Part shown: positions 1 through 64,000 of the stretch, in pieces | Position numbering within the stretch: the first letter of the stretch is position 1 | Layout of the letters: the number at the start of each line of letters is the position of its first letter | Virus record (IMG/VR): IMGVR_UViG_3300035179_000003 | Coordinates: 1 to 64,000 of that record | Source of the DNA: a virus | Length of the DNA stretch: 64,000 bases | Reading direction: 5' to 3' (one strand) | The notes under the pieces: generated by a model | Seen by the model: the letters and a program-made list of their open reading frames with translations, nothing else | What the model was told of the DNA's origin: nothing | The model's database searches: none | Position numbers and translations under genes: made by a program

Positions 1-216
1 AAATTCAAAATCAAAATCATTAAAATCAATTTCAAATCCCTCACCTAGTTGTGCATATGAACCTTGATTAACGCCATCTCCACTGGAAAATTCAAAATCA
101 AAATCATTAAAATCAATTTCAAATCCCTCACCTAGTTGTGCATATGAACCTTGATTAACGCCATCTCCACTGGAAAATTCAAAATCAAAATCATTAAAAT
201 CAATTTCAAATCCCAA
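1..216. repeat. Direct repeat, 87-bp period
   Basis: The sequence repeats with a period of 87 bp; for example cactgg recurs at 81 and 168, and the A/T-rich block aaattcaaaatcaaaatc recurs at 1, about 88 and about 175. Two full units and part of a third are present, with no base differences seen. The period is a multiple of three and in frame with the minus-strand gene, so the array encodes 29-residue protein repeats. It probably continues past the left edge. Confidence 0.9.
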
Positions 217-228
217 TGTTTCTGCCAT
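1..228 (-). CDS. Partial repeat-containing phage protein (N-terminus only)
   Basis: An open frame on the minus strand starts with ATG at 226-228 and runs off the left edge without a stop. The protein begins MAETLGFEIDF and then consists of an exact 29-residue repeat. Each unit carries an alternating Phe/acidic stretch (FEIDFNDFDFEF) and a Gly/Ser-rich linker with SSGDGVNQGSYAQLGEG. The underlying 87-bp DNA repeats are identical as far as seen. It lies 3 bp downstream of the next minus-strand gene, so it belongs to the fibre operon. Alternating aromatic/acidic residues suggest beta-strands in a fibrous virion protein, but I recognise no family. Only about 76 residues are visible. Confidence 0.7.
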   Translation of the reverse strand, partial: MAETLGFEIDFNDFDFEFSSGDGVNQGSYAQLGEGFEIDFNDFDFEFSSGDGVNQGSYAQLGEGFEIDFNDFDFEF

Positions 229-231
229 AAT

Positions 232-1623
232 TTAAACCAATGATTCTGTGTGTAAAATTAAATGGTTAGCACTTGATGACCCGTTGGCATTATTTAATTT
301 TAGATATTCTTTAGTATTAATTAATCTCCAATCAAGCATCTGAGCCATTGATCCAAAAGTAAAAAATATGTTTTTTACTTTTCCGTAAAATCTATTCATA
401 GATGTTAAGGAATTTATATTATTAACATATTCCGATATTACTGGTTTCATACAGGCATACAATCCATTATCATCTGGAGATAATCTATTACTAGTCCATG
501 GAGAAAATGTAACAAAATAAATCTCGATATATATTGAGTTTCCTGAATTTTGTGGGCAAAACTGATACGTATTAGTAGGATCTGAAACATACGGAATTTG
601 ATCACAATAATATGACGTATTGGTTGTCGATCCGGTACAATAAAACCTGTGCGGATACGCTCCTATGATTGCTCCTATAGTCATATTATTCCACAACTGT
701 GTCAGTGTTATTGTATCTAAGCCATTATCTTTTGCTTTAATTTTTACATAATTGACATAGTTTCTATTGTTAAAATCATATATATAATAATAATTTCCAA
801 CAGTAAATAATGATGCTTCTCCTGTATCCAATTGAACTACCACGTCAGTTCCAAGTGATATGTTGCCTTGTACGTTTCCAATAATTCCTGGTGCTTCTAC
901 AAATTTAGTTATCCCTTCCCATTCATCAATAACTGTATATGTCCAATCGGTAGAAATTCTTGATGATATAGCCATACATTCATCGCCGCCACGGAAATCA
1001 TAAGCAAAAGAACCGGAGTCAACTGTATTGATTCTGAGAATAGACCAAAAACCCCTAGGAGTTTTATTTGTGTCATCCCAAGATAAATAAGACCAAATTC
1101 TAATGTATCCAGAATCACTGGAAAAATAATTTATTTTTAAAATTTTAGAAACCTCATTTACAGTAGCGGGTACTGTCGGGGCAACTATAATATAAGGACC
1201 CTGAAGTATAAGTGTATGAGTTCCCGCAGGAAAACTGGTTAAATTTATTGGCGTAGTGCCAAGAGTTGTCGCCCCGCTTTGTGTCGTATGCAACGTAAAT
1301 GTATCTTTATCAATTTTCTTAACATAATAAGTATTACCTGATGATATACCACCGATTGGTGTTGCGCTGCAAGTATAAACTACTCCCTCAGATGTATAAA
1401 ACTCATGATCGACGGAGGTTAAAACTTCCGTACCGGTATCAACGGCTGTGATTGTTTTATCTACCGGGAGCGTACTTCTATCAAGAAGAATTTTCCAATT
1501 AGGACCACCGGCAGCCGCATTTTTAACAACCCAGGTTTTAAATTTTGCACAAAATCCATCAACATCAACATCGGCAAAACCTCTTCCAATACATGCGCCA
1601 GACTCAATTTGAAAAATTGCCAT
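232..1623 (-). CDS. Putative virion/tail-fibre-associated protein, 463 aa
   Basis: The function is not recognised. The protein begins MAIFQIESG and is rich in Gly, Ser, Thr, Asn and aromatic residues, like fibre proteins. Around residues 60-125 it has a segment (SSGNTYYVKKIDKDTFTLH) of a kind often found in phage structural proteins: a short beta domain with the pattern G-xTYYV-x-D-TFTL. It sits 3 bp after the fibre gene and 3 bp before the repeat protein, in one transcription unit. The start is supported by ATG right behind the upstream stop. A virion role is inferred from position and composition only. Confidence 0.6.
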   Translation of the reverse strand: MAIFQIESGACIGRGFADVDVDGFCAKFKTWVVKNAAAGGPNWKILLDRSTLPVDKTITAVDTGTEVLTSVDHEFYTSEGVVYTCSATPIGGISSGNTYYVKKIDKDTFTLHTTQSGATTLGTTPINLTSFPAGTHTLILQGPYIIVAPTVPATVNEVSKILKINYFSSDSGYIRIWSYLSWDDTNKTPRGFWSILRINTVDSGSFAYDFRGGDECMAISSRISTDWTYTVIDEWEGITKFVEAPGIIGNVQGNISLGTDVVVQLDTGEASLFTVGNYYYIYDFNNRNYVNYVKIKAKDNGLDTITLTQLWNNMTIGAIIGAYPHRFYCTGSTTNTSYYCDQIPYVSDPTNTYQFCPQNSGNSIYIEIYFVTFSPWTSNRLSPDDNGLYACMKPVISEYVNNINSLTSMNRFYGKVKNIFFTFGSMAQMLDWRLINTKEYLKLNNANGSSSANHLILHTESLV

Positions 1624-1626
1624 AAT

Positions 1627-4326
1627 TTAATCCCTTGCTAGTCCAATTGTGACACTTAATCCGTAAGGGGGTAATATGCTGTGTACAGATTTGACGTCAA
1701 TAAAAAGCAAATCCCCTGTTTGAACATATTTATTTGATAAATCTACCACCCCATTGATGGAAAAATAATCTGTTGTTATGTTACAAGTAGAACTAAGCAT
1801 ATTAATATCAACGCTTGATCTATTTTTTCTTACTTGTACACTTGTCATACCCCCAACACCTTTTACAAATACTCTTGCGATTACTCCCGTTAAATAATAA
1901 CCATTAAATTCGACAGGAATAACGAATCCGGTTATACCATCGGAAATCAAAACAATATCACTTGTGTCAAAAATATGAAAACAAACTCCAGAATTAGTGG
2001 TTATAACATTATTTCCAGACAATAATCCTGCCGCATCATTTTTTACAAATCCACCGGCTCCAGCCATACCGGGTATTTTTACATATCCTAAAGCTGCAAC
2101 TGCATAACATAATAAAGTATTAGTATCGACGCCAGAAGCATCCGACAAATTCAATTTCCATTTACTTAAATAATTAGGTTCGCCATTACTTGCACAAGAA
2201 AATTCATGGTATCCTAAAGTACAAGGGGTTCCATCGGCAAAATAACCCTTACCATAAATTCTTGATTCACGTTTATCTTCGGCATCGGAAGCTATTGTGT
2301 TGGTCATATAAAAATATGGTGCTGGTGCATTATAATAAATGTATTCACTGCCTGTATTATAATTTACTTTTAATAAATCTGATGTTGTCTGACCATTTAC
2401 GGAAAAATAACCGGAAATCTTATTCAGATTAACAGTAATACCAGTATAATTAGCCGATAATATATTATAAAAGGAAATCACATTTCCAGCGGTTCCTGAT
2501 ATCGCTGTATAAAAATCATGACCACCTGCCGTTTGCTTATAAACAGATGCAAATGAACTAGCTTTATACTTCCATTCTGTTGCTCCTGTTTGAATTGCAT
2601 TTACAGCTAAATCTAAATGATTTGCATAATTACTAATTGATGATGCCGAGGAACTTCCATAAAATTCTAGTATCGAATTTACACTTACGTTCCATGTGGA
2701 ATCAGGCGTACAATTTATTCCTAATTTGCCAGTATTAAATCTGAATGCCGTATCCGCGTCAAAATCCAAATACCCATCATTCTTAGAACTGATATAAAGT
2801 GCTGTATCTCTGAATTGGAATTGACTTGTAGTGGGTATTTGTAAATTACTCGACGCTTCGGTTATAACGCTATCAGCCAATCCAATTGCCGCGAACTTTG
2901 CCAACTTCCCCGCAGTCCCCAGGTTTCCCAAATCACCGTTTACAACATTGTTATTACCCGACAACAATCCGTTCGCCGCGTTCTTGACAAACCCACCCGC
3001 GCCTGCCATACCGGGAATCAATATCAGTCCTGTTGTCCCTAACGTAAATGCGGTCAATATAGGTATTTGCGCATTCGTGCTGTTGCTCACATATAGTCGC
3101 CACTGTGATGTGTAATCGGGATTGCCCTCGCCCTGGTAAGAGAACTCATGGTATCCCAACGTGTGCCCCGTTCCCTCGGAATTGAATCCCATGCCATAAA
3201 TACGGGATTCTCTTCCTCCGGGCACGTCCTCGCTTACCGTATTTATCAACTTTACATACGGTTCAAGTCCTCTGGCTGTATATGTGGCTATGTTAGCATC
3301 AAAAGTAAAGTTGTCTATCCAAGTAACCGCCGTACCTACTGTTCCAGTTCCTCCATACGCAAAATATAAACTACCTGCCCTTAAATGTACCTTGTGAGCA
3401 ACACTACTTGAACTATTAAAAACCCAACCGGTATCTGGATCAGCGCCGGTTTGGGTAGCCCCCTTTACTAGTCTCCAACAATCTAACAAATTAGTCAAAC
3501 TTACGTTTCCGATTAATCCGTATAATTCCATCACGGTAAGCGAACTATGCCAGGCAGATGGAGTACAGTTAATTCCGAGTTTGCCTACAATACCTACACC
3601 GGATACATTAAAATTTCCTGTTTGTTGCGTTCCTGGAGTTGATGCTTGTAATTTAACATATGAATAAGGTAAATCGGTTTCCTGAATAGGGCCAAAACCA
3701 AAAGTAGTAGCACCGGTTGCTCTCAATACATTACCAGTTGTTAAACCACTTGCCGTATGTAATGGACCATCTATTTTATGTGCAGTAGGAATAAATGAAA
3801 ACGTGCTCCATACCGATCCATCAAATTTATACCAGACGTCTTCGTCTTTTACCCATGTGGCGAATCCTTCTATGGGAGTAATTTCATAATATATAATCGA
3901 AGGATCAACCTCAGTACATTCATAAATTCTATTTATGACCCATCCATTTGCCGTAGCAGTAGAGATATAGCGTTTTTTGATAACGGGATTTGCCGGCAAG
4001 CCTGTCGTTGGGTTGTATCTACTTTCTACGGGCTGCTGCCATACGCTTTCATAATCATATTCCAAACGTTTCCATCTACCGGTATCCGGATTGGAATTTG
4101 GCTTAATAACATAAAAATTATCATCTGCAGCATCTGAATCGGGATCAAAATAATATTTACCATCACCGCTATCCCCTACGGTAATCTGTCCCTTTGTAAG
4201 AACGAGATTATCTTCGTTTCTTTGTTCCGGGGTAAGTTGTGGCAGGGTAATTTTAAGATGGCGCAATTGTTCTACATTATCTAAAACGACGACGCCCATG
4301 AAATAAGGTTGATCAAAAATGCGCAT
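1627..4326 (-). CDS. Tail-fibre-like protein with internal duplication, 899 aa
   Basis: This is a large virion-type protein. The N-terminal part (about 1-180) resembles the attachment region of fibres. It is followed by two divergent copies of a module of roughly 250 residues. Each copy has KLGINCTP near its start, an ESRIYG...TLGYHEFS block in the middle and a PGMAGAGGFVKN...GLLSGNN block at its end. The C-terminus (about 800-899) is a compact beta-rich tip candidate ending VTIGLARD. It is the first gene of the leftmost minus-strand operon and faces a divergent plus-strand operon. DNA at about 2880-3240 is clearly richer in G+C (about 50%) than the rest, a sign of mosaic exchange in one module. 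A receptor-binding role is inferred. Confidence 0.65.
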   Translation of the reverse strand: MRIFDQPYFMGVVVLDNVEQLRHLKITLPQLTPEQRNEDNLVLTKGQITVGDSGDGKYYFDPDSDAADDNFYVIKPNSNPDTGRWKRLEYDYESVWQQPVESRYNPTTGLPANPVIKKRYISTATANGWVINRIYECTEVDPSIIYYEITPIEGFATWVKDEDVWYKFDGSVWSTFSFIPTAHKIDGPLHTASGLTTGNVLRATGATTFGFGPIQETDLPYSYVKLQASTPGTQQTGNFNVSGVGIVGKLGINCTPSAWHSSLTVMELYGLIGNVSLTNLLDCWRLVKGATQTGADPDTGWVFNSSSSVAHKVHLRAGSLYFAYGGTGTVGTAVTWIDNFTFDANIATYTARGLEPYVKLINTVSEDVPGGRESRIYGMGFNSEGTGHTLGYHEFSYQGEGNPDYTSQWRLYVSNSTNAQIPILTAFTLGTTGLILIPGMAGAGGFVKNAANGLLSGNNNVVNGDLGNLGTAGKLAKFAAIGLADSVITEASSNLQIPTTSQFQFRDTALYISSKNDGYLDFDADTAFRFNTGKLGINCTPDSTWNVSVNSILEFYGSSSASSISNYANHLDLAVNAIQTGATEWKYKASSFASVYKQTAGGHDFYTAISGTAGNVISFYNILSANYTGITVNLNKISGYFSVNGQTTSDLLKVNYNTGSEYIYYNAPAPYFYMTNTIASDAEDKRESRIYGKGYFADGTPCTLGYHEFSCASNGEPNYLSKWKLNLSDASGVDTNTLLCYAVAALGYVKIPGMAGAGGFVKNDAAGLLSGNNVITTNSGVCFHIFDTSDIVLISDGITGFVIPVEFNGYYLTGVIARVFVKGVGGMTSVQVRKNRSSVDINMLSSTCNITTDYFSINGVVDLSNKYVQTGDLLFIDVKSVHSILPPYGLSVTIGLARD

Positions 4327-4403
4327 ATTAATAATATATATTAATTAAACAGGTTGTTTTAATAAAAAATATGTAATAACCATTATAGGAAAGGTAGGTT
4401 TTT
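4327..4403. promoter_or_regulatory. Divergent intergenic region
   Basis: This 77-bp, very AT-rich gap lies between the minus-strand fibre operon and the plus-strand nuclease operon, so it should hold promoters for both. A purine-rich ribosome-binding stretch (aggaaaggtagg) precedes the ATG at 4404. No convincing -35/-10 pair could be fixed by eye. Confidence 0.4.
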
Positions 4404-4769
4404 ATGCTTGTAACTAATATTATTATTATTATTATTTTATTTTTATGTATTTATTTTTTAATTAAAACAGTTAAATCTTCACGTCAAGATTTTAAGTATT
4501 TAAATGAAGATTATGCCATAGTCAGGGGAGATTTGGAAGAATGGAAAAAAAGATGCAACGCCCTCGAAGACTCCGTAGAACATGGTTTTGGAATCAAAGT
4601 AAGAAATGAGGTCACAAAAATTGATTGTGAATTTTCAAAACTGGAAATGGTAATGATCATCGCCGGTATTGAAAAATTGATTAAAGATTCAAAACACATA
4701 GATGATACAGAAATTTATATTAATTTTTTTAAAAAATTAAACATACAACTTGAAATGATGGAGGAATGA
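4404..4769 (+). CDS. Small membrane-anchored coiled-coil protein, 121 aa
   Basis: The family is unknown. Residues 4-22 form one hydrophobic helix (rich in Ile/Leu/Phe) that looks like an N-terminal membrane anchor. A charged, probably helical region (about 25-60, EDYAIVRGDLEEWKKRCNALE) and a soluble tail follow. It is the first gene of the long plus-strand operon, 4 bp before the exonuclease-nuclease fusion. The start at 4404 has a good purine-rich ribosome-binding site. Membrane tethering of the downstream nuclease machinery is possible but speculative. Confidence 0.6.
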   Translation: MLVTNIIIIIILFLCIYFLIKTVKSSRQDFKYLNEDYAIVRGDLEEWKKRCNALEDSVEHGFGIKVRNEVTKIDCEFSKLEMVMIIAGIEKLIKDSKHIDDTEIYINFFKKLNIQLEMMEE

Positions 4770-4773
4770 AAGA

Positions 4774-6777
4774 ATGGCAATTACATATGACCATGTCTAT
4801 GTAGATGTAGAAACTACCGGATTGGATCCAAGGGTTGATGAGGTTATTGAGGTTACCGCAATTGAATACAATCTCTCTGGAGAAGTCGGTAAATTAATTA
4901 CTTATATGTGCCGACCGATGTCCGGGCATGTTCCTAAAAAGGTTACCGATATTAATGGTATTACTTATGATATGGTTAAGGAAAAGCCATATTATTTAAA
5001 AGATAGCATCAGGGATGAGGTGGCGAAATTTATTGCACGAAGAACGTTGGTTGGACATAATATCAACTCGTTCGATATTAAATTTTTAAAAATTAAACCG
5101 TTAAAAACAATCGACACCTTAACGATTTCAAAAGAATTATTCCCCCGATCACGTCATAGTTTGGGTTTGATGTGCGAAAAACTTAATATTAAATTTGATA
5201 AAAAAGAAGCGCATAGGGCCGAATATGATGTTAGAAAAGGAGTTGAATTACATTTGAAACTAAATAAAATCTTAATCGATAAAAGTAAAAAAGAAGAAAA
5301 TCTTCCAATTTTTTCTACGGAAAAAGAACAAATTGAAGAATCGATTAAAATTAAAAAAATCGGAGTTATACCGACCGAAGAAGATAAACAGTTTTTTTAT
5401 ACACAATCATATTCATATTCAAGAATCAAGACGTTTCATGAATGTCCGTTTAAATGGTATATGTTGTATATAAAAAAGGTGAAAGAGCCGGAACGCGATT
5501 ATCTTGTTGTCGGAAATGCTTGTCATAAAATAGCTGAAGAGGCCGGCAGATGGTGTTACAAAGAAACCATTGTCAATAAAATAATTTCTTATAAAGGACG
5601 AGATTTAACGTTTGATCCGCATATAATATTCGACGATCCATCTAAAATATCAGAATATTTTCCTGGTTGTAATGGATTATATGATCTTGTTCATAAATTA
5701 GATAGCTCGATTACCGATTATGAAAAAGTGTCGATGCCCGATCGGGAAACTTATGATAAAATTACCAATTCCATCATAGCCAGATTAAGTATTACCGATA
5801 TCAATATTATTGGCGAGATTAAGTATATAATGAATTGGTTTTATATTAAACGTAATTTTTCAATTTCAATGAATGGCGTATTAATAATGGAAAAAAAATT
5901 AGCGTTTGATAAAGACTGGAATATCATAAATGATTTTTTTGCCAATAATGTATTCTTTCGTGGTATTATCGACGTCATTAAATATGATCATAAAGTTGTA
6001 GTCATTATTGATTATAAAACTTCCAGGACTATGATAAAGGAAGAAGAATTGGAAAATGATATGCAATTAAAAATGTATGTCATGATGGTTTATCATTTTC
6101 TTCCTCGCAATAGTTATACAAAAATTATAATTAAAATTGATTATATTCGTTTCTGTAAAGAAATTGTTTATGAAATCGGTGACGTTGAAAAATATGTTAA
6201 TGAGGCGAAACAATGGGTTAAAGATTCAATTAAACTCATTGAAACCCATATTATCAATAAAGATGGAACTGCATTCCAGCCAAAACGAAATGAGCATTGT
6301 GGAACATGTTTTCTTGGCGAAGATGGTATTTGTCCGTTATTCAATAAAAAGTTCATTAACGATATCGGCGATCCGTTTAATTTTATGATTAGATCGGCAG
6401 AGGACTGTGTAGCGGCTTATAAAAAAGCAGAAGTATTGGGCGCTGAATATGCCAATCTAATAAAAAAGTGTAAAGAATTTGTTAAAACAAGCGATCTTCC
6501 GATTATCATTGATGAAAATGCGCGTCTTGGATTTTATACAAAATCAGGAATTGATATATCCGCCGAAAAATTTGTTTTACTTATGTTAGGAAAAAATTTT
6601 AAATTGAGCGATTTTATAAAAGCATTCGGCGTGACCAAAACAAGTCTGGAAAAAATCCAGAAAATATTAAAAATTACTTTGAGCGATGCCGAGATAGAAT
6701 CTATTGGTGAAAAAACTAATAGAATAGAATTTAAAGCATTGACTCAGGAAGAAATTAACAAATATATAAATATATGA
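4774..6777 (+). CDS. DnaQ-type 3'-5' exonuclease fused to Cas4/RecB-type PD-(D/E)XK nuclease, 667 aa
   Basis: Residues 5-165 are a DEDDh exonuclease: D11 and E13 in VDVETTGL, an HNINSFD block (second Asp) near 95, and HRAEYD (His and last Asp) near 147. Residues about 205-540 are a Cas4/AddB-like nuclease: SYSRIKTFHECPF with C224, GNACHKIAEE, the acidic GIIDVIK block, then D413-Y-K415 as the active-site D-x-K. C509, C512 and C520 (HCGTCFLGEDGIC), together with C224, form the expected four-Cys 4Fe-4S ligand set. The C-terminal 110 residues have no known domain. The likely role is DNA-end resection or processing. It overlaps the next gene by ATGA. Confidence 0.85.
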   Translation: MAITYDHVYVDVETTGLDPRVDEVIEVTAIEYNLSGEVGKLITYMCRPMSGHVPKKVTDINGITYDMVKEKPYYLKDSIRDEVAKFIARRTLVGHNINSFDIKFLKIKPLKTIDTLTISKELFPRSRHSLGLMCEKLNIKFDKKEAHRAEYDVRKGVELHLKLNKILIDKSKKEENLPIFSTEKEQIEESIKIKKIGVIPTEEDKQFFYTQSYSYSRIKTFHECPFKWYMLYIKKVKEPERDYLVVGNACHKIAEEAGRWCYKETIVNKIISYKGRDLTFDPHIIFDDPSKISEYFPGCNGLYDLVHKLDSSITDYEKVSMPDRETYDKITNSIIARLSITDINIIGEIKYIMNWFYIKRNFSISMNGVLIMEKKLAFDKDWNIINDFFANNVFFRGIIDVIKYDHKVVVIIDYKTSRTMIKEEELENDMQLKMYVMMVYHFLPRNSYTKIIIKIDYIRFCKEIVYEIGDVEKYVNEAKQWVKDSIKLIETHIINKDGTAFQPKRNEHCGTCFLGEDGICPLFNKKFINDIGDPFNFMIRSAEDCVAAYKKAEVLGAEYANLIKKCKEFVKTSDLPIIIDENARLGFYTKSGIDISAEKFVLLMLGKNFKLSDFIKAFGVTKTSLEKIQKILKITLSDAEIESIGEKTNRIEFKALTQEEINKYINI

Positions 6778-6947
6778 GAACGATAAATATTTTTATTTTA
6801 TTATTCATAATTTTTTTTTTCACAATATCTGCCCCGTTATATGCCGTCTTAAGTATTTTTAAACTTCCTGAAGCATTTTTAAATTCTTTATATATCGGCA
6901 TTGGATGTGGTTTATTTATGGCAATTTATTTTTCAAGGAAATTATGA
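6774..6947 (+). CDS. Small two-helix membrane protein, 57 aa
   Basis: ATG at 6774 overlaps the TGA of the upstream nuclease (ATGA), and the frame ends in TGA at 6945-6947, which again overlaps the next ATG. The product has two hydrophobic segments: residues 4-28 (rich in Ile and Phe) and about 39-53 (YIGIGCGLFMAIYF). No homologue is recognised. The perfect overlap on both sides supports it as a real, translationally coupled gene. Confidence 0.65.
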   Translation: MRTINIFILLFIIFFFTISAPLYAVLSIFKLPEAFLNSLYIGIGCGLFMAIYFSRKL

Positions 6948-7414
6948 AGTATAAAGAATACGCCAAAACATATCATGAAATTGTAGATACTACCCGAGTC
7001 TTAAACATAAAAAAAAGAAATCTTGAAGAGTTGATAAATGAATTAAAAGAAGATGGAAAATACGGACTGGAATTTACTAGTCATGGATTTTCCCAAATCG
7101 CGGAAAAACTTGAAGATCTTGCGGGGGATAACCAAATGATTTATAATGATGTTATAAGGCCAGATTCTCCGCAAGATGCATTGATAATTCCGTCAAATCT
7201 TAAATCATTTGTTATTAGTTTATTATCAATGGCTCTTGAAGAGGGTAATGTCGTAGAAAAGGATTCACGAACAAAAGGTAAAGAATTTCACTATATAACT
7301 GTTATTAAAAAATGGTTAATAAACAAAAAGGTGATTGAATTTACCTGTATTGTAGAGAATAACTGTATTAAAACGGGGTATTTTAATTATGTTGATTTTA
7401 CCGGGGAAAAATAA
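6944..7414 (+). CDS. Hypothetical protein, 156 aa
   Basis: I chose the ATG at 6944 (MKYKEYAKTYHEIV) over an upstream in-frame start because it forms an ATGA junction with the membrane-protein gene before it. The N-terminal half is helical and charged (KKRNLEELINELKED). The C-terminal half looks like mixed beta structure. There is no recognisable catalytic motif. Its 3' end overlaps the helicase gene by 26 bp, so it is probably co-translated with the helicase and may act in the same process. Confidence 0.6.
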   Translation: MKYKEYAKTYHEIVDTTRVLNIKKRNLEELINELKEDGKYGLEFTSHGFSQIAEKLEDLAGDNQMIYNDVIRPDSPQDALIIPSNLKSFVISLLSMALEEGNVVEKDSRTKGKEFHYITVIKKWLINKKVIEFTCIVENNCIKTGYFNYVDFTGEK

Positions 7415-9155
7415 GGATGAATTAATTGTTGCGTGTAACGATCGTGATAAACTCGCCATAATTCAAGCTGTTACCGATGGAAGAAAAGTACGCGGAAACA
7501 ATCAAATCATTATTCATAAAAAAGCTGCAGTTAATCTTATACGGATGTTTAACGATATTCAATATCAAGATACTCAATTGATAGTTAAACATGCGTGTGA
7601 ATTATATACCGTAAGAATTGATAATATGAAAATGATAAAAAAATCCGACGGAACGAAATTTAATTATGATTATAAAGGAATTTATCCTGAAGTAATGAGA
7701 CATCAGAAAATAATGTACAATGCGATTATGTATACTGATTGCTGTGCGCTTCTCGCTGATCCCGGAACGTGTAAAACAGGTCCGTACATTTGGGCGATCG
7801 ATCGGCGTATTAAAGATGGGAAAATAAAAAGATGTCTTATTATTACGCTTTCTTCTTTAAAAGAAAATGTATTACGGGAAATTTCCATTCAAGCACCTCA
7901 TTTAAAGGCGGTTGCTATTTATGGTAAAGCAATAGCCGATAAAATAATTAATAAAAAATATAAAATTAAAAAATATAATCAGGATTATGACGTTTATATA
8001 GCGAACTATGAAAGTATGTTTGGCCTTGTCGAGATTTTTGATAATGATTTTTTCGATATGGTTATCTGTGATGAGGCTCATAGAATAGGATCTCCGCAGG
8101 CACGACAGACAAAATCAATTATTGATAAATTTGAAAATGTCAAATATAAATACATCATATCGGGAACGTTAAATGCCAATAATTTAATGTCATTTTTTAT
8201 GCCATTCAGATTTTTAGGCGCGGATACGATACCAGTGTCTAATTATAATGCTTATCGCGCCCAGCATATGTTTACCGTTGATCCTGACGGAGGATATGTG
8301 TGGAAGCCGAGAAGCGAAAATGATATTCAATATACTTCAAAAATTATCGGACTCATTTCGCTTTCTTTTAAAAAAGAAGAATGCATCGATCTTCCCCCTT
8401 TGATTCGGGAATATATGTATTGTACCATGTGTGGAGAACAACGAAAAGTGTATGAAGACTTAAAGAATGAATTTCTGGCGATTATTGATGATATGTGTAA
8501 AAAGTGTGATCGTTTTAATAATTGCAATATGCAATGCCAGGGAGAATTAACGGCAAAAAATGCCCTGGTATTAACCAGAAAATTACAACAAGTCGCTTCC
8601 GGATATTATATCAATACCCGATTTTTGATTAATGAAGATGGCAGCGAAATTGATATGAGGAATATTATTTATTTTGAATATAATGCTAAATTGCAATTAC
8701 TTCTTGAAGTTATGAGAACCATTCCGGATGGGAGAAAAACGATTATATGGAGTTATTCCATCCCCGCTTTGGAAATTATTAAAAAAAACGTAGAAATTGA
8801 GTTTGGAGACGAATCATGCCTTACCTGTTATGGGAACCAAGACGCTTTTAAGCAAATTAATATATTTAGGGAAAATGAAAAAATTAACTGGTTGATAGGA
8901 AATCCTGCCAAAATGGGTTCCGGTCACAATATTCAGTTTTCAAATTTTCAAATATTTTTTGATAATTCGTTTTCATATATCATGAAAGACCAGGCGGAAA
9001 GCAGGCAATATCGCCAGGGACAAAAAGAAAAAGTGACTGTAATTGAATTAATAACCAGGGATACTATAGACGAAAGGGTGGTTAGGGTTATCGATGATAA
9101 AAAGGATTTGTCTTTAACATTATCGCAGTGGGCCCAGGTATTTAGAAGGGAATAA
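7389..9155 (+). CDS. SNF2-family DEAD/DEAH helicase-like ATPase, 588 aa
   Basis: This is a superfamily 2 ATPase of the SNF2 type. Walker A is at 124-130 and reads DPGTCKT. Walker B is DEAH at 228-231, motif III is ISGT near 257, and the C-terminal lobe has motif VI (ESRQYRQGQ) near 550. Between the lobes (about 360-400) there is a Cys-rich insert with several C-x2-C pairs (CTMCGE, CKKCDRF), possibly zinc-binding. The usual Gly before the Walker A Lys is replaced by Cys128, which is odd. Phages often pair SNF2 helicases with VRR-NUC nucleases, and one lies 1.3 kb downstream. A role in replication or recombination is inferred. Confidence 0.85.
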   Translation: MLILPGKNKDELIVACNDRDKLAIIQAVTDGRKVRGNNQIIIHKKAAVNLIRMFNDIQYQDTQLIVKHACELYTVRIDNMKMIKKSDGTKFNYDYKGIYPEVMRHQKIMYNAIMYTDCCALLADPGTCKTGPYIWAIDRRIKDGKIKRCLIITLSSLKENVLREISIQAPHLKAVAIYGKAIADKIINKKYKIKKYNQDYDVYIANYESMFGLVEIFDNDFFDMVICDEAHRIGSPQARQTKSIIDKFENVKYKYIISGTLNANNLMSFFMPFRFLGADTIPVSNYNAYRAQHMFTVDPDGGYVWKPRSENDIQYTSKIIGLISLSFKKEECIDLPPLIREYMYCTMCGEQRKVYEDLKNEFLAIIDDMCKKCDRFNNCNMQCQGELTAKNALVLTRKLQQVASGYYINTRFLINEDGSEIDMRNIIYFEYNAKLQLLLEVMRTIPDGRKTIIWSYSIPALEIIKKNVEIEFGDESCLTCYGNQDAFKQINIFRENEKINWLIGNPAKMGSGHNIQFSNFQIFFDNSFSYIMKDQAESRQYRQGQKEKVTVIELITRDTIDERVVRVIDDKKDLSLTLSQWAQVFRRE

Positions 9156-9159
9156 GATA

Positions 9160-9336
9160 ATGAAAAAATTTATTATTCTATTGTTATTAATTACATCATG
9201 CGGATATAGAATTGTTATAACCGAATCACCAAAATACACATATGATAATTGTAGGATCATAAAAATAAAACAATATAAAAAATTGGGAGTTACTTATTAT
9301 AAAATATTGATTAAAGAGGAAAGGTGTGAAAAATAA
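9160..9336 (+). CDS. Small predicted lipoprotein, 58 aa
   Basis: ATG at 9160 follows the helicase stop by 4 bp. The product starts MKKFIILLLLITSCGY, a classical lipoprotein signal peptide with lipobox L-I-T-S-C and the modified Cys at residue 14. The mature part is about 44 residues, basic, with two further Cys. It overlaps the next gene by 11 bp. A phage lipoprotein of this size could be a superinfection-exclusion or spanin-like protein, but nothing here decides that. Confidence 0.6.
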   Translation: MKKFIILLLLITSCGYRIVITESPKYTYDNCRIIKIKQYKKLGVTYYKILIKEERCEK

Positions 9337-9595
9337 AAAAATTTATTTTGTTGAATATCAAAAAATGAATAAAAATAAAAAATGGTCAAATATAAAATCT
9401 TTAAATATTTTATCAGAAAATGATAAAAGTGTTATTAATAAATTTAAATTATATTTTGCTCCTGGAGAATATCAAATATCTATTCATATAAATGAACTTG
9501 CAAATAGATCTGGAATAATATTTGAGAATATAAAAAGTGGTGGTATACTATGCTTGACCGGTACCGGCATTAATGAAAGAATAATAGTAAAATGA
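9326..9595 (+). CDS. Hypothetical protein, 89 aa
   Basis: The frame starts with GTG at 9326, preceded by aaagaggaaag, and overlaps the lipoprotein gene by 11 bp. The product is basic (KNKKIYFVEYQKMNKNKKW) and then beta-rich. The family is not recognised. It is very AT-rich, like its small neighbours. Confidence 0.45.
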   Translation: MKNKKIYFVEYQKMNKNKKWSNIKSLNILSENDKSVINKFKLYFAPGEYQISIHINELANRSGIIFENIKSGGILCLTGTGINERIIVK

Positions 9596-9605
9596 AAGAA
9601 AAATT

Positions 9606-9794
9606 ATGGCATTAAAAAGGGTTTGTGATTTTTGTAATAAACAAATTATTAATATAGAAAAAACCATTTTTATATATAAAAAAAAGAAATTCAGAGTTGC
9701 CATTCTTAAAATTAATATTCAAAATGGTTTACGTTGGAGAGAAGCTGATATATGTGAAAAGTGTTTTAATAAACATGTAAAAGGAAGATTATGA
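9606..9794 (+). CDS. Small zinc-ribbon-like protein, 62 aa
   Basis: Two C-x2-C pairs, CDFC at about 7-10 and CEKC at about 51-54, frame a short basic beta region. This is the usual layout of a small zinc ribbon. It overlaps the next gene by 4 bp (ATGA). The function is unknown. Confidence 0.55.
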   Translation: MALKRVCDFCNKQIINIEKTIFIYKKKKFRVAILKINIQNGLRWREADICEKCFNKHVKGRL

Positions 9795-10237
9795 TAAAAA
9801 ATTATACTTCTACAGTGTCAATAGCTAAATCGGTTCAACATATCGAAGAACGTTTAATGAAACATGGTGCCAAGCAGATTCTTAAAATTTGTGAAAATCA
9901 AAAATTAATCGGAATAGCGTTTAGCGTGGATGTTAATGGAAAAGAAATTCCATTTAAACTTCCAGCCAGAATCGATAGGGTTGAGCAACAATTATACAGT
10001 TTTGTTAAAAGACCGCGGCCTGATACGAAAAATAGAATTGCAGAACAAGCCGGGCGATCGGCATGGAAACTGTTGGCTGATTGGGTCGATATACAAATGT
10101 CGTTAATCGAACTCGATCAGGTTGAATTGGTTGAAGTATTCATGCCTTATATTTATGACGATTTTAATAAGCAAACATTTTTCGAAAAAATGAAAAATAG
10201 CGGATTTACGTTATTAGAAGATCGGCGTACAAAATAA
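9791..10237 (+). CDS. Conserved phage protein of unknown function, 148 aa
   Basis: The layout matches a family I know from many phages and prophages. It has an N-terminal region (VSIAKSVQHIEERLMKHGA), an FKLPARIDRVEQQL block near 56, and a QAGRSAWKLLADWVD block near 96 followed by LVEVFMPYIYDD. No function has been established for it that I can recall. It sits in the helicase/nuclease operon, where such genes are usually found, which suggests a nucleic-acid-related job. Confidence 0.6.
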   Translation: MIKNYTSTVSIAKSVQHIEERLMKHGAKQILKICENQKLIGIAFSVDVNGKEIPFKLPARIDRVEQQLYSFVKRPRPDTKNRIAEQAGRSAWKLLADWVDIQMSLIELDQVELVEVFMPYIYDDFNKQTFFEKMKNSGFTLLEDRRTK

Positions 10238-10239
10238 TT

Positions 10240-10554
10240 ATGAGGATCACAAAAGATCAATTTATAAAAATGATAGAAAATTTTTCTTCAGACGTCGAGA
10301 TGGGCCAGTTTTTTCATAAAAGCAGACAATGGTCATGGAGAAAAAGAAAAAAATTTAAAATATTTTTTGGTATTGAGAAAAAAAAGAGAAACAAATCAAT
10401 TATAGAATTATACGATAATAATATTCGTATGAAAGAAATAGGAAAGCAGTTTTTCTTGTCAAAATCTCAAGTTTATAGAATAGTAAAGAAGGTCAAAGAT
10501 GCTAGAAAAAGACTTGCAGGCGAAAATCTTGAAATTCCTGGAATCAAGGAATGA
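10240..10554 (+). CDS. Small basic helix-turn-helix protein, 104 aa
   Basis: Residues about 50-90 (IIELYDNNIRMKEIGKQF then LSKSQVYRIVKKV) read as a helix-turn-helix of the homeodomain-like/resolvase type. The N-terminal half is strongly basic (RQWSWRKRKKFK). The 3' end overlaps the VRR-NUC gene by 56 bp in another frame. DNA binding is inferred; a regulator or a nuclease partner are both possible. Confidence 0.5.
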   Translation: MRITKDQFIKMIENFSSDVEMGQFFHKSRQWSWRKRKKFKIFFGIEKKKRNKSIIELYDNNIRMKEIGKQFFLSKSQVYRIVKKVKDARKRLAGENLEIPGIKE

Positions 10555-10786
10555 AGTATTTTCGTTTAAAATTAAACAAGCCAATAGAATTGGAATTCCT
10601 GATATTTTTTTTACTACCGTAAAAACCGGTCCATGGTTTGTGGAAATTAAACTGGAAAACGAGAAACCATTGATCCATCAATATGCAATAATAGATAAAT
10701 TAAATAAATGTGGAATGCGGGCAACATGGATATCCGGATGGGATGGGTGGATTGCTTTTGTTAAAAAAATCGGTTTATTGGAATAA
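10499..10786 (+). CDS. VRR-NUC domain nuclease, 95 aa
   Basis: This is a minimal PD-(D/E)XK nuclease of the VRR-NUC family, which cuts branched or structured DNA. Active-site residues seen are D35 in GIPDIFF, E49-x-K51 in WFVEIK and Q61 in the following helix (HQYAIID). The length is typical for stand-alone phage VRR-NUC proteins. It begins inside the preceding helix-turn-helix gene and lies just upstream of the ubiquitin-like cassette. It likely works with the SNF2 helicase. Confidence 0.85.
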   Translation: MLEKDLQAKILKFLESRNEVFSFKIKQANRIGIPDIFFTTVKTGPWFVEIKLENEKPLIHQYAIIDKLNKCGMRATWISGWDGWIAFVKKIGLLE

Positions 10787-10807
10787 CAATGATATAGGAG
10801 GAAAATT

Positions 10808-12412
10808 ATGAATGATGATTTTGCGCCTTATATCATTATAGAACAATGGATGACAGATGCTTTTCCGGATTTGGAGTATATCCATTATCCAATAGCTAAT
10901 AATATGGTTGTTATAATTAATGATAATGGGTGGGAAAAAATTGTTGATAAATCTGATATAGAAAAATGTGTTCTATTTGATTCTAATATTGAAGGAGTAA
11001 AAGTTGGAGTTACTTCATTGTGGGCTAATACTACATTGTTGGAATCTATTGTAACAGAAAATGTTAGATTATCACCAACGTATTCTGATATTTTTACTTG
11101 TATTATATCAAATAATATAAGTATTAAACAAAGAATAGAGATCTTACAATCAGAAGACAAGCCAAAAGAAGAGTTTATTTTACCAATTGAAAAAAACCCT
11201 TTATTTCTTAGTCCTTATTTAACTTTTGGAGAAGACGAGGTATTTATTGATACTTGTTGTAATGTCGAAGATCTTGAAATTCCATTATTACAATTTTCAA
11301 GAAAGTTAAAGAGAAAGATTATTGTGTTATATACATATAATTATAAAATAAATGATTTTGATGTATTTAATTCTGCATTCAAAATTTTTATAATTAGTGA
11401 ACACAACAGAGATTTTGTACCAGTACAAATAAATGGCGGTGCAATTTCATGTCTTGGATTTTTAACCAATTCTATTTATATTCCAAAACAAATGGATAAA
11501 AATACTTCGCCATACATAAAATATGATGTAATATTAAAGGATTCATTTACTAATGTAATCTTTAGTATCGGTAATAATGATGAAATGTATATCGTTATTC
11601 CGGGAGCTTCTGCTTTAGTTACTTTTATAAAAGAAATATGTAAAAGGTATAAATCTTCTGAAAATTTTGAAGAATTGGATAAAATGTATTATGAAAAATA
11701 TTTAAAAGAGAATAAAAAAAACTATATCAACATGGCAAAACAATCATCCATTCAAATAAAAAATGAATTGGTGGTAAAAGCGCAGTCGCTTCAAAATGAA
11801 TATGAGATATTGTTAAACAGTGTTTTGGAAAAAGCGAAAATGTTTAATGTAGTTCAAACTCAAATTAAGTATTTCGATCAACAAAGGTTTGATGAAGAAC
11901 AGGAAAAAAAATTTTCAGAAAATTATGATATGACTGAAGCATTAGACCGTGTTCATTCGATAATAATTAATCCAAACGGTATTGTTACTGTGAACACGAA
12001 AGAAATTTATGTAAAAGACGAACGCACCGGTAAATGGCATGAAATAGGAAAATTTTCAATTGTCATAGGTATGATTTCACAAAATTATGATATTCGTACA
12101 ACTGTGAGAATTAGAAATATTAAATATGGAGATTTGATTGCTGGTTATCAGGCGCCGCATGTCTTTAGTAATTGTTTAATGTGTCATGGCAATATAGAAG
12201 CAAGTATTGCCGATGCGTATAAAAATAAAAATCTATATGAATTGGTTTTATTAATCATACAATTTTTACAACATGCCAATACCGGGGATAGGGCGGGTGA
12301 GAATATCGACAAATGGCCTGAAGTGCCAGAAGATGTTGTGAAAGGGTTTCATAAAGTAGAAATTAAAAAAATAGATATTCCAATTTTTATCAAAAAGGAG
12401 GAAAAGTCTTGA
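10808..12412 (+). CDS. E2-like ubiquitin-conjugating-type protein 1, 534 aa
   Basis: The C-terminal third carries GYQAPHVFSNCLMCHGN, with H451 and candidate catalytic C459. This resembles the P-H-[VI]-x(4-6)-C-x-G signature of bacterial E2-like/RWD-fold proteins found beside E1 and JAMM genes. A helix and FLQHANTGDRAG follow. The same two blocks recur in the next gene. The N-terminal 300 residues are unassigned; about 295-370 is a coiled coil (IKNELVVKAQSLQNEYEILL). The ATG at 10808 has a strong ribosome-binding site (ataggagg). The gene overlaps the next by 4 bp. The E2 assignment is inferred from motif and context (E1, JAMM and Ubl genes follow), not from a search. Confidence 0.55.
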   Translation: MNDDFAPYIIIEQWMTDAFPDLEYIHYPIANNMVVIINDNGWEKIVDKSDIEKCVLFDSNIEGVKVGVTSLWANTTLLESIVTENVRLSPTYSDIFTCIISNNISIKQRIEILQSEDKPKEEFILPIEKNPLFLSPYLTFGEDEVFIDTCCNVEDLEIPLLQFSRKLKRKIIVLYTYNYKINDFDVFNSAFKIFIISEHNRDFVPVQINGGAISCLGFLTNSIYIPKQMDKNTSPYIKYDVILKDSFTNVIFSIGNNDEMYIVIPGASALVTFIKEICKRYKSSENFEELDKMYYEKYLKENKKNYINMAKQSSIQIKNELVVKAQSLQNEYEILLNSVLEKAKMFNVVQTQIKYFDQQRFDEEQEKKFSENYDMTEALDRVHSIIINPNGIVTVNTKEIYVKDERTGKWHEIGKFSIVIGMISQNYDIRTTVRIRNIKYGDLIAGYQAPHVFSNCLMCHGNIEASIADAYKNKNLYELVLLIIQFLQHANTGDRAGENIDKWPEVPEDVVKGFHKVEIKKIDIPIFIKKEEKS

Positions 12413-13383
12413 AAATAATAATAAGACCTAGAGTTTTTGAATGGTATCCGAAACTTTTATTTTATGGTTTTGTTCCGGATGAATTTTTTACATCCGGTGG
12501 TCGTATATCAAGATCGATAGATGACATTGTTGTTTTTCAACATGAATCTGAAGAACAATTAAGAAGAATTTTAAATAATGATTCGATTTTTAATGAGCTA
12601 ATTGTAACTACAATTGATGACGGTTTTGTAGTTAATTTGCCACCAGCTAATCTTGTAGAAACGACAAGTCCCGTAACAGACGCTGATATCGTACCGGGAT
12701 TTGATGAAACGGAAGATGAAGATAATAGAATTATTGAAGTTAACCCTGATTATAGACTTCCTAAAAAAGAGGAAGAAAGCAATTATGCTATAAAAATAGC
12801 ACAATGTTTAAATAATTCCACTACATCTGAAGCAAGAGATTTAACGTCATTAATGGATCGATTTCATACATTAACAAATGAATTAATTAAAATTAAAAGA
12901 TTAATTGATTCAAAAGGTAAAGTGCTTGATTGTGATCCTGATGTTAAAAAGATCATAGAATCGATAATATATTTAAAAAAACATCCGAAAATTGATGATG
13001 TTTTTCTTTCCCCAGAGTTCAATATTAATATCGTCACAAAAGTTATAAAAGTAGAAGTTGAACATGTTATACGAATTTTGGGAAAGATGCTTATTATCCT
13101 TCCGTTGAAATTGTTCGTAGGGAGTAACCCCAATTTAAGTGGTATAAGAATTATTAATTTAACTCATATCATTTCTTATAATAGCACTCTGTATCAGGCT
13201 CCGCATGTTTATGAAAATGAGGGGTCTTGTTTTGGCGGAGCAACTTGTGATTTAATTATAAATGCAATTGCAGCCCGCGACGTAACTTTAACATTTTCGG
13301 CAATTTTACAGTTCTTAGAACTGCCGAATATTGAAGATGAAGCAGGCGAATGTGCGTTACTTTTGCCGGAGGCAAATAAATGA
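12409..13383 (+). CDS. E2-like protein 2 (paralogue), 324 aa
   Basis: The C-terminal 90 residues match gene 10808-12412 in order: LYQAPHVYENEGSCFGG (H266, candidate catalytic C274), a helix, then FLELPNIEDEAG against FLQHANTGDRAG. The spacing between His and Cys is identical (eight residues). The N-terminal 140 residues are acidic and unassigned. The gene overlaps both neighbours by ATGA, so its translation is coupled to theirs. A pair of E2-like proteins could act as a heterodimer or have different targets. If the Cys is not catalytic, one copy could be a structural partner. Confidence 0.55.
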   Translation: MKIIIRPRVFEWYPKLLFYGFVPDEFFTSGGRISRSIDDIVVFQHESEEQLRRILNNDSIFNELIVTTIDDGFVVNLPPANLVETTSPVTDADIVPGFDETEDEDNRIIEVNPDYRLPKKEEESNYAIKIAQCLNNSTTSEARDLTSLMDRFHTLTNELIKIKRLIDSKGKVLDCDPDVKKIIESIIYLKKHPKIDDVFLSPEFNINIVTKVIKVEVEHVIRILGKMLIILPLKLFVGSNPNLSGIRIINLTHIISYNSTLYQAPHVYENEGSCFGGATCDLIINAIAARDVTLTFSAILQFLELPNIEDEAGECALLLPEANK

Positions 13384-14228
13384 AATTACGAGTAATGAAT
13401 ACTAATATAGTATTCGCCCCTAAAATTATTATTGACCAAAAAGCAAAAGAGTGGATGAAAGCCATTGTCGATCTTCATGAAACTGAAGTTGGATTTTATG
13501 CATTGTCTACGATGAGGGATGACAATACCTTTTTTATTAGCGACGTGTATTACCCGAAACACAATATCGCTAATTTGGGACATTGCGAAATAGCAGATAG
13601 TGGTCAATCCGATTTCATGAGATTGCTTATAAGTCAAGGTAGAGAAGACGATGTTGGTAAGATTAAAGTATGGGGCCATTCTCATGTTGATATGGGAATA
13701 AGCCCAAGTAAAGATGACCATGATCAAGCCATGGAATCGGCACGAGACAATAAGGATTATTTTATCAGATTAATCACAAATAAGAAACATCAGATAGGCG
13801 TTTCTTTTTATGACTATAAAAAAAATCTGATTTATGATGAAGTAGGTTGGGAAATAGAAGTATCAAATGCCGAATCAATTTATGAAACCAAGGTAAATCA
13901 GATAATAAATATTATTACAGCAAATCAAAATTATACACAGGCGATAAAAGAAATTCGTCTGGTATTGGATAATAATGTTTTTTATCAAGAGGCATGTGAA
14001 TATATAAAATTAAAAAAAGAAGAAAACATGCCACAGCCTACATTTAATGGACAAACAAATTTGTTTGCGCATTCATATGATTTCGGTTTTAAAAATGATC
14101 AAAGATTTTTTTCAAAAAAAAACAAAACAAGTTTTACGCCATTTTTCGAAAGAGATCCCGTCGATCAGATGGGATTAGAAAACCTATTGGATGAAGATAG
14201 TTATTACGGAAAGGGGTTTTACGAATAA
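13380..14228 (+). CDS. JAMM/JAB-type metallopeptidase (deubiquitinase-like), 282 aa
   Basis: The complete JAMM zinc motif is present: E36 in ETEVGFY, then H100-x-H102-x7-S110-x2-D113 (GHSHVDMGISPSKDD). This fold cleaves isopeptide bonds or C-terminal extensions of ubiquitin-like proteins. Residues about 20-160 form the catalytic domain. The C-terminal 120 residues are unassigned and probably partly disordered. The gene overlaps E2-like 2 by 4 bp and the E1-like gene by 1 bp. Placed with E1, E2 and Ubl genes, its likely jobs are maturing the tandem Ubl and removing it from targets. Confidence 0.88.
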   Translation: MKLRVMNTNIVFAPKIIIDQKAKEWMKAIVDLHETEVGFYALSTMRDDNTFFISDVYYPKHNIANLGHCEIADSGQSDFMRLLISQGREDDVGKIKVWGHSHVDMGISPSKDDHDQAMESARDNKDYFIRLITNKKHQIGVSFYDYKKNLIYDEVGWEIEVSNAESIYETKVNQIINIITANQNYTQAIKEIRLVLDNNVFYQEACEYIKLKKEENMPQPTFNGQTNLFAHSYDFGFKNDQRFFSKKNKTSFTPFFERDPVDQMGLENLLDEDSYYGKGFYE

Positions 14229-14956
14229 TGGATTACAATCGTCAAAACAAATTATTGAATGTTGCAAAAATAGGTAAAAAAAGTATCACTTTAATAGGAG
14301 CCGGGGCTGTTGGATCACACGTTGCCTTGTTATTGACCCAAATGGGATGGGGCGATCAAAGCAGTGACCAAGGAGTTATTAACGTATTTGACTTTGATAA
14401 AGTCGAAGAGCATAATCTGGCAAATCAGATATATGATCCGTCTCATGTCGGAAAATTCAAGGTTGATGCTCTTAATGAGGCAATTAAGAAAAAGTGTGGT
14501 TTCGGAATTAATACTTTTAATGAAAAAGTAATTAATCAAACCGCGAACGTTCAATCTACCTATGTTTTTCTTATGGTGGATACCATGGCAGGCAGAAAAG
14601 AAATTTTTGATAACTGCCTGCGTTATAGTTTCGATACCCAGTTGGTAATCGAGACTCGAATGGGGTTAGATGAAGGTCGAATTTATGCATTCAATCCCGC
14701 AAATAGGGAGCATTTACGTGAGTGGGAATTTTCCTTGTATTCAGATCAAGAGGCCGAATTATCATTATGCGGGACCAGTATGGCTATAGCGATGACCGCT
14801 TGGTATATTGCAAGTCTTGCAGTTTCCAGAGTAATTCAGCATTTTAATGATAAAAAAGATTTATGGAATGAATTTCACTTTTGTTTATGTCCCGAATCAT
14901 ATTATTATAGAAGGTTTAGTGAAAAACCTTTTATGTTACAACAATTTAATTCATAA
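14228..14956 (+). CDS. ThiF/E1-like adenylyltransferase, 242 aa
   Basis: This is a Rossmann-fold E1-like enzyme that would adenylate the C-terminus of a ubiquitin-like protein. The nucleotide-binding loop is GAGAVGS (24-30). FDFDKVEEHNLANQIYD (55-70) holds the Asp, Asn and adjacent residues of the family. K76 in VGKFKVD and D118 in VDTMAGRKE follow the ThiF pattern. C181 in LSLCGTS is a candidate for the thioester-forming Cys. It is about the length of ThiF/MoeB without a C-terminal extension. The TAATG junction couples it to the JAMM gene, and the Ubl gene starts 12 bp downstream. Confidence 0.88.
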   Translation: MDYNRQNKLLNVAKIGKKSITLIGAGAVGSHVALLLTQMGWGDQSSDQGVINVFDFDKVEEHNLANQIYDPSHVGKFKVDALNEAIKKKCGFGINTFNEKVINQTANVQSTYVFLMVDTMAGRKEIFDNCLRYSFDTQLVIETRMGLDEGRIYAFNPANREHLREWEFSLYSDQEAELSLCGTSMAIAMTAWYIASLAVSRVIQHFNDKKDLWNEFHFCLCPESYYYRRFSEKPFMLQQFNS

Positions 14957-14968
14957 GGAGTAATAAAG

Positions 14969-15424
14969 ATGATTCTGGTAAAATTGATGAAGTTGGGAAT
15001 TCCGGTTGTTGAATACAGCATGGAAGATGGAGCAACCGTTTCCGATTTATTTGAAACGGCTGATGAGGAGTTCAAGGGAACAGTAACCATTCTTGACCGT
15101 CCCGTAGATGAAGACACGGTTCTTCGTGATGGTGACCGGGTTTTCGTATCGGCCAAAGTAAAAGGCAGCACCCCTCTTGAGGTAAAACTCTTGAGGGTCG
15201 GCGGCGCTACAACCAAAACCTATGTAGTGGAATCTGGGACAAGTCTCGGGGATTTCATTAATGGGTTGGAAGACAAGGATGATTACATAGACGCAAGCGG
15301 TAATCACAAGTGGACCTACACCGATGTTGTGGGCGTCGTATTGAGCCTTGGATATACATTCTCTGGCACTCCGGAACAGGTAATACGCATTCTCCTGTCC
15401 AAAAAGACCAAGGGAAGCAGGTAA
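14969..15424 (+). CDS. Tandem beta-grasp ubiquitin-like protein, 151 aa
   Basis: Two Ubl-like units are visible. Unit 1 (about 1-70) follows the ThiS/MoaD pattern: DRPVDEDTVLRDGDRVFVSA, ending in KVKGS. Unit 2 (about 71-151) begins LEVKLLRVGG and ends LLSKKTKGSR. Both units end with S-[AK]-K-x-K-G-S, so cleavage after Gly would give two modifiers with a C-terminal ...KG. The protein does not end in Gly-Gly. The start has a good ribosome-binding site (aaggag). The gene is about 50% G+C, clearly above its neighbours, and a terminator follows. It is the last clear gene of the operon. Confidence 0.75.
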   Translation: MILVKLMKLGIPVVEYSMEDGATVSDLFETADEEFKGTVTILDRPVDEDTVLRDGDRVFVSAKVKGSTPLEVKLLRVGGATTKTYVVESGTSLGDFINGLEDKDDYIDASGNHKWTYTDVVGVVLSLGYTFSGTPEQVIRILLSKKTKGSR

Positions 15425-15446
15425 ACCTCAAAAAAAGGAGTTTCAA

Positions 15447-15620
15447 ATGGTACAGGATGCTATGTATCAGCTAATTTTTAACCTGATGTTATTCCTTTTT
15501 GATAGGGGGCCGAAAGGCTCCCTTTTTAGCTATCAAATGCCAGCTGTTGGAGATCGCGGGGGCAATTGCTCTGGTAAAGATTGTGATTGTGATTCAATAG
15601 GTTCGGTTTCTACAACCTGA
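15447..15620 (+). CDS. Possible small ORF after the Ubl gene, 57 aa
   Basis: ATG at 15447 has a good ribosome-binding site (aaaaaaggag at 15431-15440). It opens a frame of 57 codons starting MVQDAMYQLIFNLMLFLFD, with one hydrophobic stretch. However, it reads through the terminator hairpin and overlaps the 3' end of the convergent portal gene by 88 bp. It could be a real small membrane peptide translated before termination, or a chance frame behind a leftover ribosome-binding site. Confidence 0.25.
   Translation: MVQDAMYQLIFNLMLFLFDRGPKGSLFSYQMPAVGDRGGNCSGKDCDCDSIGSVSTT
15499..15536. terminator. Bidirectional hairpin terminator
   Basis: An inner GC-rich stem (ggggcc/ggctccc around a gaaa loop) is followed by ttttt on the plus strand. 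An outer stem ttgatag/ctatcaa encloses it. It separates the convergent Ubl operon (plus) and portal operon (minus). Confidence 0.8.
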
Positions 15621-17566
15621 TCTTGCTCTGTTGTAACCGGTTGTTGTGTTTCTGGATCTATTGGTACTATCTGCGGAATTCCTGCTAATAAATCAGCTTC
15701 TATCATTTGTAATTCTTTGAGATTTTTATAGACTTCTTGATAAGTATGTGGCATTGATTTGCTCATAATAAACATTCTTAATGTAAATTCTTCACGACTA
15801 AGACGGGATAGCGTGGCAAATCTTTGTGTAAGCATCATTATGATTTGCTGAACAGTAAATTGTTGAACTCCACCCATTTCCTCACTAAGTTTTGATCCAT
15901 CTTCCTGTGTTTTATTAATCGACGATTTATTATGGCGTTCTCTGGATTCCTGTTCGGCGGAATACATTTTATTATTGAATTCAACCTGAGCATCGGCGTT
16001 GAATCTCTGTTGTATTATACCCGCTTTACCACCTGCCGATGCCTCGCCTTCCAATTCTTCAATTCTTAATTCAATCGATTGACTCGTTTCTTCCATTATA
16101 TTTTTAAACTCAGTTTCCGGATCCATATCCAGTTCTTGTATTGCCGTCGTTCTTGATACGACGCGCTGTGATGGTGTTCCGGAAGAAGCCTGCAGGAGCA
16201 TACCTTTTCTTTGTATATCATCAGCCATTTTGAATGGCGACATTTTAATATCGATTTCAGGAATATTAAAATAAATCGCCAAATGATTTTTTACCCAATC
16301 TATCAATTCATGCATACTGGTTCGATGATTGATAAATCTATTTTCAACAATTCTGAGAGAAACATTGCTCCCCGACCATGATGCGCCACCCCTTATAATT
16401 TCAGGTATTACGCCCATGCCGGTAATAATTCCATCTTCGGTCTGTTTTATTTCAGGAGTAGTCATTAATAATCTGGCTTCTCCGCTGAAGGTCTGAAAAC
16501 CAACCGGTAACGGCATGATGGATATATGGTTAGGATCTACCTTCCATTTTCTAAGCTCTTCTTCAATTTTCTGTCTCCAACTGGTTAAATTAATAGTGGC
16601 ATGGGGAGAAACATCACCTGTTCCCTGTGGAAATATAATTCTCAATGGAACGATATGATCGAGCGAAATCATTTCGTTTCCCTTTTTCAGAATTTTAAGA
16701 TGAAACACGTCTTTTAAAACAGGCAATACCGTCGGAATCCCCCATCCACGTTCAGATGGATAAAAGTATTGCGGTCCGGGTTGTTTAAAATAAAAAACAT
16801 TATCATTTTTTAATTTTAATTGTTTGTTCTGTTTTACAGCGTCTAAAATTTCAATACGCAAGGAGTTGACTATATCAAGATCGCCCTTTTTAACAGCCTC
16901 TACGAGAAACGGGGGTATCTGATAATAAAAAAAATGTTCATTTGTTATATTATTATATTTAATTTCAATAAACAGAAGATCCCATAAAATAATACTTAAT
17001 TTATCTGTTTCTTTAGTCTGCATGTCGCTGATTTCAAAATCGGTTAATGATCCACAGGATGAGCATTTTCCTTTATATATATAATTTTTATATTCAAGAT
17101 CAGTCTCTGATTCGACAGTATTTATAGTGTTACATTTTTTACATGTTAATAATCTCTTAAATGGAAAATGTATGGAAATAAGGCTGGATCCATATGCATG
17201 ATAATCCATTCCTATTTGATGCATGACTTTGATGAATTTTAATTTTTTCTCAAAAATATCTTTCCATTTATCAACCGTTTTATCGCCTTCGATAAATGAT
17301 TTTTTTTGATCGGTAAATTTGAGCGAAGTAATGGGGTATTCGGACATTCGTGCAATACATTGATATACAAGCGGATCAGAAAGAATACTGGAGGCTATAA
17401 ACCGGAACATACCTTTAATTGTTTTAGGTATGAATGTATTGGTCATATCTAGGAACGGGGAATCGTATTTAATAGACGATCGGGTGAAAGAAACTTTAGT
17501 TTCCCCACCGCCCCCTGGGACACCACTCGGACTCAATACGTTTCCAGCTAAGCCTTCTGCTGCCAT
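15533..17566 (-). CDS. Portal protein with zinc-ribbon insert, 677 aa
   Basis: This matches the portal family of large myoviruses. It has the N-terminal SPFLDMTNTFIPKTIKGMF block, then MSEYPITSL, and IGMDYHAYGSSLISI before a zinc ribbon (CKKC near 146-149 and CSSC near 171-174). GWGIPTVLPVLKDVF and an LPVGFQTFSGEARLL block follow. The C-terminal 80 residues are Gln/Pro/Glu-rich and probably flexible. The portal forms the ring at the capsid vertex through which DNA is packaged. It lies 19 bp after a small gene; the minus-strand structural operon continues upstream (rightward). Confidence 0.75.
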   Translation of the reverse strand: MAAEGLAGNVLSPSGVPGGGGETKVSFTRSSIKYDSPFLDMTNTFIPKTIKGMFRFIASSILSDPLVYQCIARMSEYPITSLKFTDQKKSFIEGDKTVDKWKDIFEKKLKFIKVMHQIGMDYHAYGSSLISIHFPFKRLLTCKKCNTINTVESETDLEYKNYIYKGKCSSCGSLTDFEISDMQTKETDKLSIILWDLLFIEIKYNNITNEHFFYYQIPPFLVEAVKKGDLDIVNSLRIEILDAVKQNKQLKLKNDNVFYFKQPGPQYFYPSERGWGIPTVLPVLKDVFHLKILKKGNEMISLDHIVPLRIIFPQGTGDVSPHATINLTSWRQKIEEELRKWKVDPNHISIMPLPVGFQTFSGEARLLMTTPEIKQTEDGIITGMGVIPEIIRGGASWSGSNVSLRIVENRFINHRTSMHELIDWVKNHLAIYFNIPEIDIKMSPFKMADDIQRKGMLLQASSGTPSQRVVSRTTAIQELDMDPETEFKNIMEETSQSIELRIEELEGEASAGGKAGIIQQRFNADAQVEFNNKMYSAEQESRERHNKSSINKTQEDGSKLSEEMGGVQQFTVQQIIMMLTQRFATLSRLSREEFTLRMFIMSKSMPHTYQEVYKNLKELQMIEADLLAGIPQIVPIDPETQQPVTTEQDQVVETEPIESQSQSLPEQLPPRSPTAGI

Positions 17567-17585
17567 TATAATCCCTTACCAGACG

Positions 17586-17840
17586 CTATCTTAAACCACT
17601 TGTTAATTTTTTACGTATTTCAGAAAAGTGTTTGAAGGTTTGCTCAATATCTTTAAGATTGCGCTTAGAAAATTGCACATTATTAATAACACGCTTTAAG
17701 GTGTCTCGATTCGCTGAACCAATCATTGTATGCAAAGGACCATTCACTTTACCGCTAGACCTGAGTATTTGAACAATCTTACTATTACTCAACGCAACCT
17801 TCTCAAGTTCACCCTTTAATGCATTCCCAATCTTAACCAT
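17586..17840 (-). CDS. Small helical protein upstream of portal, 84 aa
   Basis: The product is basic and helix-rich (MVKIGNALKGELEKVALSN) with no known domain. It ends 19 bp before the portal start, inside the structural operon. The IscB element inserted about 20 bp upstream of its start, so its original upstream sequence and perhaps its ribosome-binding site have been replaced; agcagag is the only weak candidate left. It may be a small capsid-associated or connector protein. Confidence 0.5.
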   Translation of the reverse strand: MVKIGNALKGELEKVALSNSKIVQILRSSGKVNGPLHTMIGSANRDTLKRVINNVQFSKRNLKDIEQTFKHFSEIRKKLTSGLR

Positions 17841-17861
17841 AATTTATCTCTGCTTTGATCG

Positions 17862-19202
17862 TTATGTTAAATAAATTGAACCTGTATGAAATATAGTGGT
17901 AATTTTTTTTATTCCAAAATTTCCATCACTACAACAAACAGTTTTTCCATATGTTGAACACCCTTTAACAATATGTATTTTTCTTTTTATAAATACAAAA
18001 TCACCAGGCTGTATTGAATATCTTTGTTTACGGATAGATGGCTTAAAACCCTTTCTATTCAACTGCAAAACCCTATTATTTCTATGTTTCTGCTTAAATA
18101 TAATTGGAGCCACTTTTCTCTGTTCGTTTCCACCAGCTATTACAAAAGCATCGTTATAATGGCTTTTTTCTAACCTCAAAATATTTCTTTTAACAAAAGT
18201 CTCATTTCCATAAATTAACTTACAATTTGATAAAATATTTCTGAATTTATTCCTTATTATACTCATAAATGTTGCATCTTTGTAAACCTTATTCTTTTTT
18301 AACACATCATACAACTTGTTCTTATGCAATTTCTTATGACATCTCTCATGCAACAAAGCCAAATTCTTCTCCCGGTCTATTCCACCGTTACTCCTCGATA
18401 TAATGTGGTGAATATGAAAACTGTTACCTTTTGAAAACTCTTTACCGCATAACTGACATCTTCCCTGCTCCCGGAACATTAAAAAACTTCTCATGTTTTG
18501 ATATTCAAACAACGATCCTTGTTGATATTGTATTCCTGCTATATCTGGATTCTCTATTTTCTGAATATCAAAATTACCTACTTCAATTACAACATTCTTA
18601 ATTGGTAATAGTTTTTTTAGCTTGTTAATCAAGGTTATGTGGGTGTTGAATCTTCTCTGTGTTGAAGGTGGTAAATAACCAATAGCTGTTTTTCTATTGT
18701 TAAATCTTGGCTTTCTATACCACAATCTACTCCTTCTACCCCTTCGATACATTCTCTTTTCTATAAGTCTCTCAGATGTCCTTTGATCCAAAAGAAGCGT
18801 TCCTGCTACTATTTCTTTTTTATCAGTTATTGCTGAAAAACCTATATTCTTAAAACCGCTGTCTATTCCCAAAGAACAATCTTGAACCTGATTCTCACAC
18901 TCAAAATTCAATTTAATAACAAATGGATTCTGCTTTACAACATGCGCTTTTCCTCCTTCTAAAAGATGCCTTGCCTTTGTACTTGTGCATGGCATTAAAG
19001 GTTTTCCATTAATTGACAATACAAACACAATGCTTTTAAAGCCGGGTGCTTGTTCCCGTTGATCCACTTCGAGATTGTTTAAAGTCCGTACTTTATCCTG
19101 TACACTGACTCTTTCAAGTCTGTTTAATACAGGATTTACAGAGCAAGGAACTAGTGGAGTATTCCTTGGTGTGTTCTTAAACTTTACTTTAAACTGCTGC
19201 AT
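17862..19202 (-). CDS. iscB: IscB RNA-guided nuclease (RRXRR, RuvC, HNH), up to 446 aa
   Basis: Domains in order: RRXRR/PLMP domain near 59-100 (VLSINGKPLMPCTSTKARHL); RuvC-I with D114 (GIDSGFKNIG); Arg-rich bridge helix 149-171; RuvC-II with E207 (VVIEVGNFD); HNH 249-293 with CQLC, HIHHI, N280 and H289; RuvC-III with H348 and D351 (SHYNDAF). All catalytic residues are intact. Known IscBs start at the PLMP domain. Here a GTG at codon 59 (about 19028) would be that start, and the preceding 58 codons overlap the predicted omega-RNA. Which start is used is undecided. The enzyme would cut DNA matching the omega-RNA guide. Confidence 0.9.
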   Translation of the reverse strand: MQQFKVKFKNTPRNTPLVPCSVNPVLNRLERVSVQDKVRTLNNLEVDQREQAPGFKSIVFVLSINGKPLMPCTSTKARHLLEGGKAHVVKQNPFVIKLNFECENQVQDCSLGIDSGFKNIGFSAITDKKEIVAGTLLLDQRTSERLIEKRMYRRGRRSRLWYRKPRFNNRKTAIGYLPPSTQRRFNTHITLINKLKKLLPIKNVVIEVGNFDIQKIENPDIAGIQYQQGSLFEYQNMRSFLMFREQGRCQLCGKEFSKGNSFHIHHIISRSNGGIDREKNLALLHERCHKKLHKNKLYDVLKKNKVYKDATFMSIIRNKFRNILSNCKLIYGNETFVKRNILRLEKSHYNDAFVIAGGNEQRKVAPIIFKQKHRNNRVLQLNRKGFKPSIRKQRYSIQPGDFVFIKRKIHIVKGCSTYGKTVCCSDGNFGIKKITTIFHTGSIYLT

Positions 19203-19286
19203 AGATAAACAACCTAAGCCCTCTAATCAACTCTTACGTTGAATCTCACGATTCAAGCTCCGGCCCTTGTGGCCGGAGTAGTTGAC
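19029..19286 (-). ncRNA. Predicted IscB omega-RNA
   Basis: IscB guide RNAs lie directly 5' of the PLMP domain. This stretch of about 258 nt has the expected order: a left-end hairpin next to gtcaactactcc, then gcttgaatcgtgag, a paired aacacaccaagg/ccttgctct region, and ctcgaagtggatcaacggg followed by aacaagcacccggc. These blocks resemble IscB omega-RNAs as I recall them. The guide should be the roughly 16 nt just outside the left end (gaacagaactttcagc, minus strand, 19302-19287), which belongs to the 3' end of the neighbouring phage gene. Confidence 0.65.
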
Positions 19287-19990
19287 GCTGAAAGTTCTGT
19301 TCTTAAAAGTCTTTTTGCTTGTATACTTACCATATTATCCTCAATATCATTTTTGTAATTCCCGGTTATGAATTCCGCGAACCTCTTATAAATCGCCGGC
19401 CACTCATCTGACATTGAAACCATCTTCCTCATTTCTAAGGCAATCAATGCCGCTAAAGAAGGGGGAGGGCAATAAATGCCTTCCTGATAAAATATAATAC
19501 AAATATACTTCTCGACATCTATACTGAATTCACCGTTTCGATCCGGACGAATGTGGTTCATGGTTTTTACGCACTTAATAACATCACCTGGTGAAGGAGA
19601 CCTTAATAGTTCAAAGTCCGCTATAGAGCCTCCAAATGCGTTACAGAGTTGATTGAATTCGAACCAATCGAAAAATGCCGCGTCATTACGGCATAGGTGT
19701 CTGATTGCCAAAACCTTATCTCTGTTTACGTCTTCCAGGGCAAGTCCATAATCCGTCCAGAGTTTATGAAATATAGTTTCTATTTCCCACTCCCACCAAT
19801 CCTGACCAAATTCTTTATTTAAAAAATCATAAATATCGATGGTTGATGATGCTTCATCATTAAGCAAGGTGTTTATCTTGGTAATATTAACGATAGGTTT
19901 AGGTCGCTCCAGTTGTTTCTGGATCGTTTCAATAAGTGATTGATCACCAAGAAGATGGGCATCGTATAGTTGTTCAGACAATTTTTTCAT
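19253..19990 (-). CDS. Hypothetical virion-operon protein, C-terminus altered by IscB insertion, 245 aa
   Basis: The family is unknown. It is rich in acidic and aromatic residues (DWWEWEIETIFHKLW near 64-78) and sits between the portal-proximal genes and the next structural genes. The last ten codons (STTPATRAGA and stop) lie inside the IscB left-end hairpin, because the element boundary at 19286 is in the coding frame. The original C-terminus is therefore lost or replaced. A connector or head-tail role is a guess from position. Confidence 0.6.
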   Translation of the reverse strand: MKKLSEQLYDAHLLGDQSLIETIQKQLERPKPIVNITKINTLLNDEASSTIDIYDFLNKEFGQDWWEWEIETIFHKLWTDYGLALEDVNRDKVLAIRHLCRNDAAFFDWFEFNQLCNAFGGSIADFELLRSPSPGDVIKCVKTMNHIRPDRNGEFSIDVEKYICIIFYQEGIYCPPPSLAALIALEMRKMVSMSDEWPAIYKRFAEFITGNYKNDIEDNMVSIQAKRLLRTELSASTTPATRAGA

Positions 19991-20024
19991 TTGTAAAAAG
20001 CCGTTTTCAACATTTCGTTCTTTA

Positions 20025-20690
20025 TTACAACAGTTTACCTTTGAATAAAACTTGATCGATCGGTTTTAATTCCTGAAAAGCCTTCACAGGATTGTCGCTA
20101 TACGATTTAGAAAATTTTTCACCGAATATAGACGCGACCTTCTCCATCTTAACCTTCTTACATGCCACCTTCCTAAGATCAAGCGAAGACACTTTAATAT
20201 GTTCGGATATCCGCTCCTCGGAAGGATCGAATCCAAAAACAGTAAGAACCGGATCCGGTATTTCTTTGTCATACCCAGACTGCAGGTTCGCCAGTTTATC
20301 GAATTCAAGTAAGGCATGTAGAACTACAAGTCCAGGAAAGTTGTCAGTGGCCAATGATGCTATCTTATCAAGCATCTTGATTGCATCGACACCGACCACG
20401 GTAGTCTTCATTGGATGGCATGCAACTTTCCGAAACTCAATCCCCTTCTTAAAAAAGTCAGAGATATTTGCCTTTAGATTCGCAACCTTAGCATAATTAG
20501 AAACGATCTGATTGTCGATGACGACATTAAGATCGTTCGCTCTCTTTTCGAGATTGGTTGCAAAAGTAATTCGATCCTGAACATCAAATCTTTCAAGAAA
20601 TTTTACAAAATAAGCCGCAGCCAATTTGACATGTTCAGCCGTCTCTATCGGATAACGTTCACGTATACAATAATGCATTTTTTGCTCCAT
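20025..20690 (-). CDS. Hypothetical structural-operon protein, 221 aa
   Basis: The protein is predicted to be helical and contains several similar KVA-type segments (LRKVACKKVKMEKVAS, FRKVACHP, YAKVANLKA). This suggests repeated helices. It overlaps nothing and follows the upstream gene by 2 bp. No family is recognised. A virion or scaffold role is inferred only from the operon. Confidence 0.5.
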   Translation of the reverse strand: MEQKMHYCIRERYPIETAEHVKLAAAYFVKFLERFDVQDRITFATNLEKRANDLNVVIDNQIVSNYAKVANLKANISDFFKKGIEFRKVACHPMKTTVVGVDAIKMLDKIASLATDNFPGLVVLHALLEFDKLANLQSGYDKEIPDPVLTVFGFDPSEERISEHIKVSSLDLRKVACKKVKMEKVASIFGEKFSKSYSDNPVKAFQELKPIDQVLFKGKLL

Positions 20691-20692
20691 TT

Positions 20693-21580
20693 TTATGTAC
20701 TCGAAATTAAGATACCCTTTTTAAAAACCATTTCACCGGACGTATCGTTTGGTTTTACATAAGTAATTGTTATGTCTATCCCGGACTGTTCGACAGCGCC
20801 TGTTATAACAGAAAGCTCGGAATCAGCCCCAAGAGTTAATTTACTATCCTTTCCCGATACGGTCGCCACTCCTTTTATATCTAATGCATCATAAATGGTC
20901 GTTTGTGTCTTGAATACCGAATCTAAAACCGATTCAATACCGTCTGTTCTCATTCTATTAACATTAAGAGCAGGCGCGAATCCACGAAGCGTTGTAGGAG
21001 TTACACTGGATATTTTTCCATCATTATCTAAAACAACGGTACCCAATAAAACCGAATAATCATTTGGGGCCGAAGCCGTATAAACTGAAATTACGTCATC
21101 GACAATACTTTGTATCGCATCACCGGCAGCGGCAGCTTTATCATCGTAAACTATTTCGGTCTCACCTTCAATATTAATGAGCGTTATTTTTTTACCTTCA
21201 GGATTTAATAAAGATTCCCGGAATTCAGCCATATCATGGTTTGCATAAATGTATTTTGTCCCTGGGCCATAAACACTTTTTGTAATATCTTTATTAAAAA
21301 TTATAATGTTTCCTGACGGGGTAAACGCTAATCCGCTTGAAACACTGATTGAAGATTTTGTTTTTTCAGATAATACCATTCCGCGTAAAACCCGCCCTTC
21401 GTCAGAATCGCCAACGACACCTCGAACGACACGGCGAACATTTTCCATCATTGCGGATTGAATCGACCATTTGGTAATATCTACAAAATCCCCTGTTCCA
21501 TATGACGGGGAAGGGTAATCGGTTCCCAGGATTTCATGTATACGTTCTTTAATACCAATCTTTACATTAACCCTTCTCAT
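20693..21580 (-). CDS. Putative baseplate/tail structural protein, 295 aa
   Basis: The N-terminal part (VKIGIKERIHEILGTDYP) is followed by a beta-rich body with SVSSGLAFTPSGNIIIF, then a C-terminal beta region. This composition resembles phage proteins that assemble on the baseplate periphery and carry fibres. It overlaps the upstream coiled-coil gene by 14 bp, so the two may be co-translated. I cannot name the family. Confidence 0.5.
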   Translation of the reverse strand: MRRVNVKIGIKERIHEILGTDYPSPSYGTGDFVDITKWSIQSAMMENVRRVVRGVVGDSDEGRVLRGMVLSEKTKSSISVSSGLAFTPSGNIIIFNKDITKSVYGPGTKYIYANHDMAEFRESLLNPEGKKITLINIEGETEIVYDDKAAAAGDAIQSIVDDVISVYTASAPNDYSVLLGTVVLDNDGKISSVTPTTLRGFAPALNVNRMRTDGIESVLDSVFKTQTTIYDALDIKGVATVSGKDSKLTLGADSELSVITGAVEQSGIDITITYVKPNDTSGEMVFKKGILISST

Positions 21581-21908
21581 TCAATAACTCCTGTGGAGAA
21601 TCCGGTGGAGGATTTATGTTTTTTGTTTCGGATACATATTTTGCGGCCCATTCTTTTTGTTTATTTTTATCAATAAATTTTTCAGCCACCCCAACAAGGG
21701 CCTCAATAGCTCCAATGGTTTTTTGAAATTCTTTATTAAGTTTTTCAATTGCCGTATACGCATCCTTTAAAGCTGCGTCGATATTACTTGCCTGTCGATC
21801 GTACATCATTAATTTTTCAAAAATACTTTTTGATTCGTCTGGTTGTTCGTCAACGTGCCGTGATAAATACGCGATCGCCAATCTTGTTTCTTTTTCCATA
21901 AACATCAC
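21567..21908 (-). CDS. Small helical/coiled-coil protein, 113 aa
   Basis: This is mostly helix, with heptad-like spacing from about 30 to 80 (EKLMMYDRQASNIDAALKDA). The C-terminal end is Pro-rich and probably extended. The frame overlaps the next gene downstream by 14 bp. The role is unknown; a chaperone or assembly factor for the neighbouring structural protein is one option. Confidence 0.45.
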   Translation of the reverse strand: MMFMEKETRLAIAYLSRHVDEQPDESKSIFEKLMMYDRQASNIDAALKDAYTAIEKLNKEFQKTIGAIEALVGVAEKFIDKNKQKEWAAKYVSETKNINPPPDSPQELLNEKG

Positions 21909-21912
21909 CTTT

Positions 21913-22980
21913 CTAAACTAGTTGATAACGGTAATAATAATTATATAATTCAGAATTACCATCTTGTGCATAAATGTTTTCTGCGACGGTAAATCTTTCA
22001 TTGTTCGAATCATCAATATCAAATATATTTTGAAAAATTCCATCATACAATAATACTTTTTCAATAATTTGTGGAGGATTATTAATCGTAGAACTAAGAT
22101 ATCGTGAAGACCTCCACCGTTCAAGAATAATATTACTTCCGTCCGTTCCCAGAACAATACCAAACCATTTATCACTATCGACTAGTCTTAATTCAAGTAT
22201 ATCTCCTATTGATATTTTAGCGGTCATTTCATTATAAATGTCGCTTGATCCCGTTATAATAACAATATCCTGACTTGTTATGGGATCAAATTCAATATCA
22301 GCACTTTGCGTCGAACCGATATAAAATTTTGGTAATGACGGTACCAGTGAAAAATAATCGATCGGTACAAGAATTCTTGAATCCTTTTTAAAACGAATGC
22401 CTGGAACGCCAGCCCATCGAATACGTTTATATTGAGAACTTACGGATGTTAATGGGGCAAAATATTCAATATCAAATCGAGTGGTTGTAATTCTCGAATC
22501 TTCACTGAAATTAAAAAATTTTGCTATGTTCAATAATTCGTTTTCAGAATCAACTATGCCCGAAATATCAACGTCGTATATTGGAAATATATTTCCAAAT
22601 TGAAATATATCGATAAATTCAGGTTCGATTTGAAGAAAACATTTAAAATTGTTTAATTTTTCAATATTTAACAGTCCGGTAAACGACGTCAACGTCGTTA
22701 TATAATTTTCTTCATTCGGTTTATAACACTGAATTTTTGACTTATCCACTATATGATATGTTCGAGTTATTCGTATGCCGGATTCATAAATATCATATGT
22801 ACCATCCGGCAATGGCGAACTGATAAAATAACCATTGTCATCTGATTTTATCGAATCAACAATAACAGAACCGGTTGTAGGATTTGATGTTTTAATAACT
22901 ATTTGAGCATTGCGCAAAATGTTGCCGGCACTATCCGTAATATAGCCTTGAATTGATTTAGATCGAAGATTTGATCCCAT
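21913..22980 (-). CDS. Virion protein with N-terminal carboxypeptidase-regulatory-like beta-sandwich, 355 aa
   Basis: Residues about 10-75 (IQGYITDSAGNILRNAQIVI then DNGYFISSPLPDGTYDI) follow the CarboxypepD-regulatory/Ig-like pattern: a strand, a G-x-P/L loop, and a final G-TY-D turn. Such domains decorate phage tails and bind surfaces. The remaining 280 residues are unassigned beta-rich sequence. The gene lies between the small coiled-coil gene and the very large unknown fibre gene. Confidence 0.55.
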   Translation of the reverse strand: MGSNLRSKSIQGYITDSAGNILRNAQIVIKTSNPTTGSVIVDSIKSDDNGYFISSPLPDGTYDIYESGIRITRTYHIVDKSKIQCYKPNEENYITTLTSFTGLLNIEKLNNFKCFLQIEPEFIDIFQFGNIFPIYDVDISGIVDSENELLNIAKFFNFSEDSRITTTRFDIEYFAPLTSVSSQYKRIRWAGVPGIRFKKDSRILVPIDYFSLVPSLPKFYIGSTQSADIEFDPITSQDIVIITGSSDIYNEMTAKISIGDILELRLVDSDKWFGIVLGTDGSNIILERWRSSRYLSSTINNPPQIIEKVLLYDGIFQNIFDIDDSNNERFTVAENIYAQDGNSELYNYYYRYQLV

Positions 22981-22996
22981 AATAGTAATATACCAT

Positions 22997-25900
22997 TTAT
23001 TTGGAAACTAATTTAAAATAAGTTATGCCAAACTTTTTAATATCTTCTTGGATATTATTTTTATTATAAAGAAACGCTTGATCATTTAACCATGGATAAT
23101 TTCCATTTGGCCAATTATCTAATGTTCTTTTTCCTACATATTGCATAGTAGTTCCATCTGCAGGATATTCTTTTTTTCGAACTACTCTAATTCTAAACAG
23201 ACAATGTTGTTCTAAATCATCAATGTCCAGATATTTAATAATATAATTATTATTATATTTTATGGAGCTAAATATTTCAAAATTTTGATTTTTACTAATC
23301 ATATATCTTGCTTCTCCGATATTTAATTGCGATATATAAGTATTCGTCGGAGTATTGGCAAGATCAATAACTATTGTATCATTAATAAATAATTCATTAT
23401 CAAGCGTGGCTTTGTCTTTTTTTACATATAATTTAATAAATGAATATTGAGAAAGATAATCATATGTTTCCGCGTAAATAATATGATATGAAGTGTTGCT
23501 ATAATTATTGGTAAGAACACCATTTGTCAAACTATTAATAACATCATCAGAAAGTTCAATATCAAACCGTGCATTATAAAAATCAGCATTCGCCACGACA
23601 AAAGAAGTTATTTCACCGACTTTTTCTTCGGTAATTGTTCCTGCCACGATAAAAAGATTGTTATGTATTATTTTATCAACAATTTTTTCGGTATCGGTGG
23701 AAATGGTATTAAGAGATTTCCAATTATTGGTTTTCCATGTTTCGATAACGATATCCGATTTATAATTATCGTCGATCATGTATGCAAAACCTGAAAAATA
23801 AGAATAAAGCCATTTCTTTTTATCTGGAACGCCATTGAAATCTTTATGGTTAAATTCTTGAAATAATGTTGATAAATCAATATCAGTAATATAAGAAGGG
23901 TTTTCCCGATCGATATAAGAAGAATATTTATCTCCGAATTTCCATACCTTGTTATCAATTAAAAAATTTAATCTGATATCATATTCTTTACTATCAAACT
24001 CTACGATATAAGTACCAAATTTTTCAAATTCTTCTTGCTGCGGTCTTATAAGACTTAAAAAGCGATATGGTCTTTCATGATATATTAAATGAGCAGGATA
24101 TTCAAATCCATCATATTCAATTTCGGAATAATCCGATTGAATTACGTTTAAAATACCAAATGTAAATGATTTATCCCCATAATATATATATCGATCATTA
24201 TTTGCGTCATATACTGTTTCTTCGTACAATCTGTGGGATCCGGCTTTTATATAATTTTGTTTACAATAAATCTGAGTTTTTTTATATCCTCCGGTAAAAT
24301 CCATTATAATACGTTCGGAAACCGAACCTGGGCAAAATGGAAATTCTACGTTATAAACCACGAGATGATTTCCGTCTTTTGCGCGTATGGTTTTAAAAGA
24401 ATCATTTTTTTGAAGAATTTTAATATACCCGTTGATTCCGGGTAATTTTAACATTGGACGGAATAACTCATATTCCTGAACATCGTTATAATTTGGATAA
24501 TTTAATAACCGCGACACGCTGTTTGGTATAGGAATATGATTAGGGTCATCCGGTAAGTATGATGATTCGGGATGATAGTTACTACAATAAAGTTTAATGA
24601 ATTCCGATATCGATCCATTATTTAAAACATCAAAACCATAACCCATTCCGGAAACGGTCATTTTATTATCAGTATATAAACCGGTATCCGCAAGATCGGT
24701 AATCCAAAATAATTTTCTCACACCAGTACCGACAACACCACCGATTAAATCATCAAGACATGCATCTTGTCTTCTTAAAATATTTGAAAAATTATTATAA
24801 AATCCGGTTCCATGAATAAATAAATTGGTATCCGGGCTTCGTATGGTTACTGTGTGAATAATATCGGTATTATATTCATGTTCGTTTAATTTACTATCAA
24901 GCTCTTTAATAAAAGAATAAGGAGCCTTGATTTCGAGAAACATGGTCGGATTTTCATAAAACGTTTCGGCATTTTCAAATTTTATTGGTTTTCTATCTTC
25001 ATTTACAAAACTAAATTCAATAATTTGTCCATCCGATAATGGCTTAACCATCATATATGGTTGGGTCATAACGATTGCAGAATGCCGCCTATTACGTTCG
25101 GTATCGATATCGATTCCCTCAAGCATTATATTACTTAAATTATCAGGATCCATCGTTTGTATTGAATATAAATTTTCATTATCCCGAATCATATATTTAC
25201 AAATACTAAATGAAATCCTTGATTGATCATCATATTCTTTAAGATGAATCCCGGGGTGGCGTATTAATTTTATGGTATCATAAAGTATATCAGACCATGC
25301 TCTGGCATATATTTTTTTAGGTATGACACGGCCGCAATCTTTAATTTCTGGATAAAATGAAATAATATTACTGGAATCATCTGGTGGATGCCTAAATGGA
25401 TATGTATTACTCCAATCCGATGAATTTATAAATGTTAAAAATGGATTGTGCGGATCATAATCATTAGTACCGCAAACAATTTCATCATATTCATATTTAA
25501 AATTTTTTAATTGAGTAATTTCTTGTTTATCGATTATAATTTTATAATCTATCAACATTTTAATATCATTAGGATAGGAGAAAAAATAATTCCTAATATT
25601 ATCCCCGGTTATACCACAAAATAAATTTTTAAATGCCGGAATATTAATTTTAAAATAGTCATCGGATAGGGTATGCGATACTATATATTCATATCCCCAG
25701 ATATATTTATTATATCCAACATAAGACGCTTTATCGAGATTACATTTAAAGCCTAGCGCTTTATAAACAGGAAGCCTTCCAAGCCAATGATTAACGGTCA
25801 ATACGTGGTCAATATCATTACCTGGTTCGTATGATTCCGTTATTAAATCGGATTTATCTAAAAATTGAATTAAATCATATTCTGAATAATTTTGTGATAT

Positions 25901-26233
25901 ACTACGATATTGTTTCGTCGTTAATTCAAAAGTATGGGGTGAATATTGTTCCCTAACCGCATCTGCAAAAAATGGAAATTGATTTGATAGCTCGGTAACG
26001 TCTTTGTATTCCTGATACATTATACTTTTATCACTAAAAAAAGAAACATAACAGGTATGTTTATTAATAAATGTATTATTGTTATGTTTGAATAAAAAAT
26101 CAGCTAACCATGAATATTTCTCAGAAGAAAATCCATATGATAACCCAGCAGCTATCGGCTTGCTTAGATTATTAAAATTACTGATAATCGAATGATAATA
26201 TGATGAACGTTTTGGATTTATAAGTTTTAACAC
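22997..26233 (-). CDS. Very large putative tail/fibre protein, 1078 aa
   Basis: No known domain is recognised. The sequence is rich in Tyr, Asn, Asp and Ile with few Ala, like other proteins of this fibre region, and shows no internal repeat by eye. It overlaps the downstream end of the beta-helix gene by 7 bp and is co-directional with it. A role in the tail tip, fibre or host attachment is inferred from size and place only. Confidence 0.55.
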   Translation of the reverse strand: MLKLINPKRSSYYHSIISNFNNLSKPIAAGLSYGFSSEKYSWLADFLFKHNNNTFINKHTCYVSFFSDKSIMYQEYKDVTELSNQFPFFADAVREQYSPHTFELTTKQYRSISQNYSEYDLIQFLDKSDLITESYEPGNDIDHVLTVNHWLGRLPVYKALGFKCNLDKASYVGYNKYIWGYEYIVSHTLSDDYFKINIPAFKNLFCGITGDNIRNYFFSYPNDIKMLIDYKIIIDKQEITQLKNFKYEYDEIVCGTNDYDPHNPFLTFINSSDWSNTYPFRHPPDDSSNIISFYPEIKDCGRVIPKKIYARAWSDILYDTIKLIRHPGIHLKEYDDQSRISFSICKYMIRDNENLYSIQTMDPDNLSNIMLEGIDIDTERNRRHSAIVMTQPYMMVKPLSDGQIIEFSFVNEDRKPIKFENAETFYENPTMFLEIKAPYSFIKELDSKLNEHEYNTDIIHTVTIRSPDTNLFIHGTGFYNNFSNILRRQDACLDDLIGGVVGTGVRKLFWITDLADTGLYTDNKMTVSGMGYGFDVLNNGSISEFIKLYCSNYHPESSYLPDDPNHIPIPNSVSRLLNYPNYNDVQEYELFRPMLKLPGINGYIKILQKNDSFKTIRAKDGNHLVVYNVEFPFCPGSVSERIIMDFTGGYKKTQIYCKQNYIKAGSHRLYEETVYDANNDRYIYYGDKSFTFGILNVIQSDYSEIEYDGFEYPAHLIYHERPYRFLSLIRPQQEEFEKFGTYIVEFDSKEYDIRLNFLIDNKVWKFGDKYSSYIDRENPSYITDIDLSTLFQEFNHKDFNGVPDKKKWLYSYFSGFAYMIDDNYKSDIVIETWKTNNWKSLNTISTDTEKIVDKIIHNNLFIVAGTITEEKVGEITSFVVANADFYNARFDIELSDDVINSLTNGVLTNNYSNTSYHIIYAETYDYLSQYSFIKLYVKKDKATLDNELFINDTIVIDLANTPTNTYISQLNIGEARYMISKNQNFEIFSSIKYNNNYIIKYLDIDDLEQHCLFRIRVVRKKEYPADGTTMQYVGKRTLDNWPNGNYPWLNDQAFLYNKNNIQEDIKKFGITYFKLVSK

Positions 26234-29200
26234 ATCATCACCGCGCTTCCGCCAAATTTAACATTATTAATGATATTACTTTTTCCTTTATCATAAGTAT
26301 TATTTATATAAATAATTAAAAGATTTTGGATGTCATCAAAATAAAATTCATATCTTCCGTCATTAAAGATCGAATTAAGCAATCCGCCGATATATTTATC
26401 CGTTTTAAATAATATAATCGATCGTGTTCCCGAATCAAAATAGGCGGTTACCTGATATATGATCTTATTTGGCTTATCAGATAAATAAGAATAATCTTTT
26501 CTGAATTCTTTTAATCTAATTACTACCTTCGATTCCCGACAAAATTCATATCTGTGTATTATTTCCAGATCCCTATAAACTTTTGTTCTGGTTTTAAAAT
26601 TTTGATCAAAGACAGAAAATTTATCCTGAAAAATAGTCTCTATGTCATCTGATTTTATAATCATGTTATTTACTAATAATTCATAGGGGCCGATATCGAC
26701 AATTCCTGATATATAAATCCTTGGATTACCGATAATATCAAATTGTTCAGTAACATATGAGTTATCGCCGGCATCATATATAGGAGACGATTTTTTACAT
26801 AGAAAAGACCGCTCCATAAGATAAAGAACATCAAACAATCTTTCTGTTAATGTAACATATTTAAATTCAGGATCGATGCTTTCAAGAGAATCAATTGCTG
26901 TTTGTACAAAAACAAATGGATAATCGCTAAAATTATAAGTCAAATTATTTTTAATAATATCATTATTATTAGGAGACGTCTGAAACTTTAACGTATCATT
27001 ATAATAAGATATTATTTTGGTATTAATACAGGTATTCGGGTCGTCTGATTTAAGAGATAACTGCATGGTATCTACATTTGAGGTATTCCGATATATTAAT
27101 AATGAATTAATCGTTTCTATTACGCCTTCTTCTATTATTGCATCATTATTTATCTGTACGATACAATTGACAAATCTGAGTTTATGAACATCATTAATAA
27201 GATAATCCTGCGAAACATCATAAGTACTGAAAATTTTTAAATTTTTAAATTCAACAATACTTTGATTTGAATCATTATCAATAAGAGGCCCTTGATACGC
27301 TAACGTACTTGGACCTCGTTTTATTTCCCGTGGAAATGTCGCAATAGTAACGGTTCTGGACTCTCTATCATAAAGTGTAAACGTTCCAGCAAAAGTCTCG
27401 CCGCCCTGGGCGTATATGATTAAATTATCGACTAATTTTAAATTACCATTTTGGGATTCATGTTTCAGGAATTCATTTAATGAATATCGCGGATTCCCAC
27501 TATAATATTCATTGGTATTAAATTGAACCAATGGATTAACGTCGGTTAAAAAATTAGCTTCCGGATTCCCATCATCTCCTATTTTTCTTAAATATAAAAT
27601 CATTGTTCCTGGAATTGTTCCGTTAAAAGCATTAACGTTAAAAAATATTTCTCCGACGTTTAAATCTCCGAAACCGGTAATATCAAGCGATTCAAAGGCT
27701 CCGATATCCCATTTAAGCAATTCCCTTAATGATCCGAAAATATCATCAACAAATAGGCGACTTATATCAGCCGCATTATCGACGGCATAAAAGTCTTCAT
27801 ATTCATCAAGATAATAATTCCCTTCCCATCTATTTAAAAATTTAATTTGTCGATCTTCTGATATAATATTGTTTCTAAAATAAAAATTTCCTTTTCTGTT
27901 TGAGTATTCGCATGCCACATTTCTTAATTCGGAATATTGGAATAAATTATTTCTAACATAGGCTGTTGTCGTATATTTATAATCGCTTTTATAAAAACGA
28001 AGGGCCTGTCTGCATCGTGAAATGGTATTATTTAAAATAAAAACACTCGACCAGTCCCTTTCATCATAAATATTATTAGAATAATCGTTCATGTTTCCTG
28101 TATTGATCCCGTATCCGGAACATTCATAAATTAAATTATTAATAATATAATTTTCTTTCGTGAAATCGATTCTTAATCCAATATTTTTAATAATATTATA
28201 CCAAACGCATACTCCTCCTGAATTAAGAATCGTAACGCCATTCATTATTTGCATTCCGGATATTTCCGAGCATTCACATCCGGTTAATATAATTGAATTT
28301 ATTGCAGCGCCAATGCCAAGCATACCATTATGTTTTTGTGATTTATTACATTCCGTTTGTTCATTTTTAGGAGCAAAAATTTGCACAAAATGATCGACGT
28401 CGGCATTTACGTTTGTTAATGAAAGATCGCTATTTAATATATTATCATCAAAATACACAATACCAAATCGTACTTTACCAACTATTAAATCTGAAAAGCG
28501 AAGAATAATATCGTTTGATAAAGAAATGTTTGGTATATAAATTTTACTAACCACTCCATGATTTCTATCGGTTAATGAATACCCATACATGTCGCATACG
28601 ATCCAATGTCGAAGAGATAGTTTTCGTGTAAGAATACAACTTAATGGAAATGGATTATTATTATCGACTACTTCGCATCCAACGGCAAGTTTATTATTTA
28701 CTTGATCTTCTGAAAAAATAATTAAGCTATAATGCTCAAATGTTTTAACTTGGTAGGTTACTATACTACTTGATTTTTTTGTTTTAAGATCGGTATTATA
28801 CGAGCTTATTCCTATATTTACAAGACATGGAATATATTCTAATGCGCCAATATCCCAAACACGATCTCGTATCCAGTTCGTCGCATCAATTGAAAATTTT
28901 TCAATTAATGAAAATCCCGTTCCACGCATTGATATACTATCATTTTTCGGACGATAATTACGAAGAGGGTATTCTGATTGATAATCAACATATTCAAATG
29001 GAACAAAACTCATGCATTTATTTCTATAACCAGCTGATGAATCACTGGAAAGGCAATATTGAATATTTTCATTATTAAAAAATGAACATCGGGTCGAAAT
29101 GTTATTAATTAGATCATCAGTTGGTTTATTATAAAAACCAATAACATCACATTCATCAACAGTATTATTATAAACATAATCTTTTCCGGAACAGATTATT

Positions 29201-31026
29201 CCATATTGCCCCATTCCATATATGACATTATTAATAAAAGAATTGTTTTCATTGGATCCGACATTAAGATATGTATTGGTATCTGCAATGCCCCATATTT
29301 TAATGTATCCTATTCCATGCATCGCGGATGATTTGATTTTAAAATTACAATCCGCAGATATATTAATATAATCATCATTGACATAATTCCATTTATTATT
29401 ATAAAAATAATATAATGAAATTCTTTTTTCATAATATGATGATTTTAGAAAAATACCATCTGGATATAACAAACCACCTCTTATAATTCTAAATTTATAT
29501 TCTTGGCCGTATTTATGATTTCTTAAAACTGTTTTAGTATTAAAAATAAGTGAAGTCAAGTTAAAAGTCATTTCAGCAACAATATTGGCGTCGTCACAGA
29601 TTGTCATTTTTACATATCCGCTTGATTGAGAAATTACTGAAAATTCAAAATCAAAATCACCCGAATATTCAACAGCAGCTGGCAATATAGATTCATAAGC
29701 TGCGCTAATATTACTTTTTCTATAAATGATATCATTGTCGCCATATTTTTTAATTAACCAATTATTAACTATGTCCGGTCCCCATATCACAGGATCGATA
29801 CCATCTGAGAAATCACTTTTTATAGCCGAATCAATATGGCCGTCATTTTTTGATACAATGCCATTTCCAGCATCAAATATAATATTATTTTGAATTTTAA
29901 CATTATGACAATTATTAAGAGTTGCACAACTCGAATTATCATCGACAGTCATTATTATGCCATCAATTACGGTATTATCAACAAAAATATTTATACTACC
30001 TTCATTGATAAAATTTGCATTTTCCGGATCAGCACAATGAATTTGTGGTATATTACATTCGTCGGTAAGATTTCTTGGAGTAAAAATTTTTATATAACAA
30101 TCAATATCAGTATCAAAATTTCTAATAAAGAAACCAAGTTGACTGCGCACCTCACCTTTATAAACAGTAACATTAAGGCGATATCTAACCGTTCGAAGAT
30201 TAAATCCAGTAATATCATTAATCGGACTTATGCCATTAAATAAATTATAAAGTGAATTATACGCATATTTAATACTAATAACATCAGTTGTCCCAAGATC
30301 GGAAACTGATTCTCCGAGATTTGTTTTGACAAGCCACTTTGAATCATTGATTTTTTTATAAATATAACACGCGCTACCTCTATAATATATTACACAACCA
30401 ATTCCAATAAAATCATTAGTTTGTGGAGCTGAAAAGGTAGCAATATCATTATTAATTCTTATTGTTACGTTTGATCCGGTTAATAAATTGCTCTCATCTG
30501 TTCCGACTGAAAAATATAAATCTTTAATTTGTACATCAGGTATTGAATCGGCGCCAACACTTAAAGCATCTATTTTTTCAGAATCTATATCGATATCGAC
30601 GTCAACCAGATCAAATCCACGATTAAGAGTATTATAATAATCTCTTTTAATGTGATAATCAAAAACATTTGATGTTGTATCGCTGGCATAAGTAAAATCT
30701 TCAAAGTTCAAGCTATCAATACATCCGGTAGGAACAACAAAGGTTCCTATTCGAAAATAAAAATCCTCTCCAGGAACCGAGTCCGGCGGAATTAAAATAT
30801 CACTAGGCTCCCCAGCGACATATACAACCTTGGTTGGCGTAATAAAAATGGCGTCGGCGCGATCATATGTTTCATCCGCTGCATCAACAGCCATTATCGA
30901 TTCACCATAATTAATCTCAATATTATTAAGACGCCCAATGCCAACTGATGAATTAATATTCATATAACCAGGCACGGGGCTTATTAATAAACCGGAAATT
31001 ATTCCATCTTGAATATATTCGCTCAA
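26227..31026 (-). CDS. Giant beta-helix tail-spike-like protein, 1599 aa
   Basis: Several stretches show the short-turn Asn-ladder pattern of right-handed parallel beta-helices (pectate-lyase-like). Examples are HNVKIQNNIIFDAGNGIV, NNSFINNVIYGMGQYGIIC and ENYIINNLIYECSGYGI. Two copies of an accessory domain of about 70 residues (FIGIGCVIYYRG..., LAVGCEVVDNN...) precede helix sections; related copies occur in the next gene. Residues 1-150 look like a particle-binding N-terminus. Such proteins act as tail spikes or depolymerases. No catalytic residues can be assigned. Confidence 0.65.
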   Translation of the reverse strand: MSEYIQDGIISGLLISPVPGYMNINSSVGIGRLNNIEINYGESIMAVDAADETYDRADAIFITPTKVVYVAGEPSDILIPPDSVPGEDFYFRIGTFVVPTGCIDSLNFEDFTYASDTTSNVFDYHIKRDYYNTLNRGFDLVDVDIDIDSEKIDALSVGADSIPDVQIKDLYFSVGTDESNLLTGSNVTIRINNDIATFSAPQTNDFIGIGCVIYYRGSACYIYKKINDSKWLVKTNLGESVSDLGTTDVISIKYAYNSLYNLFNGISPINDITGFNLRTVRYRLNVTVYKGEVRSQLGFFIRNFDTDIDCYIKIFTPRNLTDECNIPQIHCADPENANFINEGSINIFVDNTVIDGIIMTVDDNSSCATLNNCHNVKIQNNIIFDAGNGIVSKNDGHIDSAIKSDFSDGIDPVIWGPDIVNNWLIKKYGDNDIIYRKSNISAAYESILPAAVEYSGDFDFEFSVISQSSGYVKMTICDDANIVAEMTFNLTSLIFNTKTVLRNHKYGQEYKFRIIRGGLLYPDGIFLKSSYYEKRISLYYFYNNKWNYVNDDYINISADCNFKIKSSAMHGIGYIKIWGIADTNTYLNVGSNENNSFINNVIYGMGQYGIICSGKDYVYNNTVDECDVIGFYNKPTDDLINNISTRCSFFNNENIQYCLSSDSSAGYRNKCMSFVPFEYVDYQSEYPLRNYRPKNDSISMRGTGFSLIEKFSIDATNWIRDRVWDIGALEYIPCLVNIGISSYNTDLKTKKSSSIVTYQVKTFEHYSLIIFSEDQVNNKLAVGCEVVDNNNPFPLSCILTRKLSLRHWIVCDMYGYSLTDRNHGVVSKIYIPNISLSNDIILRFSDLIVGKVRFGIVYFDDNILNSDLSLTNVNADVDHFVQIFAPKNEQTECNKSQKHNGMLGIGAAINSIILTGCECSEISGMQIMNGVTILNSGGVCVWYNIIKNIGLRIDFTKENYIINNLIYECSGYGINTGNMNDYSNNIYDERDWSSVFILNNTISRCRQALRFYKSDYKYTTTAYVRNNLFQYSELRNVACEYSNRKGNFYFRNNIISEDRQIKFLNRWEGNYYLDEYEDFYAVDNAADISRLFVDDIFGSLRELLKWDIGAFESLDITGFGDLNVGEIFFNVNAFNGTIPGTMILYLRKIGDDGNPEANFLTDVNPLVQFNTNEYYSGNPRYSLNEFLKHESQNGNLKLVDNLIIYAQGGETFAGTFTLYDRESRTVTIATFPREIKRGPSTLAYQGPLIDNDSNQSIVEFKNLKIFSTYDVSQDYLINDVHKLRFVNCIVQINNDAIIEEGVIETINSLLIYRNTSNVDTMQLSLKSDDPNTCINTKIISYYNDTLKFQTSPNNNDIIKNNLTYNFSDYPFVFVQTAIDSLESIDPEFKYVTLTERLFDVLYLMERSFLCKKSSPIYDAGDNSYVTEQFDIIGNPRIYISGIVDIGPYELLVNNMIIKSDDIETIFQDKFSVFDQNFKTRTKVYRDLEIIHRYEFCRESKVVIRLKEFRKDYSYLSDKPNKIIYQVTAYFDSGTRSIILFKTDKYIGGLLNSIFNDGRYEFYFDDIQNLLIIYINNTYDKGKSNIINNVKFGGSAVMMC

Positions 31027-31038
31027 AATTAAGCCATT

Positions 31039-34000
31039 CTATAAAAATTGTTCAACAACACAATTAATAAATTGACCAACACCATGAAAATTCTCAATAG
31101 AAGCCAATGATCCAATACAATTAATAATTTCATCATTAACATCATGGGAATTATAACTATAATTACCCGTATCCACACAGGTGTTATTATATGATTCACT
31201 TTCATCCAAATCAATTCCGGAAATGGTCTGGTGATATACTATATTACTGATTGCCGTATTTCCGGATTTTAAATCAATTCCAATATTTCCTCCAGCGATA
31301 ATATTACATTTAATCAAACAATTATCATATGTATTTCCAATAGATATAGCCGGAGACGTATTTGTAATTTTATTTAAAACAAATCCTTCAAGAATAATAT
31401 ACGAATTATCCAACTGAATCGTATCCTTATAATTAAAAACAACGCCACCATAATATCCATGATGGCGTTGTCTAACCATACATTCGGTAAAAACATTATA
31501 AGGAGTTGCTAATTTTAATTTATAAACACTATTAGTAATCCAATTAATTATATAAATAGAATCTTCAAATTCCGAATCATCTTTATAAAACCAAATTATG
31601 ACATTGGTCTCGTTTAATGCAAGATTTCTAAAACCAAGAAGCGTTTCAAGATCATTAACTCCGCTACCATTAATACTTGACGTTGAATTAAATACTCTTT
31701 TAATTTCAGTAATATCTTGTGGTGTTGTAACATCAGCAGGTAATTCACCCTCAGCCGTGAGAACAAGCCATATAAAATCAGTTCCCTTTTCGGACAGATA
31801 AACCGTAGTAGCATTAAATGTGACCTTATCACCAATTCCTATTTTTGAACTCATTGAGGATCCAATAAATGTCGCAATACCATTTTTAATAATAATTTGA
31901 AGAGAAGTATTATTTAGATTTGAATCATCATTACCTAATGAAAAATTTGCCATTTTACCATTTCTTAAAGGATTATAATTAAGAAAACCATTATTCCACC
32001 TGTCCAATCTGTCATAACCGGTTGCGTCATAATTAAAAGAAAAATTTGGATCGGCTTCAAGATTTATTGAATTTGTTTTTAACGATTCATAAAGAGTAAT
32101 ATCTATATCGATTTCGTAAGGAAAATAATTACTATATCCAATAAATTTATTTAATGTATCATCGTTTCCAATACAGCAATCGGCTGTTATATGCGGGGAC
32201 TTGGGACTTCTATTAATATATGCATCAGATATGCATTTATTAACTATATTGTTCTTTAAAGAACAGCGATTATAAAACCTATTAATCGGATGGGAATCAA
32301 TTACAATTCCTTGGTAACAATTAAAAATAGTATTATTATATATGTTCAAATAATTGTTTTTATTTCCGGAATTGCCTATAAGAAAATTGTCCGCTTCTGA
32401 TATTTTTTTATCAAAACCAGTTGGTTTGACGTCGCTTAAATATGACAATACGCCCCATGGCTCGCCATAAACTTTAGCAGTATCGATAAGTTGACTTAAT
32501 GTAATTGGATCCCCCTCATTACATATTATTTCAACCCTTTCCGGCAACCATCTGATTTCCGGATATAAAAGACCGCCAAAATAAGGCCAAAAACATACTT
32601 CATAATCTGAATTCTTATCAGTATGGTCAATAGTTTCTATAATTAAATCTTCGAATCGCGCGGTTGTCGATCTGCCGATGTTTTCTTTAAATTCAATCCC
32701 AATTCCATTACAATCATAAACAAAATTATTAATAACAGAATTACTGTCTTCTCCATTATTAGAATCAAACGTAATGCCATTCTTTTTGCAATCACGGATA
32801 ATATTATTTTTTATCAAAAACCCGACCTCTTCTCCATAAATACCGTATTGCCCCCCTCTTATCTGCAGACCATCTATTATAGTGTATGGACACATTATTC
32901 GAATTGATTTTTCACCGCCGTCTTCACCATAATGAATAAATAAATTTTCATCCCATTTTCCATTATGCCTTCTATTAGCAGGGGTTTGAATTGTTACAAA
33001 TCTTGTTATATCGGTATCAAAATCAATATCTATACATTTTGTGGATTTGCCCTCGGAACAGTTGATGATAATTTTGACGTCATCTGCTATCGGATTAATA
33101 ACAGAAAGATCATCTATAGCTGAAAATAAATCAGAATGAGAAAAATAAATATGATCTATCGTATACTCGGTAACCCCGTCTCCACTAATAGGATCACCTT
33201 CTGAATTAATTGCTTCCCAAATATCATTATCTATTTTTCTTTTTAAATAATATCTGTTTATTCCGATATAAACAACACAACCCGGACACAGGTATTCGCT
33301 CAATTGATCTTCTGAAAACGTTATTATACCTATTGAGGATATCGTACACGTTGCAGGGCCTTCTAATAAGTCAATGTCTAAAGAACCGATTGAATATATA
33401 ACTTCTTGTACTTCATGATATGCGCCAATACAATAAGTATTATCAAATAAATTACCGAAAATATCAATATTATTATATAATGAAACGGCAATTCCGGTTT
33501 TAACATAATCGAAAAATCCAAATAAAACCCGAAGATTATCAGTAGCCGTATTTAAAAATTCAACAACTACTTCAGATAAATTCCCTTGATCGCTTCCTGC
33601 CGTGCCATCACTTGTAATGCAATTAAAAACAGGAGAGAGCCCGATTGCATTATCGTTTAAACACGTTGAACCGCCCTTCATCAAATTATTTTTAATTTCA
33701 AGTTGTAAGGATTTATATTCGATAGACGTATCACAATTATTAAAAGTATTATTATATAAATGACATTGAATGGAAGTGGTTATCATACAATTGATACCAA
33801 TAGTATTTCCATTGAAATAATTATTGGATATATAAGCCTTTTCAATTGTTTCAATTGAAAATAATACCCCGTTATCCCATGCCCCTGTTATTATATTACA
33901 TGTCGCCGATCCTCCAAGCGCAACGTTGATTGCCGACCCGCCCGATCCTGTTTTTTTAAATATTAATCCCTGTATATGAACATTGGAAGTAATAAAAATC

Positions 34001-34767
34001 GTTCCTCCCATAATATAACCGGACGTCGAATCTCCTTGATGCCTTTGAACTTTATTACAATCGGTTTTTATATTTATTGGAGTATAAATAGTTATCGTAT
34101 TGTCTTTAGAAAGCGTCCAATCTGTAGATATTGCTATACTACCTGAATTATCATCCATTTCATAACAACATATTCTCAACGAACTGGATATTGAAATTAA
34201 ATTTTTAGTACCCAGCTTATTACCAACTCCGGAAAGCGCACTTACAATAGAATGAAAACTTTTATCAATTTTTACTACAGTTAAATTAACGCTATAACTA
34301 TCGGGAATACATCCACTGCCATCATGAACTAACCAAATAGAGCAAGTCAATTTATTATTAATAACGACGTCAAAATTTGAATTTCCATCATTTAAAGTAA
34401 CAACATCGCCAATCCCAAAATAGGGATGTGTCTGTGGTATATCGAATTTTAAAATACCATTTTTAATCATTGCCTTTGGCATTGTATTATTAATATCTTT
34501 TGTAATATACGAATCATCCGATTCCGCGGCAACGCCAATTGAAAATGTAATGATGTCATAAACCGGTTTGATTCCATGTGATGATAACCCCGAGCGGCCG
34601 GCTATATTTGAATATGAATGAGTAAATCCGGCGGCTACGTCTTCTATCGTAAACGGACCATACGTATACCACCATCCGTCGGTCATCGCCTCAAGATAAC
34701 CGCTGACGTTACCGTCGGTAAACCAACCCCCGGTCTGAGTTGTTAAATAATTTCCTGGAAGGATCAT
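31039..34767 (-). CDS. Giant beta-helix tail-spike-like protein, paralogue, 1242 aa
   Basis: This is similar in plan to the 1599-residue protein next to it. Beta-helix turns include ISNNYFNGNTIGINCMI, LYNNTFNNCDTSIEY and LIKCNIIAGGNIGIDL. At least three copies of the shared accessory domain are seen (FGIGDVVTLND..., LCPGCVVYIG..., IGIGDKVTFNA...), each with a later conserved Trp. The start overlaps the stop of the next upstream gene (ATGA at 34764-34767). The pair probably arose by duplication and could give two receptor or glycan specificities. Confidence 0.65.
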   Translation of the reverse strand: MILPGNYLTTQTGGWFTDGNVSGYLEAMTDGWWYTYGPFTIEDVAAGFTHSYSNIAGRSGLSSHGIKPVYDIITFSIGVAAESDDSYITKDINNTMPKAMIKNGILKFDIPQTHPYFGIGDVVTLNDGNSNFDVVINNKLTCSIWLVHDGSGCIPDSYSVNLTVVKIDKSFHSIVSALSGVGNKLGTKNLISISSSLRICCYEMDDNSGSIAISTDWTLSKDNTITIYTPINIKTDCNKVQRHQGDSTSGYIMGGTIFITSNVHIQGLIFKKTGSGGSAINVALGGSATCNIITGAWDNGVLFSIETIEKAYISNNYFNGNTIGINCMITTSIQCHLYNNTFNNCDTSIEYKSLQLEIKNNLMKGGSTCLNDNAIGLSPVFNCITSDGTAGSDQGNLSEVVVEFLNTATDNLRVLFGFFDYVKTGIAVSLYNNIDIFGNLFDNTYCIGAYHEVQEVIYSIGSLDIDLLEGPATCTISSIGIITFSEDQLSEYLCPGCVVYIGINRYYLKRKIDNDIWEAINSEGDPISGDGVTEYTIDHIYFSHSDLFSAIDDLSVINPIADDVKIIINCSEGKSTKCIDIDFDTDITRFVTIQTPANRRHNGKWDENLFIHYGEDGGEKSIRIMCPYTIIDGLQIRGGQYGIYGEEVGFLIKNNIIRDCKKNGITFDSNNGEDSNSVINNFVYDCNGIGIEFKENIGRSTTARFEDLIIETIDHTDKNSDYEVCFWPYFGGLLYPEIRWLPERVEIICNEGDPITLSQLIDTAKVYGEPWGVLSYLSDVKPTGFDKKISEADNFLIGNSGNKNNYLNIYNNTIFNCYQGIVIDSHPINRFYNRCSLKNNIVNKCISDAYINRSPKSPHITADCCIGNDDTLNKFIGYSNYFPYEIDIDITLYESLKTNSINLEADPNFSFNYDATGYDRLDRWNNGFLNYNPLRNGKMANFSLGNDDSNLNNTSLQIIIKNGIATFIGSSMSSKIGIGDKVTFNATTVYLSEKGTDFIWLVLTAEGELPADVTTPQDITEIKRVFNSTSSINGSGVNDLETLLGFRNLALNETNVIIWFYKDDSEFEDSIYIINWITNSVYKLKLATPYNVFTECMVRQRHHGYYGGVVFNYKDTIQLDNSYIILEGFVLNKITNTSPAISIGNTYDNCLIKCNIIAGGNIGIDLKSGNTAISNIVYHQTISGIDLDESESYNNTCVDTGNYSYNSHDVNDEIINCIGSLASIENFHGVGQFINCVVEQFL

Positions 34768-35327
34768 GACTCTTCAACTACCATGTATCTGTGAACGGCG
34801 CCCCTATGGGTTACCCTGCTCGGATGGGTGGCATATACTTCCCCAACGCCGCCCTCAAAAGCCGAAGCAATATATAATGCATGATTAATATCGCCAATAT
34901 AACCGTCTTCATACCATATAAATGAAGCGGTTCCGTCTGATATTACAATTTCATATGGCAATGAAAATAACGTATTTTCAAGATCGTCATGGTAAACGGT
35001 AAATTCAAGAATTTTAAAATCACGCATACCAGCCGATGCAGGAATATATTCCGATACTTTACCAACAAATTTATGTTTATCAATTAAAATTCCAACATCG
35101 GTTAAGTCTACCGTCCAATGATCCACTTCGGAATGATACGTCATCACAATATTTGAAACGGAAGAATTCGAATTGGTCATTAAATCCCAGAGATTGATAT
35201 CAATCTGAACGGTTTCAATAGACAATTCCCTTCCAATCTCTTTTTGATCGGAATCCCTTATAACATTATATCCATCAAAGATCATGACCGTATCGTTGAA
35301 TGGGTTTATGATTTGAGCGTTTACCAT
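34764..35327 (-). CDS. Hypothetical virion protein, 187 aa
   Basis: This beta-rich protein begins MVNAQIINPFNDTVMIFDG. The C-terminal block (AFEGGVGEVYATHPSRV) looks like a folded tip. No family is recognised. It overlaps the beta-helix gene by 4 bp, so it may be an adaptor joining spike proteins to the baseplate. The start ATG follows the upstream stop by 14 bp. Confidence 0.5.
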   Translation of the reverse strand: MVNAQIINPFNDTVMIFDGYNVIRDSDQKEIGRELSIETVQIDINLWDLMTNSNSSVSNIVMTYHSEVDHWTVDLTDVGILIDKHKFVGKVSEYIPASAGMRDFKILEFTVYHDDLENTLFSLPYEIVISDGTASFIWYEDGYIGDINHALYIASAFEGGVGEVYATHPSRVTHRGAVHRYMVVEES

Positions 35328-35341
35328 ATTAAAATTCCTTA

Positions 35342-36562
35342 TTATTTTATAATATAAGATATAGAAAACGATGGTAATATTAATAATTTAGTAGATGCCA
35401 ATATTATATTACTTAAATTAACCAACCAAATACCCACACCTTCACCATTTGCATATGGCGGAGATATAAGGCATGGTGTTATATTATTATCATTAATAAA
35501 ATTAAAACTTTTAAAAATTCCCGGCCATGTTACAATATTATTATCTATCAATATTTCTTCAATATCAATTGGTATCCAAATATTTAATGCAGTAATTGAA
35601 AAACCAGTTGAATTTGTAAATGATATATTATTGGACGCACCAGAACGATAGACATCTAAAGTTACCATTTTTCCACATTTAATAATATCTACTTTAATAT
35701 TAACATCTAAAGTATCAAGACTAGCTACGGCGTCTTTTCCAATCCATTCTTTATAATCTTCAAGAAAATTCTCAAATAAATCACCCGGGCCCTGTGCTCC
35801 AATATGTATTCCTTCAAATAATGGAGCGTCACCTGTTCCGATATTTTGATCCAAAGATTGTAAATAAGTCCAGTTATCCACCGTAATTTCAGAAGTGTCA
35901 ATATGCGTTAATTGTCCAGCCTCATTGGTCGTTAGGGTGCCGAGGGTTATCCATGGTTCTTTAATCATTTCATATTCCGTGAAATGATCAAGAAGAACAT
36001 ATACCCATGTAAATAAATCCCTTAAAGATTGGGATGCATCATTATCATCATTAGCAAACGCATCTCCAAGATAAGACGTTGTCCCATAAGCCGTATTCCA
36101 TTTTGTAATACCTAATAAGGCTGATGGTGATTCTAATTTAACGGTAGGATCAAGTTCCGATGATCCGCCAACAATAAACTTATCAAGCATGTAATTCTTT
36201 TTTGTATTAGTATTAAGTTCAACCCTTACCGCACCAGCCTTATCTTTAATTTTAAATTCAACGCCAACGCCCGCCCGCTGAGCAAATAGTGAAAAATCAG
36301 TACCAGGACCACCGCCGGATGCTTCATTGCGTAATCCCAGCCAATAAGCGGCATGGACATTATTTGCCTGGACGGATGCAATTCTATGATTCGATCCAAT
36401 GACAAAGTTTTCACCATCGATGCTTCCCGTTCCGGTAGACCCTGAATGGGGAACCCTTAAATAATCCGTATATAAACCGTCTATCCAGTTTATAGTTCCG
36501 CCAAAAATTTTATCACCGGATATTGACTTATCAAGCATATCTCTTCTAACTGTAGTAAGCAT
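35342..36562 (-). CDS. Putative baseplate or fibre protein, 406 aa
   Basis: The N-terminus has MLDKSISGDKIFGGTINW, a motif seen at the start of many phage baseplate-attached proteins. In the middle, WTYLQSLDQNIGTGDAPLF is a fibre-shaft-type block. The C-terminal third is a beta-rich domain. It lies between the baseplate proteins on the right and the spike genes on the left, where an attachment protein is expected. The exact family is not established. Confidence 0.55.
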   Translation of the reverse strand: MLTTVRRDMLDKSISGDKIFGGTINWIDGLYTDYLRVPHSGSTGTGSIDGENFVIGSNHRIASVQANNVHAAYWLGLRNEASGGGPGTDFSLFAQRAGVGVEFKIKDKAGAVRVELNTNTKKNYMLDKFIVGGSSELDPTVKLESPSALLGITKWNTAYGTTSYLGDAFANDDNDASQSLRDLFTWVYVLLDHFTEYEMIKEPWITLGTLTTNEAGQLTHIDTSEITVDNWTYLQSLDQNIGTGDAPLFEGIHIGAQGPGDLFENFLEDYKEWIGKDAVASLDTLDVNIKVDIIKCGKMVTLDVYRSGASNNISFTNSTGFSITALNIWIPIDIEEILIDNNIVTWPGIFKSFNFINDNNITPCLISPPYANGEGVGIWLVNLSNIILASTKLLILPSFSISYIIK

Positions 36563-36570
36563 AGGGCCTC

Positions 36571-36966
36571 TTATTTAATTGAAAAAAACAATTTGGTCAA
36601 TGTTACTATTGAACCTTGCGGCCAAATTAATCTATTGAATTTGATATCGCTATTTGATCCATAAGTTCCGACACTGCCTTCAACGGCATTTATTAATGCA
36701 TTATTTATAGCGCCGGTAATTTTAAAATGGTCTACGGTACCTGTATTTTCAACAGAACTTTTTAATGAATTAGAACTATTATATGAAAAAATATATTTTT
36801 CGAGATCAGCACCGGATCCCTGCGAAACGTTATCATATAATATTCTACACAAAACAGTATTATCCTGGGAATAAAAATAAATAAATTTTGGAACGTTTGA
36901 TGGGTCCAATAAGGAATCCGCCATTTTACCAAGCATTTGCATTTTTAATTCTAAATTGATATTCAT
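36571..36966 (-). CDS. Hypothetical baseplate-region protein, 131 aa
   Basis: I chose the ATG at 36966 (MNINLELKMQMLGKMAD) because it follows the stop of the upstream gene by 4 bp. A longer in-frame start at 37041 would overlap that gene by 71 bp. The product is a helix followed by beta strands. No family is recognised. Confidence 0.5.
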   Translation of the reverse strand: MNINLELKMQMLGKMADSLLDPSNVPKFIYFYSQDNTVLCRILYDNVSQGSGADLEKYIFSYNSSNSLKSSVENTGTVDHFKITGAINNALINAVEGSVGTYGSNSDIKFNRLIWPQGSIVTLTKLFFSIK

Positions 36967-36970
36967 ATCT

Positions 36971-39121
36971 TTAAATATAATACTTTGTTTGAGATTGTTC
37001 GCTCGGAAAATATTTTCCAAATTCGGCGCCCGGTATAGCACTAATCATTTCAAGAAGATCCGCGTCAAGATTTATTCCGCTTTGTCTTCTAAAATAATTA
37101 AACTCTTCCCATCCGCTGAATTTTTTCATTGAAACATTGCGGGCTATAATATCGAATTTTTCCAGTTTATCATCAGTGTCATAAATAGTATCGATTGGGG
37201 CGTCAAGATATGCTTTATAATAAACGCCGGATTCAAGCAATAGATAAAGAAATTTATGTGTCGGCCACAATAAATGAACATATCCTGCGTTTACATTTTC
37301 ATGAACAAATGGAATATAATCATTATATTGTGATCCGCAAATAATCAGAGTAGCAATTTCACTATCCTGAATCACATCTAATACATGATAAATACCATCT
37401 ATTTCCGATCCATAAACAAGGATTTCCGGATATCTGTTTTTTGCATGCATTATATCAATCATATGTTCCAGATATCCTATTTTATTACTATTAAAATAAC
37501 CCATACGTTGATCGCTGTATACGGAAATACTTTCTTGATAAAAACTAATAATCTTATTTTTATTTACCAGTTTTAAATATAATAAATCACCAATCGACAA
37601 TCCTGAAGAATCTTCCAACCTAATAATACCATTAAGACGATCGACTACTTCAAGAATTTTTACATGACCAATCGATTCATTCATCATTTCACAGCCCTCG
37701 GCCGCAAAAGGACTGAGTTTATTTATTATATCTAAAGTAATATTATTACCATCAATAACGGTTATTTTATAACCATATGATTCATACAATCCTATTACTT
37801 TACATTTTTCAGGAGAAATCGGAAGGCCATAATAAACGTTTAAAGCCTTTTCCATGTCATCAAGATTTTGATTAAATTTCATCAAACCATGAATTGCGGC
37901 TTTTCCGGATATATTATTATAATTATATTCTTTCCATCGATTAATATCGACCAACGCTCCATACATTTCATACATATAATCTTCAATAATAGGAGTCGTT
38001 TTACAATAGAACGTATCCTCTATTTCAATATCGTTAAATAATTCAAGCGTATTATTATAAAATATAAAATCCTGATCTTTAATAAGCGTTATGCCATCTT
38101 CCGATTTATCGATATAATTACTGATTTCAAGAATATCGACAACATTTTCATCTATTTTATAAACTTTTGCATTTGTTAAATAAAAATTAAATGGGTTGTT
38201 TTCGAGGTAAGCAAGGCTTCCATTGATTTTTATCATATATTTTAATTTATCATAAGTATAATATCCATTATCTTCCGTTCCATTGAACGAATTATACCCC
38301 TCATACCAATTCCATGTTTTTATTTCAGGCGGATAAAATCTTTCGTTTGCTTCTTCAAATTCAATAAATTCCGGAAGTTCACTGAAGATATAAGCATTAT
38401 TTGGATATGTATCGATAGCATAATTTAAAATAGGAACATTCGGTTGTGTGCTTTTACTATATAATTTTCCCCATTTACCGGTTTTTGAATTTGCCAGTGT
38501 AATAATATCATTAACGGTATCGCCAGGATCAACAATAATTTCAATACCGTCATCATGCCACGTTACTTCGGATATGGTCCCTTGTTGAATAAATATTTTA
38601 AAATCAGAAGCGTCCATTTGCGCTTTAATTCCGAATTTACCGATATCGTCTTGTGTAATTTTATTAATTGTCGAATTTATTTCTATAGAACAGGATGTTT
38701 CTTCCGGCTCTTCGGAGGACATAAGCAGATTTATTTTAAAATATTTATTACCTATGACAATATACTGGTTTTCCCCAATCGATCTGATACGATAATAATC
38801 TTCAGGGGTAATTTCTATAAAATCATAAAACAGCCCATTGATCGGTTCCAAAACGACGGTTCCAAGAGGTTTTATTATATTATTCGAATTAATATCAGTA
38901 GGATCGAGATCGGTTGGCTTTGAATATAATGGACCAATTTTTATATCATAATAATCCGTAATATCATGTTGATTAATTAAGGCAGTAACATTTACGAATC
39001 TCCCTACCTTAACGATAAGATCGGATGACATTTTACCAAGGCCATTCCAGAAATTTTCCCAAATGTCAACATCTTTATCGGATAGATAATTCCAGAAAGT
39101 AGATAAATAATTCCAGAACAC
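36971..39121 (-). CDS. Large baseplate-region protein, 716 aa
   Basis: The N-terminus is aromatic-rich (MFWNYLSTFWNYLSDKD), followed by FWNGLGKMSSDLIVK, a layout seen in baseplate-associated proteins of large myoviruses. The centre has a block (NNPFNFYLTNAKVYKI) and many beta strands. Its position directly after the baseplate J-like gene supports a wedge component. I cannot match it to a T4 equivalent with certainty. Confidence 0.5.
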   Translation of the reverse strand: MFWNYLSTFWNYLSDKDVDIWENFWNGLGKMSSDLIVKVGRFVNVTALINQHDITDYYDIKIGPLYSKPTDLDPTDINSNNIIKPLGTVVLEPINGLFYDFIEITPEDYYRIRSIGENQYIVIGNKYFKINLLMSSEEPEETSCSIEINSTINKITQDDIGKFGIKAQMDASDFKIFIQQGTISEVTWHDDGIEIIVDPGDTVNDIITLANSKTGKWGKLYSKSTQPNVPILNYAIDTYPNNAYIFSELPEFIEFEEANERFYPPEIKTWNWYEGYNSFNGTEDNGYYTYDKLKYMIKINGSLAYLENNPFNFYLTNAKVYKIDENVVDILEISNYIDKSEDGITLIKDQDFIFYNNTLELFNDIEIEDTFYCKTTPIIEDYMYEMYGALVDINRWKEYNYNNISGKAAIHGLMKFNQNLDDMEKALNVYYGLPISPEKCKVIGLYESYGYKITVIDGNNITLDIINKLSPFAAEGCEMMNESIGHVKILEVVDRLNGIIRLEDSSGLSIGDLLYLKLVNKNKIISFYQESISVYSDQRMGYFNSNKIGYLEHMIDIMHAKNRYPEILVYGSEIDGIYHVLDVIQDSEIATLIICGSQYNDYIPFVHENVNAGYVHLLWPTHKFLYLLLESGVYYKAYLDAPIDTIYDTDDKLEKFDIIARNVSMKKFSGWEEFNYFRRQSGINLDADLLEMISAIPGAEFGKYFPSEQSQTKYYI

Positions 39122-39129
39122 GCGGCTCC

Positions 39130-42063
39130 TTACAATTTTTGAACTGATAGACTGTCTATGTTAAAAAAATCAATATCACGTATTTTAAGCGTATCATTAA
39201 ATGTTCCGGCAATCTCTTCACCATTATCGTCAAATCTACGATATGATATTTCAATAGGAGTTTTTATGTTATTTACCAAATTATTATTATAAAAATATGA
39301 AATCATATTATTAATTGAAAATGTACCGTCAATATTCTGATCTACATATTTTTTAATTTCATCCGCTATTTCATTAATTGTTTTTGATCCAGTAAAATAA
39401 AAAGTAAAGCTGAGAAAACACGGAAATTTATGTTTTATTAAAACGCTTCCGTATACCGTATCTTGAAAAAATTGTTGAATAATTGAAATTTCAGGATAAA
39501 GAATATATTCAACATTAATAATCGTTGCAGTAGAATTATTTAACACTATTCTTTTCTTTTCCAGATATGATCCAACGATATTCGGATCCGGATCTATAAT
39601 GGTGTAATCTGAATCGGAAAGAACCTCGCCATTTAATGTAACCGACAATATTTTAAAAACTGGACCATCGATTTCAAAATAAGAACCGCTAGTGGCCACG
39701 GATACGACAATCGATTTATACTCTTCAATATTTTTAATGGTCGAAACGTATAAATCAGATTTTGTATTTGAATGATAAGTATCGACATTATCACTTTGTA
39801 ATTTTAAATATTCAACCCTTAAAAGGGAATAAATATCATCATTGATATTTCCATTATACCGGATACTTGCCTGAGATCTTCCTGAAGCAGCGATAAGAAA
39901 ATAAACATAATTCTCATTTACACGATAGCGGTTAAGGTTTCCCAATCTATGACTCAATAAACCGGTAACCGAAGTTTTTGATCCATCCGGATTGGTCATT
40001 CCACTCAGTTCAGACCATCCACCACGAGTAAGCTCGGAATTAACTGGAGAAGAAACAAATTGTGCTTCTTTATCCCATATAAAAGCCTGGTATCCATCAT
40101 TTAAACCATTATTTAACGATCCCCGACCATACGATCTTAAAAAGGCAATCACCGGATCTTCAAGATCTTTAACATACAAAGCAAACAACGCTATTGCGCG
40201 CGCGGGATTAATATCAAACGCTTTTAATCCGATTACTTTCCATATATCGGTCTTTTTCGGTGATTTGGTATCAAGAGATACTTTCATCATTGTTCCATAC
40301 CTGGTCGATGCCACCGCAAGGATCCCTCCGCGACTTTTATCGGAAAAAATCGATAATATTTTTCCAGGAAGTTGAAAATGAAGTTCGTTTTCCAACTCAT
40401 CAGGATCATTAAATATTTTGGCGCTGGTTTTATTTAAATATAAAGTAATTCGTAAATCATCATATAAAATAAATTCAAATTCATATTCAATTCCTGGCTG
40501 AATTCTGAAATGGCGTTCCGCGAGAGCGCCCATTCCTGTAATTGAAACATGGTCAATGATATCCTGATCCGTCGCAAATACCTGAGCAGTTCCATATTTT
40601 TCAGAATGAGCCATATATACAACGCCATTTAAAGTGGTTTCATCATAACCTTTGGTAACCATAATACCAAATCCTATACCGGTATAGCCATCAACTATAT
40701 AATTATTAACTCCACCTAACATAATCTGTAATTTACTGTCTTTATTTTCATCAGTAAACGCCGGCCAGATGAATGAGCCGGTTAATTTTATTCCAGTTCT
40801 TTTTAATATATCTTTACCGGCAACGATCGGGTTTGTACATCCTCCGGCAAGATTAATGGTATCATTTAAAAAATTTAAAACATCAGTTGACGATATTCCG
40901 CTTAAAAGATTAGCAAACCCACCATTTTTAGAACCATTCGTTCCATATTTCCAATTCTCATTTGGAACCTGTATTGCCGTAAATCCAATATTTTCATTTA
41001 AAATATTAAATAAATCCGAAGTCTTAACCTCCATATACCTTTTATAATCATTAAAATATAACCCCCGATACATATCATTATCCGACTCCTGATCCAGTGG
41101 AAAACCATAGAATGCCGCATCGCTTGCCTGTATATTTGGACTATCTGGATTAAATACGGTTGTAGATGGATCAATGGTTAAAGGTATCGGATACACAGAA
41201 TAAGATGAATGTGGACCCCAATAGGTGTCTGATTGAAAACTACCAGGATTTGGCGGGAAAATTCCCCAATAAGCTATGTGCTTTACAATTCCATCACCAG
41301 TAAGTTTTCCCAAATAATCGGCTTTTCTAATCTGTTTTGACAAATCGGTTGCCGTTACCAAATCACGTACCATATATTGGTCGCCTGCACCAGCGGCATA
41401 TATAGAATCAATATTCGTAAATACTGATTTTAAAATATTAAACAGACTCCGTTTATTTACTAAACTTCTATCATTAAGGGAATATCTAAGCCTAGAATAA
41501 TATTGATCGTTATTTTCATGAATGGATCCACCGACTGTATCTTCCGGATTGGTTGCAAATTTATAAACAAAATCAATATTTGTTAATTGAGAAATGGTAT
41601 TTTTCTCTGCGACATATTCATTCCCAGGACTGACGGCAATAATATAAATATCGATACAATACAATGCCGATGAATCATCGGAATTTTTAAATGAATTTTT
41701 ACTTATAAATGACGGTATTGACGCTTTATATTGTAATCCACCGTTTGACACTGCCCGAAAATTTTCCGTTATTGTTAAATTTTTTTTCTCATCAAAATAA
41801 ACACGAACATATGTCGAGACTAAAGAACCGGCTATTCTTTCATTAAAAAATTTATTACCAAAAAAATCAAGCTCTTCTTCGCTCATGTTTTTATATTCAT
41901 CGATATTATTAATTTTTCGTTGTTCCACTAAGGAATTATAAAAATCCCTCATTAAAAGAGCGGAAGGTTTAACCGCAAGATCGTCAAGTACCGTTCCTTT
42001 TCTTCCGCTTGATTTTGAATATTCCGCCCATTTTTTGCGTATAAAAGCGTAAAAATCAAACAT
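39130..42063 (-). CDS. Baseplate J/gp47-like wedge protein, 977 aa
   Basis: The N-terminal 330 residues follow the baseplate J pattern. GTVLDDLAVKPSALLMRDFY is the usual start region. VGGSIHENNDQYYSRLRY and the NKRSLFNILKSVF helix match the conserved part where a glycine-rich stretch precedes E-x(2)-D-x-Y-x-R. The middle (350-690) is a large inserted beta domain not found in the small family members. The C-terminus has a second J-like region. It assembles the wedge of contractile tails, here beside the gp25-like gene as in other myoviruses. Confidence 0.65.
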   Translation of the reverse strand: MFDFYAFIRKKWAEYSKSSGRKGTVLDDLAVKPSALLMRDFYNSLVEQRKINNIDEYKNMSEEELDFFGNKFFNERIAGSLVSTYVRVYFDEKKNLTITENFRAVSNGGLQYKASIPSFISKNSFKNSDDSSALYCIDIYIIAVSPGNEYVAEKNTISQLTNIDFVYKFATNPEDTVGGSIHENNDQYYSRLRYSLNDRSLVNKRSLFNILKSVFTNIDSIYAAGAGDQYMVRDLVTATDLSKQIRKADYLGKLTGDGIVKHIAYWGIFPPNPGSFQSDTYWGPHSSYSVYPIPLTIDPSTTVFNPDSPNIQASDAAFYGFPLDQESDNDMYRGLYFNDYKRYMEVKTSDLFNILNENIGFTAIQVPNENWKYGTNGSKNGGFANLLSGISSTDVLNFLNDTINLAGGCTNPIVAGKDILKRTGIKLTGSFIWPAFTDENKDSKLQIMLGGVNNYIVDGYTGIGFGIMVTKGYDETTLNGVVYMAHSEKYGTAQVFATDQDIIDHVSITGMGALAERHFRIQPGIEYEFEFILYDDLRITLYLNKTSAKIFNDPDELENELHFQLPGKILSIFSDKSRGGILAVASTRYGTMMKVSLDTKSPKKTDIWKVIGLKAFDINPARAIALFALYVKDLEDPVIAFLRSYGRGSLNNGLNDGYQAFIWDKEAQFVSSPVNSELTRGGWSELSGMTNPDGSKTSVTGLLSHRLGNLNRYRVNENYVYFLIAASGRSQASIRYNGNINDDIYSLLRVEYLKLQSDNVDTYHSNTKSDLYVSTIKNIEEYKSIVVSVATSGSYFEIDGPVFKILSVTLNGEVLSDSDYTIIDPDPNIVGSYLEKKRIVLNNSTATIINVEYILYPEISIIQQFFQDTVYGSVLIKHKFPCFLSFTFYFTGSKTINEIADEIKKYVDQNIDGTFSINNMISYFYNNNLVNNIKTPIEISYRRFDDNGEEIAGTFNDTLKIRDIDFFNIDSLSVQKL

Positions 42064-42068
42064 GATTT

Positions 42069-42515
42069 TTATCCTTTTTTAATAATAGGAAGACGCCATA
42101 TTAAATCCGTATAAGCCTCGACTTCTATCGGATAAATCCGTATAGTGGCATAAACGGTATAATTAATAATATCAACACTGACAAGTTCAGCTTTTTCAAT
42201 TTTTTCCGTTTTGGGAGTAAATTCGGTCTCATCGCTCTGCATACTTTTAACGGTTTCATTGATGGTAATAATCAGAGCCGCGGAAAGACTTTGGGAGTCT
42301 AAAAATACATTTTGTTTATTAATAATCTTTTCCGCATCGCCGCCGTATGAATCGATAATGACTTCTTTATTATAAACAAATTGACGTTTCTTTGTTAAAA
42401 AAGTGATTTCAAATATATTCAAAAGAAGCCTATTTCCATAAACTTCTTGGGGGTTATCGCCAATGGTAACCGAGAAATCTTGTGTTAAATCAGTAATAAG
42501 ATCAATATCGCTCAT
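42069..42515 (-). CDS. gp25-like baseplate wedge protein, 148 aa
   Basis: Size, position beside the baseplate J-like gene, and the N-terminal pattern (MSDIDLITDLTQDFSVT, then EVYGNRLLLNIFEITFL) fit the gp25/lysozyme-like wedge family. The C-terminal half is beta-rich. The usual EPR-type core motif of gp25 is not clearly seen, so a different small wedge protein remains possible. A tnpB element begins about 60 bp upstream on the other strand. Confidence 0.5.
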   Translation of the reverse strand: MSDIDLITDLTQDFSVTIGDNPQEVYGNRLLLNIFEITFLTKKRQFVYNKEVIIDSYGGDAEKIINKQNVFLDSQSLSAALIITINETVKSMQSDETEFTPKTEKIEKAELVSVDIINYTVYATIRIYPIEVEAYTDLIWRLPIIKKG

Positions 42516-42576
42516 AGTATAAATATAATATTAATTCACATTAATTATATTATTTTATAGAAGAATGTGATTATTT

Positions 42577-43719
42577 ATGATACAAAAGAAATCCTACAAA
42601 TTCCGCATTTATCCCAATAATGCCCAAAAAGTCTTACTATCTAAAACTTTCGGATGTGTTCGATATATCTGGAATCAATTTGTAGAATCATTCAATAAAA
42701 AAGAAAATCCTAAATCTACTACTATTTTTAGAAAAGAAATAGAATGGTTAAAAGAAGTATCTTCTGCGGCTATTCAACAAAAAGAAATTGATTTTAAAGA
42801 ATTTAAAAATCAGTTTTTCTCTAAAAAGAGAAAGAAAAAAATAGGAAAGCCTTCTTTTAAAAAGAAATTTGAAAAACAATCTTATCGATTACCTAATCAG
42901 AAATTTATCTTAAAAAATAATAAGATCAGACTTGAAAAGATAGGATGGATAAAAATCATTCTTGATCGAGAAATTCCTTCTTGTAAATTTTTATCAGTTA
43001 CTATTTCAAAAGATAAAGTTGGAGATTATTATGCCTCAATCTTAGTTGAAGAGAATGTCCAAGAACTACCTAAAACAAATAAAATAGTAGGAATAGATTT
43101 AGGAATACAAGATCTTATTACTACTTCAGATGGATTACAGATAAAAATGTTTGATGAAAGTGAGAACCAAGCTAAAATTAAGCATTTATCCGGACATCTA
43201 TCAAGGAAGAAAATAGGATCTTTGAGATTTAATAAGACAAAGATTAAGATAGCTAAAATCTATCGTAAAATAGCAAGAAAGAGAGAATGGTTACATCATA
43301 ATATTTCTTCTTATCTTGTAAAAAATTATGATAAGATTATAATAGAAGATCTTAATATTTCCGGAATGATGAAAAACCATAATTTAGCAGGATCTATTCA
43401 AAAACAGGGATGGTTTACTTTAGGAAAACAGATTGATTATAAGTCAAGATGGTATGGTAGAAAATTAACTAAGATAAATCGATTTTATCCTTCTTCTAAA
43501 TTGTGTTCATTATGTGGTAGAATAAAAAAAGATCTAAAATTGTCAGAAAGATTTTATATTTGTAAATGTGGAAACAATATTAATAGAGACTTAAATGCAT
43601 CTCTAAATATTCTATCTTCAGGAGTTACTGAAGATTATCGATCATTGATGGAAAGTAAGACTTTTAATAATCAGGAGACATTAAAAGCAATTCCAGATGA
43701 AATGATTAACTTTTTATAA
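42577..43719 (+). CDS. tnpB: TnpB RNA-guided nuclease, 380 aa
   Basis: This is an IS200/IS605-type TnpB with all parts: the N-terminal helix-turn-helix (YKFRIYPNNAQKVLLSKTFG), RuvC-I D174 in GIDLGIQD, RuvC-II E257 in IIIEDLNISGM, a zinc finger C310-x2-C313/C329-x-C331 and RuvC-III D338 in NRDLNAS. Length is normal. The guide RNA of TnpB should overlap the 3' end of this gene and run past 43719. It is on the strand opposite to the flanking structural genes and inserted between a gp25-like gene and a tail gene without breaking either. No TnpA is nearby. Confidence 0.92.
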   Translation: MIQKKSYKFRIYPNNAQKVLLSKTFGCVRYIWNQFVESFNKKENPKSTTIFRKEIEWLKEVSSAAIQQKEIDFKEFKNQFFSKKRKKKIGKPSFKKKFEKQSYRLPNQKFILKNNKIRLEKIGWIKIILDREIPSCKFLSVTISKDKVGDYYASILVEENVQELPKTNKIVGIDLGIQDLITTSDGLQIKMFDESENQAKIKHLSGHLSRKKIGSLRFNKTKIKIAKIYRKIARKREWLHHNISSYLVKNYDKIIIEDLNISGMMKNHNLAGSIQKQGWFTLGKQIDYKSRWYGRKLTKINRFYPSSKLCSLCGRIKKDLKLSERFYICKCGNNINRDLNASLNILSSGVTEDYRSLMESKTFNNQETLKAIPDEMINFL

Positions 43720-43744
43720 ATTTTTGTAGAAAGTGTAACTATAA
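42577..43744 (+). mobile_element. TnpB-only IS200/IS605-type element (approximate ends)
   Basis: The element must lie between the start of the gp25-like gene (42515) and the stop of the tail gene (43745), so it is at most 1229 bp. No inverted repeats are expected for this superfamily. I could not fix the ends, and no clear hairpin was seen beyond 43719. Lack of TnpA means it needs help to move or serves as a homing-type nuclease gene. Confidence 0.6.
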
Positions 43745-45712
43745 CTAATCCGGTGGAGTAATAAAACTTTTTTCATCAATCAAATTTTGAACACTGAAAT
43801 TCTGAGCATATTTTCTAGCGCCCATTCTATCAAATAGTTTTTCTTCCGTATCCTGAATGTATTCATTATTATATTGAGGAATGGAAACATCTTCCATAGA
43901 CATGACAAATGTTTCGGCCACAGCCGGATCGCCATAAAGATCTTTATAATATTTACTACAATTTTTTAAAGTGGGTATTGATTCGTTGAATTTTCCGGCC
44001 CTAGTATTGGATATGATATTTTCAATTATATTTGCAACACTAAGGCCCTTTGCAAAAATATCTAATAAACCGGCGCTTGATAACATTCTTGTTAAATCAC
44101 CGGCTTCTGATGTTTTATACGGCTGGTACGACTCGAGAACGTTTTTAACATAATTGTTATGATTAAAAAGTTGCCTGAATCGTGATTCCATCGTAGTAAT
44201 TATGTTATATGCATTTTCTTTATCGGACATTACGGTCGTAATTAAAGTAAAAGCATCCGCTATTAATTGGATATAAGGAGGCGTAGCCGAATATAATACA
44301 TCAACAGTCCATACCCCAATCTTGGTATCCCAATCCGGTATATTATACAATTTATGAATAAATTCATCAAATTCCTGATTTGAGCTTTGTAAAACATCAT
44401 CCGCATTTATCATATCGATAAGGCTTTGAGTAATGGTAGCGTGGAGCGTTTCATCGGCGATCCCGATGGTAGTATGACCAAGAATTATTTTTGACGCCAT
44501 TTCAAAATTAGAATCTTTCACGGTAATTTTAGAAAACATATCCCTGGTAACTTCCAACAAGGTACTTGCCGAATCAAGCGGGCCGATTAATGTCGCACCA
44601 GCGGCATTTCCAGATCCTTTTAATATAGAAACTATCTCATTAATCAAATTTTTTATTAAATTCCTGATGTTATATATTGTGTTACATAAATTATGATATT
44701 CAATATATTGTTCGTAAGCATTTTTCATATTTTCATATACATTACTGATTTCATCTCCCAGCAGCTTAATATCGAAGGAAAATTCCGATGCTATTCCACC
44801 AACCGCTTTTGCATAAGAACTTAAATTAACCGATGCGCTAGCGTTTGTTTCCAGTTCGGCTACATTCAATTTTTCTTTCCATTCGGTCTGTAAACCAGTG
44901 TTATAAGCATCATATTTATTTTTAATTATTTCTGTTTGAGTAATGCTTAATTTATCTGAAAATTGATTATTATACCAATGTTTAAGATCGGATGTTTTTG
45001 CTATATATATTTTATCAATCGCGGCTTTTTTCTCTTGAAAGACAAGATAACGTTCTTCTTCAACACGTTTAGTAACTTCTCCGATATCATCAATCAACGA
45101 ATAGGGTTTTGTTATTTCATAAGCCTGCTGAATATTAAAATGAATTTTTTTATATGTCGATTCATTAAAAAAAGCATTATCGGCTCCAAGATCCCTTATC
45201 ATATCGGCCAATAGATTGATCGCATTATTAAGATATGGAATAGCGTCTTTTATCTGTTTATAATATTCAGCATTTGATATTCTAAGAGCCCATTTCCCCA
45301 ATATACCCATGACAATAGAAATACTTTTTTGAGCGCGGAATAAATAATAACGTTCATCATTGATAGCTTTTAAAGCGGCTTCATGTGGAATAGCAACCAG
45401 GGAAAATATTGCAGTTGGAAACGATAATAATATTTTTAAAATCTGAGAAAGAATGGCTTCTACAAATGTTGACGCTATTCTTGATATTGGTCCAATCAAT
45501 GATTCGGCGACCGACGCCGCAAGGGATCCTATAGCCGATACGGCTTCAGCGCCTATAATATCGAGAAGGCTTATAAAACCAAATTTTTTTTTAGCCCTTT
45601 CACCGGCATAGGTATTAACCCGTAATCTATTCTCTTCAATTTTTTTAAGAATGGTATAAATTTTATTATGAAGAGTTAAAAGAATTTCACATGCTTGTCT
45701 CGGAGGAGCCAT
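43745..45712 (-). CDS. Large tail/baseplate-region protein, 655 aa
   Basis: The protein is strongly helical. An N-terminal coiled segment is followed by a hydrophobic, Ala/Ile/Ser-rich region at about 50-115 (IIGAEAVSAIGSLAASVAES, FPTAIFSLVAIPHEAALKA). Long helices follow, including IDKIYIAKTSDLKHW. The hydrophobic stretch and length recall membrane-interacting tail or DNA-ejection proteins. It is the first gene of this minus-strand operon, with a promoter candidate upstream. The family is not recognised. Confidence 0.5.
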   Translation of the reverse strand: MAPPRQACEILLTLHNKIYTILKKIEENRLRVNTYAGERAKKKFGFISLLDIIGAEAVSAIGSLAASVAESLIGPISRIASTFVEAILSQILKILLSFPTAIFSLVAIPHEAALKAINDERYYLFRAQKSISIVMGILGKWALRISNAEYYKQIKDAIPYLNNAINLLADMIRDLGADNAFFNESTYKKIHFNIQQAYEITKPYSLIDDIGEVTKRVEEERYLVFQEKKAAIDKIYIAKTSDLKHWYNNQFSDKLSITQTEIIKNKYDAYNTGLQTEWKEKLNVAELETNASASVNLSSYAKAVGGIASEFSFDIKLLGDEISNVYENMKNAYEQYIEYHNLCNTIYNIRNLIKNLINEIVSILKGSGNAAGATLIGPLDSASTLLEVTRDMFSKITVKDSNFEMASKIILGHTTIGIADETLHATITQSLIDMINADDVLQSSNQEFDEFIHKLYNIPDWDTKIGVWTVDVLYSATPPYIQLIADAFTLITTVMSDKENAYNIITTMESRFRQLFNHNNYVKNVLESYQPYKTSEAGDLTRMLSSAGLLDIFAKGLSVANIIENIISNTRAGKFNESIPTLKNCSKYYKDLYGDPAVAETFVMSMEDVSIPQYNNEYIQDTEEKLFDRMGARKYAQNFSVQNLIDEKSFITPPD

Positions 45713-45726
45713 TATTGTTCCTTTCT

Positions 45727-45732
45727 ATTATA
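45727..45732 (-). promoter_or_regulatory. Candidate -10 box for the minus-strand operon
   Basis: On the minus strand TATAAT lies 15 bp upstream of the ATG at 45712, with aaagga between them as ribosome-binding site. The region is AT-rich and no -35 box is evident, so this is weak. Confidence 0.3.
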
Positions 45733-45759
45733 TAAATATAGTTAAAAAATCATAAAATC

Positions 45760-45768
45760 TGGTATAAT
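45760..45768 (+). promoter_or_regulatory. Extended -10 promoter candidate
   Basis: TGGTATAAT is a perfect extended -10 element (TG-N-TATAAT), 31 bp upstream of ATG 45799 and followed by an aggagg ribosome-binding site. It would drive the plus-strand accessory operon from 45799 in a host-sigma-dependent, early-type manner. Confidence 0.55.
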
Positions 45769-45798
45769 AATAATGAACAAACTCAATAGGAGGATATA

Positions 45799-46152
45799 AT
45801 GAAAATTTTAAATAAAGAAAATTTCGACTGGGCAATAGAAACGGCCATTCGAAATAATAAATTAGAAGATATCGGATTCTATACCTTATCTGATTCTCGT
45901 GCATTGCAGTCAAGCGAACACTCTCCGCTGTGGCGTTGCGAGTTGATCTTGACAGATCGATGCAATTTCAAGTGTCCGTATTGTCGTGGACTACGGAATG
46001 ATATTTTGGGGGAAATGCCTTACGAAAACGCGTTGTCAATAGTTAATCAGTGGATTAATGAAGGGTTGCAAAATGTTCGATTTTCTGGTGGGGAACCAAC
46101 TTTTATGGAAGGAAAATGTCATGATAAAATGGAAAAATCTTCAAAAGGGTGA
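45799..46152 (+). pseudogene. Truncated radical-SAM protein, 117 aa
   Basis: The N-terminal half of a radical-SAM enzyme is intact. C55-x3-C59-x2-C62 (TDRCNFKCPYCRG) binds the iron-sulfur cluster and FSGGEPT (95-101) binds SAM. Right after GGEPT the frame turns into unrelated sequence and stops after 16 residues, where a new gene begins. The usual TIM-barrel remainder is missing, so this looks like a deletion. The start has a strong aggagg ribosome-binding site and promoter, so the fragment may still be made. It lacks most of the domain needed for activity. Confidence 0.7.
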
Positions 46153-46507
46153 TATGAAAATTATTCATGAAATAGCAATTCGTGCCAATGGATTAACGAA
46201 AGTGTCAATAAAAGAATATGACATGGACATCGCGGCATGTCATATATCCGGCAATCCATTAAATTTGGAGGGATTGCTTTTGGCGGATGATTATAATTTT
46301 TTCCATGATGTTTGGGGAATTCATGAAAATATAGACAAGGAAACAGGGGTGTTAAAAAATTTGTTTTATCCAAGATATTCAAACAACGCATGTCCCAAAA
46401 AACGTGCATTTGGATATTGCTTCAATCTATTTGATGACTGCCCCAATTGTCCGGAACCGTATTTTTCCGCTTGTCGGAATGTTAAAGAGCAGGAAAATGT
46501 GGTATAA
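46121..46507 (+). CDS. Hypothetical Cys-rich protein, DUF6874-like, 128 aa
   Basis: The start could be 46121 or, better by family alignment, 46154 (MKIIHEIAIRANGL, with aaaaggg upstream). The block LLLADDYNFFHDVWGIHENI then TGVLKNLFYPRY resembles the layout of a family of small phage and bacterial proteins that I associate with DUF6874. An extra C-terminal Cys cluster (ACPKKR, YCFNLFDDCPNC, SACRN) may bind zinc. The 5' end overlaps the truncated radical-SAM frame. The function is unknown. Confidence 0.5.
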   Translation: MIKWKNLQKGDMKIIHEIAIRANGLTKVSIKEYDMDIAACHISGNPLNLEGLLLADDYNFFHDVWGIHENIDKETGVLKNLFYPRYSNNACPKKRAFGYCFNLFDDCPNCPEPYFSACRNVKEQENVV

Positions 46508-46757
46508 CAAATATGTAATAATTAATCTTTCTAAGGTTGCCATGCCACACATAAACAACGGCCTGGACGCAGGATTAGGGCAGTGTGTGGCACAAGCAAC
46601 CGCATTAGCAGTAGAAATTCAAAAATATATACTTAAGCACAGTTGGTCGAAATTTTCCCTGGCTATTATTGGAAACCAGAACACAGGAAAACATCGACGA
46701 GCGTTGGAGGCATTGTCCGGAACAAGGGGAACCAGCCTTATCAACTACGTGTATTGA
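46497..46757 (+). CDS. Hypothetical protein, 86 aa
   Basis: ATG at 46497 overlaps the end of the previous gene by 11 bp. The product (MWYNKYVIINLSKVAMPHIN) looks like a small alpha/beta fold. The middle (DAGLGQCVAQATALAVEIQK) resembles a short helix pair. No family is recognised. A longer frame starting at 46404 would overlap the upstream gene almost fully and is less likely. Confidence 0.4.
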   Translation: MWYNKYVIINLSKVAMPHINNGLDAGLGQCVAQATALAVEIQKYILKHSWSKFSLAIIGNQNTGKHRRALEALSGTRGTSLINYVY

Positions 46758-46809
46758 GAATTTCTACTGTATTTTTATAATTAATAAAATAAGGAAAAAA
46801 AGGAGTTTT

Positions 46810-47973
46810 ATGATAACAAAATTAACAAAAAAGCAAGAATTAAAAATCCCTGAATATTTCGAGAAGTGGAATAAAATAGCATTTGACAATAAAGCTATTG
46901 ATAGGAAAAAAGCAAAAATGTTATTGAAAAAATATTTAGGTTTTGCTGATATAAAACCAGAAATATTTTTGTTTTTGGATTCTCCAATGACATGTGAATT
47001 AGCGATTAATATATTGAAAAATATAGGAGATTCGCAGTTGGATTTGCAGTTGGATTCGCAGTTGGATTCGCAGTTGTGTTCGCAGTTGTATTCGCAGTTG
47101 TATTCGCAGTTGGATTCGCAGTTGTGTTCGCAGTTGTATTCGCAGTTGGATTCGCAGTTGTATTCGCAGTTGCATTTGCAATTGTGTTCACAGTTGCATT
47201 CGCAGTTGCATTTGCAGTTGGATTTGAAAAAAAAAAAATATTATAGCTTGGAATGGTTTTATCAAAGTGGGAATATTTGTTCTGGGTATTGTTGTTTTTA
47301 TGATTATTTAGGTTCTGAGTTAATATCTTTAGACAAAAAAACTAATGTTGTATTTGATATTTTTAAAAATATAACAAAAGAGTTACATTTTTTCTTTGTT
47401 TTCGAAAAAATTGTGTTTATTTCAGAAAAGCCTAAGTATATAAAATATAATAGTAATAATCAATTACATTGTGAGAGCGGTCCATCTGTAGAGTATGGTG
47501 ATGGGTATAGTATGTACAATTTAAATGGTGTTTTAGTAAATAGAAATATAGTAGAAACATCATTTGATAGATTGGATGCAAGACTTTTATTGTCAGAGAG
47601 AAATGCAGAAGTCCGCAGGGAAATTGTAAGAAAAATAGGCATAGAGCGTATATGTAAAGATTTGGGAGCACAGGTAATTGAAAAGGGAACAGATCAAATT
47701 GGTCAGCCATGTGAATTATTAAAGTTGGATATAGGAGATGGGAATAAGAGGCCATATTTGAAAATGATAAATCCGTCTATTGGAACATATCATATAGAAG
47801 GAGTTCCGCCCGGTTGTGATACAATTGAGAAAGCATTTAATAGTAGAAAGCCGAAAGTAATAAGAGATATACCTATTAATGATAAAGGTAAAAATTGGTA
47901 TCAACAAGGTGATGTTTATATATGGCCGAAAAATGTAAAAAGTTTAAAAAAAAATCCTAAAATATTAACATAA
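46810..47973 (+). CDS. DUF6745-like protein with SQL tetrapeptide repeats, 387 aa
   Basis: I chose ATG 46810 because aaaaaaggag lies just upstream; an earlier in-frame start overlaps the preceding gene. Residues 74-137 are 16 units of [DCYH]-[SL]-Q-L encoded by 12-bp repeats. The C-terminal part (HCESGPSVEYGDGYSMYNLNG, then NAEVRREIVRKIGIERI and SIGTYHIEGVPPG) follows the DUF6745 pattern (H-x3-GPA, NAEVRR, VPP). Proteins of this kind often carry such repeats and are found beside a small GHAH protein, as here. Its function is unknown. Confidence 0.6.
   Translation: MITKLTKKQELKIPEYFEKWNKIAFDNKAIDRKKAKMLLKKYLGFADIKPEIFLFLDSPMTCELAINILKNIGDSQLDLQLDSQLDSQLCSQLYSQLYSQLDSQLCSQLYSQLDSQLYSQLHLQLCSQLHSQLHLQLDLKKKKYYSLEWFYQSGNICSGYCCFYDYLGSELISLDKKTNVVFDIFKNITKELHFFFVFEKIVFISEKPKYIKYNSNNQLHCESGPSVEYGDGYSMYNLNGVLVNRNIVETSFDRLDARLLLSERNAEVRREIVRKIGIERICKDLGAQVIEKGTDQIGQPCELLKLDIGDGNKRPYLKMINPSIGTYHIEGVPPGCDTIEKAFNSRKPKVIRDIPINDKGKNWYQQGDVYIWPKNVKSLKKNPKILT
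47029..47220. repeat. 12-bp tandem repeat, 16 units, coding
   Basis: Units of the form gattcgcagttg are repeated 16 times without gaps (192 bp). Each unit encodes x-S-Q-L; the first codon varies between Asp, Cys, Tyr and His. The periodic array leaves the antisense strand open too, which creates artefact frames there. Gain or loss of units keeps the frame. Confidence 0.9.
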
Positions 47974-47983
47974 AGGAGTTGTT

Positions 47984-48226
47984 ATGAAAAAGAAATTAGA
48001 TCGTCCGGTATTGGCAGAGGGAGAAATGACGGGACATGCCCATATGTTGGATGGTGAAGTTGATGTTTATGATATCGATATGATAAGGGAGTTTACTTTG
48101 AAAGATGAAACAAGGTTGGTTCATGAGGAGCATGAAACAATAGAGATCCCTCCCGGTGAATACCAGTCGGATACCGCTGTTGAATACGATCATTTTGCCG
48201 AAGAGGCAAAAAAGGTTCGAGATTAA
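47984..48226 (+). CDS. Small GHAH-type protein, partner of DUF6745, 80 aa
   Basis: The protein has LAEGEMTGHAHMLDG at about 10-24 and LVHEEHETIEIPPGEYQ at about 45-61. His-rich strands of this kind resemble a small cupin-like fold and could bind metal. Small proteins with this GHAH...HEEH pattern recur next to DUF6745 genes in phages. It starts 10 bp after that gene with aaaggag as ribosome-binding site, so the two are co-expressed. The function is unknown. Confidence 0.55.
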   Translation: MKKKLDRPVLAEGEMTGHAHMLDGEVDVYDIDMIREFTLKDETRLVHEEHETIEIPPGEYQSDTAVEYDHFAEEAKKVRD

Positions 48227-48228
48227 AA

Positions 48229-49227
48229 TTGAGAAAAACTCATTATGAAGCAGCAAGGGAATATCTTAAAGATATCGGTTATGATATTCCCGAGCTTACA
48301 CGAAAGACAAGGATATCATATCCTGAAAAAATTACTTTTGCCGAATTTCAAATCTTAATACTAGCAGAAATATCTTCATTAAAATTATTAAGCGATATTC
48401 AATTTGCCTATTATAGCAATCTTTTTTTTCATTTGTGTCAATTAAAAAGAAATGAAGAAAAGATTTTTTATATAACAAAAGACCTATCAGTTAAACTGGC
48501 TGATACTAATTTGAATATTTCATCAAGATTTCTGAAATCGCCATTTTCTGAAATCTATGTTCAAATTGAACGCGGATTATTTGAAATCATTGATGCGGAT
48601 GATTTAACAAAGGTCGCTGTAGATGGATTTTATGTATTTTTTAACAACCAGGAAATTCGTATAATGGTTGTTGGAATACTTGAATCAACGGAACTGATTC
48701 CATTTAATGATAGCGTATTTTACTTTCGGTTTGATTTACCGGAAGGAAAATTACATGATATAGTGGAAAGGCAAATGGAAATGGCATCGCCTCAAGAATT
48801 AAAAGCGACAAAGGGCGATATTAATCAACATAAATTAAAAGAATTAACTTTTTTTATTTTTAATGTCTTATTATATATAACCAGTAAAGACCCCGATATT
48901 ATTAATATGCTACCCGAAAAAGTGGATATTAGTAATAAAAAATCTAAAAAGAAAATAAAAAAAGCTATTCAAAAAAACAATAAAACGTCTTCATTGCCTT
49001 ATATTCTTGTAGGCAAAAAAATAAAATCGGAAGAAGTAAACGCCGTTGCCAATGCCGGTGGTATCGTTCATTGGAAATTAGAAAAACGTATTTATGTCGA
49101 AGGTTATTGGAGAATACAATGGTATGGAAGTAAAGATGATAAATACGCCAAACACATTTTTATTGAACCATATTATAAAGGGCCGGAATTAGCGGAATTA
49201 ATCAACAAAAAATATAAAGTCATTTAA
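48229..49227 (+). CDS. Hypothetical protein with C-terminal HWK...WYG motif, 332 aa
   Basis: The start is TTG at 48229, 2 bp after the previous stop. The N-terminal 200 residues are alpha/beta with no known motif. The C-terminus (VHWKLEKRIYVEGYWRIQWYG, shown in parts: YWRIQWYG then HIFIEPYYKG) resembles the end of proteins annotated as AcrVA2-like or of related mobile-element proteins. I am not certain of that match. The basic linker (NKKSKKKIKKAIQKNNK) is probably flexible. An anti-defence role is possible but unproven. Confidence 0.5.
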   Translation: MRKTHYEAAREYLKDIGYDIPELTRKTRISYPEKITFAEFQILILAEISSLKLLSDIQFAYYSNLFFHLCQLKRNEEKIFYITKDLSVKLADTNLNISSRFLKSPFSEIYVQIERGLFEIIDADDLTKVAVDGFYVFFNNQEIRIMVVGILESTELIPFNDSVFYFRFDLPEGKLHDIVERQMEMASPQELKATKGDINQHKLKELTFFIFNVLLYITSKDPDIINMLPEKVDISNKKSKKKIKKAIQKNNKTSSLPYILVGKKIKSEEVNAVANAGGIVHWKLEKRIYVEGYWRIQWYGSKDDKYAKHIFIEPYYKGPELAELINKKYKVI

Positions 49228-49239
49228 AAAGGAGTTTCT

Positions 49240-49614
49240 ATGGAAAGGAAAAATCTCATCAATCTATTAAAAGGTAATACAAAAATTACCATTTCAGAAT
49301 TTCGAAAAAAACATCCAGGCATTAAAATGTCTGATTTTCAATTTTATGATTGTAGGCGTTTGGCTATGAATAAGCCTTACAAAAGAGACGGAACGACTAT
49401 TGTAAAAACGTATCGTCGTTCATCAATGATATTTAAACTTCTTCCCGTTGAAGAAGTGGAGTATGATGCAAAGAGTATTCAATTAGTTCAAAAACTAATC
49501 GATGTAATCAATACAACCGCTGAAATCAATCAACGCTTAAGTCTTGTTGAGATTGTAAATCATAACGGTGATATAAATAAACTTGAATTTAGAATGAGCC
49601 CAAAGAGAGGTTAA
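49240..49614 (+). CDS. Hypothetical protein, 124 aa
   Basis: A clean gene with ribosome-binding site aaaaaggag before ATG 49240. The N-terminal half is basic (ISEFRKKHPGIKMSDFQFYD), perhaps a winged-helix-like DNA-binding unit. The C-terminal half is a helix and a strand pair. No family is recognised. Confidence 0.5.
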   Translation: MERKNLINLLKGNTKITISEFRKKHPGIKMSDFQFYDCRRLAMNKPYKRDGTTIVKTYRRSSMIFKLLPVEEVEYDAKSIQLVQKLIDVINTTAEINQRLSLVEIVNHNGDINKLEFRMSPKRG

Positions 49615-49621
49615 AAAATTT

Positions 49622-50008
49622 ATGACAAAAATAGATTTAATACAAAGAATGAGTGATATAGGATGGATTGTCACCAGTCAAGAAAAACTTATTTTTACCA
49701 GAAATTTTGGCGGTAGAAAAAGGGGACGTTCCATAACTATTATGTTTAGTCATAGTGGTAATACCAATCATGTTACTATGTTCCATCCATTTTATAATTT
49801 TTATTCCACAATATCACATTTTAAAAGCGCTTATGAAGATCGAAGATTATCTTTGAATAAAAACTTTTTAATAAAGATAATCAAAGAATTCAAACGCGAA
49901 GGTATATGGGATGTGGTTATTAACAAGGATTTTCTTGCCGTAAACGATTTTAATAAAAAATCGTCGAAAGCAAAAATAAGAACAGAATTAAAAGAGTTGT
50001 TATCGTAA
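49622..50008 (+). CDS. Hypothetical protein, 128 aa
   Basis: An alpha/beta protein (IDLIQRMSDIGWIV, then strands and a Lys-rich tail). It ends just before a strong terminator, so it closes this transcription unit. No family is recognised. Confidence 0.5.
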   Translation: MTKIDLIQRMSDIGWIVTSQEKLIFTRNFGGRKRGRSITIMFSHSGNTNHVTMFHPFYNFYSTISHFKSAYEDRRLSLNKNFLIKIIKEFKREGIWDVVINKDFLAVNDFNKKSSKAKIRTELKELLS

Positions 50009-50010
50009 AA

Positions 50011-50079
50011 ACAACCCCAACCACCCTGCAAGGTTTTCTCAAGAAATTCCTTCGCCTTGCAGGGGAGTGTTGGGTTTTT
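50011..50079 (+). terminator. Rho-independent terminator
   Basis: A long hairpin with arms accctgcaagg and ccttgcagggg and outer arms caaccccaac/gtgttggg is followed by ttttta. It ends the 45.8-50.0 kb unit before the next gene at 50096. Confidence 0.85.
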
Positions 50080-50095
50080 ATAGAAAGTGGGTTAT

Positions 50096-50872
50096 ATGAA
50101 AAACATCAGAAGAGGTGTTTTTGAAACAAATTCGTCAAGCACACATTCCGTTACCATATCAGGTTTTGATCTTATGCTTGATGTATCATTGGTTCCTGAT
50201 ATAAATGGAAATATTATTATTCAAGGGAAAGAATTCGGATGGAAATGGGAAAAGTTTAATGATGCTTATTCAAAAGCATCATATTGTTTTTTGAATTTTA
50301 AAGAACGTCGTGAAGAATTAAAAGAAATAATAAAAAAACAAACCGGCGCCAATAACGTTATTTTTGACGAACATGACGGATATATCGATCATGTTGGCGA
50401 GCATTGTTCTATAGAAAAAATAGAAGATTTTCATTTTTTTATATTTGATAAAAATTCATGGCTTTTTCTTGGTAACGATAATGAATATGCCCCAAACGAA
50501 TTCTATGACCTGCCAGGAACAAAATATAATTATCTTCTTACCACAGAAGGATTACCATTTGTTTTAAAATGGAAATTTAAGGACTTGCCTACAGATGAAG
50601 ACGCTGAAGAAGCAATTTCTTCTCTTGTACAAAATATTAGATTTAATCAAACAAAAAATTGCTGGGAAAGAGATTGGATTTTTAGCAATTCCAGAGAAGT
50701 ATATTATATTTATAGCAAATATTATCTTCCGGCAAAAAATAATAAAATCGTTTTTCTCAAAGACAACCTTTATCATGAAGCATATAAATTAAAAACAAAA
50801 GTATCCGAATTAATATTGAAAAAGGAGAATCAAATTGAAATTTCCTATACAATACAAAAACGGAAATGTTAA
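50096..50872 (+). CDS. Phage protein with RRGVFETNSSSTHS signature, 258 aa
   Basis: I chose ATG 50096 over GTG 50087 because the family starts at MKNIRRGVFETNSSSTHSV. This N-terminal signature is shared by many phage proteins of unknown function. The rest is an alpha/beta protein with an acidic, aromatic-rich middle (FDEHDGYIDHVGEH near 90). The last 38 bp overlap the next gene, so the two may be coupled. Confidence 0.55.
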   Translation: MKNIRRGVFETNSSSTHSVTISGFDLMLDVSLVPDINGNIIIQGKEFGWKWEKFNDAYSKASYCFLNFKERREELKEIIKKQTGANNVIFDEHDGYIDHVGEHCSIEKIEDFHFFIFDKNSWLFLGNDNEYAPNEFYDLPGTKYNYLLTTEGLPFVLKWKFKDLPTDEDAEEAISSLVQNIRFNQTKNCWERDWIFSNSREVYYIYSKYYLPAKNNKIVFLKDNLYHEAYKLKTKVSELILKKENQIEISYTIQKRKC

Positions 50873-51692
50873 AATTACTCTCCATTCCGACGGTACTAAA
50901 ATCAGAACATTTACCGGCGAGCCAATGCCGGAATTTCCGGAAAGTATTGATCTGAAAATTACCAATAAATGTGATATAAATTGCCCATATTGCCATGAGT
51001 CGTCACTACCTGGGGCAAGAGGCGGTAATATTTATCGTATCATTCAGGAATTAGAAACCCTTCCTCCTGTCGGTATCGAATTGGCAATCGGCGGTGGAAA
51101 CCCCGGCAGCCATCCCGATCTTATATTTCTTTTGGAAACATTAAAAAAAAGAAATTTTATTTGTAACATCACCCTTCATAGGGAACATGCATGGCGTATT
51201 GAAGATTTTATACTCCAAGATCTGGTTCATGGTATCGGAATTTCCGGAGCGAAGGTTCCTGAATTTTTATGGAATAATGTTATTTATCACTTTATTGCTG
51301 GAATAAATAATATAGAAGACATAGAACCGTTTAAAAAAATTCTTGTTCTTGGTTTTAAAAATTTAGGAAGAGGAAAAAAGTGCAATCAAGAAAAAATTAA
51401 AAAAAATCTTGATAGATGGTATAAATATATTCCAATGTATTTTAAAGAAAAAATTATTAGTTTTGACAATCTCGCAATTGAACAATTAGGTATAAAAAGA
51501 TTTTTTACTGATGAAGGATGGAAATATTTTTACATGGGCGATGATGGCCAATTTTCAATGTATATCGATGGCGTGCGTGGAGAATTTGCTATTTCAAGCA
51601 CCAGCAAAAAACGCGTCTCGTGGAATGAGACGTCTATTATAAATTTTTTTCAAAAGGAGTTTTTGTGGACAAAGAACTTAAAGAACTTTTAG
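50835..51692 (+). CDS. Radical-SAM enzyme, 285 aa
   Basis: Start TTG 50835 has aaaggag upstream. C-x3-C-x2-C is seen in ITNKCDINCPYCHES near 47-60, and a Gly-rich SAM-binding block GIELAIGGGNPGSHPD near 81-96 replaces the usual GGEP. The barrel helices continue to about 200. The C-terminal 85 residues are unassigned and lack an extra Cys cluster. It overlaps the genes on both sides. It is one of two radical-SAM genes in this operon and the only intact one. The substrate is unknown; tRNA or peptide modification are typical. Confidence 0.75.
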   Translation: MKFPIQYKNGNVKITLHSDGTKIRTFTGEPMPEFPESIDLKITNKCDINCPYCHESSLPGARGGNIYRIIQELETLPPVGIELAIGGGNPGSHPDLIFLLETLKKRNFICNITLHREHAWRIEDFILQDLVHGIGISGAKVPEFLWNNVIYHFIAGINNIEDIEPFKKILVLGFKNLGRGKKCNQEKIKKNLDRWYKYIPMYFKEKIISFDNLAIEQLGIKRFFTDEGWKYFYMGDDGQFSMYIDGVRGEFAISSTSKKRVSWNETSIINFFQKEFLWTKNLKNF

Positions 51693-51841
51693 AGAGAATC
51701 GCAGAAGGCCTTGAGACGATAAACATTACCCTGGAAGAACAACTTACTCATATTGACATAACCCTTACCTCATTATTTGAATCCATAAACGATGGGACGT
51801 CAAATGGTCCACTTGGTAATGACAATGCAGTCGGGGGATAA
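51665..51841 (+). CDS. Small coiled-coil-like protein, 58 aa
   Basis: GTG at 51665 follows aaaaggag at 51652-51659. The product is a single amphipathic helix (VDKELKELLERIAEGLETIN, then LEEQLTHIDITLTSLFESI). It overlaps the radical-SAM end by 28 bp and the next gene by 38 bp. No family is recognised. Confidence 0.5.
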   Translation: MDKELKELLERIAEGLETINITLEEQLTHIDITLTSLFESINDGTSNGPLGNDNAVGG

Positions 51842-52037
51842 TGGTCCAATTTTTTTAGATGTAATTGGGTGTTTTTCGACGCTTAAACGTGCAAAAGAAA
51901 TTATTGACATGATCGAATCCGGGATGAAAATTCCTGGACTCGATTATGATACACTTCAACCATGTGATGGAGTAGCAATGGTTGGATCGTTTGAGATAAA
52001 TAAAACCGTTAGGAAGACAAAACATGAATTGGGATAA
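51804..52037 (+). CDS. Hypothetical protein, 77 aa
   Basis: The start is uncertain: ATG 51792, 51804 and 51819 are all in frame. MVHLVMTMQSGDNGPIF (51804) gives a plausible first strand. The rest is alpha/beta (RAKEIIDMIESGMKIPGLDY). It overlaps the next gene by 14 bp. No family is recognised. Confidence 0.45.
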   Translation: MVHLVMTMQSGDNGPIFLDVIGCFSTLKRAKEIIDMIESGMKIPGLDYDTLQPCDGVAMVGSFEINKTVRKTKHELG

Positions 52038-52950
52038 AATTAATAAAATAGTAAAAGAAGCAAAAAATACGATAGATGGAAAAATTAAAAATCATTTATG
52101 CGCTTTTGACAATTGCATTACCAGGACCAGGGGCAAGGATAAGTATTGTAAAAGACATAAAAAAAGCTTCAAATCAATAATATTTATATTATTAAGCGCC
52201 ATGATATATGCGGAACAACCAAAATCCATAGGACCAACCGTTGAATTTATTTCTAAACGATTTCATATGCAGGAACCAAATTATCTTATATTCGGATTTC
52301 AAAAATCCGATTCCAGTATTAAATATAAAAATCAGGTAAAAATTCTTATAAGTATGAAATTTGACATTGTCGATTGGAAACTGGATTCGATTAAGAAGTT
52401 TCAAATTACCTTTGGGTATCGCCAAAAAAGTTTCTGGAACGTATACGATGGCGCCGTAAGTCGTCCTATGTACGAGAATGATTATAGTCCATCATTCTAT
52501 TGTTCTTATCAAACTATGGCTCGCGCGCTTCCTATAGCTTTCCTGGGCGGTTATGTCCATGAATCAAATGGTAATACCGATAAATTATCCAGAAGCTGGG
52601 ATAGAATTTGTAGTAGCATGTCGCTTGGAAATTTAGAATCAAACCAGGCTTTTGCCCAACTTGATTTGTGGTATCCATGGGGAATGGAAGAAAATCCTGA
52701 AATATGGAAACATTATGGAATTGGGGAATTAACCATTTATTATAAACCATATAATTTCTTTTGCTGTTCAATAATTTGGAAAATAATTTCTGATAATTTT
52801 GAATTTGGATTTTATGGAAATCCGTTTTATCGGACGAAAACAATCAAACCGACTATTTATATTCAGTTATATATCGGCAGTGGTGAAAATATGTCGGATT
52901 ATAAAGAAAGGCATACATGTTTACGAATAGGAATGGCGACATTATTGTAG
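52024..52950 (+). CDS. pldA-like: Outer-membrane phospholipase A (OMPLA/PldA-like) with N-terminal zinc-finger extension, 308 aa
   Basis: The body (66-308) follows E. coli OMPLA through the barrel: FGYRQKSFWNVYD, ENDYSPSFYCSYQ, GGYVHESNGNTDKLSRSWDR, NPEIWKHYGIGEL and the C-terminal IYIQLYIGSGE. Catalytic H179 and S181 match His142 and Ser144; D193 stands where E. coli has Asn156, at the same spacing. OMPLA hydrolyses outer-membrane phospholipids. Residues 48-64 look like a signal peptide, but 45 residues with a C-x4-C-x10-C-x2-H finger precede it, which would put the signal inside. That is odd, and a start further in may be used. It probably aids lysis. Confidence 0.85.
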   Translation: MNWDKINKIVKEAKNTIDGKIKNHLCAFDNCITRTRGKDKYCKRHKKSFKSIIFILLSAMIYAEQPKSIGPTVEFISKRFHMQEPNYLIFGFQKSDSSIKYKNQVKILISMKFDIVDWKLDSIKKFQITFGYRQKSFWNVYDGAVSRPMYENDYSPSFYCSYQTMARALPIAFLGGYVHESNGNTDKLSRSWDRICSSMSLGNLESNQAFAQLDLWYPWGMEENPEIWKHYGIGELTIYYKPYNFFCCSIIWKIISDNFEFGFYGNPFYRTKTIKPTIYIQLYIGSGENMSDYKERHTCLRIGMATLL

Positions 52951-53357
52951 CAAGTTGTAAAAAAGAAGCAATCGGTAAAGTATATAATGAGATAAGTTTT
53001 CCAGATAATAAAATTTTTGAAGGCTGTCTTCCAATTACTAATATCTTATCATTTCGCTCCTCAGAAACTATTTTAGAAATAAATAAATATAGTTATCATT
53101 ATTCATGGTTAAATATATTAAACCCGGATTATGGAACAATAAAAAATGTTCCCAAAGACAAGCGGGATGAATATTGTAGTTTTGTAGAAAAAATGACTTC
53201 ATTTATTGGCAAAAGACTTATGTTTATAAAAAAGAACGAGCCTGATAGAACTATATATCAAATGATCGGTGATGGATCATGGCTTTTTGCCGAACAATGG
53301 ATAAATTTTTCAATAATTTCTATAAAAATTTTAGGAGAGGATATTCATATTTTATGA
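52917..53357 (+). CDS. Hypothetical protein, 146 aa
   Basis: The start overlaps the OMPLA gene by 34 bp and the end overlaps the next gene by ATGA. An alpha/beta protein with a strand-rich middle (LMFIKKNEPDRTIYQMI). No family is recognised. Coupling to OMPLA could mean a shared role in lysis, but nothing else supports that. Confidence 0.45.
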   Translation: MFTNRNGDIIVASCKKEAIGKVYNEISFPDNKIFEGCLPITNILSFRSSETILEINKYSYHYSWLNILNPDYGTIKNVPKDKRDEYCSFVEKMTSFIGKRLMFIKKNEPDRTIYQMIGDGSWLFAEQWINFSIISIKILGEDIHIL

Positions 53358-53515
53358 CAAGAAAAGGATTTCCAACAATTGAAAATGCAAAACAAGCTAC
53401 GGAAAAACGATTAAAATATTGGAAGATTTATTTACAAAAACCAATAGACGACGATGAGAAAATTGTTGTTGATATAATTAACGAAAGATTAAAAAAAAAT
53501 AAAAGGAGATTTTAA
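53354..53515 (+). CDS. Small helical protein, 53 aa
   Basis: ATG 53354 forms an ATGA junction with the previous stop, so I prefer it to an upstream in-frame ATG at 53279. The product is basic and helical (ENAKQATEKRLKYWKIYL). No family is recognised. Confidence 0.45.
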   Translation: MTRKGFPTIENAKQATEKRLKYWKIYLQKPIDDDEKIVVDIINERLKKNKRRF

Positions 53516-53517
53516 AA

Positions 53518-53775
53518 TTGGAAAATAAAGAATGGTTAGAAGCTGTAAAATTATTAAAAAATCCAGAAATCATCTCTTTTATTAAGAGAAAAAAATCATA
53601 TTGGTGCAGAAATAAAAGGGGAACGTTCGGAAAAGAAGTTCCCCAAGAAATTATAATCCAATGGATTTCTGAAAAAATCATCAGTCAAATCGTTGTTGGA
53701 TTACATAAACAACCAATAGAAGAACTCTGCAAACTAAGAGAAAAATACCATGAAAAGATATCTGTTAAAGATTGA
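53518..53775 (+). CDS. Hypothetical protein, 85 aa
   Basis: TTG start at 53518 with aaaaggag upstream. Helical, with a central Cys and Trp-rich part (SYWCRNKRGTFGKEVP). It overlaps the next gene by 26 bp. No family is recognised. Confidence 0.4.
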   Translation: MENKEWLEAVKLLKNPEIISFIKRKKSYWCRNKRGTFGKEVPQEIIIQWISEKIISQIVVGLHKQPIEELCKLREKYHEKISVKD

Positions 53776-53950
53776 AAATAACACCACGCCTTATGTCAGT
53801 TATTCTTTTAAAAACGATAAAAAAAGAATCGAAATGGCAAAAGAACACAGAATAATTGATCGGGAAAAAAGAGATGGATTATTCCGAGTAGATGTTTTTA
53901 AAAATGGAAAAATCAGGGTTGAATCTTTTAAAGCCATAAAACTCAAGTGA
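53750..53950 (+). CDS. Small protein at the edge of a TnpB remnant, 66 aa
   Basis: The product is basic and alpha/beta (MKRYLLKIENNTTPYVSY). The stop at 53948-53950 is at the edge of the decayed TnpB sequence, so the original 3' end may have been trimmed by that insertion. No family is recognised. Confidence 0.4.
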   Translation: MKRYLLKIENNTTPYVSYSFKNDKKRIEMAKEHRIIDREKRDGLFRVDVFKNGKIRVESFKAIKLK

Positions 53951-54190
53951 CTGCTCCCAAGCATTTTTTCTAAGTGCAAGAGTTTCATTGTATACCCAAC
54001 GAGTTTGTTCCAAGATATTGCTCATCTTGGTGGTTTGGAATTTGGTGGGGTATAATCGGTATTTGAAAGTTTTGCGCATTAGAGGTAATATATTACATTT
54101 TGCACAAAGAGTGTGACTATTTTTAATAGATAGTACTGGTTCGCTTTCATCCCACGGTTAAAACCGTGGGTTTTCTCGCTCACAGGAGCA
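53945..54190 (-). mobile_element. Decayed IS200/IS605 TnpB element
   Basis: A fragment of about 245 bp between two plus-strand genes holds the first part of a tnpB gene (minus strand, start 54079) and upstream terminal sequence with a perfect 20-bp palindrome (cccacggtt aa aaccgtggg, 54151-54170). The rest of the element is deleted. The palindrome is followed by tttt on the plus strand, so it may also act as a terminator there. Confidence 0.7.
53948..54079 (-). pseudogene. TnpB N-terminal fragment
   Basis: The frame starts MRKTFKYRLYPTKFQTTKM and continues LEQTRWVYNETLALRKNAWEQ, the N-terminal helix-turn-helix region of OrfB/TnpB. Around residue 43 the TnpB match stops and the frame runs into sequence antisense to the neighbouring gene. 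No RuvC residues remain. Confidence 0.75.
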
Positions 54191-54193
54191 TAA

Positions 54194-54532
54194 ATGATTA
54201 AACTTGAAGATTGTAAAGATGGATTTCTTTATTTTATTGAAGCCAGAAATGCAACAATCGGAATTTATGATAAAAAAGAATTAGGATTTATAATAAGTAG
54301 ACATAAATTTAAAAGTAATTTTCTATTTATAGAATATCATTGGGATATTGGTAAAATAAAACCAGACATGGAATATTTTGGTACTGTTAAACCACTTAAA
54401 GAACTTTGTCCCACAAATATATCTTTTTTATCAGAAGATGAAAAATTAAAATTTTTAAATGAGATGGAAATATCTAAAAAAGATGAAATAGATATCTATA
54501 AATGCGACAACCCTGAAACGGAGATTTATTAA
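54194..54532 (+). CDS. Hypothetical protein, 112 aa
   Basis: ATG 54194 has a ribosome-binding site (acagga) that lies right at the end of the TnpB remnant. Alpha/beta protein (MIKLEDCKDGFLYFIEARN). It overlaps the phosphoesterase gene by 1 bp, so the two are co-translated. No family is recognised. Confidence 0.45.
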   Translation: MIKLEDCKDGFLYFIEARNATIGIYDKKELGFIISRHKFKSNFLFIEYHWDIGKIKPDMEYFGTVKPLKELCPTNISFLSEDEKLKFLNEMEISKKDEIDIYKCDNPETEIY

Positions 54533-55065
54533 TGTTTTTTTTCACTGCAGATCAACATTTTAATCATGAACGAATTATAAATTATTGCCATAGACCATTT
54601 ATTGATATTGTCGAAATGAACGAAGTATTAATTAATAAATGGAATAATAAGGTAACGCCAAAAGATTCCGTTTATGTTCTCGGTGATTTTTATTTTAAAG
54701 ATTTGCCATCGTATCATTATTATGATATACGAAATAGATTAAATGGAAAAATATTTCTTATTACCGGAGATCATGATGATTATATAGGCTCGCCGTCTTC
54801 TTACCAATTAGAAACAAAAACGCCATATCTTTTCTTAAACAATCAAATTGCCTTATTTCATTGGTGTATCAGGAATTGGCAAAGATCGCATTTTAATTCC
54901 TGGCATTTATATGGACATAGCCATGGGAAATTATTTCCTATTGGTAAATCATGGGACGTCGGCGTTGATAATAATAATTTCGAACCGTTGTCATATAGGG
55001 AAATTGAAACGATTATGAATAATCGTCCCGATAATCCAAACCATATCAAAAAGGAAAAATCATGA
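54532..55065 (+). CDS. Calcineurin-like metallophosphoesterase, 177 aa
   Basis: Metal-binding motifs appear in order: D-x-H (FTADQHFNH, 5-13), GD (VLGDFYF near 50), GDHD near 78 where the family usually has GNHD, a His at about 103 (ALFHWC) and GHSHG near 128. It is of the short phage/bacterial type related to YfcE-like enzymes. The substrate is unknown; cyclic or nucleic-acid phosphodiesters are typical. It sits in the accessory operon, overlapped at both ends. Confidence 0.8.
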   Translation: MFFFTADQHFNHERIINYCHRPFIDIVEMNEVLINKWNNKVTPKDSVYVLGDFYFKDLPSYHYYDIRNRLNGKIFLITGDHDDYIGSPSSYQLETKTPYLFLNNQIALFHWCIRNWQRSHFNSWHLYGHSHGKLFPIGKSWDVGVDNNNFEPLSYREIETIMNNRPDNPNHIKKEKS

Positions 55066-55259
55066 AAAAATACAAAGTCACGGTTGAAAAGCAAACATAT
55101 CAAAACGGATCCGTCGAAATTGTTGCTGAAGACGAAAAAAAAGCTATTGAAAAAGTAAACATATTGATTATGGGAGGCAAATTACAAACTACCAATATAA
55201 AATGGGACGACCCAGTTTATATCGATTTTAGTTTTCAAACGACGGGAGATGTAGAATAA
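55062..55259 (+). CDS. Hypothetical protein, 65 aa
   Basis: ATGA overlap with the phosphoesterase gene. A small beta-alpha-beta protein (MKKYKVTVEKQTYQNGSVEI then EDEKKAIEKVNILIM), the plan of many small phage proteins with a DpnD/PcfM-like fold. The function is unknown. Confidence 0.45.
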   Translation: MKKYKVTVEKQTYQNGSVEIVAEDEKKAIEKVNILIMGGKLQTTNIKWDDPVYIDFSFQTTGDVE

Positions 55260-55291
55260 AATTTTTAAATGAATAAAAAAAGGAATTTCTT

Positions 55292-55687
55292 ATGTCAAAA
55301 TTAATAGATTATGTTTTAAGCCACACAGAACGCGGAGAATGTATTTGTGGAAAATGTTGTGATTCTTTAGGATCGCAACAACCCGATGGTCATACGGTTG
55401 ATTTAACATTTTTCAAAGTAAAAGCAATTAATAATGCGGATGCCAAAGAATTTCTAGCTTTGATAAATGATGGATATTCAAATCTGCTTGATGGAAAAGA
55501 ATATAATTACTTAACACTTGGCGGAATTCTTGGAAGTCAGGAGGCTGCACTAATGACCATAGGACTTGGCCATTTACTTGGAATATGGTCAGCGCTTACT
55601 CCGGAAATCATGATGCCGTTTTTATCTAAAGATTTAAAATTACAAATGGCTAGATGTGGTATGGTTGCATTACAAAAAAAAGAATAA
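55292..55687 (+). CDS. Conserved phage protein, 131 aa
   Basis: The N-terminal ERGECICGKCCD and HTVDLTFFKVKA blocks, then YLTLGGILGSQEAALMTIGL and LGHLLGIWSALTPE, match a widespread phage family of unknown function with a C-x-C-x2-C cluster. The start has aaaaagg upstream. It is the last gene of the plus-strand accessory operon, followed by a terminator. Confidence 0.6.
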   Translation: MSKLIDYVLSHTERGECICGKCCDSLGSQQPDGHTVDLTFFKVKAINNADAKEFLALINDGYSNLLDGKEYNYLTLGGILGSQEAALMTIGLGHLLGIWSALTPEIMMPFLSKDLKLQMARCGMVALQKKE

Positions 55688-55720
55688 AATAGATTTTAGT
55701 TTTAAAACAACTATTAACTA

Positions 55721-55754
55721 AAAAAGGGGATAAATCCTATCCCCCCTTTTTTTT
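55721..55754. terminator. Bidirectional terminator between convergent operons
   Basis: The stem aaaaagggga-taaatcc-tatcccccttttt has a run of A on one side and T on the other, so it can act in both directions. It lies between the plus-strand gene ending at 55687 and the minus-strand gene ending at 55753. Confidence 0.85.
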
Positions 55755-57111
55755 AATTAATAAACATTTTTGTTAATAATCCATAAAATGTAGAAACCTT
55801 CTCAAGGTTTTTTTCAACATCCATTGTATAAAATGCGGGTGCGCGCAATGCGCCTGAAGAATATTGTTGTGGAGATTTAACCCTGGCAACCATTCCAACA
55901 TAATTTTCCGGATGAGCCAACATGTCTTTTCGTTTTTCCTGAGTGAAACCTGTACCGACATTGCCAACAATTTTACCTTTTGGCGTCAAACTATACTGAA
56001 AACCACCGGCTTCATTCTTTTTTACTTGTGGATAAATATTCCGTATATAAACGTCATGGGTATCCCGGAATTTTTGCTTTCTTGGCGAACCGCCCGGTTT
56101 ATTTAAATCCCACTCGACGACGCCTTCAACGGTATCCGGATGTTTTTGTTTCTGTATTTTATTAAGCAGATCCTGTTTGTCCTTTTGTGTTATGACAGTT
56201 TCAGCAACACGCATCGCAGGAATCTTTAATTCTACCTGTTTCATCATTTTCAACTTATCGGCATAAGGCGCGCTCGAAACATCCTTGCCTTTAAATTTTA
56301 CTATATCGAAAATATATGGTTTGAGCGGAGCTGTTTGTTTTTGTTTTTCCAAACTCTTATCAACATTTGAATTTAATATTCCACTGATTTGTTCTGCAGG
56401 AAGAGGGCCTTTGGACGTTGTTCCATATAAATCACCCCTCAATACCGTTCCGCTCAATGATTCAGGAACTTTTAAATCGCGTAAATGTGGAACCTGATTA
56501 GTATGTTCAATGGGTTTGCCGGTTTTTTTACTGGTACGATATGAGTAAATATCATTTTCTTTATTAGCATTTAATTGAAATATTGAATGACTGCCATCGA
56601 CCTTTGGTTGTAAAACTTTATTTTCATCGGAAAAATCCAATGATTTTTTAACGGTTTGATATTTTGGCTTTGAAGTAACGGGATTTTTAATTACTGACGT
56701 CTTAATCATCAGCCAATGTTTATCATCAGCGCCTTTTGGACGTATCATTGTAAAATAACCTTCAGGCAACTTCATTTTAATTTTATCATTCGTCGCTGAA
56801 ATAACTTTTATTTTTTCATCATATACTTTTTTAACTGTCCCGGCGCCATATCCCTTTTTAATCTTTCCCTCAAAATCCATATAGCTTGATAAATGTGTAG
56901 GCTGTCGTATAGCAAGAGTTTTCTGTTTTTCACCAGGCAATGATCTGGTTACCCAACTATGTGCAATTCCTTTATCTTTTAAACGTATATCATAATGTTC
57001 GGTTTTTGCTTTGTGTTTTTGAACAACAAGACGCGTGGTACCTTTTTGATTTATAGGATCAAATCTGGTACGGGAGGGGAGGCCTGGGGCATCATGTTTA
57101 TTTTCATCCAT
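55753..57111 (-). CDS. LigD-like 3'-phosphoesterase fused to ATP-dependent DNA ligase, 452 aa
   Basis: Residues 25-140 are a LigD-type 3'-phosphoesterase: LVVQKHKAKTEHYDIRL holds H33, H39 and D41, then GYGAGTV and HWLMIK. Residues about 165-440 are an ATP-dependent ligase: motif I is LQPKVDGSH with the adenylated K170, motif III is around YIFDIVKFKGKD, and motif IV is VEGVVEWD near 338. The polymerase domain of LigD is absent. It would clean 3' ends and seal breaks. It overlaps the sigma gene start/stop by 1 bp, so they are expressed together. Confidence 0.85.
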   Translation of the reverse strand: MDENKHDAPGLPSRTRFDPINQKGTTRLVVQKHKAKTEHYDIRLKDKGIAHSWVTRSLPGEKQKTLAIRQPTHLSSYMDFEGKIKKGYGAGTVKKVYDEKIKVISATNDKIKMKLPEGYFTMIRPKGADDKHWLMIKTSVIKNPVTSKPKYQTVKKSLDFSDENKVLQPKVDGSHSIFQLNANKENDIYSYRTSKKTGKPIEHTNQVPHLRDLKVPESLSGTVLRGDLYGTTSKGPLPAEQISGILNSNVDKSLEKQKQTAPLKPYIFDIVKFKGKDVSSAPYADKLKMMKQVELKIPAMRVAETVITQKDKQDLLNKIQKQKHPDTVEGVVEWDLNKPGGSPRKQKFRDTHDVYIRNIYPQVKKNEAGGFQYSLTPKGKIVGNVGTGFTQEKRKDMLAHPENYVGMVARVKSPQQYSSGALRAPAFYTMDVEKNLEKVSTFYGLLTKMFIN

Positions 57112-57800
57112 TATCTATAACTCGCAATTTTATTCGACATGGCGCGCTTTCGTCGCGTTATCCACATATCATTTACGTTCAATTTTTTAGCTATGTCCTT
57201 ATTACTCAATATCGGTTTGCCGGCATATCCGAATGTATGCTCGAAAATAACCTTGTCCTTATCTTCCAACTCCTGATATAAATAATCGGCAAGCGCCTTG
57301 TCCTTACTTTCGGCCTGCACCGCGTTTCCGTAAAAATCAAACGACGCCTTGGATGCAGTCGTTTCTCCGCTCAACTCGTTAATCATCCTCGCCGATTCTT
57401 TACGGTTCCACCCAAGCTCGTCTGATATCTGATCGATATTAGGTTCATACCCTAAACGATCGGTGAGATTTATCACTGCCGTGCGAAATGTAGCGCGTTT
57501 TAAATTACGCGCTTCTGGTATATGGCCGGAAATCAAACTCTCGGAAGCAACGCGCTGCACTTTTTTCAAATTATTATATATATGCGTTATTGGTTGGGTA
57601 CCCAGAGTCGGATCATAAGAATTAAACGCTTTAATCATCTGGGATTGAGCATTAGCCCTTAATGTAGAAGGGGAAACGCCGACCGTGCGATAATGGCCGA
57701 CAACACTTTCAATGACTGGTTTATATCGCATTGATAATTCAGAAAACAGTACGGGATCTTTAGTTTTCTGCCATTGCATAATCATGTCTACTTCATTCAT
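57111..57800 (-). CDS. Sigma-70-family-like factor, 229 aa
   Basis: The pattern is that of a small alternative sigma factor. A region 2-like part (FSELSMRYKPVIESVVGHYR) is followed by FNSYDPTLGTQPITHIYNNL. A region 3-like part has LGYEPNIDQISDELGWNRKE. A C-terminal helix-turn-helix reads SNKDIAKKLNVNDMWITRRK. I chose ATG 57800 (MNEVDMIMQ); an in-frame ATG at 57836 adds 12 residues encoded by a decayed IscB right end. No good ribosome-binding site precedes 57800, perhaps because of that insertion. It could direct late transcription. Confidence 0.75.
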   Translation of the reverse strand: MNEVDMIMQWQKTKDPVLFSELSMRYKPVIESVVGHYRTVGVSPSTLRANAQSQMIKAFNSYDPTLGTQPITHIYNNLKKVQRVASESLISGHIPEARNLKRATFRTAVINLTDRLGYEPNIDQISDELGWNRKESARMINELSGETTASKASFDFYGNAVQAESKDKALADYLYQELEDKDKVIFEHTFGYAGKPILSNKDIAKKLNVNDMWITRRKRAMSNKIASYR

Positions 57801-57812
57801 TTTTTGGTATCT

Positions 57813-58099
57813 ACGCAAGGATACCCCGCCCCTCATGGGCAGGAATGAATTGCGCCCTTATGTTAAATAAATTGAACTTGTATTAAAAATTTTTTCTATC
57901 CTCTTAATTCCAAAATCAAACTTGTTTAATCCATCTGTACAAATAACACTTTTTCCATACGAATGACACCCATTTACTGTATACTTTTTTCTTTTAACAA
58001 ACACAAAATCACCGGGTTGTATTGAATATCTTTGTCTACGAATTGAAAGCTTAAAACCTCACGATTCAAGCCCCGACCCTCGTGGTCGGAGTAGTTGAC
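57813..58099 (-). mobile_element. Decayed IscB element with both ends, internal deletion
   Basis: Both termini match the IscB element family. The left end (hairpin ccgaccctcgtggtcgg, boundary at 58099) and the last 190 bp of iscB plus stop (57858-58055) match the copy at 17.9-19.3 kb. Most of the omega-RNA region and over 1 kb of iscB are deleted between them (junction near 58055). Beyond the iscB stop a right end with a gcaattcattcctgcccatgaggggcggggtatccttgcg-type hairpin, shown here by its stem gccc/gggc at 57824-57836, is present. The full-length copy lacks this right end. Confidence 0.8.
57858..58055 (-). pseudogene. iscB C-terminal remnant
   Basis: The fragment aligns by eye with the final 60-65 codons of the complete iscB gene. 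It keeps the stretches for Q-R-Y-S-I-Q-P-G-D-F-V-F and G-S-I-Y-L-T-like ends, and the stop at the same place. RuvC and HNH parts are missing. It has drifted from the intact copy at many positions, so the two are not recent duplicates. Confidence 0.75.
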
Positions 58100-60639
58100 T
58101 AGGCATTTCGTGTAAATCTCCTTGAATCAATAACCTTGTCTCTATATCTTTCTACGGCCTCACGTCGCTCTTTAATAAAATACGTTACCGGCATATTTTC
58201 ATTAATAGTGCTGAAATCTCCAGGGCCTTTCATTAAGCCGCCATTCTCTTCTTTCAATTCACAAGAATCATCGCTATTCCAAAAATCATTTGTAATCCCA
58301 TAATAACGATCATAAATGACGGTATCATCAAAATCTTTAACTCTGGAAATATATTTACCGCCAACAAGCGACGATACCCCAAGAATGCCATGATAAAAAG
58401 CATCGGCCGAACAAACGTCCCTATAAATATAATCCAAACACCAGCCATAATCAGCCTTCATATTTTTTCTAAGATTAACGACAGCCTCATGAATACTGTC
58501 AAACATAAAATATTTTATTTTATTGTCTTCGGTATATTCCCCTACCATAAGACTGTTTCTTCTATGACGAAGAACAAGTTTATAAAACCGCGCAATCCTG
58601 TTGACTTCATAAACCCGATCAAGAAACATGGACGTTCTTTTGTTGTTAGAAAAATCATCCTCACTTATAGAAAGTAAATCTTTAGCATAAATATATTCAG
58701 GATTTCCAGTTACCGACAAAACATCATACGCCGAATTTTTAGCTTTAGGATTTTTTATAACCATTTGTTTTGGATTTTGAACATAATACGGTTCTTTTTT
58801 ATACAACATATTATTAATATCAATCTCAGCCGTCTTTTTATCTGTCTCTTTCATAAACAGAGGGTTGCCATTTCCATCCATATCTGTCGGGTCATCGACA
58901 AAACGCGGATTAGACAACACTATACTTGTCGCAGCCTCCCCGCCGGCAGTAGTCATAATAATAGAATGACGCACTTGCTGAACCATACCGATAATATCTT
59001 TAATCGGTTTTCCACTATCCGGTTGAGAACCGGCTATTATAAGAGAAGGGAATCCGCAAATTATAAAAGGATTGAACATCATATCAACCGACGCGACCCT
59101 GCCAAGATATTTTGAGTTTAAAAATTTAATTATAGCATGCCTTTTAATAGCACACTCTTCAAGATTTACCTTTTCACCTGTTCCAAATTTTAATCGCTGT
59201 TTTTCCTCATTCTTATTCACAATGTCTTCTTCAAGTTTTTTCTTATCGGCTTCAGACATGCCTTTTAAATTTTTTTTAGATTTAAGTCTTTCGTTTAATT
59301 TATTAATTTCACTTTGTAATTTGTCCCGTGTTTTTTTTATCAACATTTTTTCTTCAAGAGTTTTTTCGGCATCGGAACAAGCGAGGGCGTGTTCGATATT
59401 ATCAAATAAAATATTAACACCCTTATATTTTTCTTCCTCAGTAATTGGAGGCTTAGAACGATTCAGTTTATCCTGATTGGCAAATTTCGATTTAAATAAT
59501 TCATTAGGGACCTGATAACTAATAGTAAACGGATCACCTTCGGATCCTTCTGAAGACAATAAATCAGTTAATTTAAAATATCCACGAGTATAATCGATAT
59601 CATAATCCTGCCTCCATTCCAACCTATCATACATCGATGGAAACACGATATTGCAATTCGGAGGAGCGGTAAATTCGAGAGGCGGTAAAAGCATCGATTC
59701 GTTTATTATATATTTAGCGCCAAATTCCTTTGGATGTTTATCAACGATAAAACTTCTGACTGATCCTGACATTACAAAATCATTCGATTGTTCCCCCGAT
59801 TCAACCGGTATTAACGAAGGCGTATTACATGAATAAACCCTGGTATTGAATAAGGCGCCAAGACGCATAATAGCAGCCTCTACACTAGTGAATACCGCGT
59901 TGCCTAATAAATAAGATCCAAGCGTTGCGTTTGAGTGATTACGATTCCAGAATCTTGTACCCGCCTGATTAACCGGTATTAAAAATTTCTTTTCTACCCG
60001 AAGGCGTTTATTTAAAAATGTACAAATCGATGTTCCGCCAACCGCTTCAAGCCACAATCCACGAACGACCGCATCAAGAAAATAACCAATATCAGCGCCC
60101 TGAAATGCCTGATACGAATACTCGCCTTGTTTTTGCGGACTGACTTTATAATTTGCCGTTCCCGCAAGAAGATGCACCATATAAGAAATGGTAAACAATT
60201 TACTATCGACTTCTTTTATATCCCCCTTTACCTTACCATCAATTGCATAATTTTGGAAAAGACCCATTTTATAATATACGGTTGAATTACCAAGAGTATC
60301 TTCCCCGGTAAACGATAACGCTGCCGGAGTTTTCCGAATATCCATTCTAAAATCCCGGCATATCATTGTTAATGCCCGGGCTTCGGATGCTTCATCGATT
60401 TCATAAAAACTGGAAAACGAACCGTCAAAAAATAGTTTCCACTCAGGCCTACTGCCGAACCATTCACGATAAAAAATCTGTATCGCAGTTTTAGGTTTTA
60501 TATCATAAATATTTTCGCTCGAATAAACATTAATACTTGCCTCGTTACCATTTGGCGTGCAGGTAACGGTAGCGCTTTTGAAAGGAATCTCAATACCCTC
60601 CATTAATAATTTAAAATCTAATTTATAACCCTTGCGCAA
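58099..60639 (-). CDS. Putative baseplate hub/tail protein, 846 aa
   Basis: The N-terminus (ATVTCTPNGNEASINVY, then YDIKPKTAIQIFYREW) has the beta-barrel pattern of hub proteins of the gp27/gpD type. A long coiled coil lies at about 420-480 (KTRDKLQSEINKLNERLKS). The protein ends at the left end of the decayed IscB element; the stop codon TAG includes the element's first base, so the native C-terminus may differ slightly. It overlaps the upstream gene by 17 bp. The hub assignment is inferred. Confidence 0.55.
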   Translation of the reverse strand: MRKGYKLDFKLLMEGIEIPFKSATVTCTPNGNEASINVYSSENIYDIKPKTAIQIFYREWFGSRPEWKLFFDGSFSSFYEIDEASEARALTMICRDFRMDIRKTPAALSFTGEDTLGNSTVYYKMGLFQNYAIDGKVKGDIKEVDSKLFTISYMVHLLAGTANYKVSPQKQGEYSYQAFQGADIGYFLDAVVRGLWLEAVGGTSICTFLNKRLRVEKKFLIPVNQAGTRFWNRNHSNATLGSYLLGNAVFTSVEAAIMRLGALFNTRVYSCNTPSLIPVESGEQSNDFVMSGSVRSFIVDKHPKEFGAKYIINESMLLPPLEFTAPPNCNIVFPSMYDRLEWRQDYDIDYTRGYFKLTDLLSSEGSEGDPFTISYQVPNELFKSKFANQDKLNRSKPPITEEEKYKGVNILFDNIEHALACSDAEKTLEEKMLIKKTRDKLQSEINKLNERLKSKKNLKGMSEADKKKLEEDIVNKNEEKQRLKFGTGEKVNLEECAIKRHAIIKFLNSKYLGRVASVDMMFNPFIICGFPSLIIAGSQPDSGKPIKDIIGMVQQVRHSIIMTTAGGEAATSIVLSNPRFVDDPTDMDGNGNPLFMKETDKKTAEIDINNMLYKKEPYYVQNPKQMVIKNPKAKNSAYDVLSVTGNPEYIYAKDLLSISEDDFSNNKRTSMFLDRVYEVNRIARFYKLVLRHRRNSLMVGEYTEDNKIKYFMFDSIHEAVVNLRKNMKADYGWCLDYIYRDVCSADAFYHGILGVSSLVGGKYISRVKDFDDTVIYDRYYGITNDFWNSDDSCELKEENGGLMKGPGDFSTINENMPVTYFIKERREAVERYRDKVIDSRRFTRNA

Positions 60640-61390
60640 GATTAAGTCCTATTTCGTTAAGGTTTAATCTTCCAAAATTTGACATGCCGTTAAATCGTTG
60701 TTCGTATTTTATTTTACCATTACCATCGGAAATAATAATTAAATTATTTCTTACCCAATAAACATTTCTTACAAGAAGAGAGAATGAGAAATCTTTTTTC
60801 AAACTTGTTTCTGCGGTTTTAGTGGCGGAAATATTAATCATATATCCTTCAATAACTTTATTATCGCAGGAAAGATACATACGGGTTTTATTTTCAATAC
60901 ACTTCCTGCCGGCAAGTAATTTTTCATAAGCTACCATGAATTCCTGATAATACGGATATTCAATACTGTCGATAAATACTCCGTTAAAATTATAGACAGC
61001 CGGCCGCTCGCCAAAAAAGAAAACATTCCAGCTATTATCAAAGTTCTGATGTATCTTAATAATTTCATCATGGGCTTCACGAACGGCCAAAAGGGAAAAA
61101 TTATTAAAAACGCCATAATAATTATTTACTCCATCAAGAGACGTACCATCTTCCGGAGTCGCAACATAAATATTACCTCCGGGCATATCGTCTTCTTTAA
61201 TCATAGCGCTTTCGGTAGATTGGGCCAGCAACTCATTGATTGGAGAAGAAAAATCAGATAGAAAATCTCTTTCATTAATTTTCTCGTCTATTACATTATC
61301 AAAATTATCCGTAAATAATATAATAGACGATAAATTTTGCGGTTGCTCCGTCATCCCGACTGAATATGGTCTTATTTTAAAATCATCCAT
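60623..61390 (-). CDS. Hypothetical virion-operon protein, 255 aa
   Basis: ATG 61390 overlaps the upstream stop as TAATG, so I prefer it to the in-frame ATG at 61402. The product (MDDFKIRPYSVGMTEQPQNL) is alpha/beta and has no known motif. It lies between the tape-measure-like gene and the hub-like gene, as tail-tip or LysM-type proteins do in myoviruses. No family is recognised. Confidence 0.5.
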   Translation of the reverse strand: MDDFKIRPYSVGMTEQPQNLSSIILFTDNFDNVIDEKINERDFLSDFSSPINELLAQSTESAMIKEDDMPGGNIYVATPEDGTSLDGVNNYYGVFNNFSLLAVREAHDEIIKIHQNFDNSWNVFFFGERPAVYNFNGVFIDSIEYPYYQEFMVAYEKLLAGRKCIENKTRMYLSCDNKVIEGYMINISATKTAETSLKKDFSFSLLVRNVYWVRNNLIIISDGNGKIKYEQRFNGMSNFGRLNLNEIGLNLAQGL

Positions 61391-64000
61391 TATAATACCC
61401 ACCTATTATTCCAATAATTAGTAATTGGAGGATTGACATTTACATATCGACCCTTGCCAGCGTCTCCTGTAACCGATGAAGCCGTTTGATCCATACGTTG
61501 TAATGCCTGCGCAGCTACATTAATATCTTTAACTTTATCTAAATCAATAATTGATTTACCCAATGCATCTGTAAATATAGATTGGCTTCTTATATCTCCA
61601 GCACCCTTTCCCTGTAATATTGCAATATTTAAAGCCTGCGCCATTTGACCCCTACGCTCTTTTTCGATACTCTCTGTTCCGGCAGCAAATCCCGGATCAC
61701 GAACAATGTTACTAACTAAACCTTCCCATGTTTTGGCTTGTGTAAAATATCCTTTGGTTGCACCACTTAATTGGGAAAGCATCCAGGCATTTTCTTTTGC
61801 CCATTGCGGGCCGACAATATCTCTGTTTTGTGAAAATGCACCTCTACCGGTTAAAAGATCAACATAATCACGCCTGAAAGCATCAGTCATTTTGATACCA
61901 CGACGATCGCCAGCAGCAATAAAAGCTTGTCCTCTGGCCTCAAGCGCTACAGTAGTGTCTTTCGCAGCTATTTGGTTTCTGGCAGATTCAATGCCGGTAA
62001 AAATACTCTCTTTACCTTTAAATAATTGCATAAATCGTAATTCATCAGATTTTAATACGCCCGTTTTTCCCGATATTGCCGATAATTCAGCATAACGATT
62101 TGCGAGGACGTCCATTCCTACGCCGGTTTCAGGATTAACGGAAATACCAAAACTTCTTATTTTTTGAACCAACTCATCGTTCCACCCAACATTGGCACCG
62201 GCATGACTATAGGGTAAATGCTCTCTCCATCCTGCAGTTGCCCTGGTCGGTAATTTTCCATAAAACATATTACGCGCGGACGCCTTTAAAACTTCTTTTT
62301 CCGTCAATCCAGCCTGCATAGCATTTACTAAATAATTAGGCATATCATCGTATTTTTTAAATGCCTTTTCAGCTTCCAAAACTCTTCTTTGTAATTGTGT
62401 AATACTATCAGAGTACTTACCGGACAAGAGACCATCCCGGCGGGCGTTCTCCATTATTCTTTGTTCTTTTTTAAGATTACCAGGAGAAAAATCGAGTTGA
62501 ACATTATACTCTTTCATCGTATTATCTAATTCAAGCTTAGCCTTTTGTCTTTCAGCGCCGGTTTGATTAAAAATCGATATTGAAAATTCAGAAGGGTTCC
62601 CTTTCAACGCAGCATAAGCCGTAGATTTTTCTCCGCCTAACGCGCGAATAACATCCTTGTTAAATGGTAATTCTCCAAGAGTTTGATTAAATGAAGCTGC
62701 GCTGGTTGCTTGTAATACGGTTTCAAGATCTTCGCGTGACATTTTACTTGTATTAAGATATTTTATTCTCGAACCAGTACGCCGAGCGGAAGGAGCTACA
62801 TTACCCTCAGCAATAACCTTTATACCTCTAGCCAAATCTCCATACGTCTCAGCGCCCCAGGCTCTTGCCAATCCAGTTTTTATATCGCCAATGTCTCCAC
62901 GGCCAAATACAGATGCGCTATATGGATCGACAATACCAAGAACCTTACCTCCCCATAACAAACTCTTATCAATAAAGGTACCGGCGCCATAAGATTCAGC
63001 GGTCCATTGGGCAAGTTTATTTGCATTACTCATCATTTTAACGCCCATGTCTTCTCCGGCATCAACAAAACCCTGATAAGTTTTTTGTATCATCCCGGCC
63101 AAACCATATGGTTGTATCGGACGCCGTTTTAAACCAATCATAGCGTCTTCAACATTAGCGGTAGCGTTCATTATCTCATATCCCTTCGGACCAATTAAAT
63201 AATCGGATACTAATCGACGCTCCCGCTGATCATTCGTGCCTAGGCCGGCAAATACCCATGCTTTAGCCTCTTCGGTTCCCGGTTTATGTGAACCCCATGC
63301 CTTAAATAAATCCATCATTGCTGCATCACGTTGCCATCCTTTAATTCTTGGATCATTCCAGAAGTCTTCTTTGCGTTTTTCAAATAAAACACGATTCGGA
63401 CCCATGGCATAACCAAGACGACCGGCGCCGCTAACCATTTCATAAGCACCAACCCCGCCGGCAGTTAATTTATTTAATTTATCAAAATTAATCGTTCCAT
63501 CCGGATTCATCGCGTATGCAGTCATTTTCGTTCCCATTCCTGACGACATCATATTCATCTGGAACCGAGCTATCGCGCCGCCGGCGGCAGCTACGCCACC
63601 CGCACGATCAACAACATATTGCCCTCCCATGCTCGCCTTTGCCATAAGCGCCGCCTGCGCAGCACCCTGTTGATACATATTAGCGCCAACAGCAGCCGAA
63701 TACGGAGTTCCCTGAACAGCCTGGGCCCCCGCCGCGCCTATCATCATCATATTTTCGGCGCCCATGCCGGTAATTCCGCCAAACGCCTTTACCTGAAGAA
63801 CTTGATTACGCACATCCTTTAACGATCTGAATCCGGTATTCTGCAGATTTTTAATAACCGACATACCACCTTCGATCGTAGTCTGCAAAAGCTTAACAAC
63901 GTCTTCGGTCGTTTTTTTAAGATCTTCGAAGTTTTGTTGATATTGTTTCATCGTACCAGCGTCGGCGCCCCAACCGCGCGCGTTAAGCATATTGTTCGAT
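61390..64000 (-). CDS. Tape-measure-like virion protein, C-terminal part (at least 866 aa)
   Basis: The frame is open to the right edge; the first ATG in the window is at 63990 but the codons before it are also open, so the N-terminus is probably outside. It is Ala/Gly/Met-rich near 60-150 (GGITGMGAENMMMIGAAGAQ) and then helical, like tape-measure proteins. Later parts resemble no enzyme. Its place just before a hub-like gene fits a tape measure. The evidence is composition and order only. Confidence 0.5.
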   Translation of the reverse strand, partial: SNNMLNARGWGADAGTMKQYQQNFEDLKKTTEDVVKLLQTTIEGGMSVIKNLQNTGFRSLKDVRNQVLQVKAFGGITGMGAENMMMIGAAGAQAVQGTPYSAAVGANMYQQGAAQAALMAKASMGGQYVVDRAGGVAAAGGAIARFQMNMMSSGMGTKMTAYAMNPDGTINFDKLNKLTAGGVGAYEMVSGAGRLGYAMGPNRVLFEKRKEDFWNDPRIKGWQRDAAMMDLFKAWGSHKPGTEEAKAWVFAGLGTNDQRERRLVSDYLIGPKGYEIMNATANVEDAMIGLKRRPIQPYGLAGMIQKTYQGFVDAGEDMGVKMMSNANKLAQWTAESYGAGTFIDKSLLWGGKVLGIVDPYSASVFGRGDIGDIKTGLARAWGAETYGDLARGIKVIAEGNVAPSARRTGSRIKYLNTSKMSREDLETVLQATSAASFNQTLGELPFNKDVIRALGGEKSTAYAALKGNPSEFSISIFNQTGAERQKAKLELDNTMKEYNVQLDFSPGNLKKEQRIMENARRDGLLSGKYSDSITQLQRRVLEAEKAFKKYDDMPNYLVNAMQAGLTEKEVLKASARNMFYGKLPTRATAGWREHLPYSHAGANVGWNDELVQKIRSFGISVNPETGVGMDVLANRYAELSAISGKTGVLKSDELRFMQLFKGKESIFTGIESARNQIAAKDTTVALEARGQAFIAAGDRRGIKMTDAFRRDYVDLLTGRGAFSQNRDIVGPQWAKENAWMLSQLSGATKGYFTQAKTWEGLVSNIVRDPGFAAGTESIEKERRGQMAQALNIAILQGKGAGDIRSQSIFTDALGKSIIDLDKVKDINVAAQALQRMDQTASSVTGDAGKGRYVNVNPPITNYWNNRWVL

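Follow-up and report, generated by a model that had tools for sequence, protein, structure and literature searches.

Bacterial operons that combine the enzymes of ubiquitin-like (Ubl) conjugation are described in several forms, and known sets are mostly studied as host weapons against phages. The PRTRC cassettes, operon type 6d of Iyer et al. 2006, comprise a Ubl, an alpha-helical protein, an E2-like protein (Prok-E2_D), a JAB protease and ThiF, together with ParB (PMC1779556). The Bil (bacterial ISG15-like) operons contain a tandem Ubl, E2, JAB and E1, while type II CBASS encodes Cap2, an E2-E1 fusion, and Cap3, a JAB protein. In phages, the lambdoid tail-assembly proteins TAPI and TAPK carry Ubl and JAB/NlpC domains (PMC1779556). 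Here we examine a compact gene set in a bacterial virus that most likely makes, attaches and removes a Ubl tag. Closely matching sets sit beside DNA-replication genes in scores of other phages, including relatives of the abundant gut crAss-like phages, which suggests that protein tagging is a common and largely overlooked phage tool.

The window analysed is the first 64,000 nucleotides of an 80-kb phage record (IMGVR_UViG_3300035179_000003), and the features of interest are as follows.

4774..9155 (+ strand): DNA-processing genes upstream on the same strand, a DnaQ-like/RecB-like exonuclease (4774-6777) and a SNF2-type helicase (7389-9155); context
10499..10786 (+ strand): VRR-NUC nuclease just upstream in the same run of genes; context, not part of the core
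10808..12412 (+ strand): E2-like protein 1 (534 aa), with a low-confidence N-terminal region, a long coiled coil (about residues 287-346) and a C-terminal E2-like domain
11885..12358 (+ strand): E2-like domain of protein 1 (residues 360-517), predicted helix, strands, PH-loop-C and helices
12155..12190 (+ strand): E2-like active-site motif PHVFSNCLMCHG, with H451 and candidate catalytic C459
12409..13383 (+ strand): E2-like protein 2 (324 aa, TTG start), paralog of protein 1, with motif QAPHVYENEGSCFGG and candidate catalytic C274
13380..14228 (+ strand): JAMM/JAB metalloprotease (282 aa), predicted to process and deconjugate the Ubl
14228..14956 (+ strand): E1-like (ThiF) adenylyltransferase (242 aa), with candidate catalytic C181 (codon 14768-14770)
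14969..15424 (+ strand): ubiquitin-like protein (151 aa), probably two beta-grasp repeats
14969..15169 (+ strand): Ubl repeat 1 (residues 1-67), ending KVKG followed by ST, modelled beta-grasp
15176..15421 (+ strand): Ubl repeat 2 (residues 70-151), ending KTKG followed by SR, likely but not established

The original prediction of five coupled plus-strand genes, encoding two E2-like proteins, a JAMM protease, an E1/ThiF-like enzyme and a beta-grasp Ubl, is confirmed as an observation, with every ORF and named motif in place. Shine-Dalgarno-like sequences (AGGAGG, GGAGG, AAGGAG) precede at least four of the starts. The E1, the JAB protease and the first Ubl domain are secure. The E1 matches Pfam ThiF above cut-off (E=2.3e-21), carries the GAGAVGS loop at residues 24-30, and has sequence relatives in the PDB that include UBA1, UBA6 and UBA5. 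Residues C181, D55, D57, N63, Q67, K78, D118 and R144 are conserved in 98 of 98 relatives, so that both the adenylation residues and a cysteine at the thioester position are present, although activity was not assayed. The JAB protein has the JAMM motif of E36 and H100-S101-H102-x7-S110-x2-D113, where E36 is conserved in 104 of 107 relatives and H100, S101, H102, S110 and D113 in 107 of 107. When scanned singly, both the JAB protein and the Ubl fall below Pfam cut-offs.

The Ubl is recovered by an HMM built without it (E=9e-13), and a PDB profile search gave a hit to SAMP2 (1.7e-4). Foldseek of the Ubl model returned ISG15, di-ubiquitin, SUMO, SAMP1 and MoaD, with ISG15 and linear di-ubiquitin as the top hits. 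The beta-grasp fold is supported for repeat 1, where the model has pLDDT of 89-97 for residues 1-60. The second repeat is plausible, as both repeats end in Lys-Gly-Ser within a K-x-K-G-S terminus, and a related phage contig, L054, has two such repeats with AKGN at both repeat ends. However, model pLDDT for repeat 2 is mostly 30-60, which leaves its fold undecided. The family has a conserved KG[NS] C-terminus, in which Lys-Gly is followed by one or more residues to be trimmed, making a glycine available for adenylation; this is a single Gly rather than GlyGly.

The E2 assignment is less direct. The two E2-like proteins are paralogs (BLASTP, 25% identity over 218 aa, E=5e-8), and HMMs built without them recover protein 1 at E=3.8e-15 and protein 2 at E=8.2e-5. 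In an alignment of 51 sequences, His451 and Cys459 are invariant, Gly461 is present in 46 of 51, Asn491 in 47 of 51 and an acidic residue at 494 in 51 of 51, the same order as the HPN...C...NPxD motifs of yeast Ubc4. The candidate catalytic cysteine is preceded by an HPN-like motif, PH(451)...C(459)xG, with relatives carrying HPHVx..GxACLG, although a strict PROSITE-style E2 pattern matched no member. An hhalign comparison with Ubc4 is weak but registers these motifs correctly (P=0.004), and was outscored by 5 of 483 decoys, of which 4 turned out to be E2-like genes adjacent to JAB in other cassettes. The AF2 model of protein 1 shows a helix, strands, a PH/C loop and helices, with block-mean pLDDT mostly 82-94, falling to 64-75 in residues 421-450 and about 60 from residue 510.

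On the other hand, no E2 family in Pfam matches any of the 51 E2-like proteins, and PHROGs gave nothing meaningful. A PDB profile search with the full-length alignment hit mainly coiled coils, while a search with the E2-core profile found no E2 and only unrelated proteins, the best a designed propeller. Foldseek of the whole-chain model against PDB and BFVD also found no E2; the best PDB hits, BRISC-complex and BRCC36-KIAA0157 chains (E=0.04), are probably driven by the low-confidence N-terminal half plus the coiled coil and were not trusted. The original prediction was to fall if structure models lacked an E2/RWD fold in the E2-like proteins and a beta-grasp fold in the 151-aa protein, and this was half answered: beta-grasp is supported for repeat 1, while the UBC/RWD fold has sequence, motif and secondary-structure support without a fold-search hit, so that the evidence does not settle the point either way.

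Searches of viral contigs with the E1 or JAB protein singly found only an identical contig, and the E1 alignment was too divergent to scan with. A DNA pattern for the JAB motif instead brought in more than 100 viral contigs. Of 95 JAB loci, 93 have ThiF nearby, and of 54 contigs with enough flank, 47 carry E1, E2, JAB and Ubl. As the loci were found through the JAB motif, and the E2 and Ubl family models were seeded from those loci, this tally describes the family rather than providing an independent test. The interpretation in the original prediction is partly supported. A complete Ubl-conjugation gene set, carried by a phage in one run of genes with DNA-processing genes, is supported; these include the exonuclease (PHROG match), the helicase (PHROG match and SNF2-related phage homologs) and the VRR-NUC nuclease (Pfam VRR_NUC 4.5e-5; PHROG endonuclease 4.5e-11). 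The suggestion that two E2-like genes with a tandem Ubl form an unrecognised architecture is not supported for the core set, which is widespread in phages, or for the tandem Ubl, which occurs in L054 and in Bil/ISG15-like systems. It holds for the two cysteine-bearing E2 copies: among the loci examined, only the window and locus L100 have a pair of E2-like genes, and the second copy in L100 has lost the cysteine.

The targets first proposed, namely host proteins, host defence or the virion, are untested. Across the sampled loci, the most frequent neighbour families are polymerase, reverse transcriptase, helicases, primases and clamp loader, which points to the replication phase rather than virion assembly. 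While neighbour function is only an indirect clue to substrates, and many phage early genes of other functions sit near replication genes, the cassette lies in the DNA-replication/recombination gene block here and in many unrelated phages, and we think for this reason that its main targets are proteins, phage or host, acting in the replication phase. A role for the cassette in modifying the phage's own virion or assembly proteins, comparable to the lambdoid tail-assembly domains, is unlikely. A block of genes on the opposite strand, which includes the virion genes, does begin immediately downstream, but the cassette is on the strand of the DNA-metabolism genes, sampled neighbours in other phages are mainly replication genes and not virion genes, and tail-type Ubl/JAB sets are not described with E1 or E2 (PMC1779556).

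It has also been considered that the cassette serves counter-defence or inter-phage warfare, with the Ubl attached to host defence proteins, or to virion parts of competing phages as in Bil systems, to inactivate them. The nearest experimentally studied bacterial sets, Bil and CBASS Cap2/Cap3, act in phage conflict (PMC10097602 for CBASS), and the cassette is far from universal, divergent, and enriched in viruses over cellular genomes, as expected of conflict genes. However, it sits among replication genes rather than in an accessory or anti-defence cluster, its company is kept across distant phages, and no defence profile other than E1 models matches well, making this reading doubtful though less so than the virion one. 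Alternatively, ThiF, Ubl and JAB could serve sulfur transfer, forming a thiocarboxylate for a cofactor or for tRNA thiolation, with the two large proteins not being E2 enzymes. ThiF and ThiS/MoaD-like Ubls are historically sulfur carriers, GenBank labels the phage E1 "thiamine biosynthesis protein", and the E2 fold lacks fold-search confirmation. We consider this improbable, as no thiamine, molybdopterin or rhodanese families were among the sampled neighbour families, the E2-like protein with invariant His and Cys accompanies E1 and JAB in nearly all loci, and the E1 keeps an invariant cysteine at the catalytic position.

Taken together, the five genes most likely encode a working E1-E2-JAB-Ubl cascade. 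In this model, the JAB protease trims the Ubl precursor after the conserved Lys-Gly, removing a tail of "ST..." or "SR"; the E1 adenylates the exposed glycine and takes the Ubl as a thioester on C181; an E2-like protein, through C459 of protein 1 and possibly also C274 of protein 2, accepts the Ubl and places it on target lysines; and the JAB protease can remove it again. The sequences themselves show the parts, their catalytic residues, their linkage and their recurrence, whereas every chemical step, the thioester relay, the processing site and the substrates are inferred, and no biochemical data exist on adenylate, thioester or lysine-conjugate formation. We are fairly confident in this explanation as a whole and more so in a working conjugation cascade, while replication-phase targets are proposed only tentatively.

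A broader reading, possible but somewhat less likely than not, is that phages of many lineages encode their own complete Ubl conjugation pathway, with a distinct E2 family absent from Pfam and PHROGs and Ubls ending in Lys-Gly, and use it to regulate or take over proteins during genome replication. This would be a previously undescribed and common layer of phage biology; no paper in the literature we searched, which did not extend to subscription papers and preprints, describes such complete phage cassettes. A complete set kept by phages themselves, repeatedly beside replication genes, would make protein tagging a viral strategy in bacteria, as it is for eukaryotic viruses, and would give a reservoir of divergent E2s and Ubls for the origin of ubiquitin systems. 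Isolated phages of laboratory-grown hosts (Bacteroides intestinalis crAss-like phages and Flavobacterium psychrophilum Fpv phages) carry related loci, so the question is directly testable. The GenBank label "thiamine biosynthesis protein" probably hides such systems.

The set is analogous to the PRTRC and Bil operons, but profile tests do not place it in either. PRTRC cassettes have the same four activities and the same core order E2-JAB-E1, with similar active-site strings (QAPHVYENEGSCFGG in the window and QAPFFNVWSQGKVCVGN in PRTRC_B), and a PRTRC Ubl also carries Lys-Gly at its Ubl end (AGAKG followed by R). By contrast, the E2-like proteins do not match Prok-E2_D, the E1 scores 43.4 bits against the NCBIfam PRTRC_ThiF cut-off of 144.75, there is no PRTRC_B or PRTRC_C match, and the E1 tree puts PRTRC on its own long branch. 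The phage-borne set also has a probable tandem Ubl and two E2-like genes. ParB and other accessory PRTRC proteins were absent among the nine proteins of and around the cassette that were scanned, which leaves their presence undecided as the whole genome was not scanned for them. The Bil operons share the four-part set and, probably, the ISG15-like tandem Ubl, but no BilA, BilB or BilC profile matches, BilD does so only through the generic E1 core (2.2e-4), and the phage set is not a host defence operon and has two E2-like genes.

Type II CBASS shares E1, E2 and JAB chemistry, yet in the phage cassette E1 and E2 are separate proteins, there is no CD-NTase among the cassette genes, the set has its own Ubl, and PADLOC E1-E2 models match only the E1 protein and not the E2-like ones. 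The lambdoid TAPI/TAPK proteins share the presence of Ubl and JAB domains in phages but belong to a virion-assembly context. Finally, the ThiF-bearing loci of crAss-like (Steigviridae), Flavobacterium Fpv and Xanthomonas PhiXhv phages, annotated with the "thiamine biosynthesis protein" label, have an E1 only 25-32% identical, and their E2-like and Ubl genes are divergent and were recognised by eye rather than by the family HMMs. Like the window, however, these loci have an E1 with E2-like and Ubl-like neighbours, and JAB in the crAss-like and Fpv phages, next to primase, uracil-DNA glycosylase, ligase or topoisomerase.

The window is the first 64 kb of an 80,022-bp virus record, and baseplate-wedge-like genes mark it as a tailed phage, probably with a contractile tail. 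The five ORFs named in the original prediction exist exactly as described, so that the observation held, while the interpretation placed on them is partly supported, as detailed below. The ORFs overlap or nearly touch one another, and most are preceded by clear Shine-Dalgarno sequences. Upstream on the same strand lie an exonuclease, an SNF2-type helicase and a VRR-NUC nuclease. Other features of the window outside this run of genes include two that are related to insertion, and a ligase:

17862-19286 (-): an IscB RNA-guided nuclease gene (446 aa; plasmid homologs are annotated iscB) with a HEARO/omega RNA (19058-19286, 113 bits), sitting between phage genes just downstream of the cassette
42577-43719 (+): a transposase-family gene (PHROG 506, 1.4e-103), the second insertion-related gene in the phage
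55753-57836 (-): a DNA ligase with a LigD-type 3′-phosphoesterase domain, next to a sigma-factor-like gene

The 242-aa protein is a ThiF/E1 enzyme (Pfam, 2.3e-21). In an alignment of 98 phage rows, the main nucleotide and adenylation residues and C181 are invariant or nearly so. The 282-aa protein is a JAMM protease, although a Pfam scan of the single sequence gave only a weak match; the motif residues are invariant in 107 rows, while E36 is present in 104 of these.

Taken alone, the 151-aa protein gave weak ThiS matches. However, small ORFs beside the same cassettes in other phages form a family that recovers the window protein at E = 9e-13 when the window is left out, and the profile of this family finds small archaeal modifier protein 2 in the PDB (1.7e-4). 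The absence of a beta-grasp fold in this protein had been put forward at the outset as an observation that would count against the prediction; the model of residues 1-60 is instead a confident beta-grasp, and a Foldseek search returned ISG15, linear di-ubiquitin, SUMO, SAMP1 and MoaD, at E-values of about 1e-3 to 4e-2 with probabilities near 1 for most of them. Most members of the family end in Lys-Gly plus Asn or Ser, with a short or no further tail. The window protein carries this terminus twice (KVKG-ST and KTKG-SR), and one of the viral contigs, L054, has a tandem protein with AKGN at both repeat ends. A tandem Ubl is therefore likely, but the second repeat is modelled with low confidence. 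A second family of cassette Ubls (contig positions L086:419-643, L069:7628-7852, L099:10827-11069 and relatives) ends in K-[AT]-x-N-A or similar with no C-terminal glycine, which would be odd for an E1 substrate unless another residue is activated. In addition, a 140-aa protein upstream of the E2-like gene of a Xanthomonas jumbo phage (L006:2808-3230) ends in AKASGG and is a possible Ubl with a GlyGly terminus.

The two large proteins are paralogs. To find relatives, we used a DNA pattern for the JAB motif, which fetched over 100 viral contigs, most of which have, upstream of the JAB gene, a protein with a string like PH[IVL]-x(n)-C-[LFM]-G. In 51 aligned members His451 and Cys459 never vary, while Gly461 is kept in 46, Asn491 in 47 and an acidic residue at position 494 in all. 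This order matches the HPN...C...NPxD landmarks of ubiquitin-conjugating enzymes, and a profile comparison with yeast Ubc4 puts these landmarks in register (P = 0.004). In a decoy test, five of 483 other phage ORFs scored higher, but four of those five lie beside the JAB gene of other cassettes and look like missed E2-like proteins. Whether the large proteins adopt an E2 fold was likewise among the points named beforehand as able to overturn the prediction. The modelled C-terminal domain, mostly at pLDDT 82-94, has the expected helix, strands, active loop and helices, whereas searches of Pfam, of PDB sequences and of the whole-chain model with Foldseek do not return E2s, and these results leave the fold undecided. 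We treat “E2-like” as probable, with good confidence, but not proven. The second E2-like protein of contig L100 (L100:2417-3775) keeps QAPHV but has lost the catalytic cysteine, like an inactive E2 variant (UEV). Some E2-like proteins (L006:3310-5988, and those of contigs L118 and L066) carry cysteine-rich, possibly zinc-binding terminal regions that could act as built-in E3-like domains, while the gene run of the window has a separate 62-aa CxxC...CxxC protein (9606-9794).

Of 95 JAB loci with at least 1.5 kb downstream, 93 have an E1 nearby, and of 54 loci with enough flank, 47 have E1, E2-like, JAB and Ubl. These tallies describe the family and are not independent proof, because the family models were seeded from the same loci. 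The same JAB pattern gave 42 matches in 84,980 cellular species genomes, against at least 119 in the viral set. Several isolated phages carry related sets, namely crAss-like Steigviridae, Flavobacterium Fpv and Xanthomonas PhiXhv. In the GenBank records of the crAss-like, Flavobacterium and Xanthomonas phages (L004-L007), the phage E1 genes are labelled “thiamine biosynthesis protein”, which is probably a misannotation.

We next scanned 146 neighbouring proteins from 66 contigs against PHROGs. The most frequent annotated families are polymerase, reverse transcriptase, helicases, primases and clamp loader, and terminase small subunit (three members) is the only clear packaging or virion family among the 25 listed. 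A reverse transcriptase (about 380 aa, YTRYADD motif) starts within 2.5 kb downstream of E1 in 39 of 77 testable cassettes (contigs L008, L107, L020, L042, L061, L074 and others), although none was found in the record of the window. The neighbourhood favours a role in the replication phase. The most economical mechanism is that JAB processes the Ubl after Lys-Gly, E1 activates it, the E2-like cysteine receives it and it is conjugated to lysines, from which JAB would remove it. While the genes, their conserved residues and their neighbours are read from sequence, all of this chemistry is inferred, and no substrates are known. Counter-defence or inter-phage conflict is the main rival to a replication-phase role, and virion modification is a lesser one.

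A PRTRC cassette fetched for comparison has the same E2-JAB-E1 order, an active-site string resembling that of the window (QAPFFNVWSQGKVCVGN against QAPHVYENEGSCFGG), and a Ubl whose Ubl part ends GAKG before a tail. Profile comparison of the phage E2 core with PRTRC_B sequences is weak (P 0.02-0.4), the window proteins fail PRTRC family thresholds, and PRTRC E1s form a separate long branch. Bil profiles do not match except through the E1 core. Bacterial operons and lambdoid tail Ubl/JAB genes were surveyed in 2006 (PMC1779556), but no description of complete phage cassettes was found in the literature searched, where absence is not proof of novelty. The phage cassette would work like the PRTRC and Bil systems and may share ancestry with type 6d operons, but profile tests do not place it in either.

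What the first reader, a model, noticed from the sequence alone, without database searches (positions are those of the whole stretch)
14969..15424. Tandem Ubl with two K-x-K-G-S processing-like ends
Both beta-grasp units end in S-[AK]-K-x-K-G-S (VSAKVKGST and LSKKTKGSR). A JAMM peptidase cutting after Gly would release two modifiers ending in KG, like a polyubiquitin precursor. PRTRC-type Ubls also end in KG, as I recall, rather than GG.
Basis: partly seen in the sequence, partly recalled or inferred. Interest (0 to 1): 0.8.

Follow-up and report, generated by a model that had tools for sequence, protein, structure and literature searches.

The report
Phage two-in-one ubiquitin-like protein precursor
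A bacterial virus carries a complete ubiquitin-like protein-tagging kit whose tag gene encodes two fused tags, each ending in the same conserved cut-like signal, so the phage probably makes its tags as a precursor that its own peptidase splits, much as cells make ubiquitin.

Summary
The 151-aa protein has two beta-grasp domains. Each is followed by K-G-S, in a flexible linker (residues 65-67) and in a flexible tail (148-150). The protein closes an operon of two E2-like proteins, a JAMM peptidase and an E1-like enzyme in an IMG/VR phage record.

In ten window-type di-Ubls only 7 of 146 gap-free columns are invariant, and four of them are the two KG pairs. Across 68 distinct Ubl proteins from phage and bacterial contigs the Gly is kept in 65, followed by Asn in 58. 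Tandem Ubls arose or were lost at least five or six times on the E1 tree, and each tandem keeps the motif at its inner junction.

Most likely the JAMM peptidase cuts both sites and releases two modifiers, activated by the E1 and carried by the E2s. Cleavage itself is untested, and the cut position (after Gly, or after the conserved Asn/Ser) is open. A fused ISG15-like di-Ubl is the main rival. Tandem Ubls beside JAB, E1 and E2 genes were described in bacteria in 2006: a new variant of a known kind.

The parts
10808..12412 (+). E2a: 534-aa E2-like protein, long N-terminal extension plus C-terminal UBC-fold core; P450-H451...C459-x-G461 active-site-like motif at 12155-12190
   Evidence: Core model pLDDT 93; the structural matches are almost all ubiquitin E2s, best Z 7.9 over 122 residues; T81, P134, H135, C143, G145 and D178 of the core invariant in 37 sequences
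12409..13383 (+). E2b: second E2-like protein, 324 aa (TTG start), P265-H266...C274-x-G276 at 13201-13236
   Evidence: Homologous to the C-terminal half of E2a (BLASTP 5e-8); Cys kept in all 11 E2b proteins of the window-type lineage
13380..14228 (+). JAMM/JAB metallopeptidase-like protein, 282 aa; HSHVDMGISPSKDD at 13677-13718
   Evidence: Motif H-x-H-x7-8-[ST]-x2-D in 95 of 97 distinct homologues; Pfam Prok-JAB only weak, E 0.08, below cut-off
14228..14956 (+). E1-like (ThiF/MoeB/UBA) adenylating enzyme, 242 aa; candidate catalytic Cys181 at 14768-14770
   Evidence: Pfam ThiF 2.3e-21; G24, G26, D55, N63, Q67, K78, D118 and R123 invariant, C181 in 99 of 100 homologues; nearest solved chains are UBA5, 5.9e-13
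14969..15424 (+). Tandem ubiquitin-like protein, 151 aa
14969..15169 (+). Ubl unit 1, residues 1-67; K65-G66-S67 at 15161-15169
   Evidence: HMM of single Ubls from other phages, 5e-25 (this unit was one of the nine seeds)
15170..15421 (+). Ubl unit 2, residues 68-151; K148-G149-S150 at 15410-15418
   Evidence: Second beta-grasp in the model; 28% identical to unit 1 in the pairwise alignment
15504..15523 (+). Terminator-like hairpin after the Ubl gene, before the convergent portal-like gene
   Evidence: 8-pair stem plus T-run

Best explanation
The phage encodes a complete ubiquitin-like conjugation cassette. Its modifier is made as a head-to-tail precursor of two beta-grasp modifiers. The phage's own JAMM peptidase cuts in the flexible linker and in the tail, most likely after the Gly of K-G-[N/S], and frees two modifiers with a C-terminal Lys-Gly. 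The E1 adenylates that Gly and takes the modifier on Cys181; the E2-like proteins carry it on their conserved Cys to targets; the same JAMM can remove it again. Shown here by sequence and comparison: the domains, the intact active-site motifs, the operon, and constraint on both KG sites. Inferred: that cleavage happens, at both sites, after Gly; that the product is conjugated to proteins. Not known: the targets.
For: Both KG pairs are invariant in ten divergent di-Ubls although the two units are only about 23-41% alike. The +1 residue is Asn at both sites in nine of them and Ser at both sites in the window, as if one partner reads both. Tandem Ubls changed state at least 5-6 times on the E1 tree, and the tandems L015 (KGG/KGG), L059 (KGN/KGN), L070 (KGN/KGN), L098 (RGN x3) and L100 (RGN x2) keep the motif at inner and outer ends; L080 (RGA/RGA) does too but was not in the tree. 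Some relatives carry extensions after the motif that would have to be removed: 17 aa in L011, 21 aa in L047, a Lys-rich 24 aa in L081, an acidic tail in L058, about 168 aa or more in L111 and L115. Both sites are in or next to flexible stretches of the model. JAMM, E1 and E2 signature residues are intact. Ubl, E2, JAMM and E1 genes sit together in most loci. PRTRC Ubls end in or near KG.
Against: No cleavage data. In this group almost no Ubl ends directly at the Gly: 31 of 68 end at the following residue, usually Asn, whose conservation a discarded residue would not need. Two Ubls have S in place of G (KSN in L012, L073) and one ends KNG (L119). Linker glycines can be kept for structural reasons. 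BilA, a known bacterial di-Ubl, is described as ISG15-like.
Confidence: 0.57

Rival explanations
1. ISG15/BilA-like: the two units stay fused. The JAMM only trims the last residue or residues, and the whole di-Ubl is conjugated through the second unit's C-terminus.
For: Structure searches return ISG15 next to linear di-ubiquitin. BilA of the Bil system is described as two consecutive Ubl domains whose C-terminus is trimmed by its DUB (PMC11354881). Unit 2 has drifted from the single-Ubl family: the single-Ubl HMM finds unit 1 but not unit 2 of the window, as if the units do different jobs.
Against: The inner KG[N/S] is as invariant as the outer one, and independent tandems keep the inner motif. 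An unused inner site should drift.
Confidence: 0.25
2. Same precursor idea, but the cut falls one residue later: the mature modifiers end in -KGN (here -KGS) and the conserved Asn/Ser (or Gly/Ala in relatives) is the activated end.
For: N follows G in 58 of 68 and 31 of 68 end exactly there with no tail. Tails beyond that point are variable in sequence and length. In L012 and L073 the Gly is replaced but the Asn kept. Relatives with GG (L015, L117, L118) carry one or two more residues after GG.
Against: From general knowledge, E1-activated modifiers end in Gly, and UFM1 is a precedent for a single Gly followed by a short removed tail. The E1 profile's best solved matches are UBA5, the UFM1 E1. 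Two of three PRTRC-type Ubls read here end exactly in KG.
Confidence: 0.13
3. A sulfur-carrier pair of the ThiS/MoaD type with no protein conjugation.
For: Weak ThiS similarity (Pfam ThiS E 0.02); for L015 MoaD, ThiS and SAMP models below cut-off.
Against: Two E2-like proteins with the E2 Cys and a JAMM in the same overlapping operon; no rhodanese, ThiG or MoaE found among the operon proteins.
Confidence: 0.05

Closest known systems
Bacterial poly-Ubl operons, type 6e (Iyer, Burroughs and Aravind 2006, PMC1779556)
   Same: One to three tandem Ubl repeats next to JAB and E1 genes, with an E2/RWD-like protein
   Different: There JAB is usually fused to E1 and the E2 homologue lacks the Cys; here the enzymes are separate genes in a phage and the E2s have a Cys
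Type 6d operons of the same paper
   Same: Stand-alone small Ubl with conserved C-terminal Gly, JAB, E1 and a Cys-bearing E2
   Different: 6d is described with a single small Ubl, a JAB-N domain and an extra alpha-helical protein; the window has a di-Ubl and two E2s
PRTRC system (plasmids and genomic islands)
   Same: Ubl (protein C) ending in or near KG, protein A with a JAMM-like motif, protein B with a Cys-x-G motif, ThiF; order C, B, A, ThiF
   Different: Window E1 scores 43 bits against the PRTRC ThiF cut-off of 145 and the other window proteins hit no PRTRC model; no ParB in the operon
Bil (BilABCD)
   Same: Two fused Ubl domains, E2, JAMM-type DUB and E1 in one operon
   Different: Known Bil is a bacterial anti-phage defence; this operon sits in phages. 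Window E1 matches BilD only at 2e-4 and no other Bil model was hit; inner KG site conserved
crAss-like and Flavobacterium phage ThiF/JAB clusters (NC_055880, NC_031914)
   Same: Phage-borne Ubl-like protein, JAMM and ThiF in a row among replication genes
   Different: Distant: long E1 branches; a single Ubl-like domain with a long C-terminal extension
Polyubiquitin precursors of eukaryotes
   Same: Head-to-tail modifiers, extra residue after the last unit, needs a processing peptidase (general knowledge)
   Different: Single Gly preceded by Lys; the two units differ from each other; not shown to be homologous as a precursor

Membership tests
Ubiquitin-like modifier (beta-grasp) | beta-grasp fold with flexible C-terminal Gly-containing tail | tested here: met
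   Model and fold search
JAMM/JAB metallopeptidase | H-x-H-x7-S-x2-D with upstream Glu | tested here: met
   HSHVDMGISPSKDD; Glu36 invariant in a ten-row alignment
JAMM/JAB metallopeptidase | Pfam Prok-JAB score over cut-off | tested here: not met
   13.3 bits against 25; the assignment rests on motif and gene context
E1-like (ThiF/MoeB/UBA) | Rossmann GxGxxG, catalytic Asp/Lys and Cys | tested here: met
   ThiF 2.3e-21; conserved residues. The Arg of the usual NLxRQ motif is Asn here in 93 of 100
E2 (UBC) | UBC fold with catalytic Cys | tested here: met
   Z 7.9, almost all top-50 matches E2s; Cys invariant. Foldseek alone not significant
PRTRC system | Members over the NCBIfam PRTRC cut-offs | tested here: not met
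   E1 43 of 145 bits; Ubl, JAMM and E2s no hit
Bil (BilABCD) | Match to the PADLOC Bil models | tested here: not met
   Only a weak E1 match to BilD, 2e-4
Bil (BilABCD) | Anti-phage defence function | not testable with these tools
   Needs experiment
Poly-Ubl operon type 6e | JAB fused to E1 in most, and Cys-less E2/RWD | tested here: not met
   Separate genes; Cys present
Polyubiquitin-like precursor | Cleavage between the units | not testable with these tools
   Only conservation of the site was tested

The most novel reading that the evidence does not exclude
One phage polyprotein yields two different modifiers, each handled by its own E2. Loci with two diverged Ubl units (window lineage, L070) have two Cys-bearing E2s. 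Loci with two E2 genes but one Ubl mostly have a second E2 lacking the His or Cys (L061 and several Obscuribacterales loci; L106 keeps both). Loci with near-identical repeats have one E2 (L015, L059, L080) or a second E2 with the His replaced (L098, L100).
Probability: 0.3. Interest if true: 0.78.

Novelty: new variant of a known kind. Interest (0 to 1): 0.6.

Why it matters
Ubiquitin-like conjugation in bacteria is known mainly as anti-phage defence. Here phages themselves carry the full kit as a fixed part of the genome: in this lineage it sits between a nuclease-like gene and, in most of the contigs read, the portal-like gene. Repeated appearance of tandem Ubls with the same junction motif makes the origin of polyubiquitin-style precursors testable with small soluble proteins, and the near-universal G-N end asks whether Gly is really the only usable end of such a modifier.

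Tried and rejected
PRTRC and Bil membership: tested with NCBIfam and PADLOC, not met. Sulfur carrier only: not favoured given E2 and JAMM. Foreign origin of the Ubl gene from its high G+C (0.47 against 0.28-0.36 for its neighbours): in 76 loci Ubl GC3 exceeds E1 GC3 in only 47, so no general rule. Single-sequence searches found only the same virus or one relative; alignments were needed. The Ubl itself finds nothing in the annotated phage records. Papers on Bub and Bil by Ye, Gong and Chambers are not in the library, so overlap with them could not be checked; no held paper describing these phage operons turned up in the searches made.

Full report
What was checked. The ORF at 14969-15424 encodes 151 residues with VSAKVKGST at 60-68 and LSKKTKGSR at 143-151. 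The genes before it overlap or abut: E2a/E2b by 4 bases, E2b/JAMM by 4, JAMM/E1 by 1, and 12 bases lie between E1 and Ubl; a terminator-like hairpin follows at 15504-15523. The window lies in an 80,022-base IMG/VR virus record; weak baseplate-wedge matches suggest a tailed phage.

Structure. The AlphaFold model built from ten window-type sequences shows two beta-grasp units with low confidence only in the linker around 62-68 and at the end. Foldseek ranks linear di-ubiquitin and ISG15 first, E about 1e-6; VIA-align gives MoaD-like, SAMP1, ubiquitin and SUMO matches at Z 8-9.5, mostly for the single units.

Partners. E1: Pfam ThiF 2.3e-21; catalytic positions invariant or nearly so in 100 sequences, with Asn in place of the usual Arg of NLxRQ in 93; nearest solved chains by profile are UBA5. 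JAMM: exact H-x-H-x7-S-x2-D, kept in 95 of 97 distinct homologues when 7 or 8 residues and S or T are allowed. E2s: E2a and E2b are paralogues; the E2a core model, pLDDT 93, matches E2 enzymes almost exclusively, Z 7.9, and P-H-x7-C-x-G stands where E2s have HPN and the catalytic Cys. The Z is middling and Foldseek's own E-values are not significant, so the E2 assignment rests on motif, fold and gene context together.

Homologues. E1 alignments found 38 and then 80 (capped) viral loci and 24 genome loci, many from Melainabacteria/Obscuribacterales MAGs. Most complete loci carry Ubl, one or two E2s, JAMM and E1 side by side. The HMMs used for that survey were built from some of the same loci, so their E-values are not independent. 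A window-type lineage (L047-L058) shares two E2s, JAMM, E1 and a multi-Ubl gene. A VRR-NUC-like gene precedes the operon in most of them, and a portal-like gene follows on the other strand in most of the contigs read (L053 and L056 have other genes there). These neighbour assignments are by position and sequence resemblance to the window's genes, not by a separate search. The E1 tree supports window plus ten relatives as one clade at 100/99.

The KG sites. In ten di-Ubls the invariant columns are L27, K65, G66, G78, G111, K148 and G149; the chance that four named columns are all among 7 invariant of 146 is about 2e-6. The units differ from each other (about 23-41% identity), so copying between them does not explain it. 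The +1 position is Asn at both sites in nine and Ser at both in the window. Over 68 distinct Ubl proteins the end motif is GN in 58, GG in 4, GS in 2, SN in 2, GA in 1 and NG in 1, preceded by K or R in 57 (the motif list was compiled by hand). 31 have no residue after the pair, 31 have one to four, six have nine or more. L058, with Ubl-like stretches ending IAGN and IKGN and an acidic tail, lies outside this count.

Repeated tandems. On the E1 tree the tandem state needs at least five changes forced by well supported branches and six in all. L015, L059 and L080 have units 64-72% identical (66-67% at DNA level), L098 and L100 73-99%; all keep the motif at each junction. L080 was not in the tree because its E1 ORF is short.

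Reading. Precursor processing explains constraint at the inner site, joint +1 identity, long extensions in some relatives, and the recurrent JAMM gene. The fused ISG15-like reading explains the fold and the divergence of unit 2 but not the inner site. Cut register: Gly is favoured by E1 chemistry, by UFM1 as precedent (general knowledge), by the UBA5 match and by KG-ended PRTRC-type Ubls; the conserved Asn and the many tail-less proteins speak for a later cut. This cannot be settled by sequence.

Two E2s. In the window lineage E2b keeps Cys in all 11; in L061 and most Obscuribacterales loci with one Ubl the second E2 has lost His or Cys, L106 being an exception. L070, with two diverged Ubl units, has a second Cys-bearing E2. 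This suggests one E2 per modifier, from few independent events.

Known or new. Tandem Ubls with JAB, E1 and E2 homologues were reported in bacteria in 2006, and Bil uses a fused di-Ubl. What is added here: phage-borne kits with separate E1, E2 and JAMM genes, conserved inner and outer junction motifs, repeated tandem formation, and the G-N end. The Bub and Bil primary papers could not be read, so part of this may already be described there.

Noticed in passing
window 17862-19286 (-): IscB-like HNH protein (phrog_119, 1.8e-63) with a HEARO/omega RNA at 19058-19286 (113 bits), among portal-side genes; relatives L047, L048, L051 and L054 show no such gene there, so it looks like an inserted RNA-guided nuclease element.
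   Followed up: partly
L059 6103-6357 (and L060): A group I intron (Rfam RF00028, 58.9 bits) splits the JAMM gene at its active-site H-S-H motif, in two separately assembled contigs.
   Followed up: partly
L008 2671-4963: In Flavobacterium phage Fpv1 the JAMM gene appears interrupted by a homing-endonuclease-like gene on the other strand; JAMM-like parts lie on both sides.
   Followed up: no
L012 10234-10899, L066 10416-11153, L071 10375-10680, L073 10230-10895: A second, separate Ubl gene with up to three units ending in V[QEK]GA or IEGA; L011 has a second E2-like and JAMM-like gene, hinting at two parallel systems in one phage.
   Followed up: no
L006, L021-L043: A distinct branch whose Ubls end in -KADNA or -KADGGVY rather than -KGN; the terminal Ala/Gly differs from the window family.
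   Followed up: partly
window 14969-15424: Ubl gene G+C 0.47 against 0.28-0.36 for the rest of the operon; seen in several window-type relatives but not a general rule.
   Followed up: partly
window 14423-14425 (E1 residue 66): The family has Asn where canonical E1/MoeB/ThiF proteins have the Arg of NLxRQ, in 93 of 100 sequences.
   Followed up: no
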